Shown piece by piece: positions 1-64,000 of a stretch of DNA of 64,000 nt (positions within the stretch are counted from its first letter, which is position 1; each line of letters starts with the position of its first letter). The notes beneath the pieces are model-generated. The model saw nothing but the letters and a program-made list of their open reading frames with translations. It searched no databases and was not told where the DNA came from. The translations under genes were made by a program, and so were the position numbers. Source of the DNA: Chthonomonas calidirosea (GTDB taxonomy: Bacteria; Armatimonadota; Fimbriimonadia; Fimbriimonadales; Fimbriimonadaceae). The stretch is from assembly GCA_945882415.1 (NCBI GenBank), contig CAMCWC010000003.1, forward strand, positions 124,001 to 188,000, read 5' to 3'.

Positions 1-2
1 GC

Positions 3-626
3 GTGGAGGAGTATGTCGAGGGGATTTTTCGACTTCAGAAAGAAGTCGATTCGGTTTCGACCGGCGAGATTGCGACCTACATGCAGGTGAGCGCGGGCAG
101 CGCTTCTACCATGGTGAAGAAGCTCGCGGAAATGGGATTGGCCGAGCACTCACCGTACCAAGGCATCCGGCTCACCGAGTTTGGCGAAAAGGTCGCCAAG
201 CAGTTGACGCGTGCCCACCGCATTCTTGAGCGGTTCTTGGTGGACGAACTCGACCTTCCGTGGGACGATGTTCACGAGCTCGCATGCAAGCTCGAGCACT
301 ACTTGTCGGAGGACGTCATCGACAAAATGGACACCAAGCTTGGGCACCCGACCACCTGCCCACACGGGAATCCAGTGGACCCCGACGCGCCTGATCCTAG
401 CTTCCGATTGCAGGCAGCGCCGGTTGGCAAGCTGAAAGTGTTTCGAATTTCCGATGAGCGAGTTGAGTTCTTACGGCGACTTGATGATCTCGGTTTGAGG
501 CCGGGTTCCGAGTTCGAAGCAACCGGCAGCACCCCGGTCGATAAGCTGATTCACCTCAAAATTGGCGACCAAACGCACACGGTCGGCCATGAAATCGCTC
601 GCCATCTTTGGGTTGTTCTGGCGTAG
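3..626 (+). CDS. MntR/DtxR-family metal-dependent repressor (5' partial)
   Basis: Metal-responsive transcriptional repressor. Residues 1-60 form a winged helix (EEYVEGIFRLQ, then VSAGSASTMVKKL as recognition helix). Residues 60-120 hold the metal-binding/dimerisation region with EHYLSEDVIDKMD and the family signature HPTTCPHGNPV. Residues about 135-207 look like the C-terminal SH3/FeoA-like domain. The first readable start is a GTG at position 3, but the family normally has about ten more residues before EEYVE, so the true start is probably outside the window. It ends 3 bases before the polymerase gene, suggesting one transcript. Whether the metal is iron or manganese cannot be told from sequence. 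Confidence 0.9.
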   Translation: MEEYVEGIFRLQKEVDSVSTGEIATYMQVSAGSASTMVKKLAEMGLAEHSPYQGIRLTEFGEKVAKQLTRAHRILERFLVDELDLPWDDVHELACKLEHYLSEDVIDKMDTKLGHPTTCPHGNPVDPDAPDPSFRLQAAPVGKLKVFRISDERVEFLRRLDDLGLRPGSEFEATGSTPVDKLIHLKIGDQTHTVGHEIARHLWVVLA

Positions 627-629
627 AAT

Positions 630-1922
630 ATGAACATGGTAGACGATGTTCTACCCATTGAGAAGCAGTCGCGACCGCTGAGCACACTGTTCTTGGACCT
701 CAACGCCTACTTTGCGAGCGTTGAGCAGCAAGAGCGGCCGGAGTTGCGTGGAGAACCCGTCGCCGTTGTGCCGGTAGACGCCGACACGAGCTTCGTGATC
801 GCCGCAAGCTATGAGGCAAAGCGGTTTGGCGTCAAGTGCGGCACGATGATTCGCGACGCGAAGCGGATGTGCCCGGGCATCGCCATTGTCAAAGCCCGTC
901 CGGCCGTCTATGTGGGCTACCACCACCGAGTTCTGGAAGTCGTTGAGAACGTACTTCCGGTGGACCAGGTTTGTAGCATCGACGAGATGCGCTTTCGGCT
1001 TATCGGCGCGGAGCGCGATCCCGTACAAGCCCGCGAGATTGCACTTAGCCTCAAGCGCAAACTTCGCGAGGATGTCGGACCCGAGATGCGTGCGAGTATC
1101 GGCATCGCGACGAACCCATTCTTAGCGAAGATTGCGACGGAAATTCAGAAGCCAGATGGCCTTGTGGTGCTTCAGAAGGAGGATTTGCCAGAGCGGCTGT
1201 ATGGACTCAAGCTCACCGATTTCACCGGGATTAACAAGCGGATGGCTGCGCGCCTTAACGCGGCAGGCATTTTCAGCGCGGAGCAGATGTTGTCCACTGG
1301 TCGTGCCGAACTTCGCCAAGCGTTTGGCTCCATCATCGGCGAACGCTGGTGGTACCTATTGCGCGGCTATGAATTGCCAGAGGACGAGACGGATCGAAAG
1401 ACCCTCTCGCACAGCCACGTCTTAGCCCCAAGCCTTCGGAACGACCAGGGATGTCGAGAGGTGCTCATGCGCCTCCTCCAGAAGGCGTCGGCTCGACTGC
1501 GGTCGCAGAACTTGTACACGACGGCGATGTCCGTGCGTGTGAGCGGATTTGAGAAGACTTGGGAAGCCAAGGTCAAACTTCCACCAACCCAAGACACGAT
1601 CACGATGAACGACAACTTCATGCGCGTATGGGAAACGCGCGACTTCGTGAAACCGAGGAGTGTTTCGGTCTGCTTTTACGAACTTCATGAACCCGGCCAG
1701 GTCACCCCGAGCTTGTTCGAGGACGTTCAAGAGCGAGCCGAGCTCATGAAAGCGATGGATGGCGTGAACCAAAAATTCGGAAAGAACACCGTTTTTCTTG
1801 CCGGGATGGAAAAAGCGAAAGACTCGGCCGATGAAAAAATCGCGTTCCAAAAGACGTGGTTGTTCCAGGAAGGGAAAGGTGACAACGAATGGATGAACAC
1901 TTTTCGTGGATTGCGGGACTGA
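630..1922 (+). CDS. dinB: Y-family (DinB/UmuC-like) translesion DNA polymerase
   Basis: Error-prone lesion-bypass polymerase. The catalytic acidic residues are present: FLDLNAYFASVEQ near the N-terminus and CSIDEM in the palm. A HhH-type thumb region (ELRQAFGSIIGERWW) and the little-finger domain follow. A likely beta-clamp binding motif, QVTPSLF, is near residue 355, and the tail (MDGVNQKFGKNTVFLAG) resembles UmuC/DinB C-termini. At 430 aa it is longer than E. coli Pol IV (351 aa) and nearer UmuC length. Catalytic residues argue against the inactive ImuB type. An alternative ATG lies at 636. It is tightly coupled to the upstream metal regulator gene. Confidence 0.9.
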   Translation: MNMVDDVLPIEKQSRPLSTLFLDLNAYFASVEQQERPELRGEPVAVVPVDADTSFVIAASYEAKRFGVKCGTMIRDAKRMCPGIAIVKARPAVYVGYHHRVLEVVENVLPVDQVCSIDEMRFRLIGAERDPVQAREIALSLKRKLREDVGPEMRASIGIATNPFLAKIATEIQKPDGLVVLQKEDLPERLYGLKLTDFTGINKRMAARLNAAGIFSAEQMLSTGRAELRQAFGSIIGERWWYLLRGYELPEDETDRKTLSHSHVLAPSLRNDQGCREVLMRLLQKASARLRSQNLYTTAMSVRVSGFEKTWEAKVKLPPTQDTITMNDNFMRVWETRDFVKPRSVSVCFYELHEPGQVTPSLFEDVQERAELMKAMDGVNQKFGKNTVFLAGMEKAKDSADEKIAFQKTWLFQEGKGDNEWMNTFRGLRD

Positions 1923-1940
1923 ACACGTTATCATGAAAGC

Positions 1941-2903
1941 GTGATCGTCCTTGGGCTCTGCCTGCTCACCACAAATCCTTTCTTTGAGCGCCCCATTCTC
2001 GTGGGCGCCCATCGTGGCGGTTTGTTCGAAGCCCCCGAGAACACGATCAGTGCTTTTCGAACCTGCGCAAAGAAATGGCCCGATGTGTTGTTGCATGTCG
2101 ATGCTCGCATGACCGTTGACGGAGAGGTCGTGCTATTTCACGACGACACACTGAACCGCACCACCGATGCTGCCGGACCGGTAAAGCGGCTTAAGACTTC
2201 TGAGCTGTTTCAGTTGGATGCTGGCTACCACTTTTCGAATGATGGTGGTAAGACATTCCCGTTCCGAAGTCGCGGCATCCGTGTGCCAACCTTGCGTGAC
2301 GCCCTTTTGGCAATGCCAAAGCAGCGTTGGATGATCGAGCTAAAGGATGGTTGTGATCCAGACCGAGTCATTGGAATCATTCAAGAAGCCAAGGCCGAAG
2401 ATCGAACTCTGGTTTCTAGCTATGGCTCAAGTGCGATGGTCCGAGTGCGAGAACTCGCTCCGAAGGTTGCGCGATGCTTCGATTTCGCGGCGATTTTACG
2501 GCTTCTCACCGCCTTACGTGGCGACGACTGGGAGGAATATCAACCCCAGGATCAAGTGCTCTCACTGCTTTCCGAGCAAATTGTGCAGTACGGGTTGACG
2601 TTGGACGAGATCCAAACCATTCGCAGAAAGGGAATCTTTGTCCAGATTCATGTCTTGAATACTTCGAGCGATATCCGACGATGGCTCGATACCGGGGTGG
2701 ATAGTATTCTTTCGGATCGGCCTTCGCTTCTTGCTGCGGAAGTATCCCGCAGGCAAAAGGAGCGTCTGGAATTGAGCGTAAGTAAAGATGATGATGGTGG
2801 CAGCAACGATCGCAATGCTGGGGTTAACCCAGCAGTTTCCGAAGCACTCGAAAGCAGAGCTCACGCTTGCAAGTCCGACCGTCGTTCCGGGAGCGGTCGT
2901 TGA
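1941..2903 (+). CDS. Glycerophosphodiester phosphodiesterase family protein
   Basis: GDPD-fold TIM-barrel phosphodiesterase that hydrolyses glycerophosphodiesters to glycerol-3-phosphate and an alcohol. Visible motifs: GAHRGG (catalytic His/Arg), PENTISAF (metal Glu), FHDDTLNRTTDAAG (second catalytic His) and MIELKDG. The barrel ends near DSILSDRPSLLAAE at about residue 262. The remaining roughly 55 residues are low-complexity and overlap the next gene by 116 bases in another frame. GTG start at 1941; the nearby ATG at 1933 runs straight into a stop. The short hydrophobic N-terminus (MIVLGLCLL) may be part of a weak export signal. Confidence 0.88.
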   Translation: MIVLGLCLLTTNPFFERPILVGAHRGGLFEAPENTISAFRTCAKKWPDVLLHVDARMTVDGEVVLFHDDTLNRTTDAAGPVKRLKTSELFQLDAGYHFSNDGGKTFPFRSRGIRVPTLRDALLAMPKQRWMIELKDGCDPDRVIGIIQEAKAEDRTLVSSYGSSAMVRVRELAPKVARCFDFAAILRLLTALRGDDWEEYQPQDQVLSLLSEQIVQYGLTLDEIQTIRRKGIFVQIHVLNTSSDIRRWLDTGVDSILSDRPSLLAAEVSRRQKERLELSVSKDDDGGSNDRNAGVNPAVSEALESRAHACKSDRRSGSGR

Positions 2904-3579
2904 AGCGAACCTGCGGGTTTCGCTAGATCCAGGCTGGCACAGCTATTGGGTAAATCCCGGCGAGAACGGTAGCCCTCCGGACTTTAAGTTCAATCTCCCG
3001 GCTGGCTGGAAGGTCTTGCGAGCACGCTATGAATTGCCAGAGATGGTGATTGCGGGCGAAATGGTGAGCTATGGCTATGAGGACCACTTCAACGTTCGCT
3101 ACTCCCTTCAAGCCCCCAAAAAGCTAGGAAAAGCAGAATTCACCGGCAAGCTTGAGTTTCTGGTTTGCCAAGAAACGTGCATCCCGCAATCTCTCTCGGT
3201 TTCGGCCCCGGTGACTGTAGCCGCTAACGCGACACCGAAGATGACTCTGCCCGAAGCATCCTTCCCAGAATGGGATCCGGCGGTTAAGGCCGAAGCAAGA
3301 GTCTCCGGAAACGATCTGGAACTTCGAATCACCGGTCTGAAAACGGAAGGCCTGGACTTGCCTGGGATTCAGCTTTTCTCAGAATCGCCAAACATCGTCA
3401 ATTACGCCAGCCGAACCGATGTGCGAATGGGCAATGGAGCGTTGGTCGTGCGGATTCCGAAAAGCCCGTACTGGGACGCGAAGACGAAATCCTTCAAAGC
3501 GCTCCTCGTCGCACCCGAGAATCAATTTTGGTCCCCAAGCGTTCGCGGTTTGGTACTGAACGTTCCCGTTCGTTCGTAG
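2788..3579 (+). CDS. DsbD N-terminal-domain-like protein
   Basis: Resembles the periplasmic N-terminal domain of the disulfide reductase DsbD, which accepts electrons from the membrane part and reduces partner proteins. The fold signature is an immunoglobulin-like region with WHSYWVNPGENG, YSLQAPKKLGKAEF and a Cys pair in FLVCQETCIPQS. The membrane (DsbD-beta) and C-terminal thioredoxin parts are absent, so this is a stand-alone domain. It starts with three ATG codons inside the tail of the upstream GDPD gene. The N-terminus MMMVAATIAMLGLTQ is a short possible signal. A secreted redoxin gene follows 24 bases downstream, suggesting a redox partnership (inferred). Confidence 0.72.
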   Translation: MMMVAATIAMLGLTQQFPKHSKAELTLASPTVVPGAVVEANLRVSLDPGWHSYWVNPGENGSPPDFKFNLPAGWKVLRARYELPEMVIAGEMVSYGYEDHFNVRYSLQAPKKLGKAEFTGKLEFLVCQETCIPQSLSVSAPVTVAANATPKMTLPEASFPEWDPAVKAEARVSGNDLELRITGLKTEGLDLPGIQLFSESPNIVNYASRTDVRMGNGALVVRIPKSPYWDAKTKSFKALLVAPENQFWSPSVRGLVLNVPVRS

Positions 3580-3603
3580 TCAGTACAAGAGAGGAGAAAC
3601 AAC

Positions 3604-4206
3604 ATGCTAATCACCAGTCTTTTCGCACTCGCCGTTGCCATGCCGACGGTTGCCGCCGAGCCACCAAAGATCGGTGAGATCGCGCCTGAATTCAGCTTGC
3701 TTGATACCAACGGAAAGTCCCACAACATCTCGGATTTCCGAGGAAAGATTGTGGTTCTTGAGTGGACCAACGACGGTTGCCCTTACGTGATGAAGCACTA
3801 CGGCACGGGCAATATGCAGAAAGCGCAGAAGACAGCCACCGACCAAGGCGTTGTCTGGCTCTCCATCGTTTCGTCAGCCAAAGGAAAGCAAGGCTATGTT
3901 GAGGGCCCCCAGGGCAACGCATTGATGAAGGAGAAAGGCTTCAAGTCGACTGCCCTCCTCCTCGATTCCGATGGCAAGGTTGGCAAGCTGTACCAAGCCA
4001 AGACGACTCCGCACATGTTTGTGCTCGATGCCTCCGGCAAGGTTGCGTACATGGGAGCGATTGACGATAAAGCGACTCCTTTCCCCGAGTCCGTGAAGGG
4101 CGCCAGAAACTACGTCCTCGAAGCCATCACTGCGTTGAAGGCAGGCAAAACCCCAGCCATCGCTGCCACCCAGCCGTACGGTTGTAGCGTGAAGTACGGA
4201 AAGTAA
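3604..4206 (+). CDS. Secreted AhpC/TSA-family redoxin
   Basis: Thioredoxin-fold protein of the AhpC/TSA-redoxin group, exported by the signal peptide MLITSLFALAVAMPTVAAE. Core features: IGEIAPEFSLLDTNGK, FRGKIVVLEWTNDGCPY (a single reactive Cys before Pro, as in peroxiredoxins rather than CxxC thioredoxins), TTPHMFVLDASGK (cis-Pro loop) and GAIDD. A second Cys sits in the C-terminal YGCSVKYGK and could act as resolving Cys. A good ribosome binding site (AGAGGAGAAAC) precedes the ATG. Probably co-transcribed with the DsbD-N-like gene. A peroxidase or disulfide-exchange role is likely, but the substrate is unknown. Confidence 0.82.
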   Translation: MLITSLFALAVAMPTVAAEPPKIGEIAPEFSLLDTNGKSHNISDFRGKIVVLEWTNDGCPYVMKHYGTGNMQKAQKTATDQGVVWLSIVSSAKGKQGYVEGPQGNALMKEKGFKSTALLLDSDGKVGKLYQAKTTPHMFVLDASGKVAYMGAIDDKATPFPESVKGARNYVLEAITALKAGKTPAIAATQPYGCSVKYGK

Positions 4207-4223
4207 ACACGTAGTAGGACCCA

Positions 4224-5699
4224 ATGACGGTTGGGCTCGTACTCGGTGACATGCTGTTTGATCGCCTCCCGGGCTTGAATGCCGCGGAGGCGATTTTCAT
4301 GTCGGAAGATCTGGGCTTGGCAACCCGCGTTCGGCATCACCAGCAGAAGATCGTCCTGTTCTTTAGCGCGATGCGCCACTTTCGTAACGCGTTGGTTGCC
4401 CAGGGACGTGAGGTGCGGTACTTCGAACTTCGAGACGATTCCGGCTCTTTGCTCGACCGTCTAGGCGGCTTGAAGCCGAGCAAAGTGATCACGTACGAAA
4501 TCGCGGATCAGTTCTTTCGCAAGGACCTGTTGGCCTGGGGACAAGCCCACGGCGTCGAGATCGAGTTTGTGCCCAACCCCATGTTCCTGACCGCGTCTGC
4601 GGACTGGCAGGCATACCGCAAGCGGGCGAAGCGGCTGCTGATGAGGGACTTCTATTTGCAGCAGCGCAAGCGTCTCGGGATTTTGCTGGAGCCAGATGGC
4701 TCGCCGGTCGGAGGAAAGTGGAGTTTCGACGAAGACAATCGGCGGGCTCTCCCAAAGTCCGTGTTGCCGCCCGCAGTTTGGCGACCGTTGCCAGATGCGA
4801 TCACGCAGGAAGTGATTGCGCTTGTGAAGCAAGAGTTTGCGGCGCATCCGGGAGATGCAACGGAGTTCGCCTACCCGGTGACCCATGCCGAAGCGGCCAA
4901 TTGGCTGGACACATTTCTGGTTGAGCGGCTTAGTCGGTTTGGCGAATACGAGGACGCGCTTTCGCTCCGTTCTGACTTCGTCTTCCACGGCGTGCTCACG
5001 CCGATGCTGAACAACGGATTGCTCACTCCGGCCCAAATCGTGAAGAGGACGCTGGAGTTTCACGCCGAGACACCGGTGCCCATCAATTCGCTGGAAGGAT
5101 TCCTCCGGCAGATCATCGGTTGGCGCGAATTTATTCGCGGCATGGCGGACGAGTATCCGCCGATTGGCGAGGGCACCATGAACGGCCTCGGACACACTCG
5201 GAAACTGGGTGAGGCATGGTGGACCGGGACCACCGGATTGCTACCACTCGACCACGCCATCAACAAAGCCAATCGTTACGGCTGGTGCCACCACATCGAG
5301 CGGCTGATGGTTCTGGGATCCGCGATGCTCATGTGCGAAGTCGAACCGGCCGAGAGCTATTGCTGGTTCATGGAGATGTTTGTGGACAGCGCGGAATGGG
5401 TGATGGGACCGAACGTTTTGGGGATGTCGCAGTTCGCAGATGGTGGCCTGTTTGCCACGAAGCCATACCTCAGTGGGAGTAGTTACCTCCGAAAGATGGG
5501 CGACTATCCGGCCGGCGAGTGGTGCGACACCTGGGACGGTCTGTACTGGCGGTTCGTGGATCGACACCGCGAGCTTTTTGCAGCGAACCCGCGAATGTCG
5601 GTGATGGTTGGAAGCCTCGACAAACTAGATCCAGTTCGCAAGAACCGGATCTTTGCTTGTGCCGAGGCTTTCATCGACCGAGTGACGGAGCCTAGCTAG
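4224..5699 (+). CDS. Photolyase/cryptochrome-related protein (FeS-BCP/CryPro clade)
   Basis: DNA photolyase-related flavoprotein, 491 aa. Typical clade features: the N-terminal LGDMLFDRLPGL antenna fold, DFYLQQRKRLGILL, GWREFIRGM, HHIERLMVLGSAMLM and PNVLGMSQFADGG in the FAD-binding helical domain. Proteins of this clade repair (6-4) photoproducts and usually carry a [4Fe-4S] cluster. The segment that normally holds the last Cys ligands (YCDTC...ACPF in PhrB, from memory) reads GDYPAGEWCDTWDGLYW here, so it is shortened and retains one Cys. The cluster may be missing. The stop overlaps the convergent PRC-barrel gene by 8 bases. Confidence 0.88.
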   Translation: MTVGLVLGDMLFDRLPGLNAAEAIFMSEDLGLATRVRHHQQKIVLFFSAMRHFRNALVAQGREVRYFELRDDSGSLLDRLGGLKPSKVITYEIADQFFRKDLLAWGQAHGVEIEFVPNPMFLTASADWQAYRKRAKRLLMRDFYLQQRKRLGILLEPDGSPVGGKWSFDEDNRRALPKSVLPPAVWRPLPDAITQEVIALVKQEFAAHPGDATEFAYPVTHAEAANWLDTFLVERLSRFGEYEDALSLRSDFVFHGVLTPMLNNGLLTPAQIVKRTLEFHAETPVPINSLEGFLRQIIGWREFIRGMADEYPPIGEGTMNGLGHTRKLGEAWWTGTTGLLPLDHAINKANRYGWCHHIERLMVLGSAMLMCEVEPAESYCWFMEMFVDSAEWVMGPNVLGMSQFADGGLFATKPYLSGSSYLRKMGDYPAGEWCDTWDGLYWRFVDRHRELFAANPRMSVMVGSLDKLDPVRKNRIFACAEAFIDRVTEPS

Positions 5700-6156
5700 A
5701 CGGAGCTTGAATCGTGATGACGTCCGCGCCAAAAGCGCGGATTTGCGACGACGGAATGCTGGACTTTTGAGCGCCTAGACCAAACACGCCGCCGGCCTTG
5801 AGCTCGATGGTGTTGAGCGCGCCGGTGGTGAGATCGAAGTCGATGTCTGCGACTTGTCCCAGCTTCGTGCCGTCCGAGTTCATGACTTCCATTTTGGAAA
5901 TATCTGCGACTTGTAGGCTCCCGTTCATTTGTCCGGCTGGTTCGACCGCTTGCTTGCTTTCCACAATAATCGCGTCTGGACCGACTTTCCCAAATCGGCC
6001 GAAAGGAAGGAATGAGTCGGGACCGCCGGTTTCCAAAACAAAGCCTTCGATTTCTCGATCGCCCGGATGAAGCACAAGGTCTTTCACTGTTCCCAGTTTT
6101 TCACCTTCAGCCAAAGAAATGACAGCGCGCCCGCGAAGCTCGGATAAGGTAGCCAT
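5692..6156 (-). CDS. PRC-barrel domain protein
   Basis: 154-aa protein made of two PRC-barrel-like repeats: residues 5-70 (LRGRAVISLAEGEKLGTVKD...DREIEGFVLE) and 83-150 (KMEVMNSDGTKLGQVADIDFDLTTGALNTIEL). PRC barrels occur in the photosynthetic reaction centre H subunit, in RimM and in many small stand-alone bacterial proteins of unknown role. No signal or membrane segment is visible, so it is probably cytoplasmic. It converges on the photolyase gene. No specific function can be given. Confidence 0.82.
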   Translation of the reverse strand: MATLSELRGRAVISLAEGEKLGTVKDLVLHPGDREIEGFVLETGGPDSFLPFGRFGKVGPDAIIVESKQAVEPAGQMNGSLQVADISKMEVMNSDGTKLGQVADIDFDLTTGALNTIELKAGGVFGLGAQKSSIPSSQIRAFGADVITIQAPSS

Positions 6157-6208
6157 GTCTCAGTGTAGGCGCGCCGGACGCTACTTTGCGCGATACTTGC
6201 GGTTTTGT

Positions 6209-7285
6209 TCACTCATTAGCCGAAGTTCGGAGCGCGTCTCCTAGCAACCAGCCAATAAGGAAGCCAAGTCCGCCTGGCGCGGTGACAACAAATGTTCCAA
6301 CGCCAAAGCCGAAAGAACCACTGATTGCCCCGCTGATTCCGAATAGCACCGCAAGCACGACTAGGCTAGGAAGAATCGAGTGCAAGACGACAATTCGGAC
6401 TTCTTGAAAGAAAGCGATAAGGGCATAGACGATAACGCCAGCCCAAGTATTCAGTACGGAGATTCCCATCAGCAACGAGCCGACACCAAAATTTCCGGTT
6501 GCGGATTTCAACACGGATTCGGAGCGCTCAATCCATCGGCCGCAACTCAAGCCAATCCCCAAACTCGCGGCGGCGACAAAGTAAAGCAAGCTCCATAGAA
6601 CCTCGGTGGACGCTCCGCGCAAGAACGCCGAACAAATGGCAATGATGATTGCCATCGCCGCACCACCGGCCAAGGCTTTTCTGCTCGGAGCCATTGTTCC
6701 AAGAAACTCGCCACTCCGACCCGAGACCATCATCGAGCCGTTGAGTAGCTCTTCATATCGGCGCTGATAGACCGGATTGTCGGGTTCGAACTGGGCGGCA
6801 TAGGCATAACGCTTGGCCGCTTCATTCAGGTCTCCGCGCGCTCGTGCGATATCTCCCAACACTGCATGGGCCATTGGCTGCCGAATTGAAGATTGAAGGA
6901 GCTCAATCGCGAGCCTTTCTGCCGTGGACGTTTGCCCGCGGGCAAAGGCGACGGAAAGGCGATTTTGCAGCTCTGCAAGGTCGGTTTTCGAGCGCTGGAC
7001 AATGATCTCCTCTCGTGCATCGGCCCTTGCGGCGGCTTGCTCTATATAGGCGACTTCTTCCCGCTTGCGCTCGTCCTGCTTTGCCAGCAGTTGGTTGTAC
7101 TCACGCCGCGCGTTCGGGTCGTTCAGTACGGTGTAGGCATCCGTAGCGGCCAAGAAGATGCGCTTCGACTCGGCGGAACCCGACTTGTCCGGGTGGTGGT
7201 GCAGCACAATTCGGCGGTATGCCGATTTGATTTCGTTGCCCGAGGCGGTGCGGTCGATGCCTAGGGTTTCGTAATGATCTGCCAA
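6209..7285 (-). CDS. J-domain membrane protein with TPR-like segment
   Basis: The start is set at the TTG at 7285 because a perfect AGGAGG (7295-7300) lies 9 bases upstream, giving MADHYETLGIDR. A longer TTG reading from 7306 would place that site inside the gene. The J domain (residues 1-65) contains HHHPDKSG, the HPD motif that stimulates Hsp70 ATPase. A charged helical region, a TPR-like stretch (AHAVLGDIARARGDLNEAAKRYAYA) and five or six hydrophobic segments in the C-terminal half follow. It probably docks DnaK at the membrane (inference). An inverted repeat at 7301-7319 directly abuts the ribosome binding site. Confidence 0.82.
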   Translation of the reverse strand: MADHYETLGIDRTASGNEIKSAYRRIVLHHHPDKSGSAESKRIFLAATDAYTVLNDPNARREYNQLLAKQDERKREEVAYIEQAAARADAREEIIVQRSKTDLAELQNRLSVAFARGQTSTAERLAIELLQSSIRQPMAHAVLGDIARARGDLNEAAKRYAYAAQFEPDNPVYQRRYEELLNGSMMVSGRSGEFLGTMAPSRKALAGGAAMAIIIAICSAFLRGASTEVLWSLLYFVAAASLGIGLSCGRWIERSESVLKSATGNFGVGSLLMGISVLNTWAGVIVYALIAFFQEVRIVVLHSILPSLVVLAVLFGISGAISGSFGFGVGTFVVTAPGGLGFLIGWLLGDALRTSANE

Positions 7286-7300
7286 TCCGCCGCTCCTCCT

Positions 7301-7356
7301 GAACAATTTAGTATTGTTCCCTGTTGGAGCAAGTTATTGCCATGATTAAGGCAATA
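7301..7356 (-). promoter_or_regulatory. Two small hairpins between PilC-like gene and J-domain gene
   Basis: The 105-base gap between the PilC-like stop and the J-domain start holds two perfect 7-bp inverted repeats. GAACAAT (7301-7307) pairs with ATTGTTC (7313-7319) and touches the AGGAGG ribosome binding site on the minus strand. TATTGCC (7335-7341) pairs with GGCAATA (7350-7356) across an 8-base loop. Neither is followed by a T-run in the direction of transcription, so they look more like leader structures or protein sites than terminators. Confidence 0.4.
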
Positions 7357-7390
7357 CTTTATCTCGAACTTTAAGCTTGTTTGGCCACAC

Positions 7391-8701
7391 TCAGTTCGCG
7401 GCGCGTTGAAGGCCGCTGAAGTAGCCGGTGTAGAAGTTGATGACGATGTATCCGATGTAGATTGCAACGCAAAGACCGAGGACCACGCCGACCAAGTAGG
7501 CAAGCTGGGTTGACTTTGTCGTTGCCTCTTGCTCGTAAAACTCGCTCATTTTGTTGAGCATGAGGTCCAGGTTGCCGGTGGTTTCTCCGGTGGCGATCAT
7601 ATCGAGCACGATGGGCGAGAAAGCGCGGGTGTCCTTAAGGGTCTCCGTGATTCCGGCTCCGGTTTCAAGACGGTCAACCGCCGGATACATAAGCGACCGC
7701 AAGTACTCGTTCCCGCAAGCATCGGCGCTGATCTTCATGGCGGCAGAGAGTGGAACACCGCTCTTGGTCATTGCGCCAAAGGCGCGGCCAAATCGGGCCA
7801 TTGCAAGCTCCTGCATGGTCTGTCCAAACACGGGAAGCTTGGTCGTGAACTGATCCCACTGATAGCGAATCTGCGGGTTGGCCAATCCGACCTTTCGAAA
7901 AAGCAAGATGAGGATGATCAGCGGTCCAAGCCAGATCCAAGTCGATGGCGTGGTCAGTGGCGAGCTCAACTGTCCGGCGCTGGCATTGACACTCGCGATG
8001 ATCGCGTTGGCCGCAAGGACGATAACGATCGATGCCCAGACCTGGATTTTTGGATAGAACGTCAGCCGCTTGTACAGGTTGCGGATTTCAAGCTCGCGCT
8101 CCAAATAATCTGCAATATCGCTCATTGCCTGATCAAGAAAGCCGCCCTTTTCACCGGCGCGCAGCATGCTGATGATCACGCCATTAAAAACTTCTGGGTA
8201 CCGCTGGAGGCCAAATGAGATCGGTCGTCCTGCTTCGATGTGTCCGGAAACTTCGCGCAAAATCCCTTGCAGCTTTGGATTCTTTGCCTGGTTTGCGAGG
8301 GTGTTGAATGCCTGCACCATCGGAACGCCAGCGTGAAGCATCGTCCCGCCTTGTCGGAAGAAGAAGACCAGATTCTTCAGCGGAACTTGACCGACCAACG
8401 GGCCCCAAACGCTGGTTGCCGCGTACGACCGTTCGCTGAAAGTGTCCTTTTCGGGCCCGGGAGCGGACGTTGGAACTTCGAATGGTCCCTCCGCCCGGAC
8501 TTCTATCGGAGCAGCCATCGGCATCGGCTGTGCGGCAAGCGGATCGGCGGGGAAACCGCTGGTCGCCGCAACGCCAATCTGGGTGACGTTCAGACCCTTG
8601 TCGGCAAGGTCCTTCAGCACCTGCTCCAAGGTCGCGCCGAACTGCAAACCGCGCGTGGATTCGCCGGTGGACTTTGTCGCTTGGTACTCGAAGGTAGGCA
8701 T
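7391..8701 (-). CDS. Type IV pilus/type II secretion inner-membrane platform protein (PilC/GspF-like), copy 1
   Basis: 436-aa platform protein that couples the pilus assembly ATPase to pseudopilin movement through the inner membrane. It begins MPTFEYQATKSTGE, the usual PilC/GspF N-terminal fold. Two T2SSF domains follow: about 125-250 (FRQGGTMLHAGVPMVQAF, EVFNGVIISMLRAGEKGG) and 325-436 (FGAMTKSGVPLSAAMKIS, IVLDMIATGETTGNLD), with hydrophobic segments after each and a Pro-rich linker near 60-95. ATG at 8701, 8 bases after the stop of copy 2. It is probably translated together with copy 2 and clearly diverged from it. Confidence 0.9.
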   Translation of the reverse strand: MPTFEYQATKSTGESTRGLQFGATLEQVLKDLADKGLNVTQIGVAATSGFPADPLAAQPMPMAAPIEVRAEGPFEVPTSAPGPEKDTFSERSYAATSVWGPLVGQVPLKNLVFFFRQGGTMLHAGVPMVQAFNTLANQAKNPKLQGILREVSGHIEAGRPISFGLQRYPEVFNGVIISMLRAGEKGGFLDQAMSDIADYLERELEIRNLYKRLTFYPKIQVWASIVIVLAANAIIASVNASAGQLSSPLTTPSTWIWLGPLIILILLFRKVGLANPQIRYQWDQFTTKLPVFGQTMQELAMARFGRAFGAMTKSGVPLSAAMKISADACGNEYLRSLMYPAVDRLETGAGITETLKDTRAFSPIVLDMIATGETTGNLDLMLNKMSEFYEQEATTKSTQLAYLVGVVLGLCVAIYIGYIVINFYTGYFSGLQRAAN

Positions 8702-8709
8702 AGGATTTT

Positions 8710-10053
8710 TTACGGCGTTTCGAAACCAGACAGTACTTCCTTGGGCAGATCGACGAACCAAGTTTTCATGACGATCATCCCGATCAGAAGACCGGTGGTG
8801 ATCAACACAGTCCAGCCCATGAGTCCGATTCCTAGCTTGGCTTCGGTTTCACGTGCTTTACATTCGGTGGAGCTGAATTTTGTGAGATGCTCAAGGCCAC
8901 CCGGCAGATCCCCGGTGTACTCGGCCGTTGCTATCGTCGCGGTGTACTCTTCGGGAAAAGCGCGATGGCGCGCGAATATGTCGGACAGGCGATCACGTTC
9001 CGACATACCTTCGGCGGCCTTTCTAAGATCCGCCGCAAGTTCCAGGTTAGGTACCGCATCGGTCGCCATTAGGTACGACGTTCCATGGGGCAATCCTGCT
9101 TTGCTAAGTCGACCCAGCACCCAAGACAGTCGTGCGTAACCTTCGTTACGGGCTCGATGACCGATCATCGGAATCTTGAGCCCTAGTCGATGTCGAAGCG
9201 CGGTGGCGTTCGAGGACATGAAGTACCGGTGGGCTAGGTATAGAACCGCCGAGATGCTTAGGATGATGGGACCGTCTGGCCACAGGAACCGGTTCCACAT
9301 GATCTGACGGTTTGCCGCCATATAATCCTGCCCCTGTCCACCCGTCTTGTCTGCAAAGCGCCACATCTCAAAGAGAGAGTTCATCGTGGACTGCATTAGG
9401 AAGAGCCCGAGTACAGCGTTCACGAGCAGGAGATAAATCCATCTAAACCAGCGCTGGAAGTGATGCGCGGTGTTGTTTTGCCTGGCGATCTCTTCGAAGG
9501 CATCGGGCACGAAACCGCCCATCTCCGCGGCCTTTGTCGTGCCAATCACGTCCGGCGGAAAAAGGTCTGGGTATCGCGCCATGGCATCAGCAATGGTGCT
9601 TCCTTCGGCAACTCGAGCGGCAATATTGCGCATCGCGTCCGGAAACGGACCCTGGGTTCTGGACGCGATATCAGTCATCGCCGCACTTGGCGCGATCCCT
9701 GAGCGGATAGCGGCTCCGAGTTGGGTGAACAGGAAAAACCTAGCTTTGTGAGTGCCCTTTTTTGTTCGCACCGTCGCCGATGCATTTGGATCTGCAACGT
9801 TCGGCTGGCGCATCACGATCGGCTTGGATACCGCTCCCGATACCGGACGCGCAAAACTAGACGGAACTGTCGAAGGTACGGTCGCGCGCTTCGCCGCCGG
9901 GCCAACCCCCGTCGCCGACTTGCTCACAAAGCTCACCCTTTGGAAGCCCTGGCTTTGCAATGCATCTTGGGCCGAAGCCTGGCTGTCCGCCTGAATGCTG
10001 CCCTTTATGGATTTGCCTTGGCTATTCGTGGCCTGGTAGGTGTAGAACGGCAT
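8710..10053 (-). CDS. PilC/GspF-like platform protein, copy 2
   Basis: 447-aa paralogue of the downstream gene with the same layout: N-terminal MPFYTYQATNSQGKSIKG, a Ser/Ala/Pro linker near 50-90, a first T2SSF domain (FTQLGAAIRSGIAPSAA, TTKAAEMGGF) and a second (SWVLGRLSKAGLPHGTSY, ATIATAEYTGDLPGG) with hydrophobic segments between. The family's E-x-GG/TG turns are kept, but it is otherwise quite different from copy 1. No pilus ATPase (PilB/PilT) or PilM-Q genes are adjacent. Its start overlaps the folK 3' end by 32 bases. Confidence 0.87.
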   Translation of the reverse strand: MPFYTYQATNSQGKSIKGSIQADSQASAQDALQSQGFQRVSFVSKSATGVGPAAKRATVPSTVPSSFARPVSGAVSKPIVMRQPNVADPNASATVRTKKGTHKARFFLFTQLGAAIRSGIAPSAAMTDIASRTQGPFPDAMRNIAARVAEGSTIADAMARYPDLFPPDVIGTTKAAEMGGFVPDAFEEIARQNNTAHHFQRWFRWIYLLLVNAVLGLFLMQSTMNSLFEMWRFADKTGGQGQDYMAANRQIMWNRFLWPDGPIILSISAVLYLAHRYFMSSNATALRHRLGLKIPMIGHRARNEGYARLSWVLGRLSKAGLPHGTSYLMATDAVPNLELAADLRKAAEGMSERDRLSDIFARHRAFPEEYTATIATAEYTGDLPGGLEHLTKFSSTECKARETEAKLGIGLMGWTVLITTGLLIGMIVMKTWFVDLPKEVLSGFETP

Positions 10054-10528
10054 CGATTACCTCTAAGACGGATTCTGCTTGATCTTCTGTTTGCTTGAGC
10101 AGGTCTGGGATACAAAAACCCGCAAATTGCCAATCTGGCGCAACGTCCAAGATCGGAATAAGCACGAACCGACGTTCGGCAACTCGTGGGTGAGGCAGGA
10201 CCAACTGCTCGGTCTCCATCGTCACGCCTCGCATATCGATCAGATCAAGGTCGATTTCTCTTGGCCCAAATCGCAGTCCTGGCTTTCGGCCAAGGTCCCG
10301 TTCGGTTTGCTTAAGCAGCGCAAGTAGCGCAATCGGATCAAGGTCGGTGTCACCGTGTGCGGCAGCGTTCAGGAAGGTCGGCTGATCGGCAACGTACATC
10401 GGCGAAGTGCCATAGACCCGACTGACCATACGCCAGCGAACTGGACCCGAGAGGGCGTCGATCGCTCGCTGAATCTGACCAAGCCGGTCACCCAGGTTGC
10501 TTCCGAACGCGATGAGGACTTCCGACAC
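10022..10528 (-). CDS. folK: 2-amino-4-hydroxy-6-hydroxymethyldihydropteridine pyrophosphokinase
   Basis: HPPK transfers pyrophosphate from ATP to the pterin in folate synthesis. Motifs: LIAFGSNLGDR at the N-terminus, the central LKQTERDLGR and the metal-binding FGPREIDLDLIDM, then LPHPRVAERRFVLIPI. The GTG at 10528 gives MSEVLIAFGSNLG, the normal family N-terminus. A TTG at 10567 would add 13 residues and overlap the divergent small gene. No folP or folB is adjacent; the partner downstream is a PilC-like gene that overlaps its 3' end. Confidence 0.9.
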   Translation of the reverse strand: MSEVLIAFGSNLGDRLGQIQRAIDALSGPVRWRMVSRVYGTSPMYVADQPTFLNAAAHGDTDLDPIALLALLKQTERDLGRKPGLRFGPREIDLDLIDMRGVTMETEQLVLPHPRVAERRFVLIPILDVAPDWQFAGFCIPDLLKQTEDQAESVLEVIDAVLHLPGHE

Positions 10529-10554
10529 GTGGCAAGTCTGGCATTTCTGAGACG

Positions 10555-10902
10555 ATGGTAGCTTCAAAAAGCTATATTGCAGATAGGGTGAACCAGCGCA
10601 AATTCATGGGTCCCGGGTGCGTGATCGCGACAATGATCTTCGATGTCGCGGGGATCGGGATTTTGTATTTGCTCCAAATGGTCTTCCACCGAGAGCGCGA
10701 GAACGGGATCTATAGCGAACTGAACGGCTTGGATGTCGCGATTGGCAATGTCATCACTTGGACAATCTGGATTCTGGTGGCCACGATTGCTTTGAAAGTG
10801 GTTGCCTTGCCTTGGATTGTCATCCGAGCCCGAAAGCACGCGTCGGAGCCGCCCCCGCTTCCCGCTAACTGGTCACCAAAGCCGCCCAATCGCGACCAGT
10901 GA
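10555..10902 (+). CDS. Small two-helix membrane protein, unknown function
   Basis: 115-aa (or shorter) protein with two hydrophobic segments: about 19-42 (GCVIATMIFDVAGIGILYLL) and 65-88 (ITWTIWILVATIALKVVAL). It ends in a Pro-rich cytoplasmic-looking tail (EPPPLPANWSPKPPNRDQ). I do not recognise a family. In-frame alternatives are GTG 10588 and ATG 10606, the latter starting just before the first helix; none has a convincing ribosome binding site. It is divergent from folK and lies just upstream of the tRNA gene. Confidence 0.55.
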   Translation: MVASKSYIADRVNQRKFMGPGCVIATMIFDVAGIGILYLLQMVFHRERENGIYSELNGLDVAIGNVITWTIWILVATIALKVVALPWIVIRARKHASEPPPLPANWSPKPPNRDQ

Positions 10903-10940
10903 GCGATCGGCTTTGGGCTTGGGTATCATCTACGGGTTCG

Positions 10941-11016
10941 GCGGGTATAGCTCAGGGGTTAGAGCGCCTGACTGTGGCTCAGGAGGCCGTGGGTTCGAGA
11001 CCCATTATCCGCCCCA
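10941..11016 (+). tRNA. tRNA-His (anticodon GTG)
   Basis: 76-base cloverleaf. The acceptor GCGGGTA pairs with TATCCGC. The D-arm is GCTC...GAGC, the anticodon stem CCTGA/TCAGG with loop CTGTGGC (anticodon GTG), and the T-arm GTGGG-TTCGAGA-CCCAT. The discriminator is C73 and CCA is encoded at 11014-11016. The base before the acceptor (10940) is G, providing the G-1 that pairs with C73, the identity element of bacterial tRNA-His. Confidence 0.96.
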
Positions 11017-11040
11017 AGAAAACGCTCCTTACGTTTCTGT

Positions 11041-11892
11041 TCAACCCCCAGAAACAAGTTCCCAGAGGAGCGCAACGTTCCGAACGTGGCCCGTTTCCGC
11101 ATCAGGTGTTTCCACCGTCATCGGGACTCCCAGGAACCGCGAGTCGTTCACCAAGCACCGGAAAGCCACCGGGCCGATCTCGCCTTCACCAAGATGGTCG
11201 TGCCGATCAACGCGGCTACCGAGCGCTTTCTTGCTGTCGTTCACATGGATTGCCTTGATGTGGCTCGTGCCGACGATACGGTCGAACTCGTCGAAGGTGG
11301 CCGCGTAGGTTTCCTCGGTGCGAATGTCGTATCCCGCCGCGAAGATGTGGCACGTATCCAGACAAACCCCGACTCTTGGGGAATCGATTTGCTCAAGCAT
11401 GCTTGCGATTTCCTCGAACCGGTGGTTGAGCGCGCTTCCTTGACCGGCCGTCGTTTCCATGAGGAGCATCACGTCATCCGGGCACTCGGCAAGGACTTCT
11501 TTGGCGGACTCCGCCACGGCGCGGATGCCTTCTTCCACCCCTTGGCCCATGTGGCTGCCCATGTGCGAGACAACGAACCCAATTCCGTAAGTCGAGCATC
11601 GGCGAAGTTCATCGGTTAGCCCGCGAACGGATTGGGCTCGCTTGTCCAAATCTGGTGCACAGAGATTGACCAGATAACTGTCATGACTCACGATGGCGCT
11701 GATGCCGGTTTCTTCCTTCGCCGCACGAAAATCCTCAACCATGTCGGAGGTAATGGCTTTTGCTCGCCAAGTTTGCGGAGAACTTGTAAACACCTGAACA
11801 GCGGTGCAGCCGATGGCCTTACCGGCGCGTACGGCGTTGCCGAGTCCTTTGCCGGTAGGCATGTGAGCGCCGATCAAATGAGACAAATTCAC
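11041..11892 (-). CDS. nfo: Deoxyribonuclease IV (AP endonuclease IV)
   Basis: Zinc-dependent AP endonuclease of base excision repair that cleaves 5' of abasic sites. The 283-aa TIM barrel shows the expected ligands and motifs: LIGAHMPTGKGL (first His), VVSHMGSHMG, METTAGQGS, GVCLDTCHIFAAGYDIR, HVNDSKKALGSRVDRHDHLGEG (PROSITE-like region, split here) and VETPD. The start MNLSHLIGAHM is the family norm. With the Y-family polymerase and photolyase it makes three DNA-repair genes in 12 kb, although not in one operon. Confidence 0.95.
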   Translation of the reverse strand: MNLSHLIGAHMPTGKGLGNAVRAGKAIGCTAVQVFTSSPQTWRAKAITSDMVEDFRAAKEETGISAIVSHDSYLVNLCAPDLDKRAQSVRGLTDELRRCSTYGIGFVVSHMGSHMGQGVEEGIRAVAESAKEVLAECPDDVMLLMETTAGQGSALNHRFEEIASMLEQIDSPRVGVCLDTCHIFAAGYDIRTEETYAATFDEFDRIVGTSHIKAIHVNDSKKALGSRVDRHDHLGEGEIGPVAFRCLVNDSRFLGVPMTVETPDAETGHVRNVALLWELVSGG

Positions 11893-11980
11893 GCTTTCGA
11901 ACGTACCTGACCCGGTCGAAAGTCACCTCAACACTGCCGTCTGGCACAAGGTGCTTGCTATGCCGGGTTACAATCAGCGC

Positions 11981-13327
11981 ATGGGTAAGTTCTTTCCGGC
12001 ATTTAAGGCATATGACGTTCGCGGCGTAGTTCCGACCGAACTGAATCCTGACCTTGCTTACCGAGTCGGACGAGCTTACGCGGACGCCATTCAGCCAAAG
12101 GTTGTGTGCGTTGGCTACGACATCCGCCTCAGCGGCCCCGAACTGTATGACGCGTTCGCGCGCGGATTGAATGATGCCGGCGTCGATGTGGTTCACCTCG
12201 GAATGGTTGGAACGGAGATGGTCTACTTTGCGACCGCGTTCTACGGCTACGACGGTGGTTGCATGATCACCGCTAGCCACAACCCGCCGGAGTATAACGG
12301 CCTCAAAATGGTTCGCGAAGAGAGCCGACCCATTAGCGGCGATACCGGCCTCAATGAGATTGAGCAGCGGGCCTTTGAGCAAAAGTGGGAGCGAACCGGA
12401 GAAGGCAAGCGAATTGAGAAGGACGTCTATGCCGACTTCACCCAGCATCTCCTGAACATCGTTAGCCCGAGCTCGCTGAAGCCCCTTAAGGTGCTTTGTG
12501 ATGTCGGCAATGGTGCCGCCGGGGTTGCCTTGGAGCAGCTCCTACCGCACCTGCCGCTTCAGATCACGAAGCGACTCTTCGAGCCAGATGGCAACTTCCC
12601 GCACGGCGTTCCCAACCCTATTCTTGAGGAATCTCGAGCAGAAACTGAAGCTCAACTCAAGTCGAGTGATCACGACTTCGGTGTGGCATGGGATGGCGAC
12701 TACGATCGCTGCTTCTTCTTCGACGAGCACGGCAACTTTATCGAGGGCTACTACATCGTTGGCCTTCTTGCGCAGTCGCTACTCACGGATGGCACCAAAG
12801 ACACCATCGTTTACGACCCACGCTTGACCTGGAACACGCTTGACATCGTCGAGAAGCTCGGCGGAAATCCGGTGATGTGCAAGTCTGGCCATGCCTTCAT
12901 CAAAGAGAAGATGCGGGCAGTCGATGCGACCTACGGCGGCGAGATGAGCGCCCACCACTACTTCAAATCTCATTGGTACTGCGACAGCGGCATGATTCCG
13001 TTCCTCTTGGTCGCGAAGCTGGTTTCCCAGACCGGTCGATCGCTCGGTGACCTCGTGACCGAGATGATAGAGAACTATCCGTGCAGCGGAGAAGTGAACA
13101 GCAAGGTGAACAGCGTCGCAGACGTCTTGTCGGAGGCGGAGGCAGTCTACGGCCCGCAGGGCACGGTGGATCACACGGACGGACTGTCGATCGATCTTGG
13201 AACATGGCGCTTCAACCTTCGCGGTTCGAATACCGAACCGGTGATTCGACTGAACGTCGAATCTCGCGGCGACCGCGCTTTGATGGAAGAGAAGACCGCC
13301 GAACTGGTTGCCCTTATTCGGCGGTAA
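11981..13327 (+). CDS. Phosphomannomutase/phosphoglucomutase
   Basis: Alpha-D-phosphohexomutase interconverting sugar 1- and 6-phosphates for envelope polysaccharide and nucleotide-sugar synthesis. Features: FKAYDVRGVVP at the N-terminus, the phosphoserine loop TASHNPPEYNGLK (Ser 99 with this start), the metal loop WDGDYDRCFFFD, sugar-binding GGEMSAHHYF, and C-terminal phosphate loop RGSNTEPVIRLNVE. ATG at 11981 chosen; an in-frame GTG at 11951 adds ten non-conserved residues. The wording ManB versus Pgm cannot be settled by eye. Confidence 0.93.
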   Translation: MGKFFPAFKAYDVRGVVPTELNPDLAYRVGRAYADAIQPKVVCVGYDIRLSGPELYDAFARGLNDAGVDVVHLGMVGTEMVYFATAFYGYDGGCMITASHNPPEYNGLKMVREESRPISGDTGLNEIEQRAFEQKWERTGEGKRIEKDVYADFTQHLLNIVSPSSLKPLKVLCDVGNGAAGVALEQLLPHLPLQITKRLFEPDGNFPHGVPNPILEESRAETEAQLKSSDHDFGVAWDGDYDRCFFFDEHGNFIEGYYIVGLLAQSLLTDGTKDTIVYDPRLTWNTLDIVEKLGGNPVMCKSGHAFIKEKMRAVDATYGGEMSAHHYFKSHWYCDSGMIPFLLVAKLVSQTGRSLGDLVTEMIENYPCSGEVNSKVNSVADVLSEAEAVYGPQGTVDHTDGLSIDLGTWRFNLRGSNTEPVIRLNVESRGDRALMEEKTAELVALIRR

Positions 13328-13337
13328 GCGCTCTCAC

Positions 13338-14048
13338 TTACTGGCAGGTTTGAAGCGCGTCCCCACCCGTTAGCAGGCTTTGGGCAATCAATTGCTCTGG
13401 CTTGTACCACTTCGCATGGCCATCAAGGAAGGTTGAGTTGCTACCGCCGCTGTGCCGAGTCGACAGGTATTTGATGGGATAAACGAGGAAGCCGTCGGGG
13501 GTCGATGACTGTGAAAGGAACGAGGCATCGCCCGCCCCTTCATCGTCAAAGACTTCCTCACCGAAGAGCACAAACTGCGCCGGACTTTCGGTGGAGGTTG
13601 AGCTCTTTCCCGTAGCGAACCCGAAGCTCGCAATCTTGGTGAGGCAGCTGTTGATGGCGTAGGTATTCCCACTGTTCCGACCGTTGACATCGCTCGGGCA
13701 AACGAAAACCTCGGCCGACTTGATGTACGGGTAGAGCGACCCTCTTTTGGCATCGAATCCGTCGGAACGCTCGGTGACGGTGTTCGCGGGGAACTCTTCG
13801 AAGTAGATCCAGCCACCTTCTAAACCAGCGCCGGGAGGTCCGAAAACGGCATTCATCAGTTGATCATCATTGTCGCCAAAGTACAAGTAGGTCGCGGTTC
13901 CAAGCTGCTTGGCATTGCTAAGGCAAGTGCTCTTCTTCGCAGATTCCTTAGCCTGGGCGAAGACGGGGAAGAGGATGGCGGCGAGGATCGCAATAATCGC
14001 GATGACGACGAGAAGCTCGATGAGCGTGAAGGCAGTTCTGTTTTTCAT
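13338..14048 (-). CDS. DUF1559-type pseudopilin (H-X9-DG protein)
   Basis: Secreted type IV pilin-like protein. The N-terminus [20 protein letters not shown] carries the prepilin peptidase site (short basic leader, [25 protein letters not shown] helix, in two pieces here). The body has [13 protein letters not shown] and a C-terminal [19 protein letters not shown], the H-x9-DG signature seen in large paralogous families of Planctomycetes, Verrucomicrobia and Armatimonadetes. ATG at 14048. The gene follows the Spy-like gene by 40 bases on the same strand. Export is plausibly by the PilC-type machinery at 7.4-10 kb. Confidence 0.9.
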
Positions 14049-14088
14049 GTTTTTGGGCTCGGATTGATCGGATGTTGAAAATAGGCGT

Positions 14089-14619
14089 TCAGTTAGGAAT
14101 GCCGCTTGGCGGTCCGCCCATCGGGGGGCCACCCATTCCGGGCATTCCCATTGGCGGCCCACCCATGCCAGGACCACCTGGGCCACCCATTGCCGGCATG
14201 TTTGCCATGCGCTCCTGTTGCTCTTTCTGGAACTGGGCGAATTGCTCGGCGGTGAGGATGTCCTTGAGCTTCCCCTCTTGTTTGGTCCGCATCTCCTGCA
14301 TTCGCGCGAACATCTGTTCCGGGTTGGCGCCGGAGGAGGAACCGGGTCGAGGGCCGTTTCGCATTTCGGCCTGCATCTCTTTCATCACCGCATCGACCTT
14401 TGTCTTCTGGTCTTCCGTGAGATTCAGGCTGGCAAACATTTGGCCCGGATTTGGTCCGCGAACCGCGGTCGCGTTCTCCGGTAGCCCAGCCGCCTTTTGT
14501 TGGGCGCGAAGAGACTCGGCGTCACCGGTGCTTGTGCTCTGCCGTACTGCAAAATTGACCCCGATGGCAACGAGGATTCCGGCGACAATGACGGCAATCG
14601 TAATCGATCTATTGTTCAT
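14089..14619 (-). CDS. Spy/CpxP-like periplasmic protein with Met/Gly/Pro-rich tail
   Basis: 176-aa exported helical protein. It has an N-terminal membrane/signal segment ([20 protein letters not shown]) and two LTxxQ-type repeats typical of Spy/CpxP envelope-stress proteins: [15 protein letters not shown] near 66-80 and [11 protein letters not shown] near 121. Its last 30-odd residues are built from [10 protein letters not shown] units, a composition that could bind metal or be disordered. It is divergent from an OmpR-type regulator/histidine kinase pair, the same neighbourhood logic as cpxP/cpxRA. A candidate regulator site lies 33 bases upstream. Confidence 0.8.
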
Positions 14620-14651
14620 AAGCTGACTCCAATCTGGTGGAACGACTAGAG

Positions 14652-14671
14652 TTAACGAGGAATTAACGGGG
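14652..14671 (-). promoter_or_regulatory. Candidate OmpR-family response-regulator site (direct repeat)
   Basis: TTAACGAGG (14652-14660) and TTAACGGGG (14663-14671) form a direct repeat with an 11-base period, the spacing of head-to-tail half-sites bound by OmpR/CpxR-type regulators. It lies 33 bases upstream of the Spy-like start and in the intergenic region shared with the regulator gene at 14797. Confidence 0.5.
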
Positions 14672-14693
14672 AAGTTGTGAAGACAATCTGCAC

Positions 14694-14744
14694 CTTCAGA
14701 ATCTCACTTGTTGCCTGAACACTAATCATTAAGGAATTCTGAAG
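14694..14744. promoter_or_regulatory. Spaced 9-bp inverted repeat upstream of response regulator
   Basis: CTTCAGAAT (14694-14702) and ATTCTGAAG (14736-14744) are perfect inverse complements separated by 33 bases, 53 bases upstream of the regulator ATG. It could be a pair of operators for a looping or paired dimer; a single compact hairpin is unlikely at this spacing. Confidence 0.35.
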
Positions 14745-14796
14745 ACGCCCCTCAAAAGTCCTTCCTGCCAACTTTGTGGGCGTATTATCGATTCAT

Positions 14797-15468
14797 ATGC
14801 GAGTGTTGGTGGTAGAGGACGATCAAGAGATTGCGGCCGCGTTGCGCACGGGTTTGGAGGACGTTGGCTATGATGTCCATATCGTTCGAGATGGCGAGCG
14901 GGCAATCCGGCTTTTGAGCCGCGCGAAGTTTTCCGTCGTTCTTCTGGACTTGATGTTGCCCGGAGCCGACGGGTTTAAGGTCTGCCAACGGATGCGCGAA
15001 TCCGGGGATACCACCCCGGTGCTGATGCTGACAGCTCGCGATGCGCTGAAAGATCGCGTGACCGGACTTGACACCGGAGCCGACGACTACTTGGCTAAGC
15101 CATTCGAATTTGAGGAACTTTTGGCGCGGATCCGTGCGCTGCTTCGACGTGAGCTAGCGGCCAAGTCGGCGATCGTTCAAGTCGATGATCTTGTTGTCGA
15201 TACCGCCCAACGACGTGTTGAGCGCGCCGGGCAGCACATCCACTTGACCCCACGGGAATATGATCTTCTGGCAGCCCTTGCCATGCGAAGTAGTCGCGTA
15301 CTGACGCGGGAAATTATTCAGCAAATTGTGTGGAATGCGGATGACACGAGCTCCAACACGGTAGATGCGCACATGCGAAACTTGCGAAAGAAAATTGATA
15401 GTGCCTTTTCTAAGAAGCTTATTCACACCATCTATGGAGTCGGATATATTCTCAAAAGTGAGGCCTAA
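14797..15468 (+). CDS. OmpR/PhoB-family response regulator
   Basis: Two-component DNA-binding regulator. Receiver domain residues 1-115: acidic pocket VVEDDQE, phosphoacceptor Asp 51 in LLDLMLPGADGF, MLTARD (Thr switch) and DYLAKPFEF (Lys). C-terminal winged helix from about 125: HLTPREYDLLAALAMRS, then the recognition helix SSNTVDAHMRNLRKKID and the YGVGYIL wing. ATG at 14797 chosen since MRVLVVEDD is the family start; an upstream GTG at 14776 is unlikely. The kinase gene abuts it directly (TAA then TTG). Confidence 0.93.
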   Translation: MRVLVVEDDQEIAAALRTGLEDVGYDVHIVRDGERAIRLLSRAKFSVVLLDLMLPGADGFKVCQRMRESGDTTPVLMLTARDALKDRVTGLDTGADDYLAKPFEFEELLARIRALLRRELAAKSAIVQVDDLVVDTAQRRVERAGQHIHLTPREYDLLAALAMRSSRVLTREIIQQIVWNADDTSSNTVDAHMRNLRKKIDSAFSKKLIHTIYGVGYILKSEA

Positions 15469-16887
15469 TTGATCCGCGTCCGCTTGACGGTGGCTAACTC
15501 CTTGGTATTGGGGCTCATCCTTTCGGCGCTTTGTTTAGCCACTTATCTGATGTCAAGTTGGCATCTGGAAAACCAAGTTGACCGTGAGCTGGCGGCCGGT
15601 GGGGACGCCTTTTCGACGGAGTGGGTGAACCTGCCGCTTCGAATGGGCATGCCTCCCGATGCAGAAAAGCGAATCGCCGCCTTCAGCAAATTTGGGGCCG
15701 ATCCCAATGCGGTGAGGAATTTTCTAGTTGAACGCGAATTCCTTTTCCCGCGCATGAAGTTCATTGATCCAAAGGAGATGGCCGCGCCCGGAAGACCAGT
15801 TTGGGACGCTGAACTCTACAACCAATCCCTAAAAGGGAAGGCAGGTTTCGTCACCGCTACCGTCCCAGAACAGATCGAAGGCACCGGAGCGACCGAGATT
15901 CGAATCTATTCGGTTCCGCTTCTGCGAAAGGGAAAGATCGTCGGTGCAGGACAAATTGCGCGGCCGATGCGCAGCGTGCGAGAAGAGCAGGCAAGATTGC
16001 GAAGGACCGTCCTAACCCTATTGCCGACAGCAATTTTGACGTCCCTTATTGCCGGCTACTTCCTCACCCAGCATGCGCTATCTCCAATTTCCAGTTTCGC
16101 TGCCTCCGTTGCGAAAATCGAGTCGCAGAACCTGAACGAGCGCTTACCGGTGACCGGTAACGATGAGTTATCGACCCTTGCCATGGCTTTCAATTCGGCC
16201 ATGGATCGAATCGAGAGTAGCTTTGCGCGGCTGCAAGAGTTCACTGCGGATGCGTCGCACGAGATCAAGACTCCTTTAACGGCAATTCTTGCGCGAACCG
16301 GCAGTGCTCTTCGTGCGCCACGGACCGCGGAGCAGTATCTAGAAGTCGTTCAATCGGTAGATCGCTCTGCAAAGCAGCTTCGCTTGATTTCGGACGATCT
16401 GATGTTGCTTGCGCGCCACGACCAAGATGCGCCACTAGGAGTCACGGGCTCCGTTCAACTCAGCCAAATCGTGCTCGGCAATCCCGCTTGGGAAAACCGG
16501 ATAGATCTGCGCGTTGAATCGGAACACTCCATTCAAGGCGACGGGGTAACGCTCGGGCGGCTCTTGAACAACCTCATCGAGAACGCACTCAACCATGGCC
16601 ATTCCGATCGGCTCGTGGAGGTGCGACTGTGGGTGGAAGCCGGTGAGCAGATCTTATCGATTCGAGATTTCGGGCCGGGTATCCCACCCGAGCACATCCA
16701 TCGCGTGTTCGATCGGTTCTACCGGGTCGACGCATCACGAACCCGAGCCTCTGGCGGCAGCGGGCTTGGACTTGCGATCGCCAAAAGCATTGTGGAATCG
16801 CACGGTGGAACTTTAACCCTGGCGAGCAACGTTGGAGAAGGAACGACGGCAACGGTCCGTCTACCAATCGGTCTAAAGTCGGGGTAA
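15469..16887 (+). CDS. Sensor histidine kinase with HAMP domain
   Basis: Membrane sensor kinase, 472 aa. TM1 about 8-30, a periplasmic sensor region about 31-170, TM2 about 185-205, HAMP to about 255, a dimerisation/phosphoacceptor helix with FTADASHEIKTPLTAIL (His 264), and an HATPase domain with N-box NNLIENALNHG, G1 FGPGIPP, F-box FDRFYRVD and G2 GGSGLGLAIAKSI. It starts with TTG immediately after the regulator's TAA, so translation is coupled. Together with the divergent Spy-like gene it suggests an envelope-stress or metal sensing pair (inference). Confidence 0.93.
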   Translation: MIRVRLTVANSLVLGLILSALCLATYLMSSWHLENQVDRELAAGGDAFSTEWVNLPLRMGMPPDAEKRIAAFSKFGADPNAVRNFLVEREFLFPRMKFIDPKEMAAPGRPVWDAELYNQSLKGKAGFVTATVPEQIEGTGATEIRIYSVPLLRKGKIVGAGQIARPMRSVREEQARLRRTVLTLLPTAILTSLIAGYFLTQHALSPISSFAASVAKIESQNLNERLPVTGNDELSTLAMAFNSAMDRIESSFARLQEFTADASHEIKTPLTAILARTGSALRAPRTAEQYLEVVQSVDRSAKQLRLISDDLMLLARHDQDAPLGVTGSVQLSQIVLGNPAWENRIDLRVESEHSIQGDGVTLGRLLNNLIENALNHGHSDRLVEVRLWVEAGEQILSIRDFGPGIPPEHIHRVFDRFYRVDASRTRASGGSGLGLAIAKSIVESHGGTLTLASNVGEGTTATVRLPIGLKSG

Positions 16888-16998
16888 AGAAAATTCACTT
16901 TGTTAAGGCAGAGTTATCAATACCCCTTCCGTTTAGCGGTCTGCTTTGAATAAACTCCGTGTTTAATCGTATTTCCGGGCGAGGAGCCCAATGACGCG

Positions 16999-18159
16999 TT
17001 GAACATAACCACCAGCTACTATGAAGTCCTAGGCGTCGGTCCAAGTGCCGAAGCCGAGACCCTGCGCAAAGCGTATCGTCGTCTTGCGCAGAAACACCAC
17101 CCAGACGTCAGCACAGATCCGCGCGCCCACGAAAACATGGCGCGGATTAACGAAGCGTTTGAGACGTTGATCGACCCGTCACGGCGCAACGAATACGATG
17201 CCCTCATCAGCGGCCACGGTGTCGCAACCGCCGCCGAGCCCGAGCGACAGCGCAAGCCGGTCAAGATTCGGCTTCGCCAGCGACTCGAAGGCCATAAAAC
17301 CCCGGTTTACGCGGCAGCTTTTTCGCCCGATTCCGGACAACTGGTCACAAGCGGGTTTGATAACGAGCTGATCTGGTGGGACGAAGCGGGCTACTCTGCG
17401 CGAAAGGCAAAAGTTGATCAGGGCGTCATCGCGACTCTCCGAGCTTTCTCCCTTGATCGAGTTGCTGGCGCTGGTTCAGCCGAAAACCAAGTGAACTTCG
17501 TCCGACTAGACGAAGACAAGGTGGAGTCTTGGAAGACGGCGATCGAAGAATGGGTTGGCGCGGTGGCCATCTCGCCCGACGGGACGCGCGTTGCCACCGG
17601 GAGCATTTACAACACGGTCAGCGTGATCGACACGGACACGGGTGATTGCCGATTCCGAAACGCACTGCACGATGGCAGCGTGATGGCGGTTGCTTGGAGC
17701 TGGGATGGCAAAATTCTGGCAAGCGGCGGCGCGGATGCCAAGGTTCATCTCTTCAACGGCGAAACCGGTGAGAAGATCGGAACGCTGGTTCAGCTTCGCA
17801 GCGCGGTCACCGCGGTTGCCTTCTCGGCAAACAGCCGCTACCTCGCGGTTGCGGGGGTTGACCTCAGCATTCGCGTCTTCGATCTCTCCAAGGGCGAACT
17901 CGTGAAGATGATGTTCGGCCACACCAAGGTTGTCGAATCGCTGGCCTTCCACCCGAACTCCTGGCTCTTTGCTTCCGCGTCCCGAGACGGCACGGTTGGC
18001 ATCTGGAACGCCGCGAAGGGCATTGGGAACGTGCGAATCGAGGCCAGTAGCCGACCGATCAACGTGGTCGCTTTCAGCTTTGATGGCACACGTCTTGCCG
18101 CGGGCGGCCAGGACAAGATTGTCCGGCTTTGGGAAGTCACGGCGAAAGACCCGGAATAA
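16999..18159 (+). CDS. J-domain/WD40 beta-propeller fusion protein
   Basis: 386-aa protein with an N-terminal J domain (residues 1-70: SYYEVLGVGPSAEAETLRKA, HHPD at about 34-37, RRNEYDALISG) fused to a C-terminal WD40 propeller. I count seven blades starting near residue 98, e.g. LEGHKTPVYAAAFSPDSG, MFGHTKVVESLAFHPNS and the final DKIVRLWEV. TTG start at 16999 with GAGGAG about 12 bases upstream. No membrane segment. A likely reading is an Hsp70 co-chaperone whose propeller selects clients or a scaffold (inference). It precedes mdh by 25 bases and may share its transcript. Confidence 0.88.
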   Translation: MNITTSYYEVLGVGPSAEAETLRKAYRRLAQKHHPDVSTDPRAHENMARINEAFETLIDPSRRNEYDALISGHGVATAAEPERQRKPVKIRLRQRLEGHKTPVYAAAFSPDSGQLVTSGFDNELIWWDEAGYSARKAKVDQGVIATLRAFSLDRVAGAGSAENQVNFVRLDEDKVESWKTAIEEWVGAVAISPDGTRVATGSIYNTVSVIDTDTGDCRFRNALHDGSVMAVAWSWDGKILASGGADAKVHLFNGETGEKIGTLVQLRSAVTAVAFSANSRYLAVAGVDLSIRVFDLSKGELVKMMFGHTKVVESLAFHPNSWLFASASRDGTVGIWNAAKGIGNVRIEASSRPINVVAFSFDGTRLAAGGQDKIVRLWEVTAKDPE

Positions 18160-18184
18160 CCCTCACCTGCCATAATTTAAGGTG

Positions 18185-19111
18185 ATGAAGGTAAGCATCA
18201 TCGGCGGCGGCGGACGTGTAGGGTCGGATGCGGCCTACGCGCTCCAACTTGGCGGAGTAGTTAGGGCAATTGCTCTTCTGGACATGAATCCAGACATGGC
18301 GGCGGGTGAGGCACTCGATCTTCGACACGGAGCTTCTCTCACCGCAAATCAGGTGTTCACAAGCGGCTCGGATTATTCCGTTTGCGACGGCAGCGATGTC
18401 GTTGTGATCACGGCTGGTCTTCGACGAAAGCCAGAAGAAAGTCGGCTTGAGCTGATCAACCGAAACGTAACCCTCTTCAAAGGCATTCTTGAAAGCCTGA
18501 AGGGTGTGAAGCTCAACGAGGGCGCAATAATTCTCGTTGTCAGCAACCCGGTGGACATTCTCACCCACCTTGCGACCGAATCGGGCATCGTTCCAGAGAA
18601 GCAGGTTCTTGGCCTTGGAACCGTTCTGGACACCGCGCGCTTCCGAAGCTTGCTTGCTGACTACTTCAAGATCAACGCAACCGACGTGAAGGCGCTCATC
18701 TTGGGCGAGCACGGAGATTCGATGGTTCCTATCCTTTCGTCCGCAACCGTTGGAGGAGTTCCGATTCTGAGCTACCCCGGCGTTACGCCGGATGAAGTTC
18801 AGGGCGTGTTTGACTTCACCAAGAAGAGCGGGGCCGAAGTCATCAAGCTCAAGGGTGGCGCAGGTCGTGCGGTTGGTATTTCGATCAAGGAAGTCGTCGA
18901 GTCGATCGCGCTTGATCAGGAAAAGATCCTGCCGGTCTCGGCCAAGCAGTCGGGCACCTTGGGTATTTCCGACGTTTCCCTGTCGCTCCCAACGCGCGTT
19001 GGACGAAAGGGTGTCATGCAGATTGTAACCCCGGTTGTTACCGAAGCAGAAAAGGAACTTCTGCACGCTTCATCCGACTCGCTGAAGGCCATCCTTCGGC
19101 AGCTAGGTTAA
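18185..19111 (+). CDS. mdh: Malate dehydrogenase (LDH-like type)
   Basis: NAD-dependent 2-hydroxyacid dehydrogenase of the LDH/MDH superfamily: Rossmann glycine motif IIGGGGRVGSDAA, cofactor Asp in ALLDMNPD, catalytic-loop ITAGLRRKPEESR, NPVDILTH, and the active-site GEHGDSMVP. The residue that separates MDH (Arg) from LDH (Gln) on the mobile loop is Arg here (RRKPEESR), so malate/oxaloacetate is the expected pair. ATG at 18185; the GTG at 18182 is also in frame. A strong terminator follows. Confidence 0.9.
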   Translation: MKVSIIGGGGRVGSDAAYALQLGGVVRAIALLDMNPDMAAGEALDLRHGASLTANQVFTSGSDYSVCDGSDVVVITAGLRRKPEESRLELINRNVTLFKGILESLKGVKLNEGAIILVVSNPVDILTHLATESGIVPEKQVLGLGTVLDTARFRSLLADYFKINATDVKALILGEHGDSMVPILSSATVGGVPILSYPGVTPDEVQGVFDFTKKSGAEVIKLKGGAGRAVGISIKEVVESIALDQEKILPVSAKQSGTLGISDVSLSLPTRVGRKGVMQIVTPVVTEAEKELLHASSDSLKAILRQLG

Positions 19112-19125
19112 GCAGACACGAAAAA

Positions 19126-19157
19126 GCCCTGGCACCACTCGGGTGCCAGGGCCTTTT
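19126..19157. terminator. Bidirectional rho-independent terminator
   Basis: A perfect 11-bp stem, GCCCTGGCACC (19126-19136) with GGTGCCAGGGC (19142-19152), 5-base loop ACTCG, followed by TTTTT and preceded by AAAAA. It lies between mdh (+) and the lipoprotein gene (-), whose stop codons face each other, so it can serve both strands. Confidence 0.95.
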
Positions 19158-19163
19158 TGTGCC

Positions 19164-19664
19164 TTACTTTTTGAGATTCTTCGGAGCGAGAATGCTCACA
19201 GCACCAGTAACGCATGTCTGGTTACCGTACGAGTACCAAATTCCGCCGATGTTTCGAAGCACGAGGGTTCCCGTCTCGGTGTAGTTCACCGGACCCGTGA
19301 CGCTGTTTCCGGTCACGCGGAATCGAACGAGAGCGCTATAGATCGTGTTTCCAGATGAGTACGAGCCCGGGGCAACCTCAAGGATCTCAATTCGCAACTC
19401 CGTCGTTCCAGCGAACAACGTGGTCGTATTGTTCAAGACCTCGGTCTTGTCCGTGCAATCGTCCAGGAACGTGCCCGCAAAAAGATCGCTAACGCGGGTC
19501 AGATTCTCGGTCTGCATCGCGCCTCGATAATCAAGCGCCCATTCGTAAGCTGGATCGTCTTGCAACGTATCGGATCCACCACCCGCACCACCGCAGGCAC
19601 CAATGACAAGAACGGCTGCGAGCAACAGCACTCGAACCGGATTGAACCAATCGCGTAATTTCAT
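19164..19664 (-). CDS. Lipoprotein, unknown function
   Basis: 166-aa lipoprotein: signal peptide MKLRDWFNPVRVLLLAAV and lipobox VIGACGG, then a Gly/Ser linker. The mature part (ALDYRGAMQTENLTRVSDLF...) resembles small NTF2/SnoaL-like or nuclear transport factor-type folds often found in lipoproteins that start with a helix pair and end in a beta sheet (IGGIWYSYGNQT), but that is only a shape impression. It contains two additional Cys (DDCTDK, QTCVTG). It follows fabH by 19 bases on the same strand. Confidence 0.7.
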   Translation of the reverse strand: MKLRDWFNPVRVLLLAAVLVIGACGGAGGGSDTLQDDPAYEWALDYRGAMQTENLTRVSDLFAGTFLDDCTDKTEVLNNTTTLFAGTTELRIEILEVAPGSYSSGNTIYSALVRFRVTGNSVTGPVNYTETGTLVLRNIGGIWYSYGNQTCVTGAVSILAPKNLKK

Positions 19665-19683
19665 TTTTCCAACCTATGGACGG

Positions 19684-20673
19684 TCACCACTTGATGAGGT
19701 TAGCACCCCAAACGAGACCTGCTCCAAAACCTACCGTCATAACGTTCATTCCTTTCTCGAGTCGGCCTTCTTGCTCGGCCTCGTAAAGGGCAAGGGGAAC
19801 CGAGCCGCCACTGGTATTCCCGTATTTCTGAACGTTCGTGAAAACTCGATCTTCCGTGAGGCCCAATCGCTCGGAGGCTGATTCGATAATGCGCAGATTG
19901 GCCTGATGTGGCACGAACAGATCAACGTCGTCCGTCGTCATGCCGGCCTTTTCCAGCACTCGCTCGCAGGCGTCGCCCATGGCCTTCACCGCGAACCGAT
20001 AGACCTCGCGGCCATTCATCGTGATGCAGGCCTTTTTGCCTTCGGCTTGGGGTGATCCGAACGGATACTTGCTGCCGCCGACTTCGATGGCGATGTGCAG
20101 AGCGCCCGCACCATTTGAGAACGTGGCGGTCTCGATAAGTCCGCGATCAGTGTTCTCTTGACCTTCTACAACCACCGCACCCGCGGCGTCGCCAAACAGG
20201 ACGCAGGTAGAACGGTCGGTCCAGTCCACTTGCTTACTCAAGCAGTCGACGCCGACCACGAGGGCATGGCGTACGCGGCCCGACTCAATGATGGCGGCAG
20301 CGACATCCATCGCATAGATAAAGCCCGCGCAAGCGGCACTGACATCGAATGCGCTGGGGCAAGGAATGCCGAGGGCGTCCTGCACGTTACACGCGGTGGC
20401 TGGCCAAGGGTAGTCACCGGAGACAGTGGCGCACAGAACTAAGCCGATGTCCTCCGGATCGACGCCGCTGCGCTCAATCGCTTCTTTTGCCGCGACCGAG
20501 GCTAGGAAGCCAGTGCCTTCGTGCGGAAGCTTGCAGACTCGCCGCTCCTTGATTCCCGTTCGCTGAACGATCCATTCATCGTTGGTATCGAGAAACTGTG
20601 AGATCTCGTCGTTGGTCAGCACCGTTTCGGGAAGGGCATGACCGATCCCTTTGATTACCGTTCGAAGTTTCAT
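19684..20673 (-). CDS. fabH: 3-oxoacyl-ACP synthase III (FabH)
   Basis: Condensing enzyme that starts type II fatty acid synthesis from acyl-CoA and malonyl-ACP. Catalytic triad is visible: Cys in SAACAGFIYAM, His in FVPHQANLRI and Asn in KYGNTSGGSVPLAL. Other landmarks: TNDEWIVQRTGIKERR and FGDAAGAVVVEG. 329 aa, normal length. Its start overlaps the plsX stop by 4 bases, so it is translationally coupled in a yceD-plsX-fabH operon. Confidence 0.96.
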   Translation of the reverse strand: MKLRTVIKGIGHALPETVLTNDEISQFLDTNDEWIVQRTGIKERRVCKLPHEGTGFLASVAAKEAIERSGVDPEDIGLVLCATVSGDYPWPATACNVQDALGIPCPSAFDVSAACAGFIYAMDVAAAIIESGRVRHALVVGVDCLSKQVDWTDRSTCVLFGDAAGAVVVEGQENTDRGLIETATFSNGAGALHIAIEVGGSKYPFGSPQAEGKKACITMNGREVYRFAVKAMGDACERVLEKAGMTTDDVDLFVPHQANLRIIESASERLGLTEDRVFTNVQKYGNTSGGSVPLALYEAEQEGRLEKGMNVMTVGFGAGLVWGANLIKW

Positions 20674-21665
20674 GATGTGTGTAGGATGTCGCGGGCAACG
20701 GTCTCGCGGATTCGACCCATGAGGTCAGATTCGATTCCGCGCTGAGTGAGCAGCAAAGCGTTTTTGATGGCGCGCGAATTGCTTCGCCCGTGGCAGATCA
20801 TGCAGATCCCGTTCAGCCCGAGCAGAGGCGACCCGCCGATTTCGGCGTAGTCCATGTCCTTGCGTAGCGGCTCCATGACTTGGCGGACGGGCCAGTACAG
20901 CGGGCGCATGAGCGGGTGATCGGGCACGTTCTCCTTGATGACCGAGACAATGAGCTCGGCCAAGCCTTCGCAGGATTTGAGAACGATGTTGCCGGTGAAG
21001 GCATCGCAGATCACAACATCGCACGGATCGAAGAACATGTCTTTGCCTTCGATGTTTCCGGCGAACCATGGGTACTGCTTCAGCAAGTCAAAGGTCTGCT
21101 TCGCTACCGCGTTGCCCTTTCCTTCTTCCTCGCCGACATTGAGCAGGTGAACCTTCGGGTTCTTTCGGCCATAGAGCCGTTCGGAATAGGCCCGGCCTAG
21201 CACGGCGAATTGCACCAGGTTGTGAGGTTCCGCATCGGGAGATGCGCCAGCATCAAGCAGCACGAAGCCACCGTGTTTGTTGGGGAAGAGGCTAACAATT
21301 CCTGGGCGGTGAATTCCTTCGACCTGTCGCCAGGTGAGAAGGGCAAACGCGGTTGTTGCACCGGTGTTTCCGGCCGAAACGAGTCCAAGCGCTTCACCGT
21401 CTTTGATCATCCGCGTCGCGACCATCAGGCTCGAATCCTTCTTTTTGCGGTACGCATCGGTTGGCTTGTCGTCCATCGTCACGATTTGCGTGGCATGGCG
21501 CAGGAAGACGTTGCTGGGCAAGGTGCTGGGCAGGAGCGGCTTAAGGACGGCAAGATCACCCACGAGATGCAGGGGCATGCGAATTTCCGGCGCGGCTAAG
21601 AGGACGCCCTCTACAATCGCCTCGGGGGCGTTATCGCCGCCCATTGCATCAATCGCGATACTCAT
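20670..21665 (-). CDS. plsX: Phosphate acyltransferase PlsX
   Basis: Makes acyl-phosphate from acyl-ACP for phospholipid synthesis. Motifs: the N-terminal IAIDAMGGDNAPEAIVEG, KKDSSLMVATRMIKDGEALGLVSAGNTGA (shown in two parts in the protein), IVSLFPNKHGGFVLLDAGAS and CDAFTGNIVLKSCEG. 331 aa. It overlaps yceD upstream and fabH downstream by 4 bases each. The usual rpmF gene between yceD and plsX is absent. Confidence 0.96.
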   Translation of the reverse strand: MSIAIDAMGGDNAPEAIVEGVLLAAPEIRMPLHLVGDLAVLKPLLPSTLPSNVFLRHATQIVTMDDKPTDAYRKKKDSSLMVATRMIKDGEALGLVSAGNTGATTAFALLTWRQVEGIHRPGIVSLFPNKHGGFVLLDAGASPDAEPHNLVQFAVLGRAYSERLYGRKNPKVHLLNVGEEEGKGNAVAKQTFDLLKQYPWFAGNIEGKDMFFDPCDVVICDAFTGNIVLKSCEGLAELIVSVIKENVPDHPLMRPLYWPVRQVMEPLRKDMDYAEIGGSPLLGLNGICMICHGRSNSRAIKNALLLTQRGIESDLMGRIRETVARDILHTS

Positions 21666-22225
21666 TCAGTTTCTTCTCCGGCCTCAGACTTCTCGCTTGG
21701 CTCATCTTTCAACAGCCCAGCAAGCTTTTGAAATTCCGCACGCGCGGCTTCATTTTTCGTTTTTTGGAGTCCGCGTGCAATGGCAATAGGGCAATCGCCA
21801 TCCCAGCCGTAGGTGCAAAGTGGCTGAATTGGAATCTCCAACAGTAAGTTTTGGCGCAGCAAATTCTCGACGATAAGAGAATTTCCTTCAAAGAGTTCAA
21901 ATGGTTCGTCCGGAGAGACCTTCGCGACATCCTGATGGTTGAGCGAACTCGGGACACCCACAACCGGAAACTGTTCGTCCAGTTGGAATGAGATGGGTAG
22001 TTCCAGCGGCTCAGTGCATCGTGCGCACTCTAGAACCGCAGTTGTGGAGAATTCTCCACTGATAAGTAGTAAGTTGCCGGTACTCACGGCCTCCAAAAAA
22101 CCGTCCAAAGGGGTGACCAGGTCAAGGTCCTCCTCTTCGTCCATTTCTGTGGAGATGTCAACTTCAATCCGTCGACCAGGGTGCTGTAGCACATCGTTAA
22201 GGTCGAGAAGTTCATCCCGTCGCAT
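21662..22225 (-). CDS. YceD/DUF177 family protein
   Basis: DUF177 protein, usually encoded beside rpmF and plsX; E. coli YceD and plant homologues are linked to 23S rRNA accumulation. The two Cys motifs are present: LECARCTEPLELP and LCTYGWDGDCPIA. About 187 aa with the ATG at 22225 (MRRDELLDLNDVL); an ATG at 22246 would add seven residues. Acidic tail EKSEAGEETE. It overlaps plsX by 4 bases; L32 (rpmF) is not encoded in between. Confidence 0.85.
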   Translation of the reverse strand: MRRDELLDLNDVLQHPGRRIEVDISTEMDEEEDLDLVTPLDGFLEAVSTGNLLLISGEFSTTAVLECARCTEPLELPISFQLDEQFPVVGVPSSLNHQDVAKVSPDEPFELFEGNSLIVENLLRQNLLLEIPIQPLCTYGWDGDCPIAIARGLQKTKNEAARAEFQKLAGLLKDEPSEKSEAGEETE

Positions 22226-22329
22226 GGTGCGCGCGGAGTGTACCATTCACACCGACATCCCACCTTTAGTCTCATTCTTTCGTCGGTACGACGTGGAGGC
22301 TGGTGCGTATGTGTATAAGTAGGTTCTGC

Positions 22330-23025
22330 ATGAAGTCACTCCACATCGCTCGCTTGTTCGTCGTTGCTGCCGCTGCGCTCTCCCAGATGGCCCACGCTGC
22401 CGATCCGGTCAAATTCAATCGCACTTATGAATTGAACAGTTCGGTTAAGCACAAGGTTGATCTCCAACTCAACATCGGTGGCCTCGAAGGCAACATCAAG
22501 TTCAACGTTGCCACCAAGGTCACGAAGGTTTCGCCAGAGAAGGTTGAATCCACCGCCATCATCGACGAGGTGACCGCAGAGGTCGGTGGCTCTGACCCAG
22601 GGATCCAGGCTGGAGATCTTGTGCGCGAGTACAACGATAAGCGAGACATCGTGAACGTTACGGGCGGAATTCAGGGTTCGGATCCGTTCCGACTCGCCCT
22701 CACCTTGGAGTTCTTTGCCCCAGCCGATGCGCTGACCGAGGGCAAGGAGGTCACTCAGACTTTGGCGGAAAACAAGACCGCGAGCATCAAGGCTCTGAAG
22801 ATCGTAACTAAGCTGGTCGGCAAGGAAAAGGTCGGAGAAACCGAAGGCTTCAAAGTCGTTCAGAAGATCACGGAAGAAGGCGAAGGTGGTCTCACCACCG
22901 AATCGACCTTCATCGTTTTGGAGAACGGAAAGATTCTTTCGGTGGACGCAAAGTTCACAAACATGCCCATTCCGGCGGCCGGACAGTCGGCAACCGGCTC
23001 AATCAAAGCCAAGATCGTCGAATAA
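22330..23025 (+). CDS. Secreted protein of unknown function
   Basis: 231-aa exported protein with signal peptide MKSLHIARLFVVAAAALSQM and cleavage near AHA-AD. The mature region is a regular alternation of short beta strands (VDLQLNIGGLEGNIKFNVAT, STFIVLENGKILSVDAKF), consistent with a beta-barrel or beta-sandwich periplasmic protein. No Cys in the mature part and no recognised domain. ATG at 22330; a longer reading from GTG 22303 includes Cys-rich residues not expected in a signal. An inverted repeat follows the stop. Confidence 0.72.
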   Translation: MKSLHIARLFVVAAAALSQMAHAADPVKFNRTYELNSSVKHKVDLQLNIGGLEGNIKFNVATKVTKVSPEKVESTAIIDEVTAEVGGSDPGIQAGDLVREYNDKRDIVNVTGGIQGSDPFRLALTLEFFAPADALTEGKEVTQTLAENKTASIKALKIVTKLVGKEKVGETEGFKVVQKITEEGEGGLTTESTFIVLENGKILSVDAKFTNMPIPAAGQSATGSIKAKIVE

Positions 23026-23036
23026 CTTCAAAAATT

Positions 23037-23074
23037 GACGAGGCATGTGACCTTTCTGGGTCATCTGCCTCGTC
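23037..23074. terminator. Long hairpin, probable terminator or leader structure
   Basis: GACGAGGCA (23037-23045) pairs perfectly with TGCCTCGTC (23066-23074), with an inner TGACC/GGTCA stem and TTTCT loop. On the plus strand no T-run follows; on the minus strand the stem is followed by AATTTTTG. It sits 12 bases after the secreted-protein stop and 75 bases before the lipoprotein start, so its direction of action is uncertain. Confidence 0.4.
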
Positions 23075-23148
23075 GTACACAAGGAGGGAGTGTGTTGCTA
23101 TACTGTTCGCGAAGTCGATCAGTTTGGTAACTCAAACACGACTTCAAG

Positions 23149-24564
23149 GTGAGCGCTTTGAGGAACTGGGCGTTATTTTCTATCGCGATTGTAGTGGGAG
23201 CCACAGGATGTGGCGGTGCTGGAGGCGGCTCTAGCTCTGGCGGTGCTGGCGGAGGCGGCGGGGTTGTCCCTGCGTCGGGTCCGAGGGTACTGCTTGAGTC
23301 TAAGCCGGGTCAGTTGGAACTATCGTTCCTTACGGGTCAGGGCCGTAGCACGTTTGCTCCTGGAGATACGCAGGCAAGCATCGAAGTGCCGGATTTCGTG
23401 GACTCACGAGGGGCGATTGTTCGCCCACCGTTGGATGCTCCGCTCCGCCTTCAGCTGAACGGCTATCAAAACTCTATTTTCCGCCTCAACGCGGACGTTT
23501 CCACCCTGACCGAGGCAGAAACCGGACGGCCGTTGAACAGTCGACTGTTCCAGTCGTACGAGCTCTCGGTTACTTCGATCCTGTCGGAAGGGTTCGACAG
23601 CTCGTTTGAGTCGTCGGACATTCGCGGTATCCCATCCGTGGGCTACCCGATCAATACTCGGCTCTTCCCGGGCCGGTATTCGAACCTACAGCTTTTTGTG
23701 AACGACGCCATGTTCTCGGTTGAGACTGATGTCGATTCGGGCACCTCGTTCTATCAGTTCAACGAGCCTGAATTCCAGAGAGCAAACGGATTGGATCTTT
23801 CTCCACGAATTTCCAGCTCGCTCAGCGACTACCTGACCTTCGATCTTCGAGGAATGGCATCCGCGGACCGACCTAAGCTGTTGACCGGACGAGACGCCTT
23901 CCGCGTCTTCTTCAGCGGAGACAACTACGCCCTTGCTAGCGGACTCGGCTACACCGATGTTCCTGCAGGAGATCAGACGAACGGCGAGTTCAATGCGGTG
24001 ACCCGCAACGACCTTGATCCAGATGCGGCAGCTAACAACTTGATCGACGGTAAGTTCTCGCTTCCGGGTCAGCTTTCGCTGGTCCCTGGAGTTCAGGGTT
24101 CGACCCCTGGAACCTACTCGCTGCTTCAGGTGAATCCTTCGGATCCGTTCCTGCTGTCGAGAATCACCTCGCTTCAGGGAATTTGGCGAGAGCACCACAA
24201 GCTTGTTGGCAACATGCCAGAAGCTATGGCGATTGCCTTCCCAAGCAGCCGAGACAATGAAGAGCAGGACGTTGTTCTGATCCGACAGACTCTTGAGCGA
24301 ACCGGAAGCACCGTCACCGCGGCCCGCGTCACTCAGTTGTACTACGGCGTTCAGAACTTGAACACCGGACAGGTTCGACTGTATCCGCTCCGCAACTTGC
24401 CGACCGGTTCCAAGGTTGGAGAAGTGTTTGCCACCGTTGGCGACATCAAGGATCGCTCCGGCGCAGCCACCGTGTCGGTACAGCAAGCAAGATCGGCAAC
24501 CCTTTCGGGTCTCGCCATCGCTGGCTTCCCAACTAGCGTTCCTCTCGTCATCTACCGCTACTAA
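23149..24564 (+). CDS. Large lipoprotein, unknown function
   Basis: 471-aa lipoprotein: hydrophobic signal ALFSIAIVVGATG with lipobox Cys (GATGCGG), then a Gly/Ser-rich spacer (GGAGGGSSSGGAGGGGG). The mature protein is rich in beta strands, Ser, Asp and aromatic residues and has no motif I recognise. GTG start at 23149, with an in-frame TTG at 23158. It lies only 16 bases before the Dop-like gene, so it may share the transcript of the UBact/proteasome genes, although a functional link is not shown. Confidence 0.72.
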   Translation: MSALRNWALFSIAIVVGATGCGGAGGGSSSGGAGGGGGVVPASGPRVLLESKPGQLELSFLTGQGRSTFAPGDTQASIEVPDFVDSRGAIVRPPLDAPLRLQLNGYQNSIFRLNADVSTLTEAETGRPLNSRLFQSYELSVTSILSEGFDSSFESSDIRGIPSVGYPINTRLFPGRYSNLQLFVNDAMFSVETDVDSGTSFYQFNEPEFQRANGLDLSPRISSSLSDYLTFDLRGMASADRPKLLTGRDAFRVFFSGDNYALASGLGYTDVPAGDQTNGEFNAVTRNDLDPDAAANNLIDGKFSLPGQLSLVPGVQGSTPGTYSLLQVNPSDPFLLSRITSLQGIWREHHKLVGNMPEAMAIAFPSSRDNEEQDVVLIRQTLERTGSTVTAARVTQLYYGVQNLNTGQVRLYPLRNLPTGSKVGEVFATVGDIKDRSGAATVSVQQARSATLSGLAIAGFPTSVPLVIYRY

Positions 24565-24580
24565 GTACGTAGAACCGAGC

Positions 24581-26038
24581 ATGATGCGCCCAATTCTCGC
24601 GGGCCTCGATACCGAGTATGGATTCTCGGTCGAGGCCCGTGGTGCTGAAAACCAGATTGAAGATTCACAAACGTTCGTCCGAACCTTTCCCGGGACAGCG
24701 TTTGTGGGCTGGGATTATCGGCACGAAGCTCCTCGATCCGACCTGCGCGGCTTTCGCCTAGACGCGCTTGCCTTTGACCCTGAGGACGCAAAGTTCGATG
24801 CAGGACGAACCTACGGCTCATCCGTCGAAATCCGCTCCGATCGTGTTCTAACCACCGGTGGGCGATTTTATAACGACCACGGTCATCCCGAATACGCCAC
24901 CCCTGAGTGCTTCACCCTACGCGGCTTAGTTGGCCACGAACTCGCGGGCGATGAGATTCTTCGGCAAACTGCCCGCGCCTACGAAGACAAGACTGGCAAG
25001 TCAGTAGCCCTGTACAAGAACAACACCGATTTCCACGGCGCATCTTGGGGGACCCACGAGAATTACTTGGTCTCGCGTTCTGTCGGCTACGAAAAGCTTT
25101 TCAAGGGTGTTATGCCCATGCTGCTCGTCCGGCAAATCTTAACCGGCTCCGGCAAAGTTGGTTCCGAGACCGGCGCAAAGGTGCCGTACCAAATCAGCCA
25201 GCGCGCTGACTTCATTGTCGAACCCGCTAACGCCGAGACCCTTTACCGCCGGCCGCTCTTTAACACCCGCGACGAGCCGCATTCTCGCCCGACCGACTTC
25301 ATACGCCTCCACGTGATTTCCGGGGACGCGAACATGATCGCAGCCAGCACGTTCCGCAAGGTCGGGCTTGTTAAACTCGCCGTCGCCCTCACCGAAATCG
25401 GAGCGGCTCCGCTCTGGGACATCAAAGACCCGGTGCGCTCGTTCCAGTCGATCAGCCGAGATGAGGGTTACCGCTTCGAAATTCCTCTAGCCAAGGACAG
25501 TTGGACCACCGCCGACGAAATCCTTGAGTCCTACTTCTCCGCCGCGGAACGATTCCTAGACCTTGACGAAGAACTGCAATCCATCATCGATGAGGGTCGA
25601 AAGCTGCTCCAAAGCCTGCGAACCGACTTTCCGTCGTTCGCCCGGACCGTCGACTGGGCGGCCAAGCGACAGATGCTGGAGATGTACATGCAAGATTCCG
25701 GAACAGACTGGAACGACCCCGCTCTGCGATCTTACGACTTGGAGTACCACAACCTGAATGCGGACGAGAGCCTGCATTCAGCCCTAGTGGATATGGATCT
25801 AGTCGTGCCAAACCCTGAAGCGATCTGGGAGCCGGAGCATTCGCGGGCCTGGGTGCGTGGCTATGCGATTCAGAACTTTGCAAGCCACTTGAAATCCGCC
25901 GCTTGGCGATCGCTAACTTTTGAGGTCAATGGCCAGCAAGAAGATGTGGAACTTTGGCCCGACCAGACGTACAATCTGGAACTGGACGCGCTTGCGAACG
26001 TAAATACGTTTATCCAAGCCATGAGAGAGATGAAATGA
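24581..26038 (+). CDS. Dop/PafA-superfamily protein (Dop-like) of the UBact system
   Basis: 485-aa carboxylate-amine ligase-fold enzyme homologous to Dop and PafA, which act on the ubiquitin-like proteins Pup or UBact. Visible signature blocks: ILAGLDTEYGFSV (ATP/Mg loop), RFYNDHGHPEYATPEC, LYKNNTDFHGASWGTHENYL, VRQILTGSGKVG, ISQRADFIVEP and FNTRDEPHS...LHVISGDANM. GASWGTHENYL and TGSGKVG look more like Dop than PafA. The ATG at 24581 gives MMRPILAGLDTEYG. It overlaps the UBact gene by 4 bases (ATGA). Whether it ligates, deconjugates or both cannot be read from sequence. Confidence 0.88.
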   Translation: MMRPILAGLDTEYGFSVEARGAENQIEDSQTFVRTFPGTAFVGWDYRHEAPRSDLRGFRLDALAFDPEDAKFDAGRTYGSSVEIRSDRVLTTGGRFYNDHGHPEYATPECFTLRGLVGHELAGDEILRQTARAYEDKTGKSVALYKNNTDFHGASWGTHENYLVSRSVGYEKLFKGVMPMLLVRQILTGSGKVGSETGAKVPYQISQRADFIVEPANAETLYRRPLFNTRDEPHSRPTDFIRLHVISGDANMIAASTFRKVGLVKLAVALTEIGAAPLWDIKDPVRSFQSISRDEGYRFEIPLAKDSWTTADEILESYFSAAERFLDLDEELQSIIDEGRKLLQSLRTDFPSFARTVDWAAKRQMLEMYMQDSGTDWNDPALRSYDLEYHNLNADESLHSALVDMDLVVPNPEAIWEPEHSRAWVRGYAIQNFASHLKSAAWRSLTFEVNGQQEDVELWPDQTYNLELDALANVNTFIQAMREMK

Positions 26039-26217
26039 CGGACGGAGATCGACTCACAAGACCGCTGAACCCTAGCCCAGACCGAAAGATGGGCGATGAA
26101 TCTGGACCAAGTGCGCCCGACGTGCAGAAGCCGGAAGGCGGAAACGAACTCCTGCGCCGAATGAAGAAGATCGACCCCGATCAGGCGAAAAAATATCGCC
26201 AGCGGTCAGGCGAATAA
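26035..26217 (+). CDS. ubact: UBact, prokaryotic ubiquitin-like protein
   Basis: Short 60-aa, Lys/Arg/Pro/Gly-rich, likely disordered protein that ends in QRSGE. This matches the R-(T/S)-G-(E/Q) C-terminus described for UBact, the Pup-like modifier of some Gram-negative phyla. The N-terminal block RLTRPLNPSPDRKMGDE and the internal ELLRRMKKIDPDQAKKYRQR also fit. The terminal residue is already Glu, so no deamidation step should be needed before conjugation. Start ATGA overlaps the Dop-like stop, and its TAA overlaps the proteasome ATG (TAATG). A longer in-frame reading from 25954 is only the shadow of the upstream gene. Confidence 0.9.
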   Translation: MTDGDRLTRPLNPSPDRKMGDESGPSAPDVQKPEGGNELLRRMKKIDPDQAKKYRQRSGE

Positions 26218-26969
26218 TGGCAACTGCCTTCGCTGGTCCAGCCCGCGACTTTAGCGAGTTGGTGACCTTGGCCCCGATGGGTACGCACGACGAAGTTCAC
26301 GGCACGACCGTGCTTGCCGTTCGTTACCGTGGCGGCGTCTTGATCCTTTCGGACCGCCGAGCCACCGCCGGAAACCTCATCATGTTCGACAAGGCCGAAA
26401 AGGTCCTTGCCCTTGATGACAAGATGGTCGTGGCCATCTCGGGTGCCTTTGCCAAGTCCATCGAGGTCTGTCGGTACCTCAAGCACAACTTTAAGTACTA
26501 CCGTCGGGTGACGCTCAACGAGATGTCGCTGGAAGGGAAGCTCGCTGAAATCAGCCGAGCCCTCGCGGGCAATGCTCCCATGGCGATGCAAGGCATCGGC
26601 CTTTTCCTGCCGATCGTCGCGGCCTATGACGAGAAGAAGGAAGACTTCGCCGTCTACTTCTTCGACGGAGCTGGAGCGCGATTTGAAAACGGAGCCTATG
26701 CTTGTGCAGGCTCTGGTTCGGAGCGAATCCGCGGCGTGTTTGAATACATCGCCCGCGTTAAGGGTCCATGGGAGAGCCGTGAGCTGGACGACGTGCTTAT
26801 GGACGGGCTGGAAATGCTCGACATCGCCGCCGACCTTGATTCGGCAACCGGTGGATTCCAACAGTTGCCGCCAATCGTGCGCATCCTCGATCGAGATGGC
26901 AACCGGCCGGTCGAAGAAAAGCACCTGGCCGAGCTTGTCGGACAGGTGCTAGAACGGAAACGAGCCTAA
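26217..26969 (+). CDS. prcB: 20S proteasome beta subunit
   Basis: Catalytic beta subunit of a bacterial 20S proteasome, 250 aa, with a 29-residue propeptide that would be removed after Gly 29 (DEVHG | TTVLAVRY). The nucleophile Thr 30 (Thr1 of the mature chain), Asp 46 (Asp17, in LILSDRRAT) and Lys 62 (Lys33, in KAEKV) are all in place, so the subunit should be active. GSGSERIRG is the usual later block. It closes the Dop-like/UBact/PrcB operon. No alpha subunit (prcA) or ARC/Mpa ATPase follows; the next gene is convergent. Confidence 0.93.
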   Translation: MATAFAGPARDFSELVTLAPMGTHDEVHGTTVLAVRYRGGVLILSDRRATAGNLIMFDKAEKVLALDDKMVVAISGAFAKSIEVCRYLKHNFKYYRRVTLNEMSLEGKLAEISRALAGNAPMAMQGIGLFLPIVAAYDEKKEDFAVYFFDGAGARFENGAYACAGSGSERIRGVFEYIARVKGPWESRELDDVLMDGLEMLDIAADLDSATGGFQQLPPIVRILDRDGNRPVEEKHLAELVGQVLERKRA

Positions 26970-26978
26970 GCTTCTAGC

Positions 26979-27482
26979 TTAGAACTTGTAACCAAGGAAC
27001 AGGCCGAACGAGTTCGGCTGGACGCCGTTCTTCTTGTCGGCGAGGTACAGAGTTGCTTCGCCGATGAGGGACGTGCTGAGCTCGATTCCAACGCCGAGTC
27101 GTGCGCCAAGCACGGTTTCGGATCCGGCGAAATCGACGACGGTTGCGCCGAGACCGAAGAAGGCGTAAGTTCGATTTCCTTCCGAGTTAGCCTTTCCGAA
27201 GATTCGCTGGTTAAGAGCGATTGGGAAGACCGATCCCTTGTCCTTTCCGAAAGTCTTAGCATGGTAATCGAGCGAGAGGTAAGTCTCGCCGCCCTTGATA
27301 AGAGGCGAAGTGAAGGTGTAGTCGATTCCAACGCCGAAGAACGTGCTGCTAACGTTCGAGTACGACGAGTCGATCGGGAAAACAACGCCGCCGCGGACGG
27401 TGAAGTTGTATGGATAGCCTTGTGCCTGGGCACCAGCCACGATGCCGAATGCGGCCACTGCCGCCCAAATTGCCTTATTCAT
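26979..27482 (-). CDS. Small outer-membrane beta-barrel-like protein
   Basis: 167-aa secreted protein: signal MNKAIWAAVAAFGIVAGAQAQ, then alternating strands ending in an aromatic residue, SFGLFLGYKF, a classic outer-membrane beta-signal (C-terminal Phe). Internal strands include TFFGVGIDYTF, YAFFGLGATVV and GARLGVGIEL. The ATG at 27482 is supported by GGAGAA nine bases upstream; a longer reading from 27578 would not have a signal at its start. Probably eight strands. The convergent neighbour is prcB, 9 bases away. A palindromic site lies 74-92 bases upstream. Confidence 0.8.
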   Translation of the reverse strand: MNKAIWAAVAAFGIVAGAQAQGYPYNFTVRGGVVFPIDSSYSNVSSTFFGVGIDYTFTSPLIKGGETYLSLDYHAKTFGKDKGSVFPIALNQRIFGKANSEGNRTYAFFGLGATVVDFAGSETVLGARLGVGIELSTSLIGEATLYLADKKNGVQPNSFGLFLGYKF

Positions 27483-27555
27483 GTTTAAGTGTTCTCCTAA
27501 CAAGAGGACGATTTCTCGGCCCCGTGCTCGCTCTCGAAGTCTGCAAATCGAGATG

Positions 27556-27574
27556 TTCATCACAATGTGACGAA
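27556..27574. promoter_or_regulatory. 19-bp palindrome in divergent promoter region
   Basis: TTCATCACAATGTGACGAA is its own reverse complement at 17 of 19 positions (TTCRTCACA-W-TGTGAYGAA). It lies 74 bases upstream of the beta-barrel gene (-) and 56 bases upstream of the isochorismatase-like gene (+), where a dimeric regulator could control either or both. A shorter TCTCGA/TCGAGA repeat lies beside it. Confidence 0.5.
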
Positions 27575-27629
27575 GCACCCTAGTTTAGCTTCAACGAGCA
27601 ACCCGTTGTACTAGACGTAAAATGAGGGC

Positions 27630-28175
27630 GTGCCGATCTTGAAACTAGCAGCAGAATCGAGCCTTTTATTGGTTGTTGATGTCCAAACCGAATTTCTGAA
27701 GGTCATTCACGGTGCCGAGCAGGTGATTCAACGCACGAGATTCTTGGCGGAGTGCGCCGCGCAGCTTGGCGTGCCGGTTGTAGCAACCGAACAAAACCCA
27801 GATCGACTCGGAAAGCTAGACCCTCAGATTGCTGAGTTCTGTCAGGACGTGCGTCCTAAGATGGCCTTTTCTGCCGTGGAGCCGTTCGGCGAAAGCTACT
27901 TCACTTCGGCGGTCGTGGTCGTTGGTGTGGAGGCGCATATCTGTGTTGCCCAAACTGTTCGAGACCTTCGGGCGGCCGGCGTGCCGGTTGTCGTGGCCGC
28001 CGATGCCGTTTCGGCCCGGAGCCCAGAAATGACCCAAAACGGGCTGGCCCGAGCCCGAGACTTTGGTGCCGAGATATCTCACACAGAATCCGTGGTCTAT
28101 GAATGGATGTCGACCGCAGCGCATCCTAAGTTTCGGGATGTGTTGTCGGTCGTTAAGCGTTTCCCAGCGAGCTAA
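27630..28175 (+). CDS. Isochorismatase-like cysteine hydrolase
   Basis: 181-aa cysteine hydrolase of the isochorismatase/nicotinamidase superfamily. The triad is visible: Asp in LLVVDVQTEF, Lys in VRPKMAFSA and Cys in GVEAHICVAQT, with the cis-peptide VEAHI. Substrates in this family include nicotinamide, isochorismate, ureidoacrylate and others; none can be chosen here. GTG start at 27630. Its 3' end overlaps the convergent P-loop gene by 23 bases. Confidence 0.87.
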   Translation: MPILKLAAESSLLLVVDVQTEFLKVIHGAEQVIQRTRFLAECAAQLGVPVVATEQNPDRLGKLDPQIAEFCQDVRPKMAFSAVEPFGESYFTSAVVVVGVEAHICVAQTVRDLRAAGVPVVVAADAVSARSPEMTQNGLARARDFGAEISHTESVVYEWMSTAAHPKFRDVLSVVKRFPAS

Positions 28176-28683
28176 GCCAGGCGTCGGTTTCAGCCTGGTT
28201 GTGCAATACGATTTGGCGACAATTAGCAAAGGCCGGGTCCTGGGCCGCAAGATCAATTCGTTTTCGGTTAACCGAGTAGGTCTTTAGATGCCAGACCAGA
28301 ATCGAATCTAGGGAGAGGATGCGCCAGAGCGATTCGTAGTTTCCGTTGCAACACGGCTTTCGGTTCCACACGCGAGAAACCGTTCTCCGAAACAATCGCC
28401 AGAAGCTCGTTCCGCGCGAGTAGTCCAGCCAAACTATCATCGTCACTTTGGGCAAGATGACTTCGGTCGCCACCGAATAGTTGCCGGAAATGACCCAGCT
28501 AGGCTGGCCTAGATTTTCTTCCAGTAAGGCGAAGAATTCTTCACGTGGGCGGACTTGCCAACCCGGTAGATGCCACAGGTCATCTAGCTCAACTTGCGCG
28601 ATACCTAGGCGCTCTGAGATTGCTCTCGCGAGCGTCGATTTGCCAGATCCCGTTGTCCCCCTAATCCAGATTCGCTGCCCCAT
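28153..28683 (-). CDS. Adenylate kinase-like P-loop protein (FlaR/topology-modulation type)
   Basis: 176-aa small kinase-fold ATPase: Walker A IRGTTGSGKSTLARAI, then LDDLWHLPGW (the substrate-side DxxxW seen in the FlaR/topology-modulation group), VISGNYS, and TMIVWLDYSRGTSFWRLFRRT. Members resemble adenylate kinases, but their substrates are mostly unknown. No membrane segment. It overlaps the convergent hydrolase gene and is divergent from the S9 peptidase. Confidence 0.82.
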   Translation of the reverse strand: MGQRIWIRGTTGSGKSTLARAISERLGIAQVELDDLWHLPGWQVRPREEFFALLEENLGQPSWVISGNYSVATEVILPKVTMIVWLDYSRGTSFWRLFRRTVSRVWNRKPCCNGNYESLWRILSLDSILVWHLKTYSVNRKRIDLAAQDPAFANCRQIVLHNQAETDAWLSSLGNA

Positions 28684-28721
28684 CCTGCCCAGCGTACCAA
28701 GCCCGAAGGTAACCTAACAGA

Positions 28722-30743
28722 ATGCCCAAGCGGCCGATTTCTCCAGACGATTTGCTTCGCTACATCCTCGTCGGTGATCCCCAATTTAGCCCTGATGGGC
28801 AATTGGTGTTGTTCACAAGAAAGCACATCAACGAGAAGAAGCACTACGTTACGAACCTGTGGGTGTCGGATCGGGAAGGCAACCGCCGACCCTTGACCCA
28901 GGGCGAAAGCGGCAATGGGCATGGTCGCTGGCTCCCGGATGGAACGGGCATTCTGTTCATTTCGGGCCGAGAGAAACCCCTCAGCCAAATTTTTCAGCTT
29001 CCGATTGCCGGAGGCGAGGCATTCGCTGTCACCAAGCTCCCGGAAGGATCACTGGCCGACTTTAAGATTTCTCCGGACGGACAGCACGTCGCGGTCACCT
29101 TCCGTGAGACCCAGGCAAACTTCACCGCAAAGGCAAAGAAGGAACGAGAGGAGAGCGGCGCAAGTCTGCCACCAATCGAAATTGACGACATTTGGTACCG
29201 CCTCGATGGAGACGGATATTTTGCCGCTCAGCGCTACCAAATCATCATTCTCAAGCTACCGACGGAGCCGGGAACCGTTGCGACCGAAGTCACCCGCTAC
29301 GCTGGCGCACCAGACGGAAACTACAGTTATAACTGGCACCCGAACAGCCAAGAGCTGATCGTCGCGCATACGGCGAACGACTTCCCGAGTCGGCAAACCC
29401 CGAACGATCAGCTTTACCGCCTCAATCTAAAGGGCGAAGCCTTTCGACTTTCTGGGCTGCCAAAGGGCGAGAAGTCGGTACCAACGTATTCGCCCGATGG
29501 TCAGTGGATTGTCTATGCCGGAGACACGGACGAAAGCGATCCTTGGGGCACGCGCAACACGAAGGCGTATCTGATTAAGCCGAAAGGCGGCGCTCCGACG
29601 GACTTGACCGGCGCTCAAGACTTCGACATTGCCGTCGCCACCTTGAGCGATGCTGGAGAGGCGTCCTACGGTGCGAACCTGATTTGGAATACTGATTCCA
29701 CCGGACTATTCACTCAAGTGGGGCACTTCGGCGAGAGCCAGATTGGCTTCATCTCCATCGATGGTGGAATCACTTTGCTCACTGAAGGTCGCCATTCCAT
29801 CAGCTTGGGAAGCGTGGATGCCGACGGCAACGTCGCGGGGGTTATTGGCAATCCGACCCAGCTACCGGAGCTTGCTCTCGTGGGGCCGGAACTTGGCACC
29901 GGTCGACTGGTAGCCAAACAGTTGAGCGACTTCAATCAGGCGCTCCTGGAGGAAGTAGAGCTGTTTGCGCCCGCCGAACACTGGGTGGAGACCACCGATG
30001 GCACAAAAGTCCACGTGTGGAGCATCGTGCCAGACGCGACTAAGAAGCAGCCGGTCCTGTTGAACATCCATGGTGGCCCGCACACGCAGTACGGCTGGAC
30101 TTACTTCCACGAGTTCCAAGTCTTCGCGGCCGCAGGTTATGCCGTTGTCTACAGCAATCCGCGCGGAAGTAAGGGCTACGGCGAGGCGCATTGCGCGGCA
30201 ATCAGCGGCGATTGGGGCAACAAAGATTGGATCGATATGCAAGCCGTCACTGCCTGGATGAAGGCGCAACCTTGGGCAGATGCCTCTAAGCTTGCCGTCA
30301 TGGGCGGCAGCTACGGCGGCTACATGACCAACTGGATCATCGGCCAAACCACCGAATTTGCTTGCGCGATCACCGACCGGTGCGTCAGCAACATGGTCTC
30401 GATGGCGGGGAACAGCGACTTCCCGTTCAACAAGGACGGCTACTTCAAGGGAGTCGCTTGGGGCTCGCTAGAGGACATTAAGGAACTTTGGCGCCAGTCT
30501 CCGATTGCGTACTTCCAAAACGTAAAGACGCCGACATTGGTTATTCACAGCGAAGGCGATCTGCGCTGTAACGTCGAGCAAGGCGAGCAGGTCTTCACCG
30601 CGCTTCAACAGCAGGGAATCCCGTCCCGGTTTGTCCGCTACCCGGTAACCACCTCCCACGGCCTCTCCCGCTCGGGTCCTCCTGATCTTCGGCTCCACCG
30701 TATCGGGGAGTATCTCGGCTGGATCAAGCGCTGGTTGGGCTAG
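28722..30743 (+). CDS. S9-family (acylaminoacyl/dipeptidyl) peptidase
   Basis: 673-aa prolyl-oligopeptidase-type serine peptidase. The N-terminal beta-propeller carries TolB-like repeats (GDPQFSPDGQLVLFTRK, VPTYSPDGQWIVYAG). The C-terminal alpha/beta hydrolase shows NIHGGPHTQYG (oxyanion), nucleophile Ser in GGSYGGYMT, Asp in HSEGDLRCN and His in YPVTTSHGLSRSG. No signal peptide, so it is probably cytoplasmic, processing short or N-blocked peptides. That role would fit downstream of a proteasome, but the genes are not linked. The stop overlaps the convergent gene by 20 bases. Confidence 0.92.
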   Translation: MPKRPISPDDLLRYILVGDPQFSPDGQLVLFTRKHINEKKHYVTNLWVSDREGNRRPLTQGESGNGHGRWLPDGTGILFISGREKPLSQIFQLPIAGGEAFAVTKLPEGSLADFKISPDGQHVAVTFRETQANFTAKAKKEREESGASLPPIEIDDIWYRLDGDGYFAAQRYQIIILKLPTEPGTVATEVTRYAGAPDGNYSYNWHPNSQELIVAHTANDFPSRQTPNDQLYRLNLKGEAFRLSGLPKGEKSVPTYSPDGQWIVYAGDTDESDPWGTRNTKAYLIKPKGGAPTDLTGAQDFDIAVATLSDAGEASYGANLIWNTDSTGLFTQVGHFGESQIGFISIDGGITLLTEGRHSISLGSVDADGNVAGVIGNPTQLPELALVGPELGTGRLVAKQLSDFNQALLEEVELFAPAEHWVETTDGTKVHVWSIVPDATKKQPVLLNIHGGPHTQYGWTYFHEFQVFAAAGYAVVYSNPRGSKGYGEAHCAAISGDWGNKDWIDMQAVTAWMKAQPWADASKLAVMGGSYGGYMTNWIIGQTTEFACAITDRCVSNMVSMAGNSDFPFNKDGYFKGVAWGSLEDIKELWRQSPIAYFQNVKTPTLVIHSEGDLRCNVEQGEQVFTALQQQGIPSRFVRYPVTTSHGLSRSGPPDLRLHRIGEYLGWIKRWLG

Positions 30744-31749
30744 GGCGATTTGCCTTGTACACGCTGATAGAATTTCCGGCCTTGTCGTGCCATTCTTGCC
30801 AGCCATTGCTTGAACGTCCAAATAACACTTGGGAAGCTGAGCTAGGCTTCTTCATGCGTAAATCAGTTGTGAATTCGCAGGAATCTCCGCTGATTCGAAG
30901 AACACCAAGTTGTTCGTATTTTGGGCGCAATTCTACGTACTTTGTTCGATGATCCACGGAATGAATCGCATTACCCTTACTGCCTGCAAGAACCGTAATT
31001 TCGCCGGTAGTGTGGAGCACACCTCTTGCCGAAACGGTATCGGTACTAATGTATATTTCAACTCCTTCCGAACCATCCTTAGATTCCGTGGACGGTCCGA
31101 TTGGCGCAACATCAACGATTGAGTACTGTGCGCTCAGTTGGCTCTGCAGATCAAGATGCTCGATGATTTCAGCCGGAGAAGGTTCGTAACCCGACTTTGA
31201 CTTTACGTAAGCTTGTAGAACTGGAATTACTCCGTCATCTAGGCCCGATGCGATTCTGCCTAACAGTTCGATTCCAGCTGCGCTTGATTTAAGTTCCAAG
31301 ATTCTTTCAATATCGATCTTCCCGGGTGAAAGGCACAGAACGAAATCTTTGAACAATGGAGACTCAATTCTGAATTCAACCACGAGGCGGCGTTGAAACT
31401 CAACCTGAAACGCATCATAGAGATGCCAAAGCTTGCCGTTCGTTAAGACCACCCATTGAAATGAATTCTGATAAGCGTAACCGGTGGCTTGACGTGCGTT
31501 TTCTACTGTGAGCGGTGAGGACCAAGCTTTCGCTTCCAAGAGCCAAGGCTGTTCGGCTTTAATGAGATAGTCGGGCCGACCTGCCGTTTCAGTCCCTCCT
31601 TGGGCAAGGATGGCAGTTCGTTTATAGCCTATTGCTTGAAGAATCGGTACGATTACCCAGTCACATGTTTGCAGCTCATTGCTAGGAGCCGGATGCTCAC
31701 CCGCAAGAAATTCTCGTGCGGCGCTTATCTCCGATTCAAGTTGATGCAC
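30724..31749 (-). CDS. HsdR-N-like nuclease-domain protein with C-terminal DUF4357
   Basis: 341-aa protein. The N-terminal half resembles the type I restriction HsdR N-terminal nuclease fold: ILQAIGYKRTAIL, then GRPDYLIKAEQPWLLEAKAW, which carries the PD...ExK triad (Asp, Glu, Lys), then VVLTNGKLWHLYD. The C-terminal SASQVLFGRSSNGWQEWHD looks like DUF4357, often found on the ends of restriction or defence proteins. No helicase, HsdM or HsdS genes are nearby. The DNA is visibly AT-richer than its neighbours, suggesting acquisition. Role unknown; defence is one possibility. Confidence 0.72.
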   Translation of the reverse strand: MHQLESEISAAREFLAGEHPAPSNELQTCDWVIVPILQAIGYKRTAILAQGGTETAGRPDYLIKAEQPWLLEAKAWSSPLTVENARQATGYAYQNSFQWVVLTNGKLWHLYDAFQVEFQRRLVVEFRIESPLFKDFVLCLSPGKIDIERILELKSSAAGIELLGRIASGLDDGVIPVLQAYVKSKSGYEPSPAEIIEHLDLQSQLSAQYSIVDVAPIGPSTESKDGSEGVEIYISTDTVSARGVLHTTGEITVLAGSKGNAIHSVDHRTKYVELRPKYEQLGVLRISGDSCEFTTDLRMKKPSSASQVLFGRSSNGWQEWHDKAGNSISVYKANRPSPTSA

Positions 31750-31801
31750 GATCAGGAGTTTAGCAAATCCCTACCCGCCGGTACACTCTGCCCAAACCCG
31801 C

Positions 31802-33739
31802 ATGGCTCACAAGTCGACCGTTTGCACCGCCATTCCGTACGTCAACAGCGTCCCCCACATCGGAAACATCCTCACCGATCTCAGTGGCGATGTCACGGCG
31901 CGATACCTTCGATTGCGCGGACACGACGTGTTCTTCCAAGTTGGCACCGACGAGAACGGACTAAAGATCAAGGAGGCCGCTGAAGCCCAAGGCCGCGATC
32001 CGTATGAGTTCGTTGCCGAGATCTCGAAGCGATTCCAGGACATCTTTGACGCGACAAAGATCAGCTACGACGACTTCATCCGCACGACATCCGACCGGCA
32101 CGTCCGGGCCAGCCAAGCTTTGTTCAGCAAGCTCCAAGAAAACGGCCACATCTACAGCGGCTTGTACGAGGGCTGGTATGACGTGTCAACCGAGACTTTC
32201 TTCCGGGAGGAAGACCTGGTCGATGGCAAAAGCCCGGACGGAAACGAAGTTCGGTGGGTCAGCGAGGAGAACTTCTTCTTCCGACTCTCTGCCTTCGAGG
32301 AAGCTCTGAAGGATCATATTGAAGCCAACCCAAGCTTCATTCGGCCAAACAATCGGCGGAATGAGGTGATCTCGTTTATCAATCAGGGCCTCCGCGATAT
32401 CTGCATCACCCGCAAAAATCCGGGCTGGGGCATTCCGGTTCCGGGCCGAGATGACCTCGTCATTTACGTTTGGTTTGACGCGCTGATCAACTACATCGCT
32501 AGCACCGGCTGGCCAGATGCGCCAGATTGGGATACCAAGTGGCCGGCGACCGTGCAATGGGTCGGAAAGGACATCCTCACTCGCTTCCACGCCACCCTCT
32601 GGCCAGCCATGCTGCTCGGGGCCGGACTGCCACTGTTTGATACCGTGGTCGCCCATGGCTGGGTACTCCTTGGCGGCGACAAGATGAGCAAGACGAAAGG
32701 GAACGTCGTTCGCCCGCTGGAGCTTGCCGACGCATTGGCCGAGCGAACTTCGATTTCCCAAGAAATTGCCGTGGATGCCCTCCGGCATTATCTCACTGCT
32801 ACGATGTCCCTGGAGAACGACTCGCAGTTCACCTACGAGGACTTCGACCTGCGCTACAACGCCGACCTTGCCAACGACCTTGGCAACGCGCTCAACCGTA
32901 GCCTCAGCATCGCGCATAAGTTCGGCTTCTCGACCGTCCCCGATGTCGCGCCGGAAGCCGAGGCGGTCCAAGCCATTCAGGAAGCGAAGCAGGCGTTTGC
33001 CGTGGCGATGGCCGATTACGAAATCGCCCGAGCCAGTTCGGCCGCGTTTGGCCTTATCCGGTTCTTGGGCAAATACATCGATTCCCGCGCTCCGTGGGCA
33101 TTGGCCAAAAACAACGACCCCGAGCTCGCGGCCGTCATCACGTCAACCCTACACGTCATGAGAGCGGCCGAGGGCCTTGTGCGCCCGCTGCTGCCATCAA
33201 CCGCCGATGCACTCGCCACTCAGCTCGGCGTGGAACCCACGTCGCACTGGGATCAAATCGGAGATCCGGCATCCCTGCCGGCCGGCACCGCCCTCAAGAA
33301 TCCCCAACCCATTTTCCCAAGGCTCGAAATCGAAAAGAAGGCACCCGAACCGAAAGCGCCGAAAGAGCCAAAGCCCGCAAAACAGGACAAACCTAAAGTG
33401 GAAGAAACCCTAACCGAAATCACCATCGATGACTTTGCCAAAGTCAAGTTCCGCGTCGCCCGCATTGTGGAAGCCGAGGCCATTGAAGGTGCGGACAAGC
33501 TCTACAAACTGCAAGTCATGATTGGCGAAGAGAAGCGCCAGATCGTCAGTGGCATCCGAAAGGACTACACGCCGGAGGATCTCATTGGCCGGCAGATCAT
33601 CGTTGTCGTCAACCTCAAACCGGTCAAGCTCCGAGGCGTGGACAGCAACGGCATGCTCCTCGCCGCGACGGATGAGAACGGCGGAGCGATCTTGCTGCAA
33701 CCCGATCGCGAAGCCCCCGAAGGCGCCCCGGTCAAGTAA
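31802..33739 (+). CDS. metG: Methionyl-tRNA synthetase
   Basis: Class I synthetase, 645 aa. TAIPYVNSVPHIGNIL carries the HIGH-type motif and GGDKMSKTKGN the KMSKS loop. FQVGTDENGLKI and YVWFDALINYIAS are the methionine/ATP-binding blocks. The connective peptide has no zinc-knuckle cysteines, as in the MetG2 group. After a Pro/Lys-rich linker (EPKAPKEPKPAKQ) comes a C-terminal tRNA-binding EMAP/Trbp111-type domain (KVKFRVARIVEAE, GIRKDYTPEDLIGRQIIVV). ATG at 31802. Confidence 0.96.
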   Translation: MAHKSTVCTAIPYVNSVPHIGNILTDLSGDVTARYLRLRGHDVFFQVGTDENGLKIKEAAEAQGRDPYEFVAEISKRFQDIFDATKISYDDFIRTTSDRHVRASQALFSKLQENGHIYSGLYEGWYDVSTETFFREEDLVDGKSPDGNEVRWVSEENFFFRLSAFEEALKDHIEANPSFIRPNNRRNEVISFINQGLRDICITRKNPGWGIPVPGRDDLVIYVWFDALINYIASTGWPDAPDWDTKWPATVQWVGKDILTRFHATLWPAMLLGAGLPLFDTVVAHGWVLLGGDKMSKTKGNVVRPLELADALAERTSISQEIAVDALRHYLTATMSLENDSQFTYEDFDLRYNADLANDLGNALNRSLSIAHKFGFSTVPDVAPEAEAVQAIQEAKQAFAVAMADYEIARASSAAFGLIRFLGKYIDSRAPWALAKNNDPELAAVITSTLHVMRAAEGLVRPLLPSTADALATQLGVEPTSHWDQIGDPASLPAGTALKNPQPIFPRLEIEKKAPEPKAPKEPKPAKQDKPKVEETLTEITIDDFAKVKFRVARIVEAEAIEGADKLYKLQVMIGEEKRQIVSGIRKDYTPEDLIGRQIIVVVNLKPVKLRGVDSNGMLLAATDENGGAILLQPDREAPEGAPVK

Positions 33740-33745
33740 GCCCGC

Positions 33746-33946
33746 TCAGTCCACCCGGTTTTTAATCGTGGAGATTCCGAGGGTGACCAACACGATGAAG
33801 CTGATCGTCTGCACGATCATGAGTCCGACGGTCACCACTCGGGGCAGGGCCGTGCCGCCCATGATCAAAGTAATGCCGACGCCGAAGAAAATTCCGGCGC
33901 ACAAAACAAGCACGCCAGACCGAGTTCCAGATTTTTCCGTGGGCAT
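33746..33946 (-). CDS. Small two-helix membrane protein
   Basis: 66-aa protein with two hydrophobic segments: SGVLVLCAGIFFGVGITLIM and VTVGLMIVQTISFIVLVTLG. ATG at 33946 is preferred to a TTG at 33973 that adds nine polar residues. No family recognised. Converges on metG with a 6-base gap and is divergent from the htpX-like gene. Confidence 0.5.
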   Translation of the reverse strand: MPTEKSGTRSGVLVLCAGIFFGVGITLIMGGTALPRVVTVGLMIVQTISFIVLVTLGISTIKNRVD

Positions 33947-34008
33947 GAGCTGAATTTCTAGTCTACGGTGCAACGTAACCCCCGTTTCCGGGGTAATCCC
34001 TAGAACGG

Positions 34009-34941
34009 ATGAAAAGGACGCTTCCCGAGCAAATTGCCGCCAACAAACGCGCCAGCATGCTTTGGGTTTCTCTACTCTTCCTTTTGCTGGTCGCCCTCGG
34101 CACCGTTATCATCGGCTCGTACTATCCCAAGTATCTGGTTTACGGGGCGATCGGTAGTTCTGCGCTCGGCGTGATTTTGTGCCTTGTGGCTACATATGCC
34201 GGGCCAAAGTTGGTTCTGCAGATGTCCGGCGCGCGCCACGCCACCGACGTCGAGGACCGAATGCTTCGGAACGTGGTCGAAGAAATGGCCATCGCAAGCG
34301 GCTTGCCGATGCCCGAAGTCTGGGTGATCGAAGACAGCGCGCCAAACGCGTTTGCAACTGGGCGAACTCCAGACAAATCCGCCGTTGCCATCACGACCGG
34401 ATTGTTGCAGAAACTCAATCGCGACGAACTACAAGGCGTCATGGCGCACGAGATGGCACACATTCGAAACTACGACGTTCGGCTCATGACCACGGTCGCG
34501 CTGATCGCCGGCGCCATTCCGCTGTTGGCGGATGGGTTCCTGCGGATGCAGTGGTACGGCGGCCGACGCCGCGATGATGACCGCGAGAGCGGTCAGCTCG
34601 GGCAAATTCTAACCATCGTCGGCATCGTGCTTTCCTTAATCGCACCGCTATTTGCCGTGCTGTTGAAGATGGCCGTGAGCCGCCAGCGCGAGTATCTCGC
34701 CGACGCGACCGCCGCCGACATGACCCGAAACCCCGACGGCCTTGCAAGCGCGCTTTGGAAGATTGAGAACGACAACGAAGCCCTAGAAGGTGCCAACCGG
34801 GCGATGCAACACATGTATATCATCAACCCGCTACGACTTCACGGCGGAGACGGTATGTTCAGCACCCACCCGCCGACTGAAGACCGAATCAGGCGTTTAA
34901 CCGCGCTTGGCTCAAACTTCCAGGATCCGCTAGCGCCTTAA
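34009..34941 (+). CDS. HtpX-like M48 membrane metalloprotease
   Basis: 310-aa membrane zinc protease. Two N-terminal transmembrane segments (LWVSLLFLLLVALGTVIIG, YGAIGSSALGVILCLVAT), then the metal site in GVMAHEMAHIRNYD (HExxH-type), followed by two more hydrophobic stretches (TTVALIAGAIPLLA, LTIVGIVLSLIAPLFAVLL) and the third ligand region SRQREYLADATA. HtpX enzymes degrade misfolded membrane proteins. It overlaps the convergent gene by 4 bases. No heat-shock promoter is obvious. Confidence 0.92.
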   Translation: MKRTLPEQIAANKRASMLWVSLLFLLLVALGTVIIGSYYPKYLVYGAIGSSALGVILCLVATYAGPKLVLQMSGARHATDVEDRMLRNVVEEMAIASGLPMPEVWVIEDSAPNAFATGRTPDKSAVAITTGLLQKLNRDELQGVMAHEMAHIRNYDVRLMTTVALIAGAIPLLADGFLRMQWYGGRRRDDDRESGQLGQILTIVGIVLSLIAPLFAVLLKMAVSRQREYLADATAADMTRNPDGLASALWKIENDNEALEGANRAMQHMYIINPLRLHGGDGMFSTHPPTEDRIRRLTALGSNFQDPLAP

Positions 34942-35516
34942 TCCGGCTCGCTTTCGTCCATACACCAAGGACTAGCTTGGCCCTTCTCGTAACCCGGCAT
35001 TCCAGGGTACAGAAATAGCGAGACACCTTGTTCGTTTGGTACACCGACGCGCTTTTCGCATTCCGTCACCCGCCGAATGGTTCCATCCTTGTAGAGAACA
35101 AGGGTATATCCGGTCGGCTTGGTCCGTACGAACTTCACGCAGTTTCGGTAAAGATAAACATCGGTGTAGGCAATGACATCTTTATCTTCAAGGTCTTTAA
35201 AAATGCCCAAGTTGCCGGTCCGCTCGTCTCGTGTGGAGGGATTCGCTGCCAAGTGCGAGAAAGGCATCCGGCGATCTGCAAAGCTAATCGCCTTCGCGGC
35301 CTCGTTCGAAAAGTTTCCTTCCTTCAAGCGAGCATAAATCTTTCTCAAGTGCGCCTCGCCCGCAAGGACGTGCGCCTCTTCCGGGCCAGTGTTGTTGACG
35401 ATGATGGTGTTATCGTCTTGGGGACGTGGCTTCAGCCCGCCGGCGATTCCTTTGCCGGCAAAGAAAAGGCAAGTTGCCGATACCGTCGCGATGAAAATTT
35501 TGGTCCGGGTGTTCAT
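34938..35516 (-). CDS. Membrane-anchored or secreted protein, unknown function
   Basis: 192-aa protein with an N-terminal hydrophobic segment (IFIATVSATCLFFAGKGIAGG) that may be a signal or anchor. The rest is soluble, with four Cys (one in the anchor; RNCVKF, TECEKR and SPWCMD outside) and a Tyr-rich block YTDVYLYRNCVKF. ATG at 35516 is chosen; a longer frame begins at 35552. No known domain. The gene after it on the same strand is more than 100 bases away. Confidence 0.6.
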   Translation of the reverse strand: MNTRTKIFIATVSATCLFFAGKGIAGGLKPRPQDDNTIIVNNTGPEEAHVLAGEAHLRKIYARLKEGNFSNEAAKAISFADRRMPFSHLAANPSTRDERTGNLGIFKDLEDKDVIAYTDVYLYRNCVKFVRTKPTGYTLVLYKDGTIRRVTECEKRVGVPNEQGVSLFLYPGMPGYEKGQASPWCMDESEPD

Positions 35517-35656
35517 GAGCTCCACAAAGGCTAAACGTAGGTAGAACGGCAATATCCGGTATATCGCGAAGGAACCACCTGTTCAACTCCTGCCGACATT
35601 CTAACAAAGAATCGAAAACATGCCAATAGAATTTTCGAGACTCTAATAACTGGCGA

Positions 35657-37444
35657 TCAACCAGCAACTGGTTCCAACGCCACCCGGAACTGCTCTCGGT
35701 ACAGCCGCGAGTACAGTCCCGTCCCTGCTACCAACTCGGCGTGTGTCCCCTGCTCGGTGACCACACCTTTCTCCAAAACCAAAATCTGATCCGCACCAAC
35801 AATCGTCGACAGCCGGTGAGCGATGACGAAGCTGGTCCGTCCTCGCAGCAAGTTATCTAGCGCAGATTGCAGCAGGGCCTCCGTTTGGCTGTCCAGCGAG
35901 CTCGTAGCTTCGTCCAGAATCAAAATGCGTGGATCGGCCAACAGGGCGCGTGCAATCGCCAAGCGCTGCTTCTCGCCGACGGAGAGCTTAATCCCGTCTT
36001 CGCCAATCTTCGTCTCGTAACCTTCAGGCAAGGCAAGGATAGTCTCGTGGATGCTCGCCGCGATGGCCGCATCCTCTACTTCCTTATCCGTCGCTTCGAG
36101 CCGACCGTAGCGGATGTTCTCCCGAATCGAGGAGTTGAACAGAATGCTCTCCTGTGCGACCACGCCGACCTGCCGTCGATAGCTCCGCAGTTGCACGTCG
36201 CGCAAGTCCCGCCCGTCAATCGTAATCCGTCCGGTCGTCGGGTCGTAGTGCCGAAGCAGCAGGGAAGCCATCGTGGTCTTTCCGCTGCCGGAGAAGCCGA
36301 CGAGCGCCACCGTTTGCCCCGGCTTCGCCTCGAGCTTGATCCCCTTCAGAACCGGCTGCCCGGGTTCGTATTCGAACCAAACATCTTCAAATCGAACGGT
36401 CCCCTGAATGGTCGGCATCGGTAGCGCATCCGGCTGATCAACAATCGAGTTCGAAAGACTCATCGTGCGGAAGATTCGGTACAAGGCGGCCTGTGCGCGA
36501 GCGATCGGGTCCAGCACGACCAAGAACCGAACAATCGGGCCGTAGATGTAGCCAACCGCGTAGAGCAGGAACATGACGAGGGTTCCGGCTTCCATCTTGC
36601 CTTGGATGCACTGGGTTCCGCCGTACCATAAAACGAGTCCGGTCGCAACGCCGCAAAGTGCGTCCGCAATGGTCCAGAGTCCACCGCCGAGCGCGCCTTG
36701 GTGCATGTTGAGGCCCATGATGTCGCGGGTGTTCGACATGAACACGCGGCTCTCAAATCGCTCTTGGCCAAACCCCTTCACGGTGGCGATACCGGTCAGC
36801 TTTTCTTGCATCTGACCATACATCGTGTCGCGCTTCGCCCGAATGTCGTTGCTCGTGCTCTGCAATTTCGGGAAGAAGTGGCGGAAGTTCCAGATGTAAA
36901 CCGGTGCGATGCTCAGGCTGATCAGGGCCATCACCCAGTTGATCTTTAGCAGGACAACCGTGACCAGTGTGAGCTGGACAAAGTCCCCCATCATCGTAGG
37001 CAGGTTGGACGTGATCAGCTGGTTCACGGTGCCAGCGTCGTTCATCACGTTGCTCACGAGCTTTCCGGTCTGGTTCTTCTCGAAATAGGCCATCGGAAGC
37101 TGCTGCATGTGACCCAACAGCTTTTCCCGCATCGACAACAAGAATGACTGGCCCAGCATGCTCATCTGCACCGACAGGGCGTAACCAAGCCCGCCGCTCG
37201 CAAGCGAGAACGCCACGATGTACGCCAGATACAACACCGTATTGATCTTTTCCCCGCGCTGGAGCAGGTTGACGATGTCGCCGAGAATCAGTGGCGGCAC
37301 AAAGCCAAACAGCGTCTGGATGATCGTGAGGAAGGCGATAAACGCCATCCGTGGCCGGAAGGGAATCAGTTCGATCCAAAGTCGCCGAAAAGTGAGAATG
37401 CCTTCACTCGGCTCAGGCGTAGTCTTATTTACAGCAATCGCCAT
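35657..37444 (-). CDS. ABC exporter half-transporter (MsbA/multidrug type)
   Basis: 595-aa fused permease-ATPase. Six transmembrane helices lie in residues about 25-320 (e.g. MAFIAFLTIIQTLFGFVPPL, GTLVMFLLYAVGYIYGPIV). The ATP-binding domain has Walker A GFSGSGKTT, Q-loop VAQESIL, signature LSVGEKQR (a variant of LSGGQ), Walker B ILILDEATSSLD and H-loop IAHRLSTI. It probably works as a homodimer for lipids or drugs; the substrate is unknown. Probable membrane neighbour in the same orientation: the CNNM/CorC-type gene upstream, 60 bases away. Confidence 0.93.
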   Translation of the reverse strand: MAIAVNKTTPEPSEGILTFRRLWIELIPFRPRMAFIAFLTIIQTLFGFVPPLILGDIVNLLQRGEKINTVLYLAYIVAFSLASGGLGYALSVQMSMLGQSFLLSMREKLLGHMQQLPMAYFEKNQTGKLVSNVMNDAGTVNQLITSNLPTMMGDFVQLTLVTVVLLKINWVMALISLSIAPVYIWNFRHFFPKLQSTSNDIRAKRDTMYGQMQEKLTGIATVKGFGQERFESRVFMSNTRDIMGLNMHQGALGGGLWTIADALCGVATGLVLWYGGTQCIQGKMEAGTLVMFLLYAVGYIYGPIVRFLVVLDPIARAQAALYRIFRTMSLSNSIVDQPDALPMPTIQGTVRFEDVWFEYEPGQPVLKGIKLEAKPGQTVALVGFSGSGKTTMASLLLRHYDPTTGRITIDGRDLRDVQLRSYRRQVGVVAQESILFNSSIRENIRYGRLEATDKEVEDAAIAASIHETILALPEGYETKIGEDGIKLSVGEKQRLAIARALLADPRILILDEATSSLDSQTEALLQSALDNLLRGRTSFVIAHRLSTIVGADQILVLEKGVVTEQGTHAELVAGTGLYSRLYREQFRVALEPVAG

Positions 37445-37504
37445 CCTTCCTTTCCCCTCCCGTCCCCGACTATCGGCGCGAAACCGATAATTGTTAATAG
37501 ACTA

Positions 37505-38824
37505 CTACGAAGCCTGAACAAGATCGGCAAATTCAGGTTTCAACTGAATCGAAACGCGCGTTATTCGTCGCCGCGCCATGTTTTCGACTCGCATCAGTCC
37601 AAGCTCAATCTCGGTGGTATCGCCGGTCCGTGGCACTCGCTCAAGCTCGTTGATCACAATCGTTGCCAAAGTTTCGGTGTTTGGCTCGTCGCCATCCAGC
37701 CCCAACTTCGAAATGAGCTCGTCATATCGGAGATCTGCTCGGGCTGAGACACGCCCGCCAGGATAAACCGTGATCGCCGGACGCTCGCTTTCCAGGCTAT
37801 CTTCCAACTCTCCAAAGACCTCTTCGATGACGTCTTCCAGCGTGATCAGACCGCTGGTGCCGCCGTACTCATCCATAACAATCACCATCTGGGTCTTGTT
37901 CTGGCGCATCATTTCCACCAGTCGCTCCAAGCTCAGGTTCTCTGGCACGGCGACGGGTGGTCTTGCAATGGACTCCAAATCAAGGTTCGGATCGTCCAGG
38001 TGGTTGATGATGTCGTGGATATAAACGATGCCAACGAGGTCGTCGATGTCGCCCCGGCAGACCGGAAACCGGTTGTACGGCATCGTCTTGACTCGCTCCA
38101 AAAGCTGCTTGGCATCCAGCTTGCTGTCAAGCCATTTCATGTCCAGACGGTGGATCATGATGTCGCGGGCGCTCAGGTTGTCGAGCCGCAACGCACGGTT
38201 CACCATCTCCGCGTGGGACTTGTCGAGGACTCCCGCGTTGCCGCCGCTACGGATCAGCATCATCAGCTCATCGCGAGATACTGCGTCCTGCTCGGTGTCT
38301 GCATTGATGCCAAACGGACGCAAGACCAGTACCGCTGAACTCTGCACCAGCATGACGAGCGGCTTCGCAAATCGAACGCAAAACCGCAGCGGCCGAATCG
38401 CGATCAGCGCTAACTGGTCTGCCGCTCGCAGCGACACAAACTTCGGCACCAACTCTCCAAAAACAACCGTGAAGTACGTGATGGTCGCAACCGAAAAAAT
38501 CGACACGCCGGTTCGGAAGGAGTAGAGCATCTCTTCCGACAACATCATCAGCAGCAAAATTCTGAGCTGACCGGAAATGAACGGCTCCGCAACCAAGCCA
38601 ATCCCGATGCCGAGCATGGTGATGTACACCTGCATCCCGGCCACGTACGGCGCCATGTTGTCGAGGGCATCGACAATCAGCGCGGCGGAGCGGTTTCCTT
38701 TCTTTGCAAGCGCCTCAAAGTGCCCTCGGCGGGCGCTGAGCAACGCATACTCGGAAGCCACAAAGAACGCATTAGCCAGAATCAGGCCGATGGATGCAAG
38801 CAATAACCCAAACTCGGCCGACAT
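37505..38824 (-). CDS. CNNM/CorC-HlyC family membrane protein
   Basis: 439-aa protein with N-terminal DUF21 (CNNM) transmembrane domain (residues 1-190: GLLLASIGLILANAFFVASE, FGELVPKFVSLRAADQ), two CBS domains about 205-330 (ARDIMIHRLDMKWLD, MVIVMDEYGGTSGLITLED) and a C-terminal CorC/HlyC domain (SARADLRYDELISKLGLD). The family is connected to magnesium/cobalt transport and was historically called hemolysin. Its start is 3 bases beyond the stop of the AhpD-like gene, so the two are co-transcribed. Confidence 0.93.
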   Translation of the reverse strand: MSAEFGLLLASIGLILANAFFVASEYALLSARRGHFEALAKKGNRSAALIVDALDNMAPYVAGMQVYITMLGIGIGLVAEPFISGQLRILLLMMLSEEMLYSFRTGVSIFSVATITYFTVVFGELVPKFVSLRAADQLALIAIRPLRFCVRFAKPLVMLVQSSAVLVLRPFGINADTEQDAVSRDELMMLIRSGGNAGVLDKSHAEMVNRALRLDNLSARDIMIHRLDMKWLDSKLDAKQLLERVKTMPYNRFPVCRGDIDDLVGIVYIHDIINHLDDPNLDLESIARPPVAVPENLSLERLVEMMRQNKTQMVIVMDEYGGTSGLITLEDVIEEVFGELEDSLESERPAITVYPGGRVSARADLRYDELISKLGLDGDEPNTETLATIVINELERVPRTGDTTEIELGLMRVENMARRRITRVSIQLKPEFADLVQAS

Positions 38825-38827
38825 GGT

Positions 38828-39202
38828 TTAGTCAATTGTAACGTTGGTTTCGTCGTTTGGCGAGGGGATCAGTTCATCCAGCATCTCAAACGCGTATCGC
38901 AAGTGCGGAATCACGATGCTGCCACCGATCACTAAAGCGATGTTCATCGCCTCATTTAGCTCTTCCCGGCTCGCCCCTTCCGTGACGCATCGGTCGAGAT
39001 GGTAGAAGATGCAATCGTTGCATCGAAGGACCATGGATCCAACCAGGCCCATTAGTTCTTTGTTTTTGACCGAGATTGCGCCGTCTTGGTAGGCATTCGC
39101 ATCGTGGGCAAAGAACCGGTTGAAGTCGCGGAAACCCGCATTGAGAATCTTGTCGTTCATTTCAGAACGATAGAGTCGAGTTTCGGCGGCTTTCTTTCTC
39201 AC
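38828..39202 (-). CDS. Carboxymuconolactone decarboxylase/AhpD-like protein
   Basis: 124-aa AhpD-like alpha-helical protein with the redox motif LRCNDCIFYHLDRCV (CxxC with distal His), after DGAISVKNKELMGL. AhpD members reduce peroxiredoxin adaptors; many CMD proteins are of unknown role. GTG start at 39202; an alternative ATG at 39160 (MNDKILNAGF) would still keep the active site. Upstream is a membrane-anchored protein and downstream a CNNM-type gene, all on the minus strand. Confidence 0.87.
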   Translation of the reverse strand: MRKKAAETRLYRSEMNDKILNAGFRDFNRFFAHDANAYQDGAISVKNKELMGLVGSMVLRCNDCIFYHLDRCVTEGASREELNEAMNIALVIGGSIVIPHLRYAFEMLDELIPSPNDETNVTID

Positions 39203-39211
39203 GGGTTCAGA

Positions 39212-39649
39212 TTAACGCGGCAAAGCCGGGAACATGTCGCGACTGATGTTGCCGACATCGACTTTCCACCGACCGTCTTCTTTCACCATTGGCAGCTGGA
39301 AGTTCTCTTCGTACGATGCAGAGGACATCGCATTTCTAATGACCTGCATTCGAACGGCGGCAGAGTTCTCGTCTGCTTCCTTCGAGCCCATGATTCGCCA
39401 GCGGAACAGGTAGTGCTTGCCGGCCTTGTTGATCGCAAAGTCCCACTGCTTTCGCAAGTCTTCCTTGTCGCGGCCGTCGAGGGCAGAAAGCTCGGTGAGA
39501 GTATTTACGTCCCCTTTCGCGAGGGCGGACATAAACTTCGTGCCCACGGTCTGCACGCTCTCGCGGGTCATGAAGATCACGTAGCCCAGCATCAGCACTA
39601 CGGCAATGCCGACCACCAGGATGATATTCACGCGGCCAAAACGATTCAT
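39212..39649 (-). CDS. Single-pass membrane protein, unknown function
   Basis: 145-aa protein with one N-terminal anchor (VNIILVVGIAVVLMLGYVIF) and a soluble domain (SVQTVGTKFMSALAKGDVNT...DGRWKVDVGNISRDMF) resembling small NTF2-like or DUF4878-type periplasmic domains; this is a weak similarity. ATG at 39649 chosen over 39712. The neighbouring gene at 39709 has the same layout (anchor, then FHQAIEARDSRELQ and NPTDRNWKINASK), so the two may be distant paralogues. Confidence 0.62.
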   Translation of the reverse strand: MNRFGRVNIILVVGIAVVLMLGYVIFMTRESVQTVGTKFMSALAKGDVNTLTELSALDGRDKEDLRKQWDFAINKAGKHYLFRWRIMGSKEADENSAAVRMQVIRNAMSSASYEENFQLPMVKEDGRWKVDVGNISRDMFPALPR

Positions 39650-39708
39650 GCGCACGTAATTAAACCTTAGCAACCCGGTCTGTTGTTCCCGAAACCGCGA
39701 AACCGCCC

Positions 39709-40128
39709 TCAACGCCCGCCGTAAACTGCGTTTAAGTAGTCTTTCAGCGCGTTCGTGGTTTTCGAGGCATTGATCTTCCAGTTACGATCGGTTGGGTTCT
39801 TCGTGACGATAAAGACGATAGGAAAGGGATTTCCAATCTCGTCTCGGTAGGTGATCAGTAACCGCTCTTCGGTACTGGAACCCCGCGCTCCGAGCAGTCC
39901 CGGTGGACCGTTTCGCAGCAGAACCGTGACGGTTGCCAAGAGGGTGCGAACGCTCGCCGATTCAACGGGCTCATCAACGACCTCCTGCAACTCCCGAGAG
40001 TCCCGAGCCTCGATGGCTTGGTGGAATCTTCGAACCGCGCTTTGTGGCCCGTAGTTTTGCAGTCGGAAGAAGACGAAAAGGACAATGGAAGCAAGCACAA
40101 ACGCCGGAATAATGCTTTTTCTATCCAT
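39709..40128 (-). CDS. Single-pass membrane protein, probable paralogue of downstream gene
   Basis: 139-aa protein: anchor IIPAFVLASIVLFVFFRLQ followed by SAVRRFHQAIEARDSRELQEVV and a C-terminal DRNWKINASKTTNALK. The order anchor - x-F-hydrophobic-A-hydrophobic - acidic helix - WK(I/V) strand parallels the downstream protein, although identity is low. ATG at 40128, 127 bases from the divergent DUF1501 gene. Function unknown. Confidence 0.62.
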   Translation of the reverse strand: MDRKSIIPAFVLASIVLFVFFRLQNYGPQSAVRRFHQAIEARDSRELQEVVDEPVESASVRTLLATVTVLLRNGPPGLLGARGSSTEERLLITYRDEIGNPFPIVFIVTKNPTDRNWKINASKTTNALKDYLNAVYGGR

Positions 40129-40255
40129 GTTTCCTCCCCCTACAACTCGTAAAGTCTACATGGGACCTTGGTTTCGTCACTGAACGTCCGAAAACTTCCA
40201 GCGTCCTACTTCACGTAATCCGCGCATTGACGGATAATCAGGAAGGATCGGAACC

Positions 40256-41488
40256 ATGAGCGACTTTTTAACTCGACGCGAAATTCTCAAAGGCGGAAGC
40301 GTCATTGCGATCGGGCTCGTTGCCCCAAGGTGGCTTTCGGCGGTCGCCCATGCCGACGTTGTCAATCAAGCCAAAGGTGGCAAAGCGGTAAACGATACCG
40401 TTCTCATCGTATGCCAGCTCTCCGGTGGTAACGATGGCCTAAATACCGTTGTCCCTTACACCAGCCCGCGCTATTACGAACTGCGCCCCAACGTTGGAGT
40501 AAAGGAATCTGTCGCGCTCAAGTTGAACGAGCAAATGGCTCTGCACCCTGGCATGACGGGCCTGCATGGCCTGTACAAGCAAGGCAAAGTAGCGGTCATC
40601 CAAAACGTCGGCTATGCGAAAGCAAACCGTTCGCACTTTAAGAGCATGGAAATCTGGCAGTCCGCCAGTCCGGAAGGGAAGTTGAAGCACGGCTGGATCG
40701 GTAGACACTTCGATCAGCAGCTCGCGCTCAGCCCGCTGAACCCCGTCGTCGCCCTTGGCCTCAGCACCGAGAAGCCCCTCGCCCTCGCCGGAAAAAACGC
40801 CAGCGTCCCCTGCTTCGCCTCGCTCACCGATGTGCAAAACATGATTGGCGATGCGGACACCGAGAAGATGCTTCGCCAAGTCCAAGGCATGGACGCAATG
40901 GAAGGATCCAGCACCAGTATCGTTCAAAAGGCGTCGAAGACCGCCCTCGAAGCGATGAGCGTGCTCAAGGAAAAGGTCGGCAAATACACCCCGACTGGAA
41001 CCTATGCCAACGACGCGTTCGGCAACGGATTCAAGCAAATCGCCCAGCTTGTCGCTACCTCCCCGGCTACTCGAGTGGTCTACTTCTCGGCGGGTGGGTT
41101 CGACACGCACGCCAAGCAAGCCGAGCAGCATGAGAAACTCCTGAAAGGATTCTCCGATGCCGTCACCACCTTCCAGGCCGAAATGGAAAAGATCGGCCGA
41201 GCGGACAAGGTCATTGTTCTCGCCTTCTCTGAGTTCGGTCGACGCGTGCAAGAAAACGCTTCGCTAGGAACGGATCACGGCAACGCTGGTCCGATGTTCC
41301 TTATCGGGAACAAGGTCAAGGGCGGAGTCCATGGCCCGGTGCCCGACCTCGTTAACCTCGATAACGGCGACGTGCCATTCACCCAGGATTTCCGCGGTGT
41401 CTACGCGACGACTTTGGATGACTGGATGAGCGGCGACTCCGGCCTAGTTCTGGGCGGAGACTTCAAGCACGTCGACATTCTCAAGTAA
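40256..41488 (+). CDS. DUF1501 family secreted protein
   Basis: 410-aa protein with a twin-arginine-type signal (LTRREILKGGSVIAIGL...) and the DUF1501 core: VNDTVLIVCQLSGGNDGLNTVVPY, RSHFKSMEIWQSA, FSAGGFDTHAKQAEQHEKLL and FSEFGRRVQENASLGTDHGN. The family is sulfatase/alkaline phosphatase-like in some alignments and usually follows a DUF1800 gene, which is absent here. AGGAAGGA gives a good ribosome binding site. The stop abuts the stop of the convergent glycosidase gene with no spacer. Confidence 0.85.
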   Translation: MSDFLTRREILKGGSVIAIGLVAPRWLSAVAHADVVNQAKGGKAVNDTVLIVCQLSGGNDGLNTVVPYTSPRYYELRPNVGVKESVALKLNEQMALHPGMTGLHGLYKQGKVAVIQNVGYAKANRSHFKSMEIWQSASPEGKLKHGWIGRHFDQQLALSPLNPVVALGLSTEKPLALAGKNASVPCFASLTDVQNMIGDADTEKMLRQVQGMDAMEGSSTSIVQKASKTALEAMSVLKEKVGKYTPTGTYANDAFGNGFKQIAQLVATSPATRVVYFSAGGFDTHAKQAEQHEKLLKGFSDAVTTFQAEMEKIGRADKVIVLAFSEFGRRVQENASLGTDHGNAGPMFLIGNKVKGGVHGPVPDLVNLDNGDVPFTQDFRGVYATTLDDWMSGDSGLVLGGDFKHVDILK

Positions 41489-42886
41489 TCAATTGCCAGC
41501 GGGCTGAAGCTCTATTGATGCATCCGCCCGCTGGCCACCCGCCCAAGCGGATACTTTGATCGTGCCTCCCGCGATGGCGCGAAGCATTCCGGTCTGATCA
41601 ATCCATCCGCCGGCCGATGCGCTCCAAAGCACGAAAGCGTTCGGAATCGTCTTGCCCGATGCATCGGAGGCAAACGCTTGCACGCCCGCCGCGGTCTTGA
41701 CCAACCGGACGGTCTTCACCGCGGGCCCGGTGGATTTGGGAATCTGAAACACGACACCGTTTGCAACGGCGCGCTCCGTTCCACCGCTTGGCCGATTCAC
41801 CGGCGATCCGCCAAGGGTGAGCGAGCTGCTGCCGCCACCATCCAGGTTCACGGCATCCACGCACTCTAACCGTTTCATGATCGCCGCTAGCTCGGCAAGC
41901 GAGGCGCCAACGCTGTGCTTGCTCCGGCCGTCTACCACTACCCACCAGACGTCGCCGTCCTTCGTCCGGCCGACGGCGGTTCTCGGGTGCCGCGTTGTGG
42001 AGAAGGCTTCCCCGAAGCCCTCTTCTGTCGCCGTGATCTTGGTTTCTCCTTTAAGGAGGAGATTCGGGCCACCACCAATCGCGTTAGGCGTTTTCGACCA
42101 GTCAAATCCGGTGCACTTGATCGAAATCGTGACGGCAGTGCCAGGCTTCAGGGCCGAAAGGTTCGGCGCTGCCGTGCCTTGCGCCGTCAACACGAGGCGA
42201 TCCGGGCCAACCGGAATGCTCGCAATGTCGGCCGAAATGGATTCGACCGTCGCAGAAATCTCTCCGTCCAACGGGAGCTTTGGCGTTGTCGTTTTTAGAA
42301 CGACCGAGGTACTTGGGGCGCGGACGAGCGCGACTCCGCCCATCGGCGAACTCAGTACGACCTGGTTCAAGCCCGTTTCCTCATTCACTCCGTTGATCCG
42401 AATCGGTGTTCCACCCGGAACCTTGAGCGAACCGGTGAACGCGACATTGCCGGTCGCAGATACCTCATCCCCCCACGCGAAAACTGCCCTCGTCCGACCC
42501 GGCGATGAAATCAACTCCCCTGCCGAACACATGAAACCGAGCGGATCGCCGGTGGATCGGTCTGCCGAGAACGGGAAGAAGTCGGCGTTGATCGCGCCAA
42601 AGGCGTCGTACTCGATCGTCATGCGGGTCATCGTTCCGCGGCCAACCGTTGCTGTCGAATCGAAAACGTTTTTACCGGGAAGCGCTGGGATGGCTCGGAC
42701 GCCCTCCGCCTTCGGGCTGATGCGAACCGCATGAACGGTCCTCGGCGCCTCCAGATCAACCTCCATTCGGTACATAAAGCCCTGCGCCAAGGTCTTTTCC
42801 CAAGATTGCTTGGTCGGCTGTGGCATCGACCCGATTCCGAGCAGACCTAGGAGTCCAAAAATGGTGAGGCTTCGGTTTAACTGCAT
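41489..42886 (-). CDS. Phosphodiester glycosidase (NAGPA/DUF2233) family protein
   Basis: 465-aa exported protein, signal MQLNRSLTIFGLLGLLGIGS. The C-terminal half has the NAGPA/phosphodiester glycosidase core: RTKDGDVWWVVVDGRSKHS, LAELAAIMKRLECVDAVNLDGGGSSSLTL (in parts) and RAVANGVVF; LDGGGSS is the signature. In animals the family uncovers mannose-6-phosphate; bacterial members cut sugar phosphodiesters, possibly teichoic-type or exopolymer bonds. A Gly/Ser-rich domain (APNLSALKPGTAVTI) precedes it. It overlaps the ldcA-like gene by 10 bases. Confidence 0.85.
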   Translation of the reverse strand: MQLNRSLTIFGLLGLLGIGSMPQPTKQSWEKTLAQGFMYRMEVDLEAPRTVHAVRISPKAEGVRAIPALPGKNVFDSTATVGRGTMTRMTIEYDAFGAINADFFPFSADRSTGDPLGFMCSAGELISSPGRTRAVFAWGDEVSATGNVAFTGSLKVPGGTPIRINGVNEETGLNQVVLSSPMGGVALVRAPSTSVVLKTTTPKLPLDGEISATVESISADIASIPVGPDRLVLTAQGTAAPNLSALKPGTAVTISIKCTGFDWSKTPNAIGGGPNLLLKGETKITATEEGFGEAFSTTRHPRTAVGRTKDGDVWWVVVDGRSKHSVGASLAELAAIMKRLECVDAVNLDGGGSSSLTLGGSPVNRPSGGTERAVANGVVFQIPKSTGPAVKTVRLVKTAAGVQAFASDASGKTIPNAFVLWSASAGGWIDQTGMLRAIAGGTIKVSAWAGGQRADASIELQPAGN

Positions 42887-43791
42887 AAGGCTTCTGTGTA
42901 TTCCAGACGACCTTCGTCGGCATTCAGCCGTGCCCGAATGCCAAGTGGCAACGAAAGTTGATTCTTTGCGTGGCCAAAGGGAAAGTCGATGATCATGGGG
43001 ATTCCGAGATCACCGAGGCGATCTGCAACAATGTCTCGCCACGGCTTGCCGCCGATGCCTTCATCCACCCGTTCATCCGTCCGAGTCATCTCACCAATCA
43101 CGATTCCGGCGGATTGCTGAATCTCGCCGGCATTGCAAAGGTGCGTGAGCATCGCGTCAATGCGATGTGGGTTCTCGTCGACGTCTTCGATGATCACGAT
43201 CTTGCCGGCGCAGTCAATGGTGTTCGGGGTCGAAAGGCTATCCGTAATCAGGCAAAGACAGCCGCCGGTGACCACCCCTTCGCTTTCTCCACCAACAACG
43301 CACGTGCCAACTGGAGCGGTTGTGGGAATTGGACTCGTACCCTTGAGAGAGGAAAGGAGCGACTCGTACACCCAAGGCTCTTTGGGATTGCTCAACGTAA
43401 TCGCCATCGGGCTGTGCAGGGTCGGCAATCCGCGCGCATTGAGCGCGAGATGCAGGCTCGTGATGTCGGAGAATCCGCAGAACAGCTTTCGGCTGGCCGC
43501 CATCATGTCTAGGTCCAGAAGGCTCAGCAATCGGGCCACGCCATATCCGCCACGCGTGCACATGATGCCTTGGATCGAAGGGTCCGAAAATGCCCACTCG
43601 AGATCGGCAGCACGTTGCGCATCGGTACCGGCCAGATAGTCGTCGCGATTGAAAGCGTTCGGCCCAATCACGGTTTTGTAGCCTTCAGTGGTCAACAGGT
43701 TGACCATGAACTCGATGGAGGCAGGGCTTAACGGCGAAGCGGGCGATACGAGTGCAATCGTATCGCCCGCTTTGAGCGCGGCGGGCTTCAT
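42877..43791 (-). CDS. LD-carboxypeptidase (S66, LdcA-like)
   Basis: 304-aa serine peptidase of the S66 family that trims the terminal D-Ala of tetrapeptide cell-wall fragments, or cleaves related substrates (MccF group). Catalytic Ser in FCGFSDITS, Glu in IIEDVDENPHRID and His in FPFGHAKNQ. The N-terminus has GDTIALVSPASPL and the conserved CTRGGYGVARLL. No signal peptide, so it is cytoplasmic. A 15-bp perfect inverted repeat lies within the first 60 bases of the gene. The phosphodiester glycosidase gene overlaps its 3' end by 10 bases. Confidence 0.9.
   Translation of the reverse strand: MKPAALKAGDTIALVSPASPLSPASIEFMVNLLTTEGYKTVIGPNAFNRDDYLAGTDAQRAADLEWAFSDPSIQGIMCTRGGYGVARLLSLLDLDMMAASRKLFCGFSDITSLHLALNARGLPTLHSPMAITLSNPKEPWVYESLLSSLKGTSPIPTTAPVGTCVVGGESEGVVTGGCLCLITDSLSTPNTIDCAGKIVIIEDVDENPHRIDAMLTHLCNAGEIQQSAGIVIGEMTRTDERVDEGIGGKPWRDIVADRLGDLGIPMIIDFPFGHAKNQLSLPLGIRARLNADEGRLEYTEALCS
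43737..43772 (-). repeat. 15-bp perfect inverted repeat in early ldcA-like coding sequence
   Basis: AAGCGGGCGATACGA (43737-43751) and TCGTATCGCCCGCTT (43758-43772) are exact inverse complements with a 6-base loop (GTGCAA). In the mRNA the hairpin begins about 19 bases after the start codon. It encodes part of the conserved AGDTIALVSPA segment. No T-run follows, so it is not a simple terminator. Confidence 0.9.
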
Positions 43792-43825
43792 TAGATATGA
43801 AGTATGCCCGCTGGAATGTTAAGAA

Positions 43826-44530
43826 TCAGAGGTCTTCGAGGCCGCCGAGGAATGCATCTCGAATGATGCTGAGAATCGCCTCTCGATCGGCGATGTCCCA
43901 GGTCTTCCATTCGGAGACGAAAGTGGATCGCTTGTCGGCGTCCAGCTCCATCACGAGGATCGCTTCGGCGTTCTTGTAGCCAAAGTTGTCGTATCCGGTC
44001 TTCGCCTTCTTTTCAAGGGCGGCAACGACGCGTCGAAACTCGCCTGCGCTAGTGGCCGACATCTTACTGGCAAGGTTATCGACGATCACGTGCTCGACAA
44101 CTCGGTTTGTGCCAGCGGGCTTGCCGCCGGTCGCCATCATGTTGGCATCGCTAAATCGACCTAAGGTCTGGCCCATGGAACCGGAATCGTCGATACCGGA
44201 AAGATAAGCATCTCGAACTAAAATCGCAATGGATTCTCGGTCGAACGAACCAGCGGACCCTCGAATCGATTCGATGTTCTGTCGATCCGAACCATCGACG
44301 CCTTGCATCAGAAGATCCCAAGCTGCCGGGAGCGAGAACGAGGTTTTGTTCTCGCGGCCAGCGGTTTCTACGGCTCCAAGACCCTTGATGAGCGATCGAC
44401 CTTGATCTGCATTCAACCGGGAAAGGATGCTGACGATTGCGCCGACTTCCGATCGACTGGTCTGCGCCATCGCCATGGGCACCATAACCATAAGCCCAAC
44501 GGCCAAAACTGCTTTACGAGCGTAATTCAT
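43826..44530 (-). CDS. Secreted protein of unknown function
   Basis: 234-aa exported protein, signal MNYARKAVLAVGLMVMVPMAMAQ. The mature part is largely helical and polar, with two similar helical blocks: ESIAILVRDAYLSGID near the middle and EAILSIIRDAFLGGLEDL at the C-terminus. There is no Cys. It may be a tandem duplication. AAAGGAG just upstream gives a strong ribosome binding site, part of which is held in a 12-bp hairpin (44540-44570). Expression may be post-transcriptionally controlled (inference). Confidence 0.72.
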   Translation of the reverse strand: MNYARKAVLAVGLMVMVPMAMAQTSRSEVGAIVSILSRLNADQGRSLIKGLGAVETAGRENKTSFSLPAAWDLLMQGVDGSDRQNIESIRGSAGSFDRESIAILVRDAYLSGIDDSGSMGQTLGRFSDANMMATGGKPAGTNRVVEHVIVDNLASKMSATSAGEFRRVVAALEKKAKTGYDNFGYKNAEAILVMELDADKRSTFVSEWKTWDIADREAILSIIRDAFLGGLEDL

Positions 44531-44539
44531 TTCAATCTC

Positions 44540-44570
44540 CTTTAAAGGGGGACAAACTCCCCCCTTAAAG
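44540..44570 (-). promoter_or_regulatory. Leader hairpin partly covering the ribosome binding site
   Basis: On the minus-strand RNA, CUUUAAGGGGGG pairs with CCCCCUUUAAAG (12 bp with one G-U) around a 7-base loop. The stem contains the AAAG of the AAAGGAG ribosome binding site of the secreted-protein gene, leaving only GAG exposed. Melting the hairpin would expose the site. Confidence 0.6.
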
Positions 44571-44609
44571 TATTAGACCCGTAATGGTAGTTTTTATAGC
44601 CGAAACAGC

Positions 44610-44664
44610 GGCTTTTGTATCAAAAAAGCCAAAGAGGAAATATAGGTAACGCTTTCGCGTTACC
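44610..44664 (-). terminator. Probable terminator downstream of jag
   Basis: Just after the jag stop (44670) is an 8-bp stem GGTAACGC/GCGTTACC (44645-44652 with 44657-44664), with a GAAA tetraloop on the minus strand and then TATATTTCC. A second weaker stem GGCTTTT/AAAAGCC (44610-44616, 44624-44630) follows 14 bases later. The T-tract is poor, so confidence is moderate. Confidence 0.55.
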
Positions 44665-44669
44665 GTTTA

Positions 44670-45539
44670 TTATTCGGCTGGGCCGATAACGACTCGTCGG
44701 TTAGGCTCTTCGCCTTCCGAGTAAGTCGTGATGCCAGGAATGTCCTGGAGGGCCTTGTGGACAATTCGTCGCTCAAACGCTGGCAGCGCATCAAGCACGG
44801 CTTCCTCACCGCGCTCAAGAACCTGAGCGGCGATTTCGGCAGCCTGCTTCGTAAGCTTCTCTTCGCGTCGTCGTCGCCAGTCGTTGCACTCAACCGTAGC
44901 GCGAACGCCACGCTGGAACTTGCGGCCGCCAATAATGTTGACCAAGTACTGAAGCGAGTTCAGCACTTCACCGTGCTTGCCAACGAGGTAGGACGAGTCC
45001 TTACCGTCGAGAGACAAGTTAACGTAGCGTCCCTGGAGCGAGCTAATCTGCGCTTCGATCGTAAGGCCAGAGTTGGCAAGAAGGCCGTTGACTAGAGCGA
45101 GGTAATCCGCTCCATCGGTTTCGGTGGCTTCAACTTCTTCGGACTCGGTGGCTTCGCTAGCCTCGACGGTTTCCGAAACTTCGGCAACCTTTGGTTCGGC
45201 AGCCTTTTCGGTCTTGCGTCGTCCTCTGGCTGGGGCAGCTGGAGCTTCTGGCTCCGCTTCTACGACGGGCTCAGCTTCAACCTCGGCAGGCTCTGCCTTG
45301 GCGGTTCGGCCTCGTCCAGCTTTCGGCTTGGCTTCTGCCTTCGCGGCCGGTGAGGCAGCCGGAGCGGCTTCTGGCTCAGCAATGACTTCGGCAAGGACGC
45401 GATAGTTGACTTTGCCGAACAGGCCCTTGGTTTCCTCAAGGACCTTTACGGTAACGCGACTAGCGTCAACTCCGAGCTTGTCAGCGGCAGTTTTCTTTGC
45501 ATCCTCAACGGAGCGGGCGGTCAGTTCGATAGCGGACAT
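44670..45539 (-). CDS. jag: Jag/KhpB RNA-binding protein (Jag-N, KH, R3H)
   Basis: 289-aa RNA-binding protein. Jag-N at residues 1-52 (SVEDAKKTAADKLGVDASRV, KGLFGKVNYRV). A long Ala/Glu/Pro-rich linker spans about 53-145 (EAAPAASPAAKAEAKPKAGR). A KH domain near 165-215 contains the GxxG-type YLVGKHGEVLNSLQYLVN, followed by R3H (LPAFERRIVHKALQDIPGI). KhpB works with KhpA in RNA metabolism and division in other bacteria. It is the last gene of the rpmH-rnpA-yidD-yidC-jag block. Confidence 0.93.
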   Translation of the reverse strand: MSAIELTARSVEDAKKTAADKLGVDASRVTVKVLEETKGLFGKVNYRVLAEVIAEPEAAPAASPAAKAEAKPKAGRGRTAKAEPAEVEAEPVVEAEPEAPAAPARGRRKTEKAAEPKVAEVSETVEASEATESEEVEATETDGADYLALVNGLLANSGLTIEAQISSLQGRYVNLSLDGKDSSYLVGKHGEVLNSLQYLVNIIGGRKFQRGVRATVECNDWRRRREEKLTKQAAEIAAQVLERGEEAVLDALPAFERRIVHKALQDIPGITTYSEGEEPNRRVVIGPAE

Positions 45540-45577
45540 TTAATCTCAGTAATGTACCTTGCGATTGCGCAAGATGA

Positions 45578-47008
45578 TCATTTTCGTTTTTTGGGTTTGT
45601 GCTTTGCCGGGGTACCGGTTTTGCCAGATCCAGGGGTGATTGTGGGGGAGTTACTCGATCCAGGCGTGGGGTTTGCCCCCTGCTGTGCTTGAGCTTCCAG
45701 CATCATGTCTTGAATTCGTTTTTGCCATTTCGAGCCGAATCCGGTTGGGTACGTTCCGCCCGCCGCCGTGTTCACACGCTGCAACGGAGGCAGCGGCAAA
45801 TTGTAGGCTCGGAGCGATTGGAGCGTGCTCAAAATGAGCAAGAAAATCCAGTAAAGGACGAAGGCACCCGGCACCGGGAACCAGCCAAAGAACATCGTGA
45901 CCGTGAAGAAGATCGCGATACCAATGCCCATGACGCGCTGCTGCTTGGCGGTGCTCGGATCGTTCACCGGCTGCAACAGGGTCGAGATCACCATCATAAC
46001 GCCGTAAATGATGATCAGCAGCGGATCGAGTTGCCCCATGTTCGGTGCGACGAATCCGGGCGGGAATGCTTTTGCGGTGTTTGGGTTCACCCAAAGGAAC
46101 GTGCCGTTCTGAAACTCGAACTGGAACAGCAACATGCACTGGTAAACGGTGAGGAATAACGGCAGCTGAACGAGCGCCGGGAAACATCCGGCCATCGGGT
46201 TGACCCCGTACTCGCTGTAGAGCTCCATGGTCTTTCGCTGCTGCTCCTGTGGATCCTTGAACTTCTCCTTGATCTCAGCAACGAGCGGGGCCAACTGCAT
46301 CATCTGGCGGCCAAACATCAACTGCTTTTGTGCGAGTGGCCAGACAATGGATCGCACAATCAGAGCAAGCAGGAATGCCGCGATCGCGTAGCTGTTCGGG
46401 TTCGATTTACCGCCGACAAGGTTCACGAGGAACTCGATAAACGCATATCCGCCGGGGATGGCGCCCCAAATTAGGTCCGTTTTACCGCGGGCAGAAATAA
46501 CTTCAACCGTTCGCTTGTAAAGGTCTCGGCCGGTCCACTCTTTCCATCCGAAACGAGTGTCTGCCGTGACGTCGGCCACGGGAATGGCGGTGTTCCATTT
46601 CGGATCATCCAGCAACCGGGTTTCGTACGGAAGAAGCAGGTGGTAGGCGTTTCGGACTCGACCGGTATCGTTTCGGGCGAGGCCTGCCTTAAGCTGCGTG
46701 TCCGCAACCAGAACCGTAGCCGTGAGCTTTTCCGCGTCTGCCTCGGCTGGCGTCATCGTCTTCTTGGCGACTTGCTCGTCCAGCATGCGCTGATAAACGC
46801 CCTGCAAACGTTGTGCTGTGACGTCGTACTGCTTCGCGTTAGATTCAACGAGGGCATCTTTGACTTCGCTGGCCGTGGTCAGCTTTTTGCCAAAGAACTC
46901 GGTCTCGTTCGTTTTGTTCTGTGGGAAGAGGAGCTGGAAGCCAAAGAACACCAGCGTCACAATGAGGAGCGTCTGGATAAAGTTGTTACGCGGTGTAGGT
47001 TGAGACAT
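45578..47008 (-). CDS. yidC: Membrane protein insertase YidC
   Basis: 476-aa Oxa1/YidC/Alb3 insertase. An N-terminal anchor (LLIVTLVFFGFQLLF) precedes a soluble region of about 170 residues that is shorter than the E. coli P1 domain. The insertase core has five hydrophobic segments with the groove Arg in LIVRSIVWPL, the coiled loop QEQQRKTMELYSEYGVNP, MAGCFPALVQLPLFLTVYQ and the late FFTVTMFFGWFPVPGAFVLY. The tail is basic (KPKKRK), as expected for ribosome contact. Immediate neighbours yidD and jag fit the usual cluster. Confidence 0.95.
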   Translation of the reverse strand: MSQPTPRNNFIQTLLIVTLVFFGFQLLFPQNKTNETEFFGKKLTTASEVKDALVESNAKQYDVTAQRLQGVYQRMLDEQVAKKTMTPAEADAEKLTATVLVADTQLKAGLARNDTGRVRNAYHLLLPYETRLLDDPKWNTAIPVADVTADTRFGWKEWTGRDLYKRTVEVISARGKTDLIWGAIPGGYAFIEFLVNLVGGKSNPNSYAIAAFLLALIVRSIVWPLAQKQLMFGRQMMQLAPLVAEIKEKFKDPQEQQRKTMELYSEYGVNPMAGCFPALVQLPLFLTVYQCMLLFQFEFQNGTFLWVNPNTAKAFPPGFVAPNMGQLDPLLIIIYGVMMVISTLLQPVNDPSTAKQQRVMGIGIAIFFTVTMFFGWFPVPGAFVLYWIFLLILSTLQSLRAYNLPLPPLQRVNTAAGGTYPTGFGSKWQKRIQDMMLEAQAQQGANPTPGSSNSPTITPGSGKTGTPAKHKPKKRK

Positions 47009-47059
47009 CTCGAAATCGGCGGTTATTATTGTGATTCAAACGCGGCGGTGCTTGGGCGT

Positions 47060-47275
47060 TTATGGGACCGGATCGTGACCGCCCGGTCGAAAAGGATGAC
47101 AGCGTGCAATTCGCTTAAGCCCCATCCAACTCCCTCGGACCAACCCGTACTTCTCAATCGCTTGGCGCGCGTAGCTTGAGCAACTTGGCGTGTACCGACA
47201 ACTCGGCGGCAACCAAGCAAAGCCCTTTTTGTAGCAATCGATCAAGAAGATTCCGATTTTTCGACCGGCGTCCAT
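47060..47275 (-). CDS. yidD: Membrane insertion efficiency factor YidD
   Basis: 71-aa YidD-type protein with the full signature: [20 protein letters not shown], the [13 protein letters not shown] run and [20 protein letters not shown]. The ATG at 47275 gives [18 protein letters not shown]; it lies inside the rnpA 3' end (34-base overlap). A longer reading from 47368 is only the shadow of rnpA. YidD assists YidC-dependent insertion. Confidence 0.92.
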
Positions 47276-47583
47276 GGGGAGGTTTCGAACAATTGGCGGA
47301 TATCGGCTTGGATTTCCGCAAACGAGGCATTCGAGGCTCGCTCTGATACCAATACGATAAAGTCCCACTCGGGATTCGACTGTGCGACGAATGGCCGCAC
47401 GATCTCGCGAATTTGGCGCTTTACGTGGTTGCGTTGCGGCTTCCCGCCAAGCTTCTTCGAGGTCGCAATCCCCACAAGTCCCGTGCCCGGAAGCACGTGA
47501 AAACGGACGAAAGCACCCGAATGCCTTCGTCCGTCTCGATAAACGGTCTCAAAACGCGCTTTCGCAGGTCCCTTTACGCGGAT
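47242..47583 (-). CDS. rnpA: Ribonuclease P protein component, unusual start
   Basis: Protein subunit of RNase P, which matures tRNA 5' ends. The core is clear: [20 protein letters not shown] followed by [11 protein letters not shown] (RNR box). The first canonical start is a GTG at 47496, but this would remove the conserved N-terminal helix and strands. The open frame continues upstream as [20 protein letters not shown], which aligns with the normal RnpA N-terminus, with no ATG, GTG or TTG until a stop at 47686-47688. The coordinates given assume an ATC start at 47583, overlapping the rpmH 3' end by 10 bases; the true start is unproven. The 3' end overlaps yidD. Confidence 0.75.
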
Positions 47584-47708
47584 ATGCGGTGGCGACCCTT
47601 GACTCGACGGCGCTTCAGAACGTTCTGGCCGTCTGTCGTGCGCATGCGGACACGAAAACCGTGAGTGGTTTGTCGCTTCCGATTGTTAGGTTGAAATGTA
47701 CGCTTCAT
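47574..47708 (-). CDS. rpmH: 50S ribosomal protein L34
   Basis: 44-aa L34, translated by hand: it begins [20 protein letters not shown] and ends [24 protein letters not shown], matching the universal [11 protein letters not shown]...HGF..RM.T..G..VLK.RR.KGR pattern. ATG at 47706-47708, TAA at 47574-47576. Its last bases overlap the proposed rnpA start. It heads the rpmH-rnpA-yidD-yidC-jag block. Confidence 0.97.
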
Positions 47709-47832
47709 AGCAATCTACTCTCGCAGGCGCATCGCGCCCTCGAATGAACTGAGAATGATACCAGATCGGAATGGCAGATTCAACGGCGTTCCGTTTAGAG
47801 CCTAGCCGAGACTTATCGGCTCCCTCGCGGAT

Positions 47833-48192
47833 CTAGCCCAGTTTCATCATCGAAGCAAACTTCAGCGCCGACTGTAAAGTCCGAATTGCCGTTGAATCCA
47901 ACCCAAACATCTTTGAAGTTTCATCCGAACCTAGCAATGCCAGCAAGTTAATGTGCTGACGAAGGGCCCACAACTCTTTCGCCAATCGGACTTGCTCCGA
48001 CTTTTCCAGCGCATCCCAGCCGCGTTCGAGACGACGGGCGCTGGCTTGCAGCCGAATTCGTACCGACTTGGCCTCGGCGTTCGCTTGTCGGCTCCAGTTC
48101 TTCCAAGACCGTTGAATTTGCGATAAGTCAGGCTGGGCAAAGGCCGAGCTTGCCAACATCATCGCGATCAATCCGGTAACAACTGTTTTCAT
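47833..48192 (-). CDS. Small secreted protein, unknown function
   Basis: 119-aa exported protein with signal MKTVVTGLIAMMLASSAFAQ. The mature part is helical, basic and Leu-rich (SVRIRLQASARRLERGWDAL, LAKELWALRQHINLL) with no Cys. No family recognised. It starts 2 bases after the leuC stop on the same strand, so it may be cotranscribed with leuC, and precedes rpmH by about 124 bases. Confidence 0.62.
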   Translation of the reverse strand: MKTVVTGLIAMMLASSAFAQPDLSQIQRSWKNWSRQANAEAKSVRIRLQASARRLERGWDALEKSEQVRLAKELWALRQHINLLALLGSDETSKMFGLDSTAIRTLQSALKFASMMKLG

Positions 48193-48194
48193 CT

Positions 48195-49583
48195 CTAGCC
48201 CAAATACTCACGAGGATCGGCCAGCTTGCCTTTGATCGCGGTCGCGGCAGCGGTGATGGGCGAAACCAAGTGCGTCCGCGAGCCGGGACCCTGGCGGCCT
48301 TCGTATGGTCGATTGCTCGTCGAAGCGCTTCGCTCTCCTGGTCGGAGAATGTCGCCGTTCATGCCGAGGCACATGGAGCAGCCGGCGAAGTGCCACTCAA
48401 AACCTGCGTTGGTGAACACGTGTTGGAGCCCTTCTTGTTCGGCCAGTTTCTTCACCGCTTCACTTCCTGGAACCACCATTGCGCGCACTCCCGACGCCAC
48501 CTTTCGGCCACGCACCAATGCGGCAGCCTCCCGAAGGTCCTCTATTCGCGAGTTTGTGCAAGAGCCGATGAACACCGTATTAATATCCAACTCCGCCATT
48601 GCGACTCCCGGCTTTAGACCCATATAGCGCTGCGCGCGTTCCTCGGCTGCGTCCTTCGGATCGGGTACGGCCTCGTTGATGTCCACCGTCATGGCTGGGG
48701 TTGTGCCCCAACTCACTTGTGGTGAAAGCGCGGTCGCATCAAGCGCCTCGGTTCGATCAAAAGTCGCGCCCAGATCTGATTGGAGCCCAGCGACTTGAGC
48801 GACAAGCGCTTCAAACGCCGCACCTTTCGGCGCAAACGGACGGTCCTCCGCTGAGATGAATTCTAGCGTCGTCGCATCCGGTGCAATCATCCCGGCACGG
48901 GCACCCATTTCGATGCTCATGTTGCAAATCGTCATGCGCCCGCTCATTGAGAGCGCCTCGATTGTGTCGCCGCGATACTCGACAACGTAGCCCGTTCCGC
49001 CGCTTGCTCCGAGCTTTCGGATGATAGCGAGAATGATGTCCTTGGCCGTCACCCCAGTCGGAAGCGCACCCGATACATGAATTCCGAGGCTCTTCGGTTT
49101 CGTCGGCGCTCGCAGAGTCTGCGTCGCCAAGACATGTTCAACTTCGCTGGTGCCAATACCAAACGCTAAAGCACCGAACGCTCCGTGCGTGCTCGTGTGG
49201 CTGTCTCCGCAAACGATAGTCAGGCCCGGCAGCGTGATGCCGAGCTGGGGCCCGATGACGTGAACGATGCCCTGTCGGTCTTCTTTATAGCCAAAGAGCG
49301 GAATCCCGAACTCTTTGGTGTTTCGCGCGAGGGCGGCAAGCTGCTTTCCGCTCACCGTCGATTCGTCAATGGGTCGGCCGTCGGTTGGCACGTTATGGTC
49401 AACCGTGGCAAAAGTTAAATCGGTCCGGCGCACCATCCGGCCGTGCTCCCGAAGACCATCAAACGCCTGCGGCGAGGTGACTTCGTGCACCAAATGGCGG
49501 TCAATGTAGAGCAGAACGCCTCCGTCGGGCAGCTCCGATACCACGTGCTGATCCCAAACTTTGTCGAAAAGCGTCTTCGCCAT
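48195..49583 (-). CDS. leuC: 3-isopropylmalate dehydratase large subunit
   Basis: [4Fe-4S] hydro-lyase of leucine biosynthesis, 462 aa. Start ATG at 49583 gives [15 protein letters not shown]; the 79 extra residues in frame upstream are not family sequence. Key blocks: [41 protein letters not shown], the cluster ligands [14 protein letters not shown] and [11 protein letters not shown], and [16 protein letters not shown]. The small subunit leuD is not adjacent in this window. Confidence 0.95.
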
Positions 49584-49625
49584 GCCCAGATTGTAATCAA
49601 GATCGTCGCTATACTTCTCAAGGTT

Positions 49626-50927
49626 ATGCCTTCGTTTCTGGCCCTTCTTATCACTCCCGCGCTCGTTTTCTCCGGAGTGCAGGCTCCAGATGCTGAACGA
49701 CTGAAAGGATCCAGCCGGAAGGATGAGGCTGGTTGGGTTCAAATCACCCTCAAAGGCGAACCTCGAAACATCGGATACCAGCTCGGCTACCTCGGCTCCG
49801 CGGAAATTCTGGATGCCCATACGGTCGTCCGCTCATCCGTTAAAGGCAGCACCGGAAAGGATTGGAATTGGTTCCGCGCCGAAGCCCAACGCATGTTCTG
49901 GGACAAGCTTGACAAGGAGTATCAGGACGAAATCGACGGTCAGGTCGAGGGCCTGAAGGCCAAGAATGTGAACCTCGACCGCTGGGACGTGCTTGCCTAC
50001 AACTCGCACATCGAACTTGAAGGCTACTACTGGCCCTGGCTCAACGACAAAGCGAGCACCAAAGAATCTTGCTCGGCGTTCGTCGCGACCGGAAAAGCGA
50101 CCAAAGACGGCAAACCGGTCATCGGCCACAACATGTGGTGGGACTATCTCGTCGGCCAGCGGTTCAACTTCGCCCTGGATATCCAGCCGACGAAGGGCCA
50201 TCGCGTCGTAATGGACGCATTGCCCGGGTTCATTCACTCCGGGACCGATTTCGCCATCACTTCTGCGGGCCTCATGATCTGCGAAACTACGATTCCTGGA
50301 TTCTTCGGCTTCGATCCAGAAGGCATCCCAGAGTTCGTGCGAATGCGAAAAGCCACCCAATACGCTGAGGACCTCGACGAGTGGGTGGAGATCATGAAGA
50401 AAGGCAACAATGGCGGCTACGCCAACACCTGGCTCATTGCCGACCTGAACTCAAACGAAATCGGCAAGCTGGAACTCGGCCTCAAGAATGTCGTGTTGAG
50501 CCGCTCAAAAGACGGCTACTTCGTCGGCGCGAACTTCTGCGAAGACCCTAAACTCACCGCCGAAGAGACCCGCGGCTGGAATCCCGATCCAAAGCGAAAC
50601 GGCTCGCTCCGCCGCAAAGCGCGCTGGGAGTCGCTGCTAACCAAGAACACCGGACTCGTGGATGACCTCCTCGGCCGCGCGTTCTTGTCGGACACCTACG
50701 ACGAAGTCCTGGACCGCAAGGGAGCCTCCGGCAGCACCCTTTGCGGCCGTGGAGCCTTCGGTGGCGCCGTCAACGCCAAGGTCGCCAACGCCGAACTCGG
50801 CCGAAAACTCTCCTACTGGGGCCGCATGGGCTGCACCGACGGCACCCCGATCACCTTCAATTCCACCCGCCCAGCGGGACTGAAAGATATGCCGTCAATG
50901 CCTTGGTTGTTGATCGAGAACAAGTGA
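49626..50927 (+). CDS. Secreted Ntn-type acyltransferase/C45-like hydrolase
   Basis: 433-aa exported protein (signal [20 protein letters not shown]). Relatives are the acyl-CoA:6-aminopenicillanic acid acyltransferase/C45 and phospholipase B-like Ntn hydrolases. The candidate nucleophile Cys sits in [20 protein letters not shown], followed by [10 protein letters not shown] (the N/D pair typical for these hydrolases) and [20 protein letters not shown]. If autoprocessed, it would cut before Cys in ESCSAF. Natural substrate unknown. ATG at 49626 follows a short AAGG and is divergent from leuC. Confidence 0.78.
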
Positions 50928-51061
50928 AAGCTAACGGGCGTCACGGCTCACATGAGGCACGCCAGATGAATGAAGTTCGTTCCGATTGGACCCTCTCGAG
51001 CCCAACGGCATAAAGTCTCTGGCCGAGTGCCGGAGACGTTGTGGACTATCGCGGCAACCTA

Positions 51062-51451
51062 TCACCGATACTGCCGGGGCAACTGAATCACCTGCGGGTG
51101 GAAGTAGTCGACCTCGACAATGTATGACGGGAGTCGAAATCGAGCTTGGCGGTCGTTCCAGCGGCACTCCCGATTGAGGATCGATAGCCGATTTTCGGCG
51201 CCTAAAGACGTCCTCAAATTATTCGGTTCCGCCGAATTCCAATTCGTGAAATTCCAGAGCTCACCGGTAATCCATCTCCATCCTTCACTCGATGCTTTTC
51301 GAGAAGAAGGGCAATAGCCTCCGAGCCAAGGCCCCTCGATGGGAGTCTCCATTGAGAAGTAATTGGGAGAGTCGATCAGTTCCGAAATGAACTGCTGCTC
51401 TGCCGAACTCGTAATCGTCGCCAAGTGTCCGCCCTCCGATTCGGCGATGAT
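51062..51451 (-). pseudogene. C-terminal part of C-type lectin-like domain, separated by in-frame TAG
   Basis: After the amber codon at 51452-51454 the same frame stays open and completes a C-type lectin-like domain: IIAESEGGHLATITSSAEQQ, WLGGYCPSSRKASSEGWRW, ITGELWNFTNWNSAEPNN, GAENRLSILNRECRWNDRQA, ending after about 130 residues. The first strand of the domain (GNGHWYKAITVKNGIAWQEA) is on the other side of the TAG. This is either a recent nonsense mutation (for example CAG to TAG), a sequencing error, or readthrough. Confidence 0.65.
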
Positions 51452-52279
51452 CTACGCCTCTTGCCAAGCGATCCCGTTCTTCACCGTAATCGCCTTGTAC
51501 CAATGCCCATTTCCAGCCCACTGAACGAACCCTTTGTCGGAGAGCGTGGGATCGTATCCGGTTTTCATCTGCGCTCCAACGGTGCTTTCGTAAATCACCG
51601 TAACCGGCAAAGTGCGTTTCGTTCGGGAAGCTGTGATGTCTAGAACAAAGTTCGTTTGGTACGGGAGTTTGATTCCAGCTTGCTTAACTGGCTCGCCGAT
51701 CGCCACGGGTAACTGGAGTTTCAGTTGGTTGCCAAGGCGATCAATGTTGCTCGTGTTGATCAGGCTGCCATCGGTGAGATCATACGATGCCTGAAACCCG
51801 GGAAAGAGCGAACGGCGCGAACTCCCGCCAAAGTAGTCCGTGTCTTCGGCGTCAACCGCGACTAGGCTCAATTTCTCGGCGTCGGTGCTGCCACTGAGCT
51901 CAAAGGCCGGTGCTTCGGTTTCAATCCCCATCAGCTTCGCCGGGGTGGTTACGTTAACGAACTTTGGAAAGTCCTCGTCGTTCGCCGTAACCTTGAACGA
52001 AACGTTAGGCTCCGACATCGACACCCAAGTTCCGTCGGGAAGGAATTTCTTGAGCTCCTCCACGGTGGCCGCCGTAAATTGGTGTTCGCCCGGCGGCAAT
52101 GCTTCCAGTTTGCCGGGTCTTTTCAGGGTCGCGGCGTTGCGAATCGTCACGGTATACGGCCGCACCTTCGCCAAGAACAGGTTGGCGTCGACATCTTGAA
52201 CGGCCCGGCGATTGATGGAAATATTCACCCACGCCGGAGCGATATCGACATGGCTAGTCGCCAGCGAAAGCAACGTCAT
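51452..52279 (-). CDS. Uncharacterised protein, truncated by amber codon inside a lectin-like domain
   Basis: 275-aa reading that stops at TAG in the middle of a C-type lectin-like domain, just after GNGHWYKAITVKNGIAWQEA. The N-terminal part (DANLFLAKVRPYTVTIRN, LPPGEHQFTAAT, VIYESTVGAQMKTGYD) consists of beta strands, without signal peptide or recognised catalytic motif. Its ATG overlaps the upstream zinc-ribbon gene by 4 bases, so the two are translationally coupled. The intended protein was probably about 405 aa. Confidence 0.62.
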   Translation of the reverse strand: MTLLSLATSHVDIAPAWVNISINRRAVQDVDANLFLAKVRPYTVTIRNAATLKRPGKLEALPPGEHQFTAATVEELKKFLPDGTWVSMSEPNVSFKVTANDEDFPKFVNVTTPAKLMGIETEAPAFELSGSTDAEKLSLVAVDAEDTDYFGGSSRRSLFPGFQASYDLTDGSLINTSNIDRLGNQLKLQLPVAIGEPVKQAGIKLPYQTNFVLDITASRTKRTLPVTVIYESTVGAQMKTGYDPTLSDKGFVQWAGNGHWYKAITVKNGIAWQEA

Positions 52280-53109
52280 TTGATGGGAATGCCCTTTTCC
52301 AAGTAGGTGTCTGCCGAAGCCTTTTCTTCCGTTCGGTCGATCGGGGTCGGATTGGAGACGACCTCGGGGCTTGAACTGGCCTCGGCAGCATCACTTTCGG
52401 AACCGGTCTCTTGTGACGTTGGTTGGCTCGACGCTGCGGGAGTTTGCGATTCTTCCTGTGTCCCCGAGGCAGCTTTGGTGTCCTGCGGTTCGGTTTGTGG
52501 CGGCATTTGGATTTGGGTCGTAATGTTGATCGGTTGCGCTGCCTGAGGCTGCCGACTCGGCGCCTCCATCTCTCCGACCCAACTGGAGCGCGTGTTCTGT
52601 TGTGGCGCCGATCCCCGCGGATTGAAGATGTTGCCCAGCATGAAGCCGATTGCAACGATAACACCAAGGATTCCGGCTGCCAGCCATGGCACTAAGTTGG
52701 TCCCACCGCCGTTCGTTGTTGTTCGCTTTTCGGCCACGGCGGCTTCCGCTACTGGTTCCGCTTCGGGTTCCTGCGGCAGGGCAAAGGCTTGCGGCACGTT
52801 TCGAAGAATGACCGGGTGCTTACAGGTTGCGCAAGCTGGCTTTCCATCTTGTGCGATCAACGCATGGGGTTTCTTCAGATAGCTCCGGCAAATGAGGCAC
52901 TGATTTGGAAACATCGGCAGCAGCGTTGCCGAACAGTGGCGGCACGTCGGGAGCCCCTGCTCACCAAACAGAGATACCGAAATGTCGTCAAGCGTCACGT
53001 CGCCGTGACAGTTCGCACAATAGAGTTCAGTGGTGAGTTTGGATTCGCCCGCCGGAGCCGCCGCTCCACTGTTATCGATGACAAGGTTTTTGAAAAAATG
53101 TGAACTCAT
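52276..53109 (-). CDS. Zinc-ribbon, single-TM protein with Ser/Pro/Gln-rich tail
   Basis: 277-aa protein. The N-terminal 90 residues hold four CxxC pairs: YCANCHGD, CRHCSAT, CLICRSY and CATCKHPV, a LIM/zinc-ribbon-like metal scaffold (DGKPACATC). One transmembrane segment, LVPWLAAGILGVIVAIGFML, follows near residue 140, then a low-complexity Gln/Ser/Pro tail (about 165-277). This predicts a cytoplasmic zinc domain and an external tail. It leads a two-gene operon with the interrupted lectin-like gene. Confidence 0.72.
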   Translation of the reverse strand: MSSHFFKNLVIDNSGAAAPAGESKLTTELYCANCHGDVTLDDISVSLFGEQGLPTCRHCSATLLPMFPNQCLICRSYLKKPHALIAQDGKPACATCKHPVILRNVPQAFALPQEPEAEPVAEAAVAEKRTTTNGGGTNLVPWLAAGILGVIVAIGFMLGNIFNPRGSAPQQNTRSSWVGEMEAPSRQPQAAQPINITTQIQMPPQTEPQDTKAASGTQEESQTPAASSQPTSQETGSESDAAEASSSPEVVSNPTPIDRTEEKASADTYLEKGIPIK

Positions 53110-53257
53110 TCGGTGCTCCGCTAAATGTCCTGATATCTAACTTGCGTCGGAGGCCCGCATTACGCTCAATAGGACCTCCGACACCGAGATTTTAGATGTA
53201 TCGGAGTATACGAATGTTAAGAAATTCCCTGGGCCGTAAGTTTGCCGTAGGAAAAGA

Positions 53258-54374
53258 TCAATCTACGAAGTCGTCTTCTGACGGTCGCTTCTTCAGATAG
53301 GCCTCAATGAACCCGTCAATATCCCCGTCCAAAACGCCGGAGACGTTCGCGGTTTCATGGCCCGTGCGGTGGTCTTTCACCATGGTGTACGGCTGCATCA
53401 CGTAGCTTCGAATCTGCCGACCCCAAGCCGCCGGACCGCCGTCGCTCTTGAGAGCCTGAACTTTGGCTTCAGCATCCAACCGTTCGACTTCCATAAGGCG
53501 CGCAAGCAGAACCGACATTGCCGAAGCGCGGTTTTTGTGCTGACTTCGCTCGTTTTGACAGTTCACGACGATCCCGGTGGGGAGGTGCGTGATTCGCACC
53601 GCCGATTCGGTCTTGTTAACGTGCTGACCACCCGCGCCGCCTGCGCGGAGGGTTTCCACCTTCAGGTCGTCGGGGTTGATCGTCACTTCTGATTCTTCAA
53701 TCTCCGGCAGAACCTCTAGTTTCGCAAACGACGTGTGTCGTCGAGAGGCTGCGTCGAACGGCGAAATCCGAACCAGTCGGTGCACCCCGATCTCAGACCG
53801 CAAGAACCCAAACGCGTTCTCACCGGTGATCTGCATCTGAATGCTACGGTAGCCCACGACATCGCCGGGGGTCTCGCTCATGATTTCGACTTTGAACCCA
53901 TGCCGCTCGGCCCAGCGTTGGTACTGCCGCTGGAGAATCGAAGCCCAATCACAAGCTTCCGATCCGCCCGCGCCTGCCTGAACTTCCAAAAGCGCGTTTC
54001 GAGAGTCATATTCGCCGGTCAGTAGGGTTCGGAGTTCGTAGGCATCCAGCTTGGCCATGAACTCGATGGCCATGGTGTCGGCTTCCTTCTCCGTTTCTTC
54101 GTCTGGCTCCAGCTTCAAAAGGCCGTAAAGCTCGTCGATATCCCGCTCCATCTTGTCGAGTTGCAAGAATGGGTTCAGCACGTTTCGGATGCGTGAAAGG
54201 TGCTGGAGGGTTTTGTTTGCCGCCGAAGGGTCGTCCCAGAAGGTAAGTTCGGCCGACTGAGCTTCTAGCTCTTCAATGTTGCGCTGCATTCGAGGGACGT
54301 CAAAGATGCCCCCTAATCGCGTCCAGGCGGTTCCGCGCCTCGGACAAAGTCTGATGCTGTTCTAACGATAGCAC
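53258..54374 (-). CDS. prfB: Peptide chain release factor 2, with programmed +1 frameshift
   Basis: RF2 terminates translation at UGA and UAA. The second frame (ATG at 54289, stop 53258) has [18 protein letters not shown], with SPF as the UGA/UAA anticodon, and the catalytic [12 protein letters not shown]. The first frame begins with GTG 54374 ([20 protein letters not shown]) and runs into TGA at 54302-54300. The junction reads AGG GGG CAT CTT TGA C, with the SD-like stimulator, 3-base spacer and CTT-TGA-C slippery stop of E. coli prfB. The product is 24 residues from the first frame joined at Asp-Val-Pro-Arg-Met, about 371 aa. Confidence 0.95.
54299..54314 (-). promoter_or_regulatory. prfB +1 programmed frameshift site
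   Basis: Minus-strand AGGGGG (54314-54309), CAT spacer, CTT (54305-54303), TGA (54302-54300), C (54299). The internal SD-like run, spacing and in-frame UGA match the autoregulatory RF2 recoding element, where low RF2 favours the +1 shift. Confidence 0.93.
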
Positions 54375-54397
54375 CCGCACAGTTTACCGGCGAACCG

Positions 54398-54883
54398 CTA
54401 CGGTCCCTTCGCCGCTGGATCGCTCGGCCCAAACTCGTCCTTCGGCAGGATCAAAATGGCCAGGAAAATGCATGCCAGGATGTACGCTCCGGGCACCAGG
54501 TACTGAAACGCCTCCGGATATTCCGGCCGCGGAGCCTGTTGCGCCAGGGCCGAAATGAAGCTGTGCTGGATCCGCAGGAACAGGAAAACCCCGGTGCAAA
54601 GCGCGCCGCCGATGAACCCGCAAGCCCCGCCAAGCCCAAACTTCCGCGTCGCGTAAACGCCCAAAATCGTCGCCGGAAGCGGCCCCGCCGCAAAGCAGAT
54701 CAGTAGCCACTGAATCTGTTCGGTTTTCTGAAAGGCGACGAATGGCCAGATGCTGAGCAAATAACCCGCGACCGCGGCCACCAAAAATCCGCTGCACCCA
54801 AAGATCATTTGGGCGTCCATGTCTTTCTCCGGACGTACCGCCGCGTCGAGTTTCTCGTCGGTATTCAGCGGTTCAAGGGCCAT
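54398..54883 (-). CDS. Four-helix membrane protein, unknown function
   Basis: 161-aa protein with four hydrophobic segments: MIFGCSGFLVAAVAGYLLSI, WLLICFAAGPLPATILGVY, GGACGFIGGALCTGVFLFL and LVPGAYILACIFLAILILP. A short acidic N-terminus (NTDEKLDAAVRPEKDM) precedes the first. ATG at 54883 selected; the frame extends to 54934, but that overlaps glyS. No family recognised. It is co-directional with glyS upstream and prfB downstream. Confidence 0.65.
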   Translation of the reverse strand: MALEPLNTDEKLDAAVRPEKDMDAQMIFGCSGFLVAAVAGYLLSIWPFVAFQKTEQIQWLLICFAAGPLPATILGVYATRKFGLGGACGFIGGALCTGVFLFLRIQHSFISALAQQAPRPEYPEAFQYLVPGAYILACIFLAILILPKDEFGPSDPAAKGP

Positions 54884-54893
54884 ATTGGAATCT

Positions 54894-56990
54894 TCAGCCT
54901 TCGATGACCAGCTTCGTAAAGTCACCCGCCGCAAGCAACTGAAGCGAAGCCGCGTGCAAAAGCGTTAATCGAGCATAGCGCACGGCCGCATCTTCGACCA
55001 GTACCATCGTTCCATCCAGGAACGCGTTGATCGGCGCAACCAGCGCCTCAACCGCGCCGACGGTGCAGTTTACGTCGCGCTCCCGGGCAAACCGGAACAG
55101 GTCATCTTCCTGAGCTTTTAGAACCTCTAGGAGGGCAAGACCAGGTTCGGAATCCAGATCGGTGGCTACGATCTGCCGAAGCGGATCGTCGAAGCCATAT
55201 TCCAGCCCTTTCTTGCGCGAAGAAGCGACCAGGTTCAGCGGCCGAGTTGCCGTCTGAACGAGGGCAGTGCGGCCGGCGAGGATTGTCATCACCGCAACCC
55301 GGAACTTAACCGCCTGCGGAATCGTGAGCTCCCATCGGTGCTCACTCAGCGCGGCGGCATCCAGAATGTCGTGCCGAACTTCTGGCATGAGCGCGGAGTA
55401 CCGACCCTCGAACACATCCCAAAGCGCGGTATGCGCACCGGCAGTATCCAGCGGAGTCGCCTGCTCCCGGTACTGATCCAGCGCGAAATCAAAGAGCTGG
55501 TCATAAGCTGGAAGCGCGCCGGGCCAGGCCCAAGCCGATTCAATCAGCACGGTTGCGCAGCGTCGAAGTCCGAATGGGTCACTCGATCCGGTCGGTTCGA
55601 GTCCGAGACCGAGGAACCCGGCGAGCTTATCAAGCTGATCCGCCATCGCAAGCCGCAATCCTGTTCGGTGGCCTAAATCCGTCTCCGGCGATACGTTCTT
55701 CGTCGGGGCATATTGGTGCCGAAGCGCGGTCACCACTGCCTCCGGCATGCCTTCGGCCCGGGCGTACTCCGCGCCAACGATGCCCTGGAGCGAGGAGAGT
55801 TCGCTCACCAATCCGGTGCTGAGGTCGGCCTTTGCGTACCGACCCGCCAACTCGGCAAGTTCGGCTTCTTCTTCCGATGCTCCGGTCGCTTCGGCGACAA
55901 AGCGCGCGACGTTGGCCAGTCGCTCGGACCGGGAAAGAACCGTGCCCAGTTTCTCTTGGAAAACAATCCCGGTGGTCTTGGCAAGAAAATCCGCCAAGGT
56001 TGATTTTTGGTCCTCTTGATAGAAGAACTTCGCGTCGTTAAATCGTGCGTTGAGCACCCAAGCCGATCCCGCCCGAACGGTATCGTCTTCACCGCTGTTA
56101 CGGACGAAGAGGAATCGGTTCGTGATCTTGCCCGAAGCGTCGCGCACGGGGAACATCCGCTCATGCTTCGCCATCGCCGTCACCAAAACGGGCTCTGGCA
56201 AGTCGAGGAAAGAAGCAGGAAACTCACCTTCAATGACCGTCGGCCATTCGGTGAGATGCACGTTCTCATCCAGCAAGTCTTCGGAAATCTCCGCTACTCC
56301 GGAGCACTTGGATTCGATTTGCTGAAGAATCGCGGCTTTGCGGACGGCGGGATCAGGCTCGACAAAGTTCTCGCGAAGTCGAGCAATGAGTTCAGCTGCC
56401 GATGTAACGGCAAACGCCGCCGGAGCATAGAAGCGGTGGCCTCGGGATTCGTTTCCGCTCACCACGCCTTCGATGTCAAACGGAACAACAACGCCGTCCA
56501 GAACAGCCAGCAGCCACCGAATGGGTCGTGCAAACCGCATCCGGGTAGAGCCCCATCGCATTGACTTTTGGAACTGTAATTCGCGAATCGTCTTCGGCAG
56601 GAGGGCTTCTAGAATCGCGGTGGCCGACTGGCCAGGAATCTGCTTGGTGATCCAAACGTATTGATCGTCCTTCCGAATTGTCGAAACATCCACTCCTTGG
56701 CCACGGCAGAAGCCAAGCAGCGCTGGAGTTGGCTCGCCTTCGGCGTTAAACGCGCCCTTAAGCGCGGGGCCACGAACATCCTTCTCTGTGTCTTCCTGGC
56801 GGTCCAGCAAGCCGGAGATCGATACGATCAACCGTCGTGGAGTGCCATATGTCACCACTTTGTGGTCCGGACCAAGGAGTTGAGAAGCGTTTAGCGCGTT
56901 AACCAGTTGCCCAGAAAGGTCGCTCAAAGCGCGCGCCACAAACGCCGCCGGCAACTCTTCGCATCCCACTTCCAGCAACAATTCCGCCAT
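54894..56990 (-). CDS. glyS: Glycyl-tRNA synthetase beta subunit
   Basis: 698-aa beta subunit of the alpha2-beta2 GlyRS. Landmarks: MAELLLEVGCEELPAAFV, TYGTPRRLIVSI, RQEDTEKDVRGPALKGAF, LEALLPKTIRELQF, SMRWGSTRMRFARPIRWLL and GRYAKADLSTGLVSELSSLQG (split here). A DALR-type anticodon-binding end follows (RLTLLHAASLQLLAAG). The ATG at 56990 fits; 61 more residues could be read in frame but are not conserved. The catalytic alpha subunit glyQ is not beside it. Confidence 0.94.
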   Translation of the reverse strand: MAELLLEVGCEELPAAFVARALSDLSGQLVNALNASQLLGPDHKVVTYGTPRRLIVSISGLLDRQEDTEKDVRGPALKGAFNAEGEPTPALLGFCRGQGVDVSTIRKDDQYVWITKQIPGQSATAILEALLPKTIRELQFQKSMRWGSTRMRFARPIRWLLAVLDGVVVPFDIEGVVSGNESRGHRFYAPAAFAVTSAAELIARLRENFVEPDPAVRKAAILQQIESKCSGVAEISEDLLDENVHLTEWPTVIEGEFPASFLDLPEPVLVTAMAKHERMFPVRDASGKITNRFLFVRNSGEDDTVRAGSAWVLNARFNDAKFFYQEDQKSTLADFLAKTTGIVFQEKLGTVLSRSERLANVARFVAEATGASEEEAELAELAGRYAKADLSTGLVSELSSLQGIVGAEYARAEGMPEAVVTALRHQYAPTKNVSPETDLGHRTGLRLAMADQLDKLAGFLGLGLEPTGSSDPFGLRRCATVLIESAWAWPGALPAYDQLFDFALDQYREQATPLDTAGAHTALWDVFEGRYSALMPEVRHDILDAAALSEHRWELTIPQAVKFRVAVMTILAGRTALVQTATRPLNLVASSRKKGLEYGFDDPLRQIVATDLDSEPGLALLEVLKAQEDDLFRFARERDVNCTVGAVEALVAPINAFLDGTMVLVEDAAVRYARLTLLHAASLQLLAAGDFTKLVIEG

Positions 56991-57051
56991 CGCGAAAGAG
57001 GATACCGTTCGCCCGTTGCAGTAACCCCGTAAATCCTGTATCTTGAAGCCG

Positions 57052-57999
57052 ATGAGCAGGATGCGAATCAATGCATGGCTAGGGCTTGGCCTCGCCCTAT
57101 TTCTGACCACGGCGGGATGCTCGAAGCCAAGCTCGGGACTGCCAAAGGTCGGCTTTGCCCAATTCACCAGCACCAGCAGCCTCGATCAGCTTCGCGAAGG
57201 ATTCGTGAAGGGGCTCGCCGATGAAGGATTTGTCGATGGGAAAACCGTGGAAATCGACTTCCAAAACGCCCAAAGCGATGCTGGGACGATGAGCCTCGTT
57301 ATGCAGAAGCTCGCGACTTCCGTCGACGTGGTCGGGCTCTGCAGCACTCAGGCCCTGCAAGCGGCCATCAAAAGCGTGAAAGACAAACCGGTCATCTTCT
57401 GCGGCGTCATTGATCCCGTAGCCGCCGGTGCCGCTACCACCATTTCAGAGCCAAAGCCCAACATCACCGGGGTCTACAACCCGTTCCCGGTCACGGAGGG
57501 CGTCGAAATGATCCACAAGTTCATGCCCGCCGTCAAGAAGATCGGAACCCTGTACGATCCCAGTGAGCCGTTCTTTGGCGGAATGCACGAAGAAGCGAAG
57601 AAGGCTTGCGCCAAGAATGGGCTGGAGTTCATCGTCGTTACCGTGAGCTCGTCCAACGACATCGTGACCGGTATGCAGGCGCTCAAGGCGAAGGGTGTCG
57701 AAGCTGTACTCCAATTGCCCAGCAACACGGTGAACCAGGGTGTGGATGGCCAGATCAAAACCGCCGGAAACCTCGGACTGCCGATGTTCAGCCTTCAGCC
57801 GGACCAGCTTGAGAAGGGGATCGTCGCGACCGTTGGAGTAGACCTCGAGGAAGCGGGCGCTCAAGCCGGGCGTATGGCAGGGAAAGTGCTGAAGGGTGAA
57901 AAAACTGCCAAGTTCCCTCTAGAAACGGCCAAGCTGCAACCCATCGCGACCAATCCGGCCGCCGCCAAGCAGTTCGGAATCACCTTGCCTGCGAACTAG
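57052..57999 (+). CDS. ABC transporter substrate-binding lipoprotein
   Basis: Substrate-binding protein of the ABC_sub_bind (TrpX-like) family. A lipoprotein signal ends in LTTAGCSKPS. The mature protein has VGFAQFTSTSSLDQLREGFV, the hinge region DKPVIFCGVIDPVAA and GVYNPFPVTEGVEMIHKFMP. Genes of this type bind tryptophan/tyrosine or other small molecules, and no ligand can be assigned. ATG at 57052 is the middle of three in-frame starts (TTG 57043, ATG 57061). The permease follows 3 bases later. Confidence 0.86.
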   Translation: MSRMRINAWLGLGLALFLTTAGCSKPSSGLPKVGFAQFTSTSSLDQLREGFVKGLADEGFVDGKTVEIDFQNAQSDAGTMSLVMQKLATSVDVVGLCSTQALQAAIKSVKDKPVIFCGVIDPVAAGAATTISEPKPNITGVYNPFPVTEGVEMIHKFMPAVKKIGTLYDPSEPFFGGMHEEAKKACAKNGLEFIVVTVSSSNDIVTGMQALKAKGVEAVLQLPSNTVNQGVDGQIKTAGNLGLPMFSLQPDQLEKGIVATVGVDLEEAGAQAGRMAGKVLKGEKTAKFPLETAKLQPIATNPAAAKQFGITLPAN

Positions 58000-58002
58000 A
58001 CC

Positions 58003-58818
58003 ATGGAACTCTGGATCGGAGCGATTACCCAAGGCGCGGCCTATGCCCTCTTGGCCCTCGCGGTGTTCCTTTCGTTCCGCGTGCTTCGTTTTCCCGATAT
58101 CTCTGTCGATGGCACCTTCACCAGCGGCGCGGCGATCTTTGGCGTTCTTCTGGCCCAGAACCTGAATCTCTGGCTTGCGCTCGGCGTGGCGTTCATCGTC
58201 GGCGCAGTCGGTGGTGCGATCACCGGGCTCATTCACACCCGGTTGCAAATCAACGACCTGCTCAGCGGAATCATCACGATGACCGCGCTGTATAGCGTCA
58301 ACCTCCGCGTCATGGGTCGGTCGAACCTTCCGGTGAGCGGGGGAGAGTTGGGCTATGCCGTCTTTGGAATTGCCCTGTTAGCCGTCGCAATTCTTTGGTG
58401 GTTTTTGCGAACCGACTACGGGCTTGCGTTGCGGGCGGTAGGCGACAATCCAGAAATGTCCGCCGCGCAAGGCATCAACGTCCGGAATGTCAAAACCATC
58501 GGCCTGAGCCTATCGAACGGTTTTGCCGCTCTCGGCGGAGCGGTGATCGCGCAGTACAACGGCTTCGCTGACATCACGATGGGCATCGGTGCCCTGGTTA
58601 CGGGCATGGCGGGCGTGATGATTGGCGAGCGATTCTTGCCGCCGAAATCGGTTTTGTTTGCCGTCGGTGGCGCGCTAGTCGGCTCGATCGTTTTCCGCTT
58701 GCTCATCGCCGGTGCGTTGCAAGCGGGAATGAACCCGATTGACCTGAAGCTCATTACCGCCGGCTTTGTGTTGATTGCTCTAGCGTTGCCGAGAATGTCG
58801 AAGGGGCGAGCGAGATGA
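58003..58818 (+). CDS. ABC transporter permease (BPD_transp_2-like)
   Basis: 271-aa inner-membrane permease with about eight hydrophobic segments, e.g. ITQGAAYALLALAVFLSFRV, VAFIVGAVGGAITGLI and AVFGIALLAVAILWWFL. The family motif GLALRAVGDNPEMSAAQGIN is the EAA-like loop that contacts the ATPase. It belongs to the same transporter type as TrpX/YufQ-like systems. Its TGA overlaps the ATPase ATG (ATGA), so the three genes form one operon. Confidence 0.88.
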   Translation: MELWIGAITQGAAYALLALAVFLSFRVLRFPDISVDGTFTSGAAIFGVLLAQNLNLWLALGVAFIVGAVGGAITGLIHTRLQINDLLSGIITMTALYSVNLRVMGRSNLPVSGGELGYAVFGIALLAVAILWWFLRTDYGLALRAVGDNPEMSAAQGINVRNVKTIGLSLSNGFAALGGAVIAQYNGFADITMGIGALVTGMAGVMIGERFLPPKSVLFAVGGALVGSIVFRLLIAGALQAGMNPIDLKLITAGFVLIALALPRMSKGRAR

Positions 58819-59579
58819 TTCTGTTGAGCAACATCAGCCAGCGATTTGAGCGGCCAGATGGTGGGGCAACTCTCGCGCTTCACGACGTTTCGCTGGAGAT
58901 CCCTCGTGGCGAGTTCTTACTCCTTGCCGGCACGAACGGATCCGGCAAATCGACCTTGCTCAATGTTCTAGCCGGAGTGTTCCCGCCAACCTCGGGTCAG
59001 GTGCAAATTGACGGACTTGACGTCACGCGCCACGGACCAGAGCGTCGTGCCGTGAGTCTGGCTCGGGTCTTTCAGAACCCGTACCTCAGCACGGCCGGAA
59101 CCTTGACCGTCGCCGAAAACATGCGCCTCGCCGAGCTACGAGGCGGCACCCGCATCCTGCGCTTGGGGCTCAACCGGACCGCGAAAACCCGCCACGCCGA
59201 TGCCCTCGCCGCGTGCGGAATGGGCCTCGAAAACTTCCTCGACCGCCCCACCAACACCCTCAGCGGAGGCCAACGTCAGGCCCTCGCCGTCGTCATGGCA
59301 ACCATCGTCACCCCAAAAGTGCTGCTCCTAGACGAGCACACCGCCGCCCTCGATCCTGAAGCCGCCGAGAAGGTCATGCAACTCACCGCCCGCCTCGTCT
59401 CGGAGCATGCCATCACCACCGTCATGGTCACCCACTCCCTAGACCACCTCCCCCGCTTCGGCACCCGCGCCGTGCTCTTGCACCTCGGGCGGGTTCAAGA
59501 AGAGTGGAGCGGGGCAGAGAAGTCGGCGTTGACGTCTAACGAACTTCAGCAGCGGTTTGCTGGGTTGTATGGTGGGTGA
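58815..59579 (+). CDS. ABC transporter ATP-binding protein
   Basis: 254-aa ATPase: Walker A LAGTNGSGKSTLLNVLAG, Q-loop VFQNPYLSTAG, signature TLSGGQRQALAVVMA, Walker B KVLLLDEHTAALDP and H-loop MVTHSLDH. It completes the importer with the lipoprotein and permease; the YxxAG/LQQRFAGLYG tail is usual. Its GC content looks higher than that of the toxin-antitoxin genes that follow. Confidence 0.92.
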   Translation: MILLSNISQRFERPDGGATLALHDVSLEIPRGEFLLLAGTNGSGKSTLLNVLAGVFPPTSGQVQIDGLDVTRHGPERRAVSLARVFQNPYLSTAGTLTVAENMRLAELRGGTRILRLGLNRTAKTRHADALAACGMGLENFLDRPTNTLSGGQRQALAVVMATIVTPKVLLLDEHTAALDPEAAEKVMQLTARLVSEHAITTVMVTHSLDHLPRFGTRAVLLHLGRVQEEWSGAEKSALTSNELQQRFAGLYGG

Positions 59580-59613
59580 ATCCTCACATTGCAATGAGCC
59601 TCAAATTAAGTGT

Positions 59614-59628
59614 GTGTACAATGTACGC
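59614..59628 (+). promoter_or_regulatory. Candidate TA-operon operator (GTGTACAATGTACGC)
   Basis: A 15-base near-palindrome (12 of 15 positions symmetric, form GYGTACA-W-TGTACRC) 22 bases upstream of the antitoxin ATG, in the only gap between the ABC operon and the TA pair. This is a typical place for autoregulation by an RHH antitoxin. Confidence 0.5.
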
Positions 59629-59649
59629 AGAGCAAACCTGGACTGCAAT

Positions 59650-59931
59650 ATGAGAGCGACAACCCCAAATCCCAAAGACGCCCGGATTGATTTGCGCGTC
59701 AATCTGAGCCAGAAAACCCTATTGGAACTTGCCGCCGCCTCGCAAGGGAAGAAACTTTCCGATTTCGTGATCAGCGCATCCACCGAAGCTGCGCAGTTAG
59801 CGCTGGCCGACCAGAACCGCTTCGTTTTGCCCGAAGAGCAGATGACAAGGTTCTTGGAAGTGCTCGAAGAAGAGCCACAGGACCTTCCCGCACTCCGCGC
59901 TCTCTTCGCTCGCAAGAGTGTTTTTGAATGA
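59650..59931 (+). CDS. DUF1778/TacA-like ribbon-helix-helix antitoxin
   Basis: 93-aa protein of the DUF1778 (TacA/AtaR) family: an N-terminal beta strand/RHH (DARIDLRVNLSQKTLLELAA, SQGKKLSDFVISASTEAAQL) that binds DNA and the C-terminal EQMTRFLEVLEEEPQDLPALRALFAR that blocks the toxin. ATG at 59650; an earlier reading from GTG 59557 lies inside the ABC ATPase. ATGA overlap with the GNAT gene is the usual coupled order (antitoxin first). Confidence 0.87.
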   Translation: MRATTPNPKDARIDLRVNLSQKTLLELAAASQGKKLSDFVISASTEAAQLALADQNRFVLPEEQMTRFLEVLEEEPQDLPALRALFARKSVFE

Positions 59932-60437
59932 CGCCCCGGTTCCAGGCGCCGGTGCTCCTGTCCGAAATCCACTCCGTTGGTTCATTTGACTGTGGAGTCG
60001 AAGCGCTGAACTCCTTCCTAAAGAATCACGCTTTGCAAAACCAGCGAAACAACTCTGCCCGCACATTTGTTTCCACCCGCACCGACGGTCCGGAAGTGGT
60101 CGGCTTCTACAGTCTATGCGCTGCCTCGGTCGATTTTGAACAAACTCCTGAACGGATTCGCAAAGGGCTGGCTCGACACGAAGTTCCGCTTGTGCTTCTT
60201 GCAAGACTTGCAGTGGACTCTAGTTGCAAAGGCCAAGGACTCGGGGCCAGCCTGCTGCAAGACGCGTTCAGCAGATTCATGAAGGCCCAAGAAGCCATCG
60301 GTGCCCGCGCCCTCCTCGCCCATGCGAAAGATGAGGAAGCGAAGGCGTTCTACGAAAAGTACGGATTCGTTGCCACCGAAGGGCTGCCCTTTCACCTCTA
60401 CATCCTGACCAAGACGATCAAGCAAACGCTGTCCTGA
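59928..60437 (+). CDS. GNAT-family toxin (TacT/AtaT-like acetyltransferase)
   Basis: 169-aa GNAT acetyltransferase that in this family acetylates the amino acid on charged tRNA and stops translation. Motif A: LARLAVDSSCKGQGLGASLL (acetyl-CoA pyrophosphate loop) and the catalytic-Tyr region KAFYEKYGFVATEG. FDCGVEALNSFLKNHA at the N-terminus is typical of TacT. Paired with the DUF1778 antitoxin. The tRNA target is unknown. The IS110 element starts about 120 bases downstream. Confidence 0.88.
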   Translation: MTPRFQAPVLLSEIHSVGSFDCGVEALNSFLKNHALQNQRNNSARTFVSTRTDGPEVVGFYSLCAASVDFEQTPERIRKGLARHEVPLVLLARLAVDSSCKGQGLGASLLQDAFSRFMKAQEAIGARALLAHAKDEEAKAFYEKYGFVATEGLPFHLYILTKTIKQTLS

Positions 60438-60564
60438 AATGTGCGCTGGGGGAGTTCGGGCCAACCCCTTAGTAAATTTGTGATTTACTTCGAGCAACGT
60501 CGTTCGCGTAACAAACGAGGCCCCATTCAGAACAGCTCTCCCTAGATGATTAATGAATTAATTC

Positions 60565-60775
60565 GCCTAGTAAGTTAAACGGTGAACCAGCCAGGATCAG
60601 TCCGCGCATACGCCTGAGGCTTTGTCCTCGTCCCTTAGAGTGCGGCCCTGGCTTGCGTTCGCAGGTTCGCATACCATCGTGGAAGTCCCGCCGTTTCTAA
60701 TTGAAGCAGAGCGACGGGAACGTTCCGTTTTCGTGACTAGGGTGATCCGCGAGCGCAAGGTTCTTGGAAAAGCCC
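60565..60775 (+). ncRNA. Candidate IS110 bridge RNA
   Basis: The 211-base left-end region before the transposase folds into the kind of multi-stem RNA used by IS110-group recombinases. AGCCAGG (60589-60595) pairs with CCTGGCT (60647-60653), CCGC (60602-60605) with GCGG (60642-60645), and GAGG (60616-60619) with CCTC (60626-60629). A second hairpin is TCCCG/CGGGA (60686-60690, 60715-60719) enclosing GTTTC/GAAGC (60693-60697, 60703-60707). Guide loops and boundaries are not assigned. Confidence 0.45.
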
Positions 60776-61714
60776 ATGAATATTGTAGTCTCCCAGATTG
60801 GAATCGACGTTGGCAAAGATGAGCTTGTGGTCTGCATTGACCAAGGAAAGCCTTTTGCGTGCCCCAACACGGCCAAGGGCTGCCTCGAAATCATCGAGAA
60901 GTTCCCTGCAGGCGCAGAGGTGCACCTGGAAGCCAGCGGTGGATATGAGCGCCTCGTCCGCCGGTTGCTGAGCGAACACGGGTTCAAAGTAGTGGTGCAC
61001 AACCCTTTGAAGTCGCGCCGAATTGCGCAGGCTCAAGGGGTTCGCGCGAAAACCGACCCCGTCGATGCAAAACTCCTCTCACGTTCAGGGCACTTGTTGC
61101 CTCAAGAAACGGTCAAGCGCACCGAACGGCAGCAACTGGCCGACCACTCCAGAGCGATTGATGCGCTTAAAGATATGGTGATGTCTCTCAAGCAGAGCCA
61201 GGTCATGCCAGAGCTAGACTCAGCGGCAAAGCAGCTCTATGCGGAGGCAATCCTTGCCCTTCAGCAACAAATCGATGCAGCCGAAAAGGCATTTGAAGCA
61301 CGCGTGAAAGCGAGCGACTGTGCCGAAACCTACCAACTCATTCAGACCGTTCCGTCATTAGGAAAGCTCACCGCACGTCGGTGCGTTTGCGAACTTCCAG
61401 AAGACGTCATGGAGCGAAGCACTGGCCAAATTGCCAGCTACGCCGGACTCGCCCCGATTGACAATAGCTCGGGCAAGCGAACTGGTCGATCTCGTTTAGG
61501 GCACGGTAACGCAAGACTGAAGGCCGCCTTCTACATGCCAGCACTGTGCGCGATTCGACACGAAGCATGGGCGAAAGAACTTTACCAAAGACTCAGAAGC
61601 GACAAAAAATCTCATCAAACGGCAACCGTGGCCGTAATGCGAAGGCTACTGATCCGCGCCGTTGCGGTTCTTAAAAGACGCACCGGATGGGTTTTAGAGG
61701 CGAAAACCGGTTGA
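60776..61714 (+). CDS. IS110-family transposase
   Basis: 312-aa DEDD recombinase. N-terminal RuvC-like domain: QIGIDVGKDELVVCID (first Asp), VHLEASGGYERLV (Glu), and RAKTDPVDAKLLS (Asp-x-x-Asp). C-terminal Transposase_20 domain: LIQTVPSLGKLTARRCV, SYAGLAPIDNSSGKRTGRSR and LGHGNARLKAAFYMPAL. The S-G in NSSGK holds the proposed catalytic Ser. ATG at 60776 (MNIVVSQIGIDVG) chosen over TTG 60764. The frame is undamaged, so the element may still be mobile. Confidence 0.93.
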   Translation: MNIVVSQIGIDVGKDELVVCIDQGKPFACPNTAKGCLEIIEKFPAGAEVHLEASGGYERLVRRLLSEHGFKVVVHNPLKSRRIAQAQGVRAKTDPVDAKLLSRSGHLLPQETVKRTERQQLADHSRAIDALKDMVMSLKQSQVMPELDSAAKQLYAEAILALQQQIDAAEKAFEARVKASDCAETYQLIQTVPSLGKLTARRCVCELPEDVMERSTGQIASYAGLAPIDNSSGKRTGRSRLGHGNARLKAAFYMPALCAIRHEAWAKELYQRLRSDKKSHQTATVAVMRRLLIRAVAVLKRRTGWVLEAKTG

Positions 61715-61787
61715 CAGAACGACATACCATCTGAGGGGGAGCATGAATTAAACGGAAATCGAACCTAAACCGCTTAAAGCGATTAAT

Positions 61788-62927
61788 TCACTTTTCCTCG
61801 ACCGAAACCGCGACCAACGGGCTGAAGGCGCCGAAGTCGCCCTTGCCCGACCGACGCAGGCGCCACTGGAAGTTGTAGACCCCCGCTAGGGTCGGGGCTC
61901 GGACGGTGAAGTTGAACGTGTAGGACTCGCCCGGTGCAACCGAAACCGGAAGCAAAATCGACTGCTTGCCCCAGCGGTTGTTGCCCGCCGGGCTCTGGCT
62001 GTACAGCGCGTATGGCCCTGGCGTCCAGGTGTCGACGCCGGTGTTCGTGAACCGAACCGAGACGTCGTAGTCTCGGGTTACAAACATTGAAGTTGGCACC
62101 GTCTGCGAATCACAAACCGAGTTGTTGCGATACCGAACCTCGATTGGTACCGTCGGGCTGATCGGTCCGAAATTCGCTACGCTCGAACGGCGGAGCTGCC
62201 ACAGGTGGTTGTAGATTCCCTCGGTCTTAGGCGCTTCCAACCGGAAGTTGTAAGTCTTGAACTGACCCGGTGCAATGCTCTCGCCGGGGTTCAACGAGAT
62301 GCTGTCCCTGCCGAAAATCTTCGAAGGGTTGCTCAGCGAAACCAAGCGGAACGTGTCGTAGGTCCAAGTCGAAGAACCGCGATTCTGGAAAACTAACTGG
62401 ACATCGAATTTGTTGCCCGGTTCTACAAAGGTTGGTACGGACTGGCTGATGAAATCGGCGGCGTCGCCGGAAAGAGCCGTAACCACCACGTTCGGCGTCA
62501 TCGCGCCGAAGTTTGCCGGGCTACCCGGGGAGGTCTTTCGCATCTGCCACTGGAAGTTGTAGCGGCTTGGACGACTCGGAACGGTGATGTTGAAATTGAA
62601 GGTGTACGTCGCGCCTGGAGCAACGGTTACTCCGGTAGGAAGCTTGACGTCCGTTCGTCCCCAGGTGTCGTTCGCGTACGGGTTCATCGAGACCAAGCGG
62701 TGCGTAGCCTGAGTCCAAGTCGTCGTCCCAACGTTGGTCAAGGTGATTGAGACCGCGTGAACGTTGCCAGCGTAATACTGCTCTTGCACCGTCTGCGAGA
62801 CGAACTCAGCGTTGTTCCCATCCGCTTGGTTTAACAACGTGGCAGCCGATAATGGCGCCGCCATGGGCTGTAGAGAAGCATGCGCTCCAAGGAAACTGAC
62901 CAACAAAAGCAATCCAATCCGACCCAT
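61788..62927 (-). CDS. Secreted protein with three NBR1-like (FW) Ig-type repeats
   Basis: 379-aa exported protein (signal MGRIGLLLLVSFLGAHA). Three tandem repeats of about 110 residues share N-x-G-x-x-T/S-W-T, R/Y-L-V-S, a central W or F-G, PG-x-Y-T-F-N-F, and Y-N-x-x-W-x-R-R. Examples: TNVGTTTWTQATHRLVS with YNFQWQMRK, QNRGSSTWTYDTFRLVS with YNHLWQLRR, and TNTGVDTWTPGPYALYS with YNFQWRLRR. This is the four-Trp (NBR1 central/FW) domain. No enzyme domain. Its stop overlaps the tentative IS right end. Confidence 0.85.
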   Translation of the reverse strand: MGRIGLLLLVSFLGAHASLQPMAAPLSAATLLNQADGNNAEFVSQTVQEQYYAGNVHAVSITLTNVGTTTWTQATHRLVSMNPYANDTWGRTDVKLPTGVTVAPGATYTFNFNITVPSRPSRYNFQWQMRKTSPGSPANFGAMTPNVVVTALSGDAADFISQSVPTFVEPGNKFDVQLVFQNRGSSTWTYDTFRLVSLSNPSKIFGRDSISLNPGESIAPGQFKTYNFRLEAPKTEGIYNHLWQLRRSSVANFGPISPTVPIEVRYRNNSVCDSQTVPTSMFVTRDYDVSVRFTNTGVDTWTPGPYALYSQSPAGNNRWGKQSILLPVSVAPGESYTFNFTVRAPTLAGVYNFQWRLRRSGKGDFGAFSPLVAVSVEEK

Positions 62928-63018
62928 CACGCGCGGAGTGTACGTTCGGATACTGGAGCATAACCTCCCCTTAACGCAAAAGTTGAATTTTTGCCATCAG
63001 ATTGGCTGACTACGCCAA

Positions 63019-63672
63019 CTACGCCTGACCGAGTTCGGCTTCCGCTTTCGTCTGCAGCCGCGTCATCTCATTTTCGAGTTGCAACCGGATCCGCTCTAGC
63101 GTCTCCTCGTCGGCATCCTTCGGCACGTAAATCGGCTCACCCGCATAGCCGATGCACTTCGAAAACGGCCAAGGAACCATGTAGCGGTCCCAGGATTTCG
63201 TAAGAATGCGTGGTTTGGCACTCATCCCCGCCGGAATCAAGGCTGCGCCTGACTTCTGCGCGAGCATCAAAACACCCGGCTGAACCACTTGAGACGGACC
63301 GCGCGGACCGTCTGGCGTCATCGCCATGCTGGTTCCGCTCTTGAGCAGGCGTATGCCCTCAACAGCCGCGCGAATGCCGCCGCGACCAGTGCTGCCTCGG
63401 ATCACTTCAAATCCGAAGCTCTCGAAAATCCGGGTCTGAATCTCGCCATCGCGCGAGTGGCTAATGATCACGCCGTACTTGCGCGGCCAGTTTCGGGTGA
63501 CGAAGATGAAAGTCCGACCATGCCAAGCGCACATGATATGCGGATCGGGAAGGGCTTCAAAGCCTTCGGACTTGAACCGAACCGACCGCCCGACAACTCG
63601 CACTAGGAACGCGACCGCACCAGAAATGATCTCCGGTCGGCGCTCACGCCACCAGTACTTCAGCGAAGCCAT
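63019..63672 (-). CDS. DUF374 lysophospholipid acyltransferase-like protein
   Basis: 217-aa LPLAT-fold protein of the DUF374 group. Motifs: IMCAWHGRTFIF (the WHG replaces the usual HxxxxD block), RGSTGRGGIRAAVEG and AMTPDGPRGPSQVVQPGVL. Related proteins add acyl groups to lipid A precursors or lysophospholipids, but the acceptor is unknown. It overlaps the upstream partial gene by 13 bases, suggesting coexpression. Confidence 0.86.
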   Translation of the reverse strand: MASLKYWWRERRPEIISGAVAFLVRVVGRSVRFKSEGFEALPDPHIMCAWHGRTFIFVTRNWPRKYGVIISHSRDGEIQTRIFESFGFEVIRGSTGRGGIRAAVEGIRLLKSGTSMAMTPDGPRGPSQVVQPGVLMLAQKSGAALIPAGMSAKPRILTKSWDRYMVPWPFSKCIGYAGEPIYVPKDADEETLERIRLQLENEMTRLQTKAEAELGQA

Positions 63673-64000
63673 CCGCGCGTCCTTGCCACTTCGGTGGCCC
63701 CGCTCAGCGGAAATTCAGATTGCAGCTGTGTTAACAATTCGGTCGCCTTCTCTGCATCATGCTCCCGAGCGAACTTTGCCCAGGCCAGCAGCGCATCTGG
63801 CTTTGCCCGAGCATCGCTCGATTCCGCCACGCTCTGAAAAAGCTCGTCGGCAAGAATCGGATCGGTGCTGCTGAACCGATCAGCAAACTGAGATCGCTCG
63901 ACCGCGGAAATCCGCTCAATCTGGCGCAGCTCGATCAACCTGGTCAGGCATTCGTGAGTACGAGAGAGATCGAGCACCATCAGCTGACAAATCGCCTCGG
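63660..64000 (-). CDS. Uncharacterised helical protein (5' partial)
   Basis: The frame is open to the window edge: an in-frame ATG at 63980 is preceded by more coding (EAICQL), so the real start is probably beyond 64000. The visible part is all helix with TPR-like periodicity (SSTDPILADELFQSVAESSD, AWAKFAREHDAEKATELLTQ). No signal or catalytic motif. It directly overlaps the DUF374 gene. Confidence 0.6.
   Translation of the reverse strand, partial: EAICQLMVLDLSRTHECLTRLIELRQIERISAVERSQFADRFSSTDPILADELFQSVAESSDARAKPDALLAWAKFAREHDAEKATELLTQLQSEFPLSGATEVARTRGWLR

What the first reader, a model, noticed from the sequence alone, without database searches (positions are those of the whole stretch)
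26035..26217. 60-residue UBact ubiquitin-like gene ending RSGE
Seen: a 60-codon frame, with overlapping start and stop, between a Dop/PafA homologue and a proteasome beta gene, ending QRSGE. Known: UBact proteins have an R(T/S)G(E/Q) end and accompany Dop/PafA homologues and proteasomes in some Gram-negative phyla. Inference: a genuine conjugation tag that needs no deamidation.
Basis: partly seen in the sequence, partly recalled or inferred. Interest (0 to 1): 0.75.

Follow-up and report, generated by a model that had tools for sequence, protein, structure and literature searches.

The report
UBact protein tag in Armatimonadota
This is a real gene for UBact, an already described small bacterial protein thought to be attached to other proteins to send them to the proteasome; the gene itself is ordinary, but comparing it with relatives shows that its last residue flips often between Glu and Gln and that the partner ATPase lacks the usual tyrosine-containing proteasome-docking tail.

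Summary
A 60-codon ORF (26035-26217, +) ends YRQRSGE. It overlaps the stop of an upstream Dop-type gene (ATGA) and the start of a proteasome beta gene (TAATG). It is UBact: NCBIfam NF033388 80.6 bits (cut-off 35) and Pfam PF20513 79.2 bits (cut-off 27.8). It is under strong purifying selection. The host is a Fimbriimonadaceae-like Armatimonadota genome. In 251 genomes of the phylum, all 137 with UBact carry a Pup_ligase-family enzyme, against 13 of 114 without. The neighbour is the hydrolase (Dop) type. The PafA-type ligase, alpha subunit and Mpa-like ATPase lie at three other loci, although relatives keep one six-gene operon. The terminal Glu is real but labile: the nearest relative has the identical protein ending in Gln. 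E/Q flips at least 28 times (15 forced by well-supported branches) among 135 loci, while G(-2), R(-4), Q(-5) and Y(-7) never change. Side finding: 77/77 partner ATPases have Ile/Val, never Tyr, at the penultimate position, and the 79 alpha subunits lack the Tyr-contacting residues known from M. tuberculosis (Arg26 in 2, Glu119 in 0) but keep Lys52 and Asp144. UBact-type proteasomes may dock differently. Conjugation itself was not tested.

The parts
26035..26217 (+). UBact, 60 aa, C-terminus YRQRSGE (terminal codon GAA, stop TAA)
   Evidence: NF033388 80.6 bits (cut-off 35), PF20513 79.2 bits (cut-off 27.8); dN 0.007 and dS 0.41 against the sister
24581..26038 (+). Dop-type Pup_ligase-family enzyme (485 aa): Dop-loop present, catalytic Asp in NDHGHPEY; the residue matching actinobacterial Glu8 is Asp (LDTEYG)
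   Evidence: PF03136 412.7 bits; TIGR03688 (Dop) 351 bits against TIGR03686 (PafA) 253, both below curated cut-offs; Dop-loop and motif tables
26217..26969 (+). 20S proteasome beta subunit, 29-residue propeptide, mature Thr1 codon at 26304; Thr1/Asp17/Lys33 all present
   Evidence: TIGR03690 136.7 bits (below cut-off 191.9), PF00227 87.7 bits; solved structures align residue 30 to mature residue 1
26035..26038 (+). ATGA start/stop overlap between Dop and UBact (translational coupling inferred)
   Evidence: sequence; an ATG at the same -4 offset in 49 of 135 non-redundant homologous loci
26215..26219 (+). TAATG stop/start overlap between UBact and the beta subunit
   Evidence: sequence; also in the sister locus

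Best explanation
The ORF is UBact, a Pup-like, largely unfolded conjugation tag. Inferred cycle: UBact is made already ending in Glu, so a PafA-type ligase (encoded elsewhere, contig C19) can activate the terminal side-chain carboxylate and join it to a substrate lysine. The adjacent Dop-type enzyme removes the tag again, and would deamidate it in relatives that end in Gln. An Mpa/ARC-like ATPase (contig C6) with an N-terminal helical segment recognises the C-terminal helices of UBact, threads the substrate, and feeds it to a 20S proteasome made of the neighbouring beta subunit and a divergent alpha subunit (contig C6). Shown here: gene identity, conservation, component inventory, enzyme type, catalytic residues, co-occurrence and co-absence. 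Inferred from the Pup system: every biochemical step.
For: Family models over cut-off. Purifying selection. Perfect nesting with Pup_ligase-family genes: 137/137 against 13/114. Two reduced family members (G177, G181) lack UBact, Pup_ligase homologues and PF00227 matches together. The own genome encodes a PafA-type enzyme (C19), alpha and ATPase (C6). Dop type and PafA type separate by the Dop-loop region (45 against 24 residues) and active-site motif (DHGH against DAVGSH). The beta triad T1/D17/K33 is intact. Relatives keep the operon ATPase-dop-UBact-beta-alpha-pafA. AlphaFold gives low-confidence coil with helices 38-44 and 48-58 (pLDDT 67, pTM 0.23), similar to the described state of Pup (PMC3511204).
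Against: No conjugate, ligase activity or degradation was tested, and I found no biochemical test of UBact in the paper library. All partner proteins fall below the curated equivalog cut-offs of their actinobacterial counterparts. The Dop has Asp where actinobacterial Dop has Glu8. The ATPase lacks the GQYL docking tail, so transfer of the Mpa mechanism is not automatic.
Confidence: 0.88

Rival explanations
1. UBact is conjugated but serves mainly as a reversible, non-degradative mark, and its proteasome link is incidental.
For: The ATPase lacks the known GQYL/HbYX docking tail. In this family ATPase, alpha and pafA have left the operon.
Against: UBact and beta stay adjacent with overlapping codons. 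The beta triad is intact. The ATPase tail is a conserved aliphatic motif rather than decay (77/77). Two reduced genomes lack tag, enzymes and proteasome together.
Confidence: 0.08
2. The adjacent Dop-type enzyme is itself the ligase (or does both jobs) in this lineage, since deamidation is not needed with a Glu end.
For: It is the only Pup_ligase-family gene linked to UBact here. Its active site departs from actinobacterial Dop (Asp in place of Glu8).
Against: It keeps the Dop-loop and DHGH motif. A second gene with PafA features (no Dop-loop, DAVGSH, Asp at the position of Dop Ser452) is in the same genome. Nearly all UBact genomes carry two homologues.
Confidence: 0.04
3. Spurious small ORF or non-functional relic.
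For: Short, 60 codons.
Against: Two curated HMMs, dN/dS far below 1, invariant C-terminal positions across phyla.
Confidence: 0.005

Closest known systems
UBact (Lehmann et al. 2017, doi 10.1016/j.bbrc.2017.01.037, seen here only as a citation in other papers; NCBIfam NF033388, Pfam PF20513)
   Same: Family models over cut-off; R[ST]G[EQ] tail; association with Dop/PafA homologues and proteasome genes.
   Different: Nothing that excludes membership. In this family of bacteria only dop-UBact-beta stay together; ATPase, alpha and pafA are dispersed.
Pup (prokaryotic ubiquitin-like protein) of Actinobacteria
   Same: Small disordered tag with C-terminal helical half, terminal Glu or Gln, Dop/PafA enzymes, Mpa/ARC-type ATPase, 20S proteasome.
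   Different: Ends RSGE, not GGE/GGQ; no Pup-family match in the Pfam and NCBIfam scans; the ATPase tail is aliphatic instead of GQYL.
C. glutamicum Pup with encoded terminal Glu (PMC3511204)
   Same: Encoded terminal Glu bypasses deamidation, yet Dop is kept.
   Different: Belongs to the Pup family, which this protein does not match; the tag of C. glutamicum was not compared by sequence here.

Membership tests
UBact | Score above the curated family cut-offs | tested here: met
   NF033388 80.6 against 35; PF20513 79.2 against 27.8
UBact | C-terminal R[ST]G[EQ] | tested here: met
   RSGE; 135/135 non-redundant homologues end R[ST]G[EQ]
UBact | Neighbourhood with Dop/PafA homologue and proteasome genes | tested here: met
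   Dop-type upstream, beta downstream
UBact | Genome encodes ligase, alpha subunit and Mpa/ARC-like ATPase | tested here: met
   C19 PafA-type, C6 alpha (TIGR03691 66 bits, below cut-off 139), C6 ATPase (TIGR03689 438 bits, below cut-off 505)
UBact | Intrinsic disorder | tested here: inconclusive
   Hydropathy 0.32 against boundary 0.425 and pTM 0.23 favour disorder; no experiment
UBact | Covalent conjugation to lysines | not testable with these tools
   needs mass spectrometry or reconstitution
Pup | Match to the Pup family model | tested here: not met
   only UBact found at E up to 1 in Pfam and NCBIfam
Pup | GG[EQ] C-terminus | tested here: not met
   ends SGE
Dop (depupylase), for the gene at 24581 | Dop-loop and Dop-type catalytic Asp motif | tested here: met
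   loop region 45 residues (Dop references 39, PafA-type homologues 23-24); NDHGH
Dop (depupylase), for the gene at 24581 | Curated equivalog cut-off TIGR03688 | tested here: not met
   351 against 492.3 bits
Dop (depupylase), for the gene at 24581 | Glu8 of the active site | tested here: not met
   Asp in the window and in 15 further Dops, in both E- and Q-tailed lineages
Mpa/ARC proteasomal ATPase, for the C6 gene | C-terminal GQYL (penultimate Tyr) | tested here: not met
   ends RKAIV; 77/77 non-redundant homologues have I/V at the penultimate position

The most novel reading that the evidence does not exclude
UBact-type proteasomes use a docking mode different from the penultimate-Tyr mode described for Mpa. 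Their ATPases end in a conserved aliphatic pair (penultimate I/V in 77/77; last residue aliphatic or Phe in 76/77). Their alpha subunits have lost both residues that hydrogen-bond the Tyr of M. tuberculosis Mpa (Arg26 kept in 2/79, Glu119 in 0/79, the latter replaced mostly by Val/Ile) but keep the carboxylate-binding Lys52 and Asp144 (79/79 each). In addition the tag's end switches freely between ready (Glu) and needing deamidation (Gln), so in Glu lineages Dop must be kept for tag removal.
Probability: 0.55. Interest if true: 0.55.

Novelty: new member of a known kind. Interest (0 to 1): 0.36.

Why it matters
UBact is a second bacterial protein-tagging system for which I found no biochemical test in the library. 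The data give ready experiments: sister species whose tags differ only in the last residue (Glu against Gln), a clear assignment of which enzyme should be ligase and which hydrolase, and a predicted Tyr-free ATPase-proteasome docking motif that can be tested by swapping tails.

Tried and rejected
Chance ORF: rejected. Adjacent enzyme as ligase: disfavoured by Dop-loop and motif. Link between the Dop Glu8-to-Asp change and the E/Q end: none convincing (Asp with Q in 13, Asp with E in 3). Scan of 358 Dop columns for a residue that follows the E/Q end: nothing convincing after allowing for the number of columns; few informative pairs. Solved structures for UBact: none relevant. Literature on UBact biochemistry in the held library: only passing citations.

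Full report
OBSERVATION. Reading window 26035-26217 (+) gives ATG...TAA, 60 codons, ending YRQRSGE. The start overlaps the stop of the upstream gene (ATGA) and the stop overlaps the start of the downstream gene (TAATG). Against the nearest relative (L078/L169, JAIXQR010000001.1, a pond MAG with Dop 91% identical) the UBact gene differs by 13 synonymous codons and one non-synonymous codon (dN 0.007, dS 0.41). Dop and beta show dN 0.056 and 0.036 with dS about 1.3. The single amino-acid change is the last residue, Glu (GAA) here and Gln (CAA) there.

IDENTITY. The protein matches NCBIfam NF033388 'ubiquitin-like protein UBact' with 80.6 bits (cut-off 35) and Pfam PF20513 with 79.2 bits (cut-off 27.8). 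No Pup-family model matches. The best named relatives are Fimbriimonadaceae / Armatimonadota MAGs. In 251 genomes of the phylum, 137 have UBact and none of 14 control genomes does. All 137 also have a Pup_ligase-family gene, against 13 of the 114 without UBact (my count from the tables). Two small-genome family members (G177, G181; 1.5 Mb, 97% complete) lack UBact, Pup_ligase homologues and any proteasome-family match, which fits co-loss of the whole pathway.

COMPONENTS. The upstream gene (24581-26038) is a Pup_ligase-family enzyme of Dop type. It has a Dop-loop region of 45 residues (Dop references 39, PafA-type homologues 23-24) and the motif NDHGHPEY around the catalytic Asp, where PafA types have DAVGSH or DMGH. 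The discriminating features are those described in PMC7947786. A second homologue on contig C19 (about 9790-11271, -) lacks the Dop-loop and has IDAVGSHLEYA, so it is the likely ligase. Contig C6 carries an alpha subunit (about 137072-137743, -; TIGR03691 66 bits; it groups with the operonic alphas of relatives) and an Mpa/ARC-like ATPase (about 59516-61180, -; TIGR03689 438 bits). The beta subunit has Thr1, Asp17 and Lys33 after a 29-residue propeptide. All partner proteins fall below the curated equivalog cut-offs, so they are divergent homologues, not called equivalogs. In Chthonomonadales-type Armatimonadota, Poribacteria and Nitrospirales relatives the order is ATPase-dop-UBact-beta-alpha-pafA in one operon; in this family only dop-UBact-beta remains together. 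In three of those operons the single-sequence search missed UBact, but the profile search finds it.

THE C-TERMINUS. Among 135 non-redundant Dop-linked UBacts, the last residue is Q in 69 and E in 66, with no other residue. On a Dop tree this needs at least 28 changes, 15 of them forced by branches with 95% or better support. Positions -2 (G), -4 (R), -5 (Q) and -7 (Y) show no change at all, and -3 (S/T) one. So the encoded Glu is genuine but labile. Inference: Dop is kept in Glu lineages because it removes the tag, as argued for C. glutamicum in PMC3511204.

MECHANISM. Inferred from Pup: PafA-type ligation of the terminal Glu to lysines, Dop-type removal, capture by the N-terminal helical region of the ATPase, and threading into the 20S core. 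AlphaFold on 53 sequences gives low-confidence coil with helices 38-44 and 48-58; hydropathy and charge put the protein on the disordered side. None of this shows conjugation.

A DIFFERENCE FROM THE PUP SYSTEM. Actinobacterial Mpa docks through GQYL with a penultimate Tyr (PMC8223512, PMC8755798). In 77 non-redundant UBact-lineage ATPases the penultimate residue is Ile (41) or Val (36), and the last is aliphatic or Phe in 76. In M. tuberculosis the Tyr hydrogen-bonds alpha Arg26 or Glu119, the carboxylate can bind Lys52, and Asp144 is a further contact (PMC9599533). In 79 UBact-lineage alphas, Lys52 and Asp144 are invariant, Arg26 is kept in 2 and Glu119 in none (Val 51, Ile 20, Thr 4, Leu 4). 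Rhodococcus alpha, used as a control, keeps all four. The alignment around 117-126 is ungapped and anchored by Ala125-Glu126. Many of these sequences are related, so the counts are not independent. This suggests matched change of tail and pocket; it is a prediction, not a demonstration.

VERDICT. A confirmed, ordinary new instance of the known UBact family. The added value is the dispersed partner set, the enzyme-type assignment, the E/Q switching and the Tyr-free docking prediction.

Noticed in passing
G000:C6 about 59516-61180 (L159:1017-2681, -) and relatives: The Mpa/ARC-like ATPase ends RKAIV; 77/77 homologues have I/V at the penultimate position and none the Tyr of GQYL. Alpha subunits lack Arg26/Glu119 equivalents but keep Lys52/Asp144.
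   Followed up: yes
24581-26038 (+): The residue matching active-site Glu8 of Dop is Asp here (LDTEYG) and in 15 other Dops among 103 readable; at least 6 changes on the tree, no clear link with the E/Q end.
   Followed up: partly
L161:603-803 (-) (G013:C4); a similar short second match on G079:C30: A second, divergent UBact-like ORF (ends YEQRSGQ, proline-rich front) directly downstream of the normal UBact: possible tandem paralogue.
   Followed up: partly
L167:1367-1711 (-) (G134:C100): A divergent UBact-like protein ending YRQRNGE in a genome with two other UBact matches (6% contamination, so a mixed bin is possible).
   Followed up: no
G177, G181: Two 1.5 Mb family members lack UBact, Dop/PafA and all proteasome-family proteins.
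   Followed up: partly
60764-61714 (+): ORF resembling an IS110-type transposase by eye; not tested with a family model.
   Followed up: no
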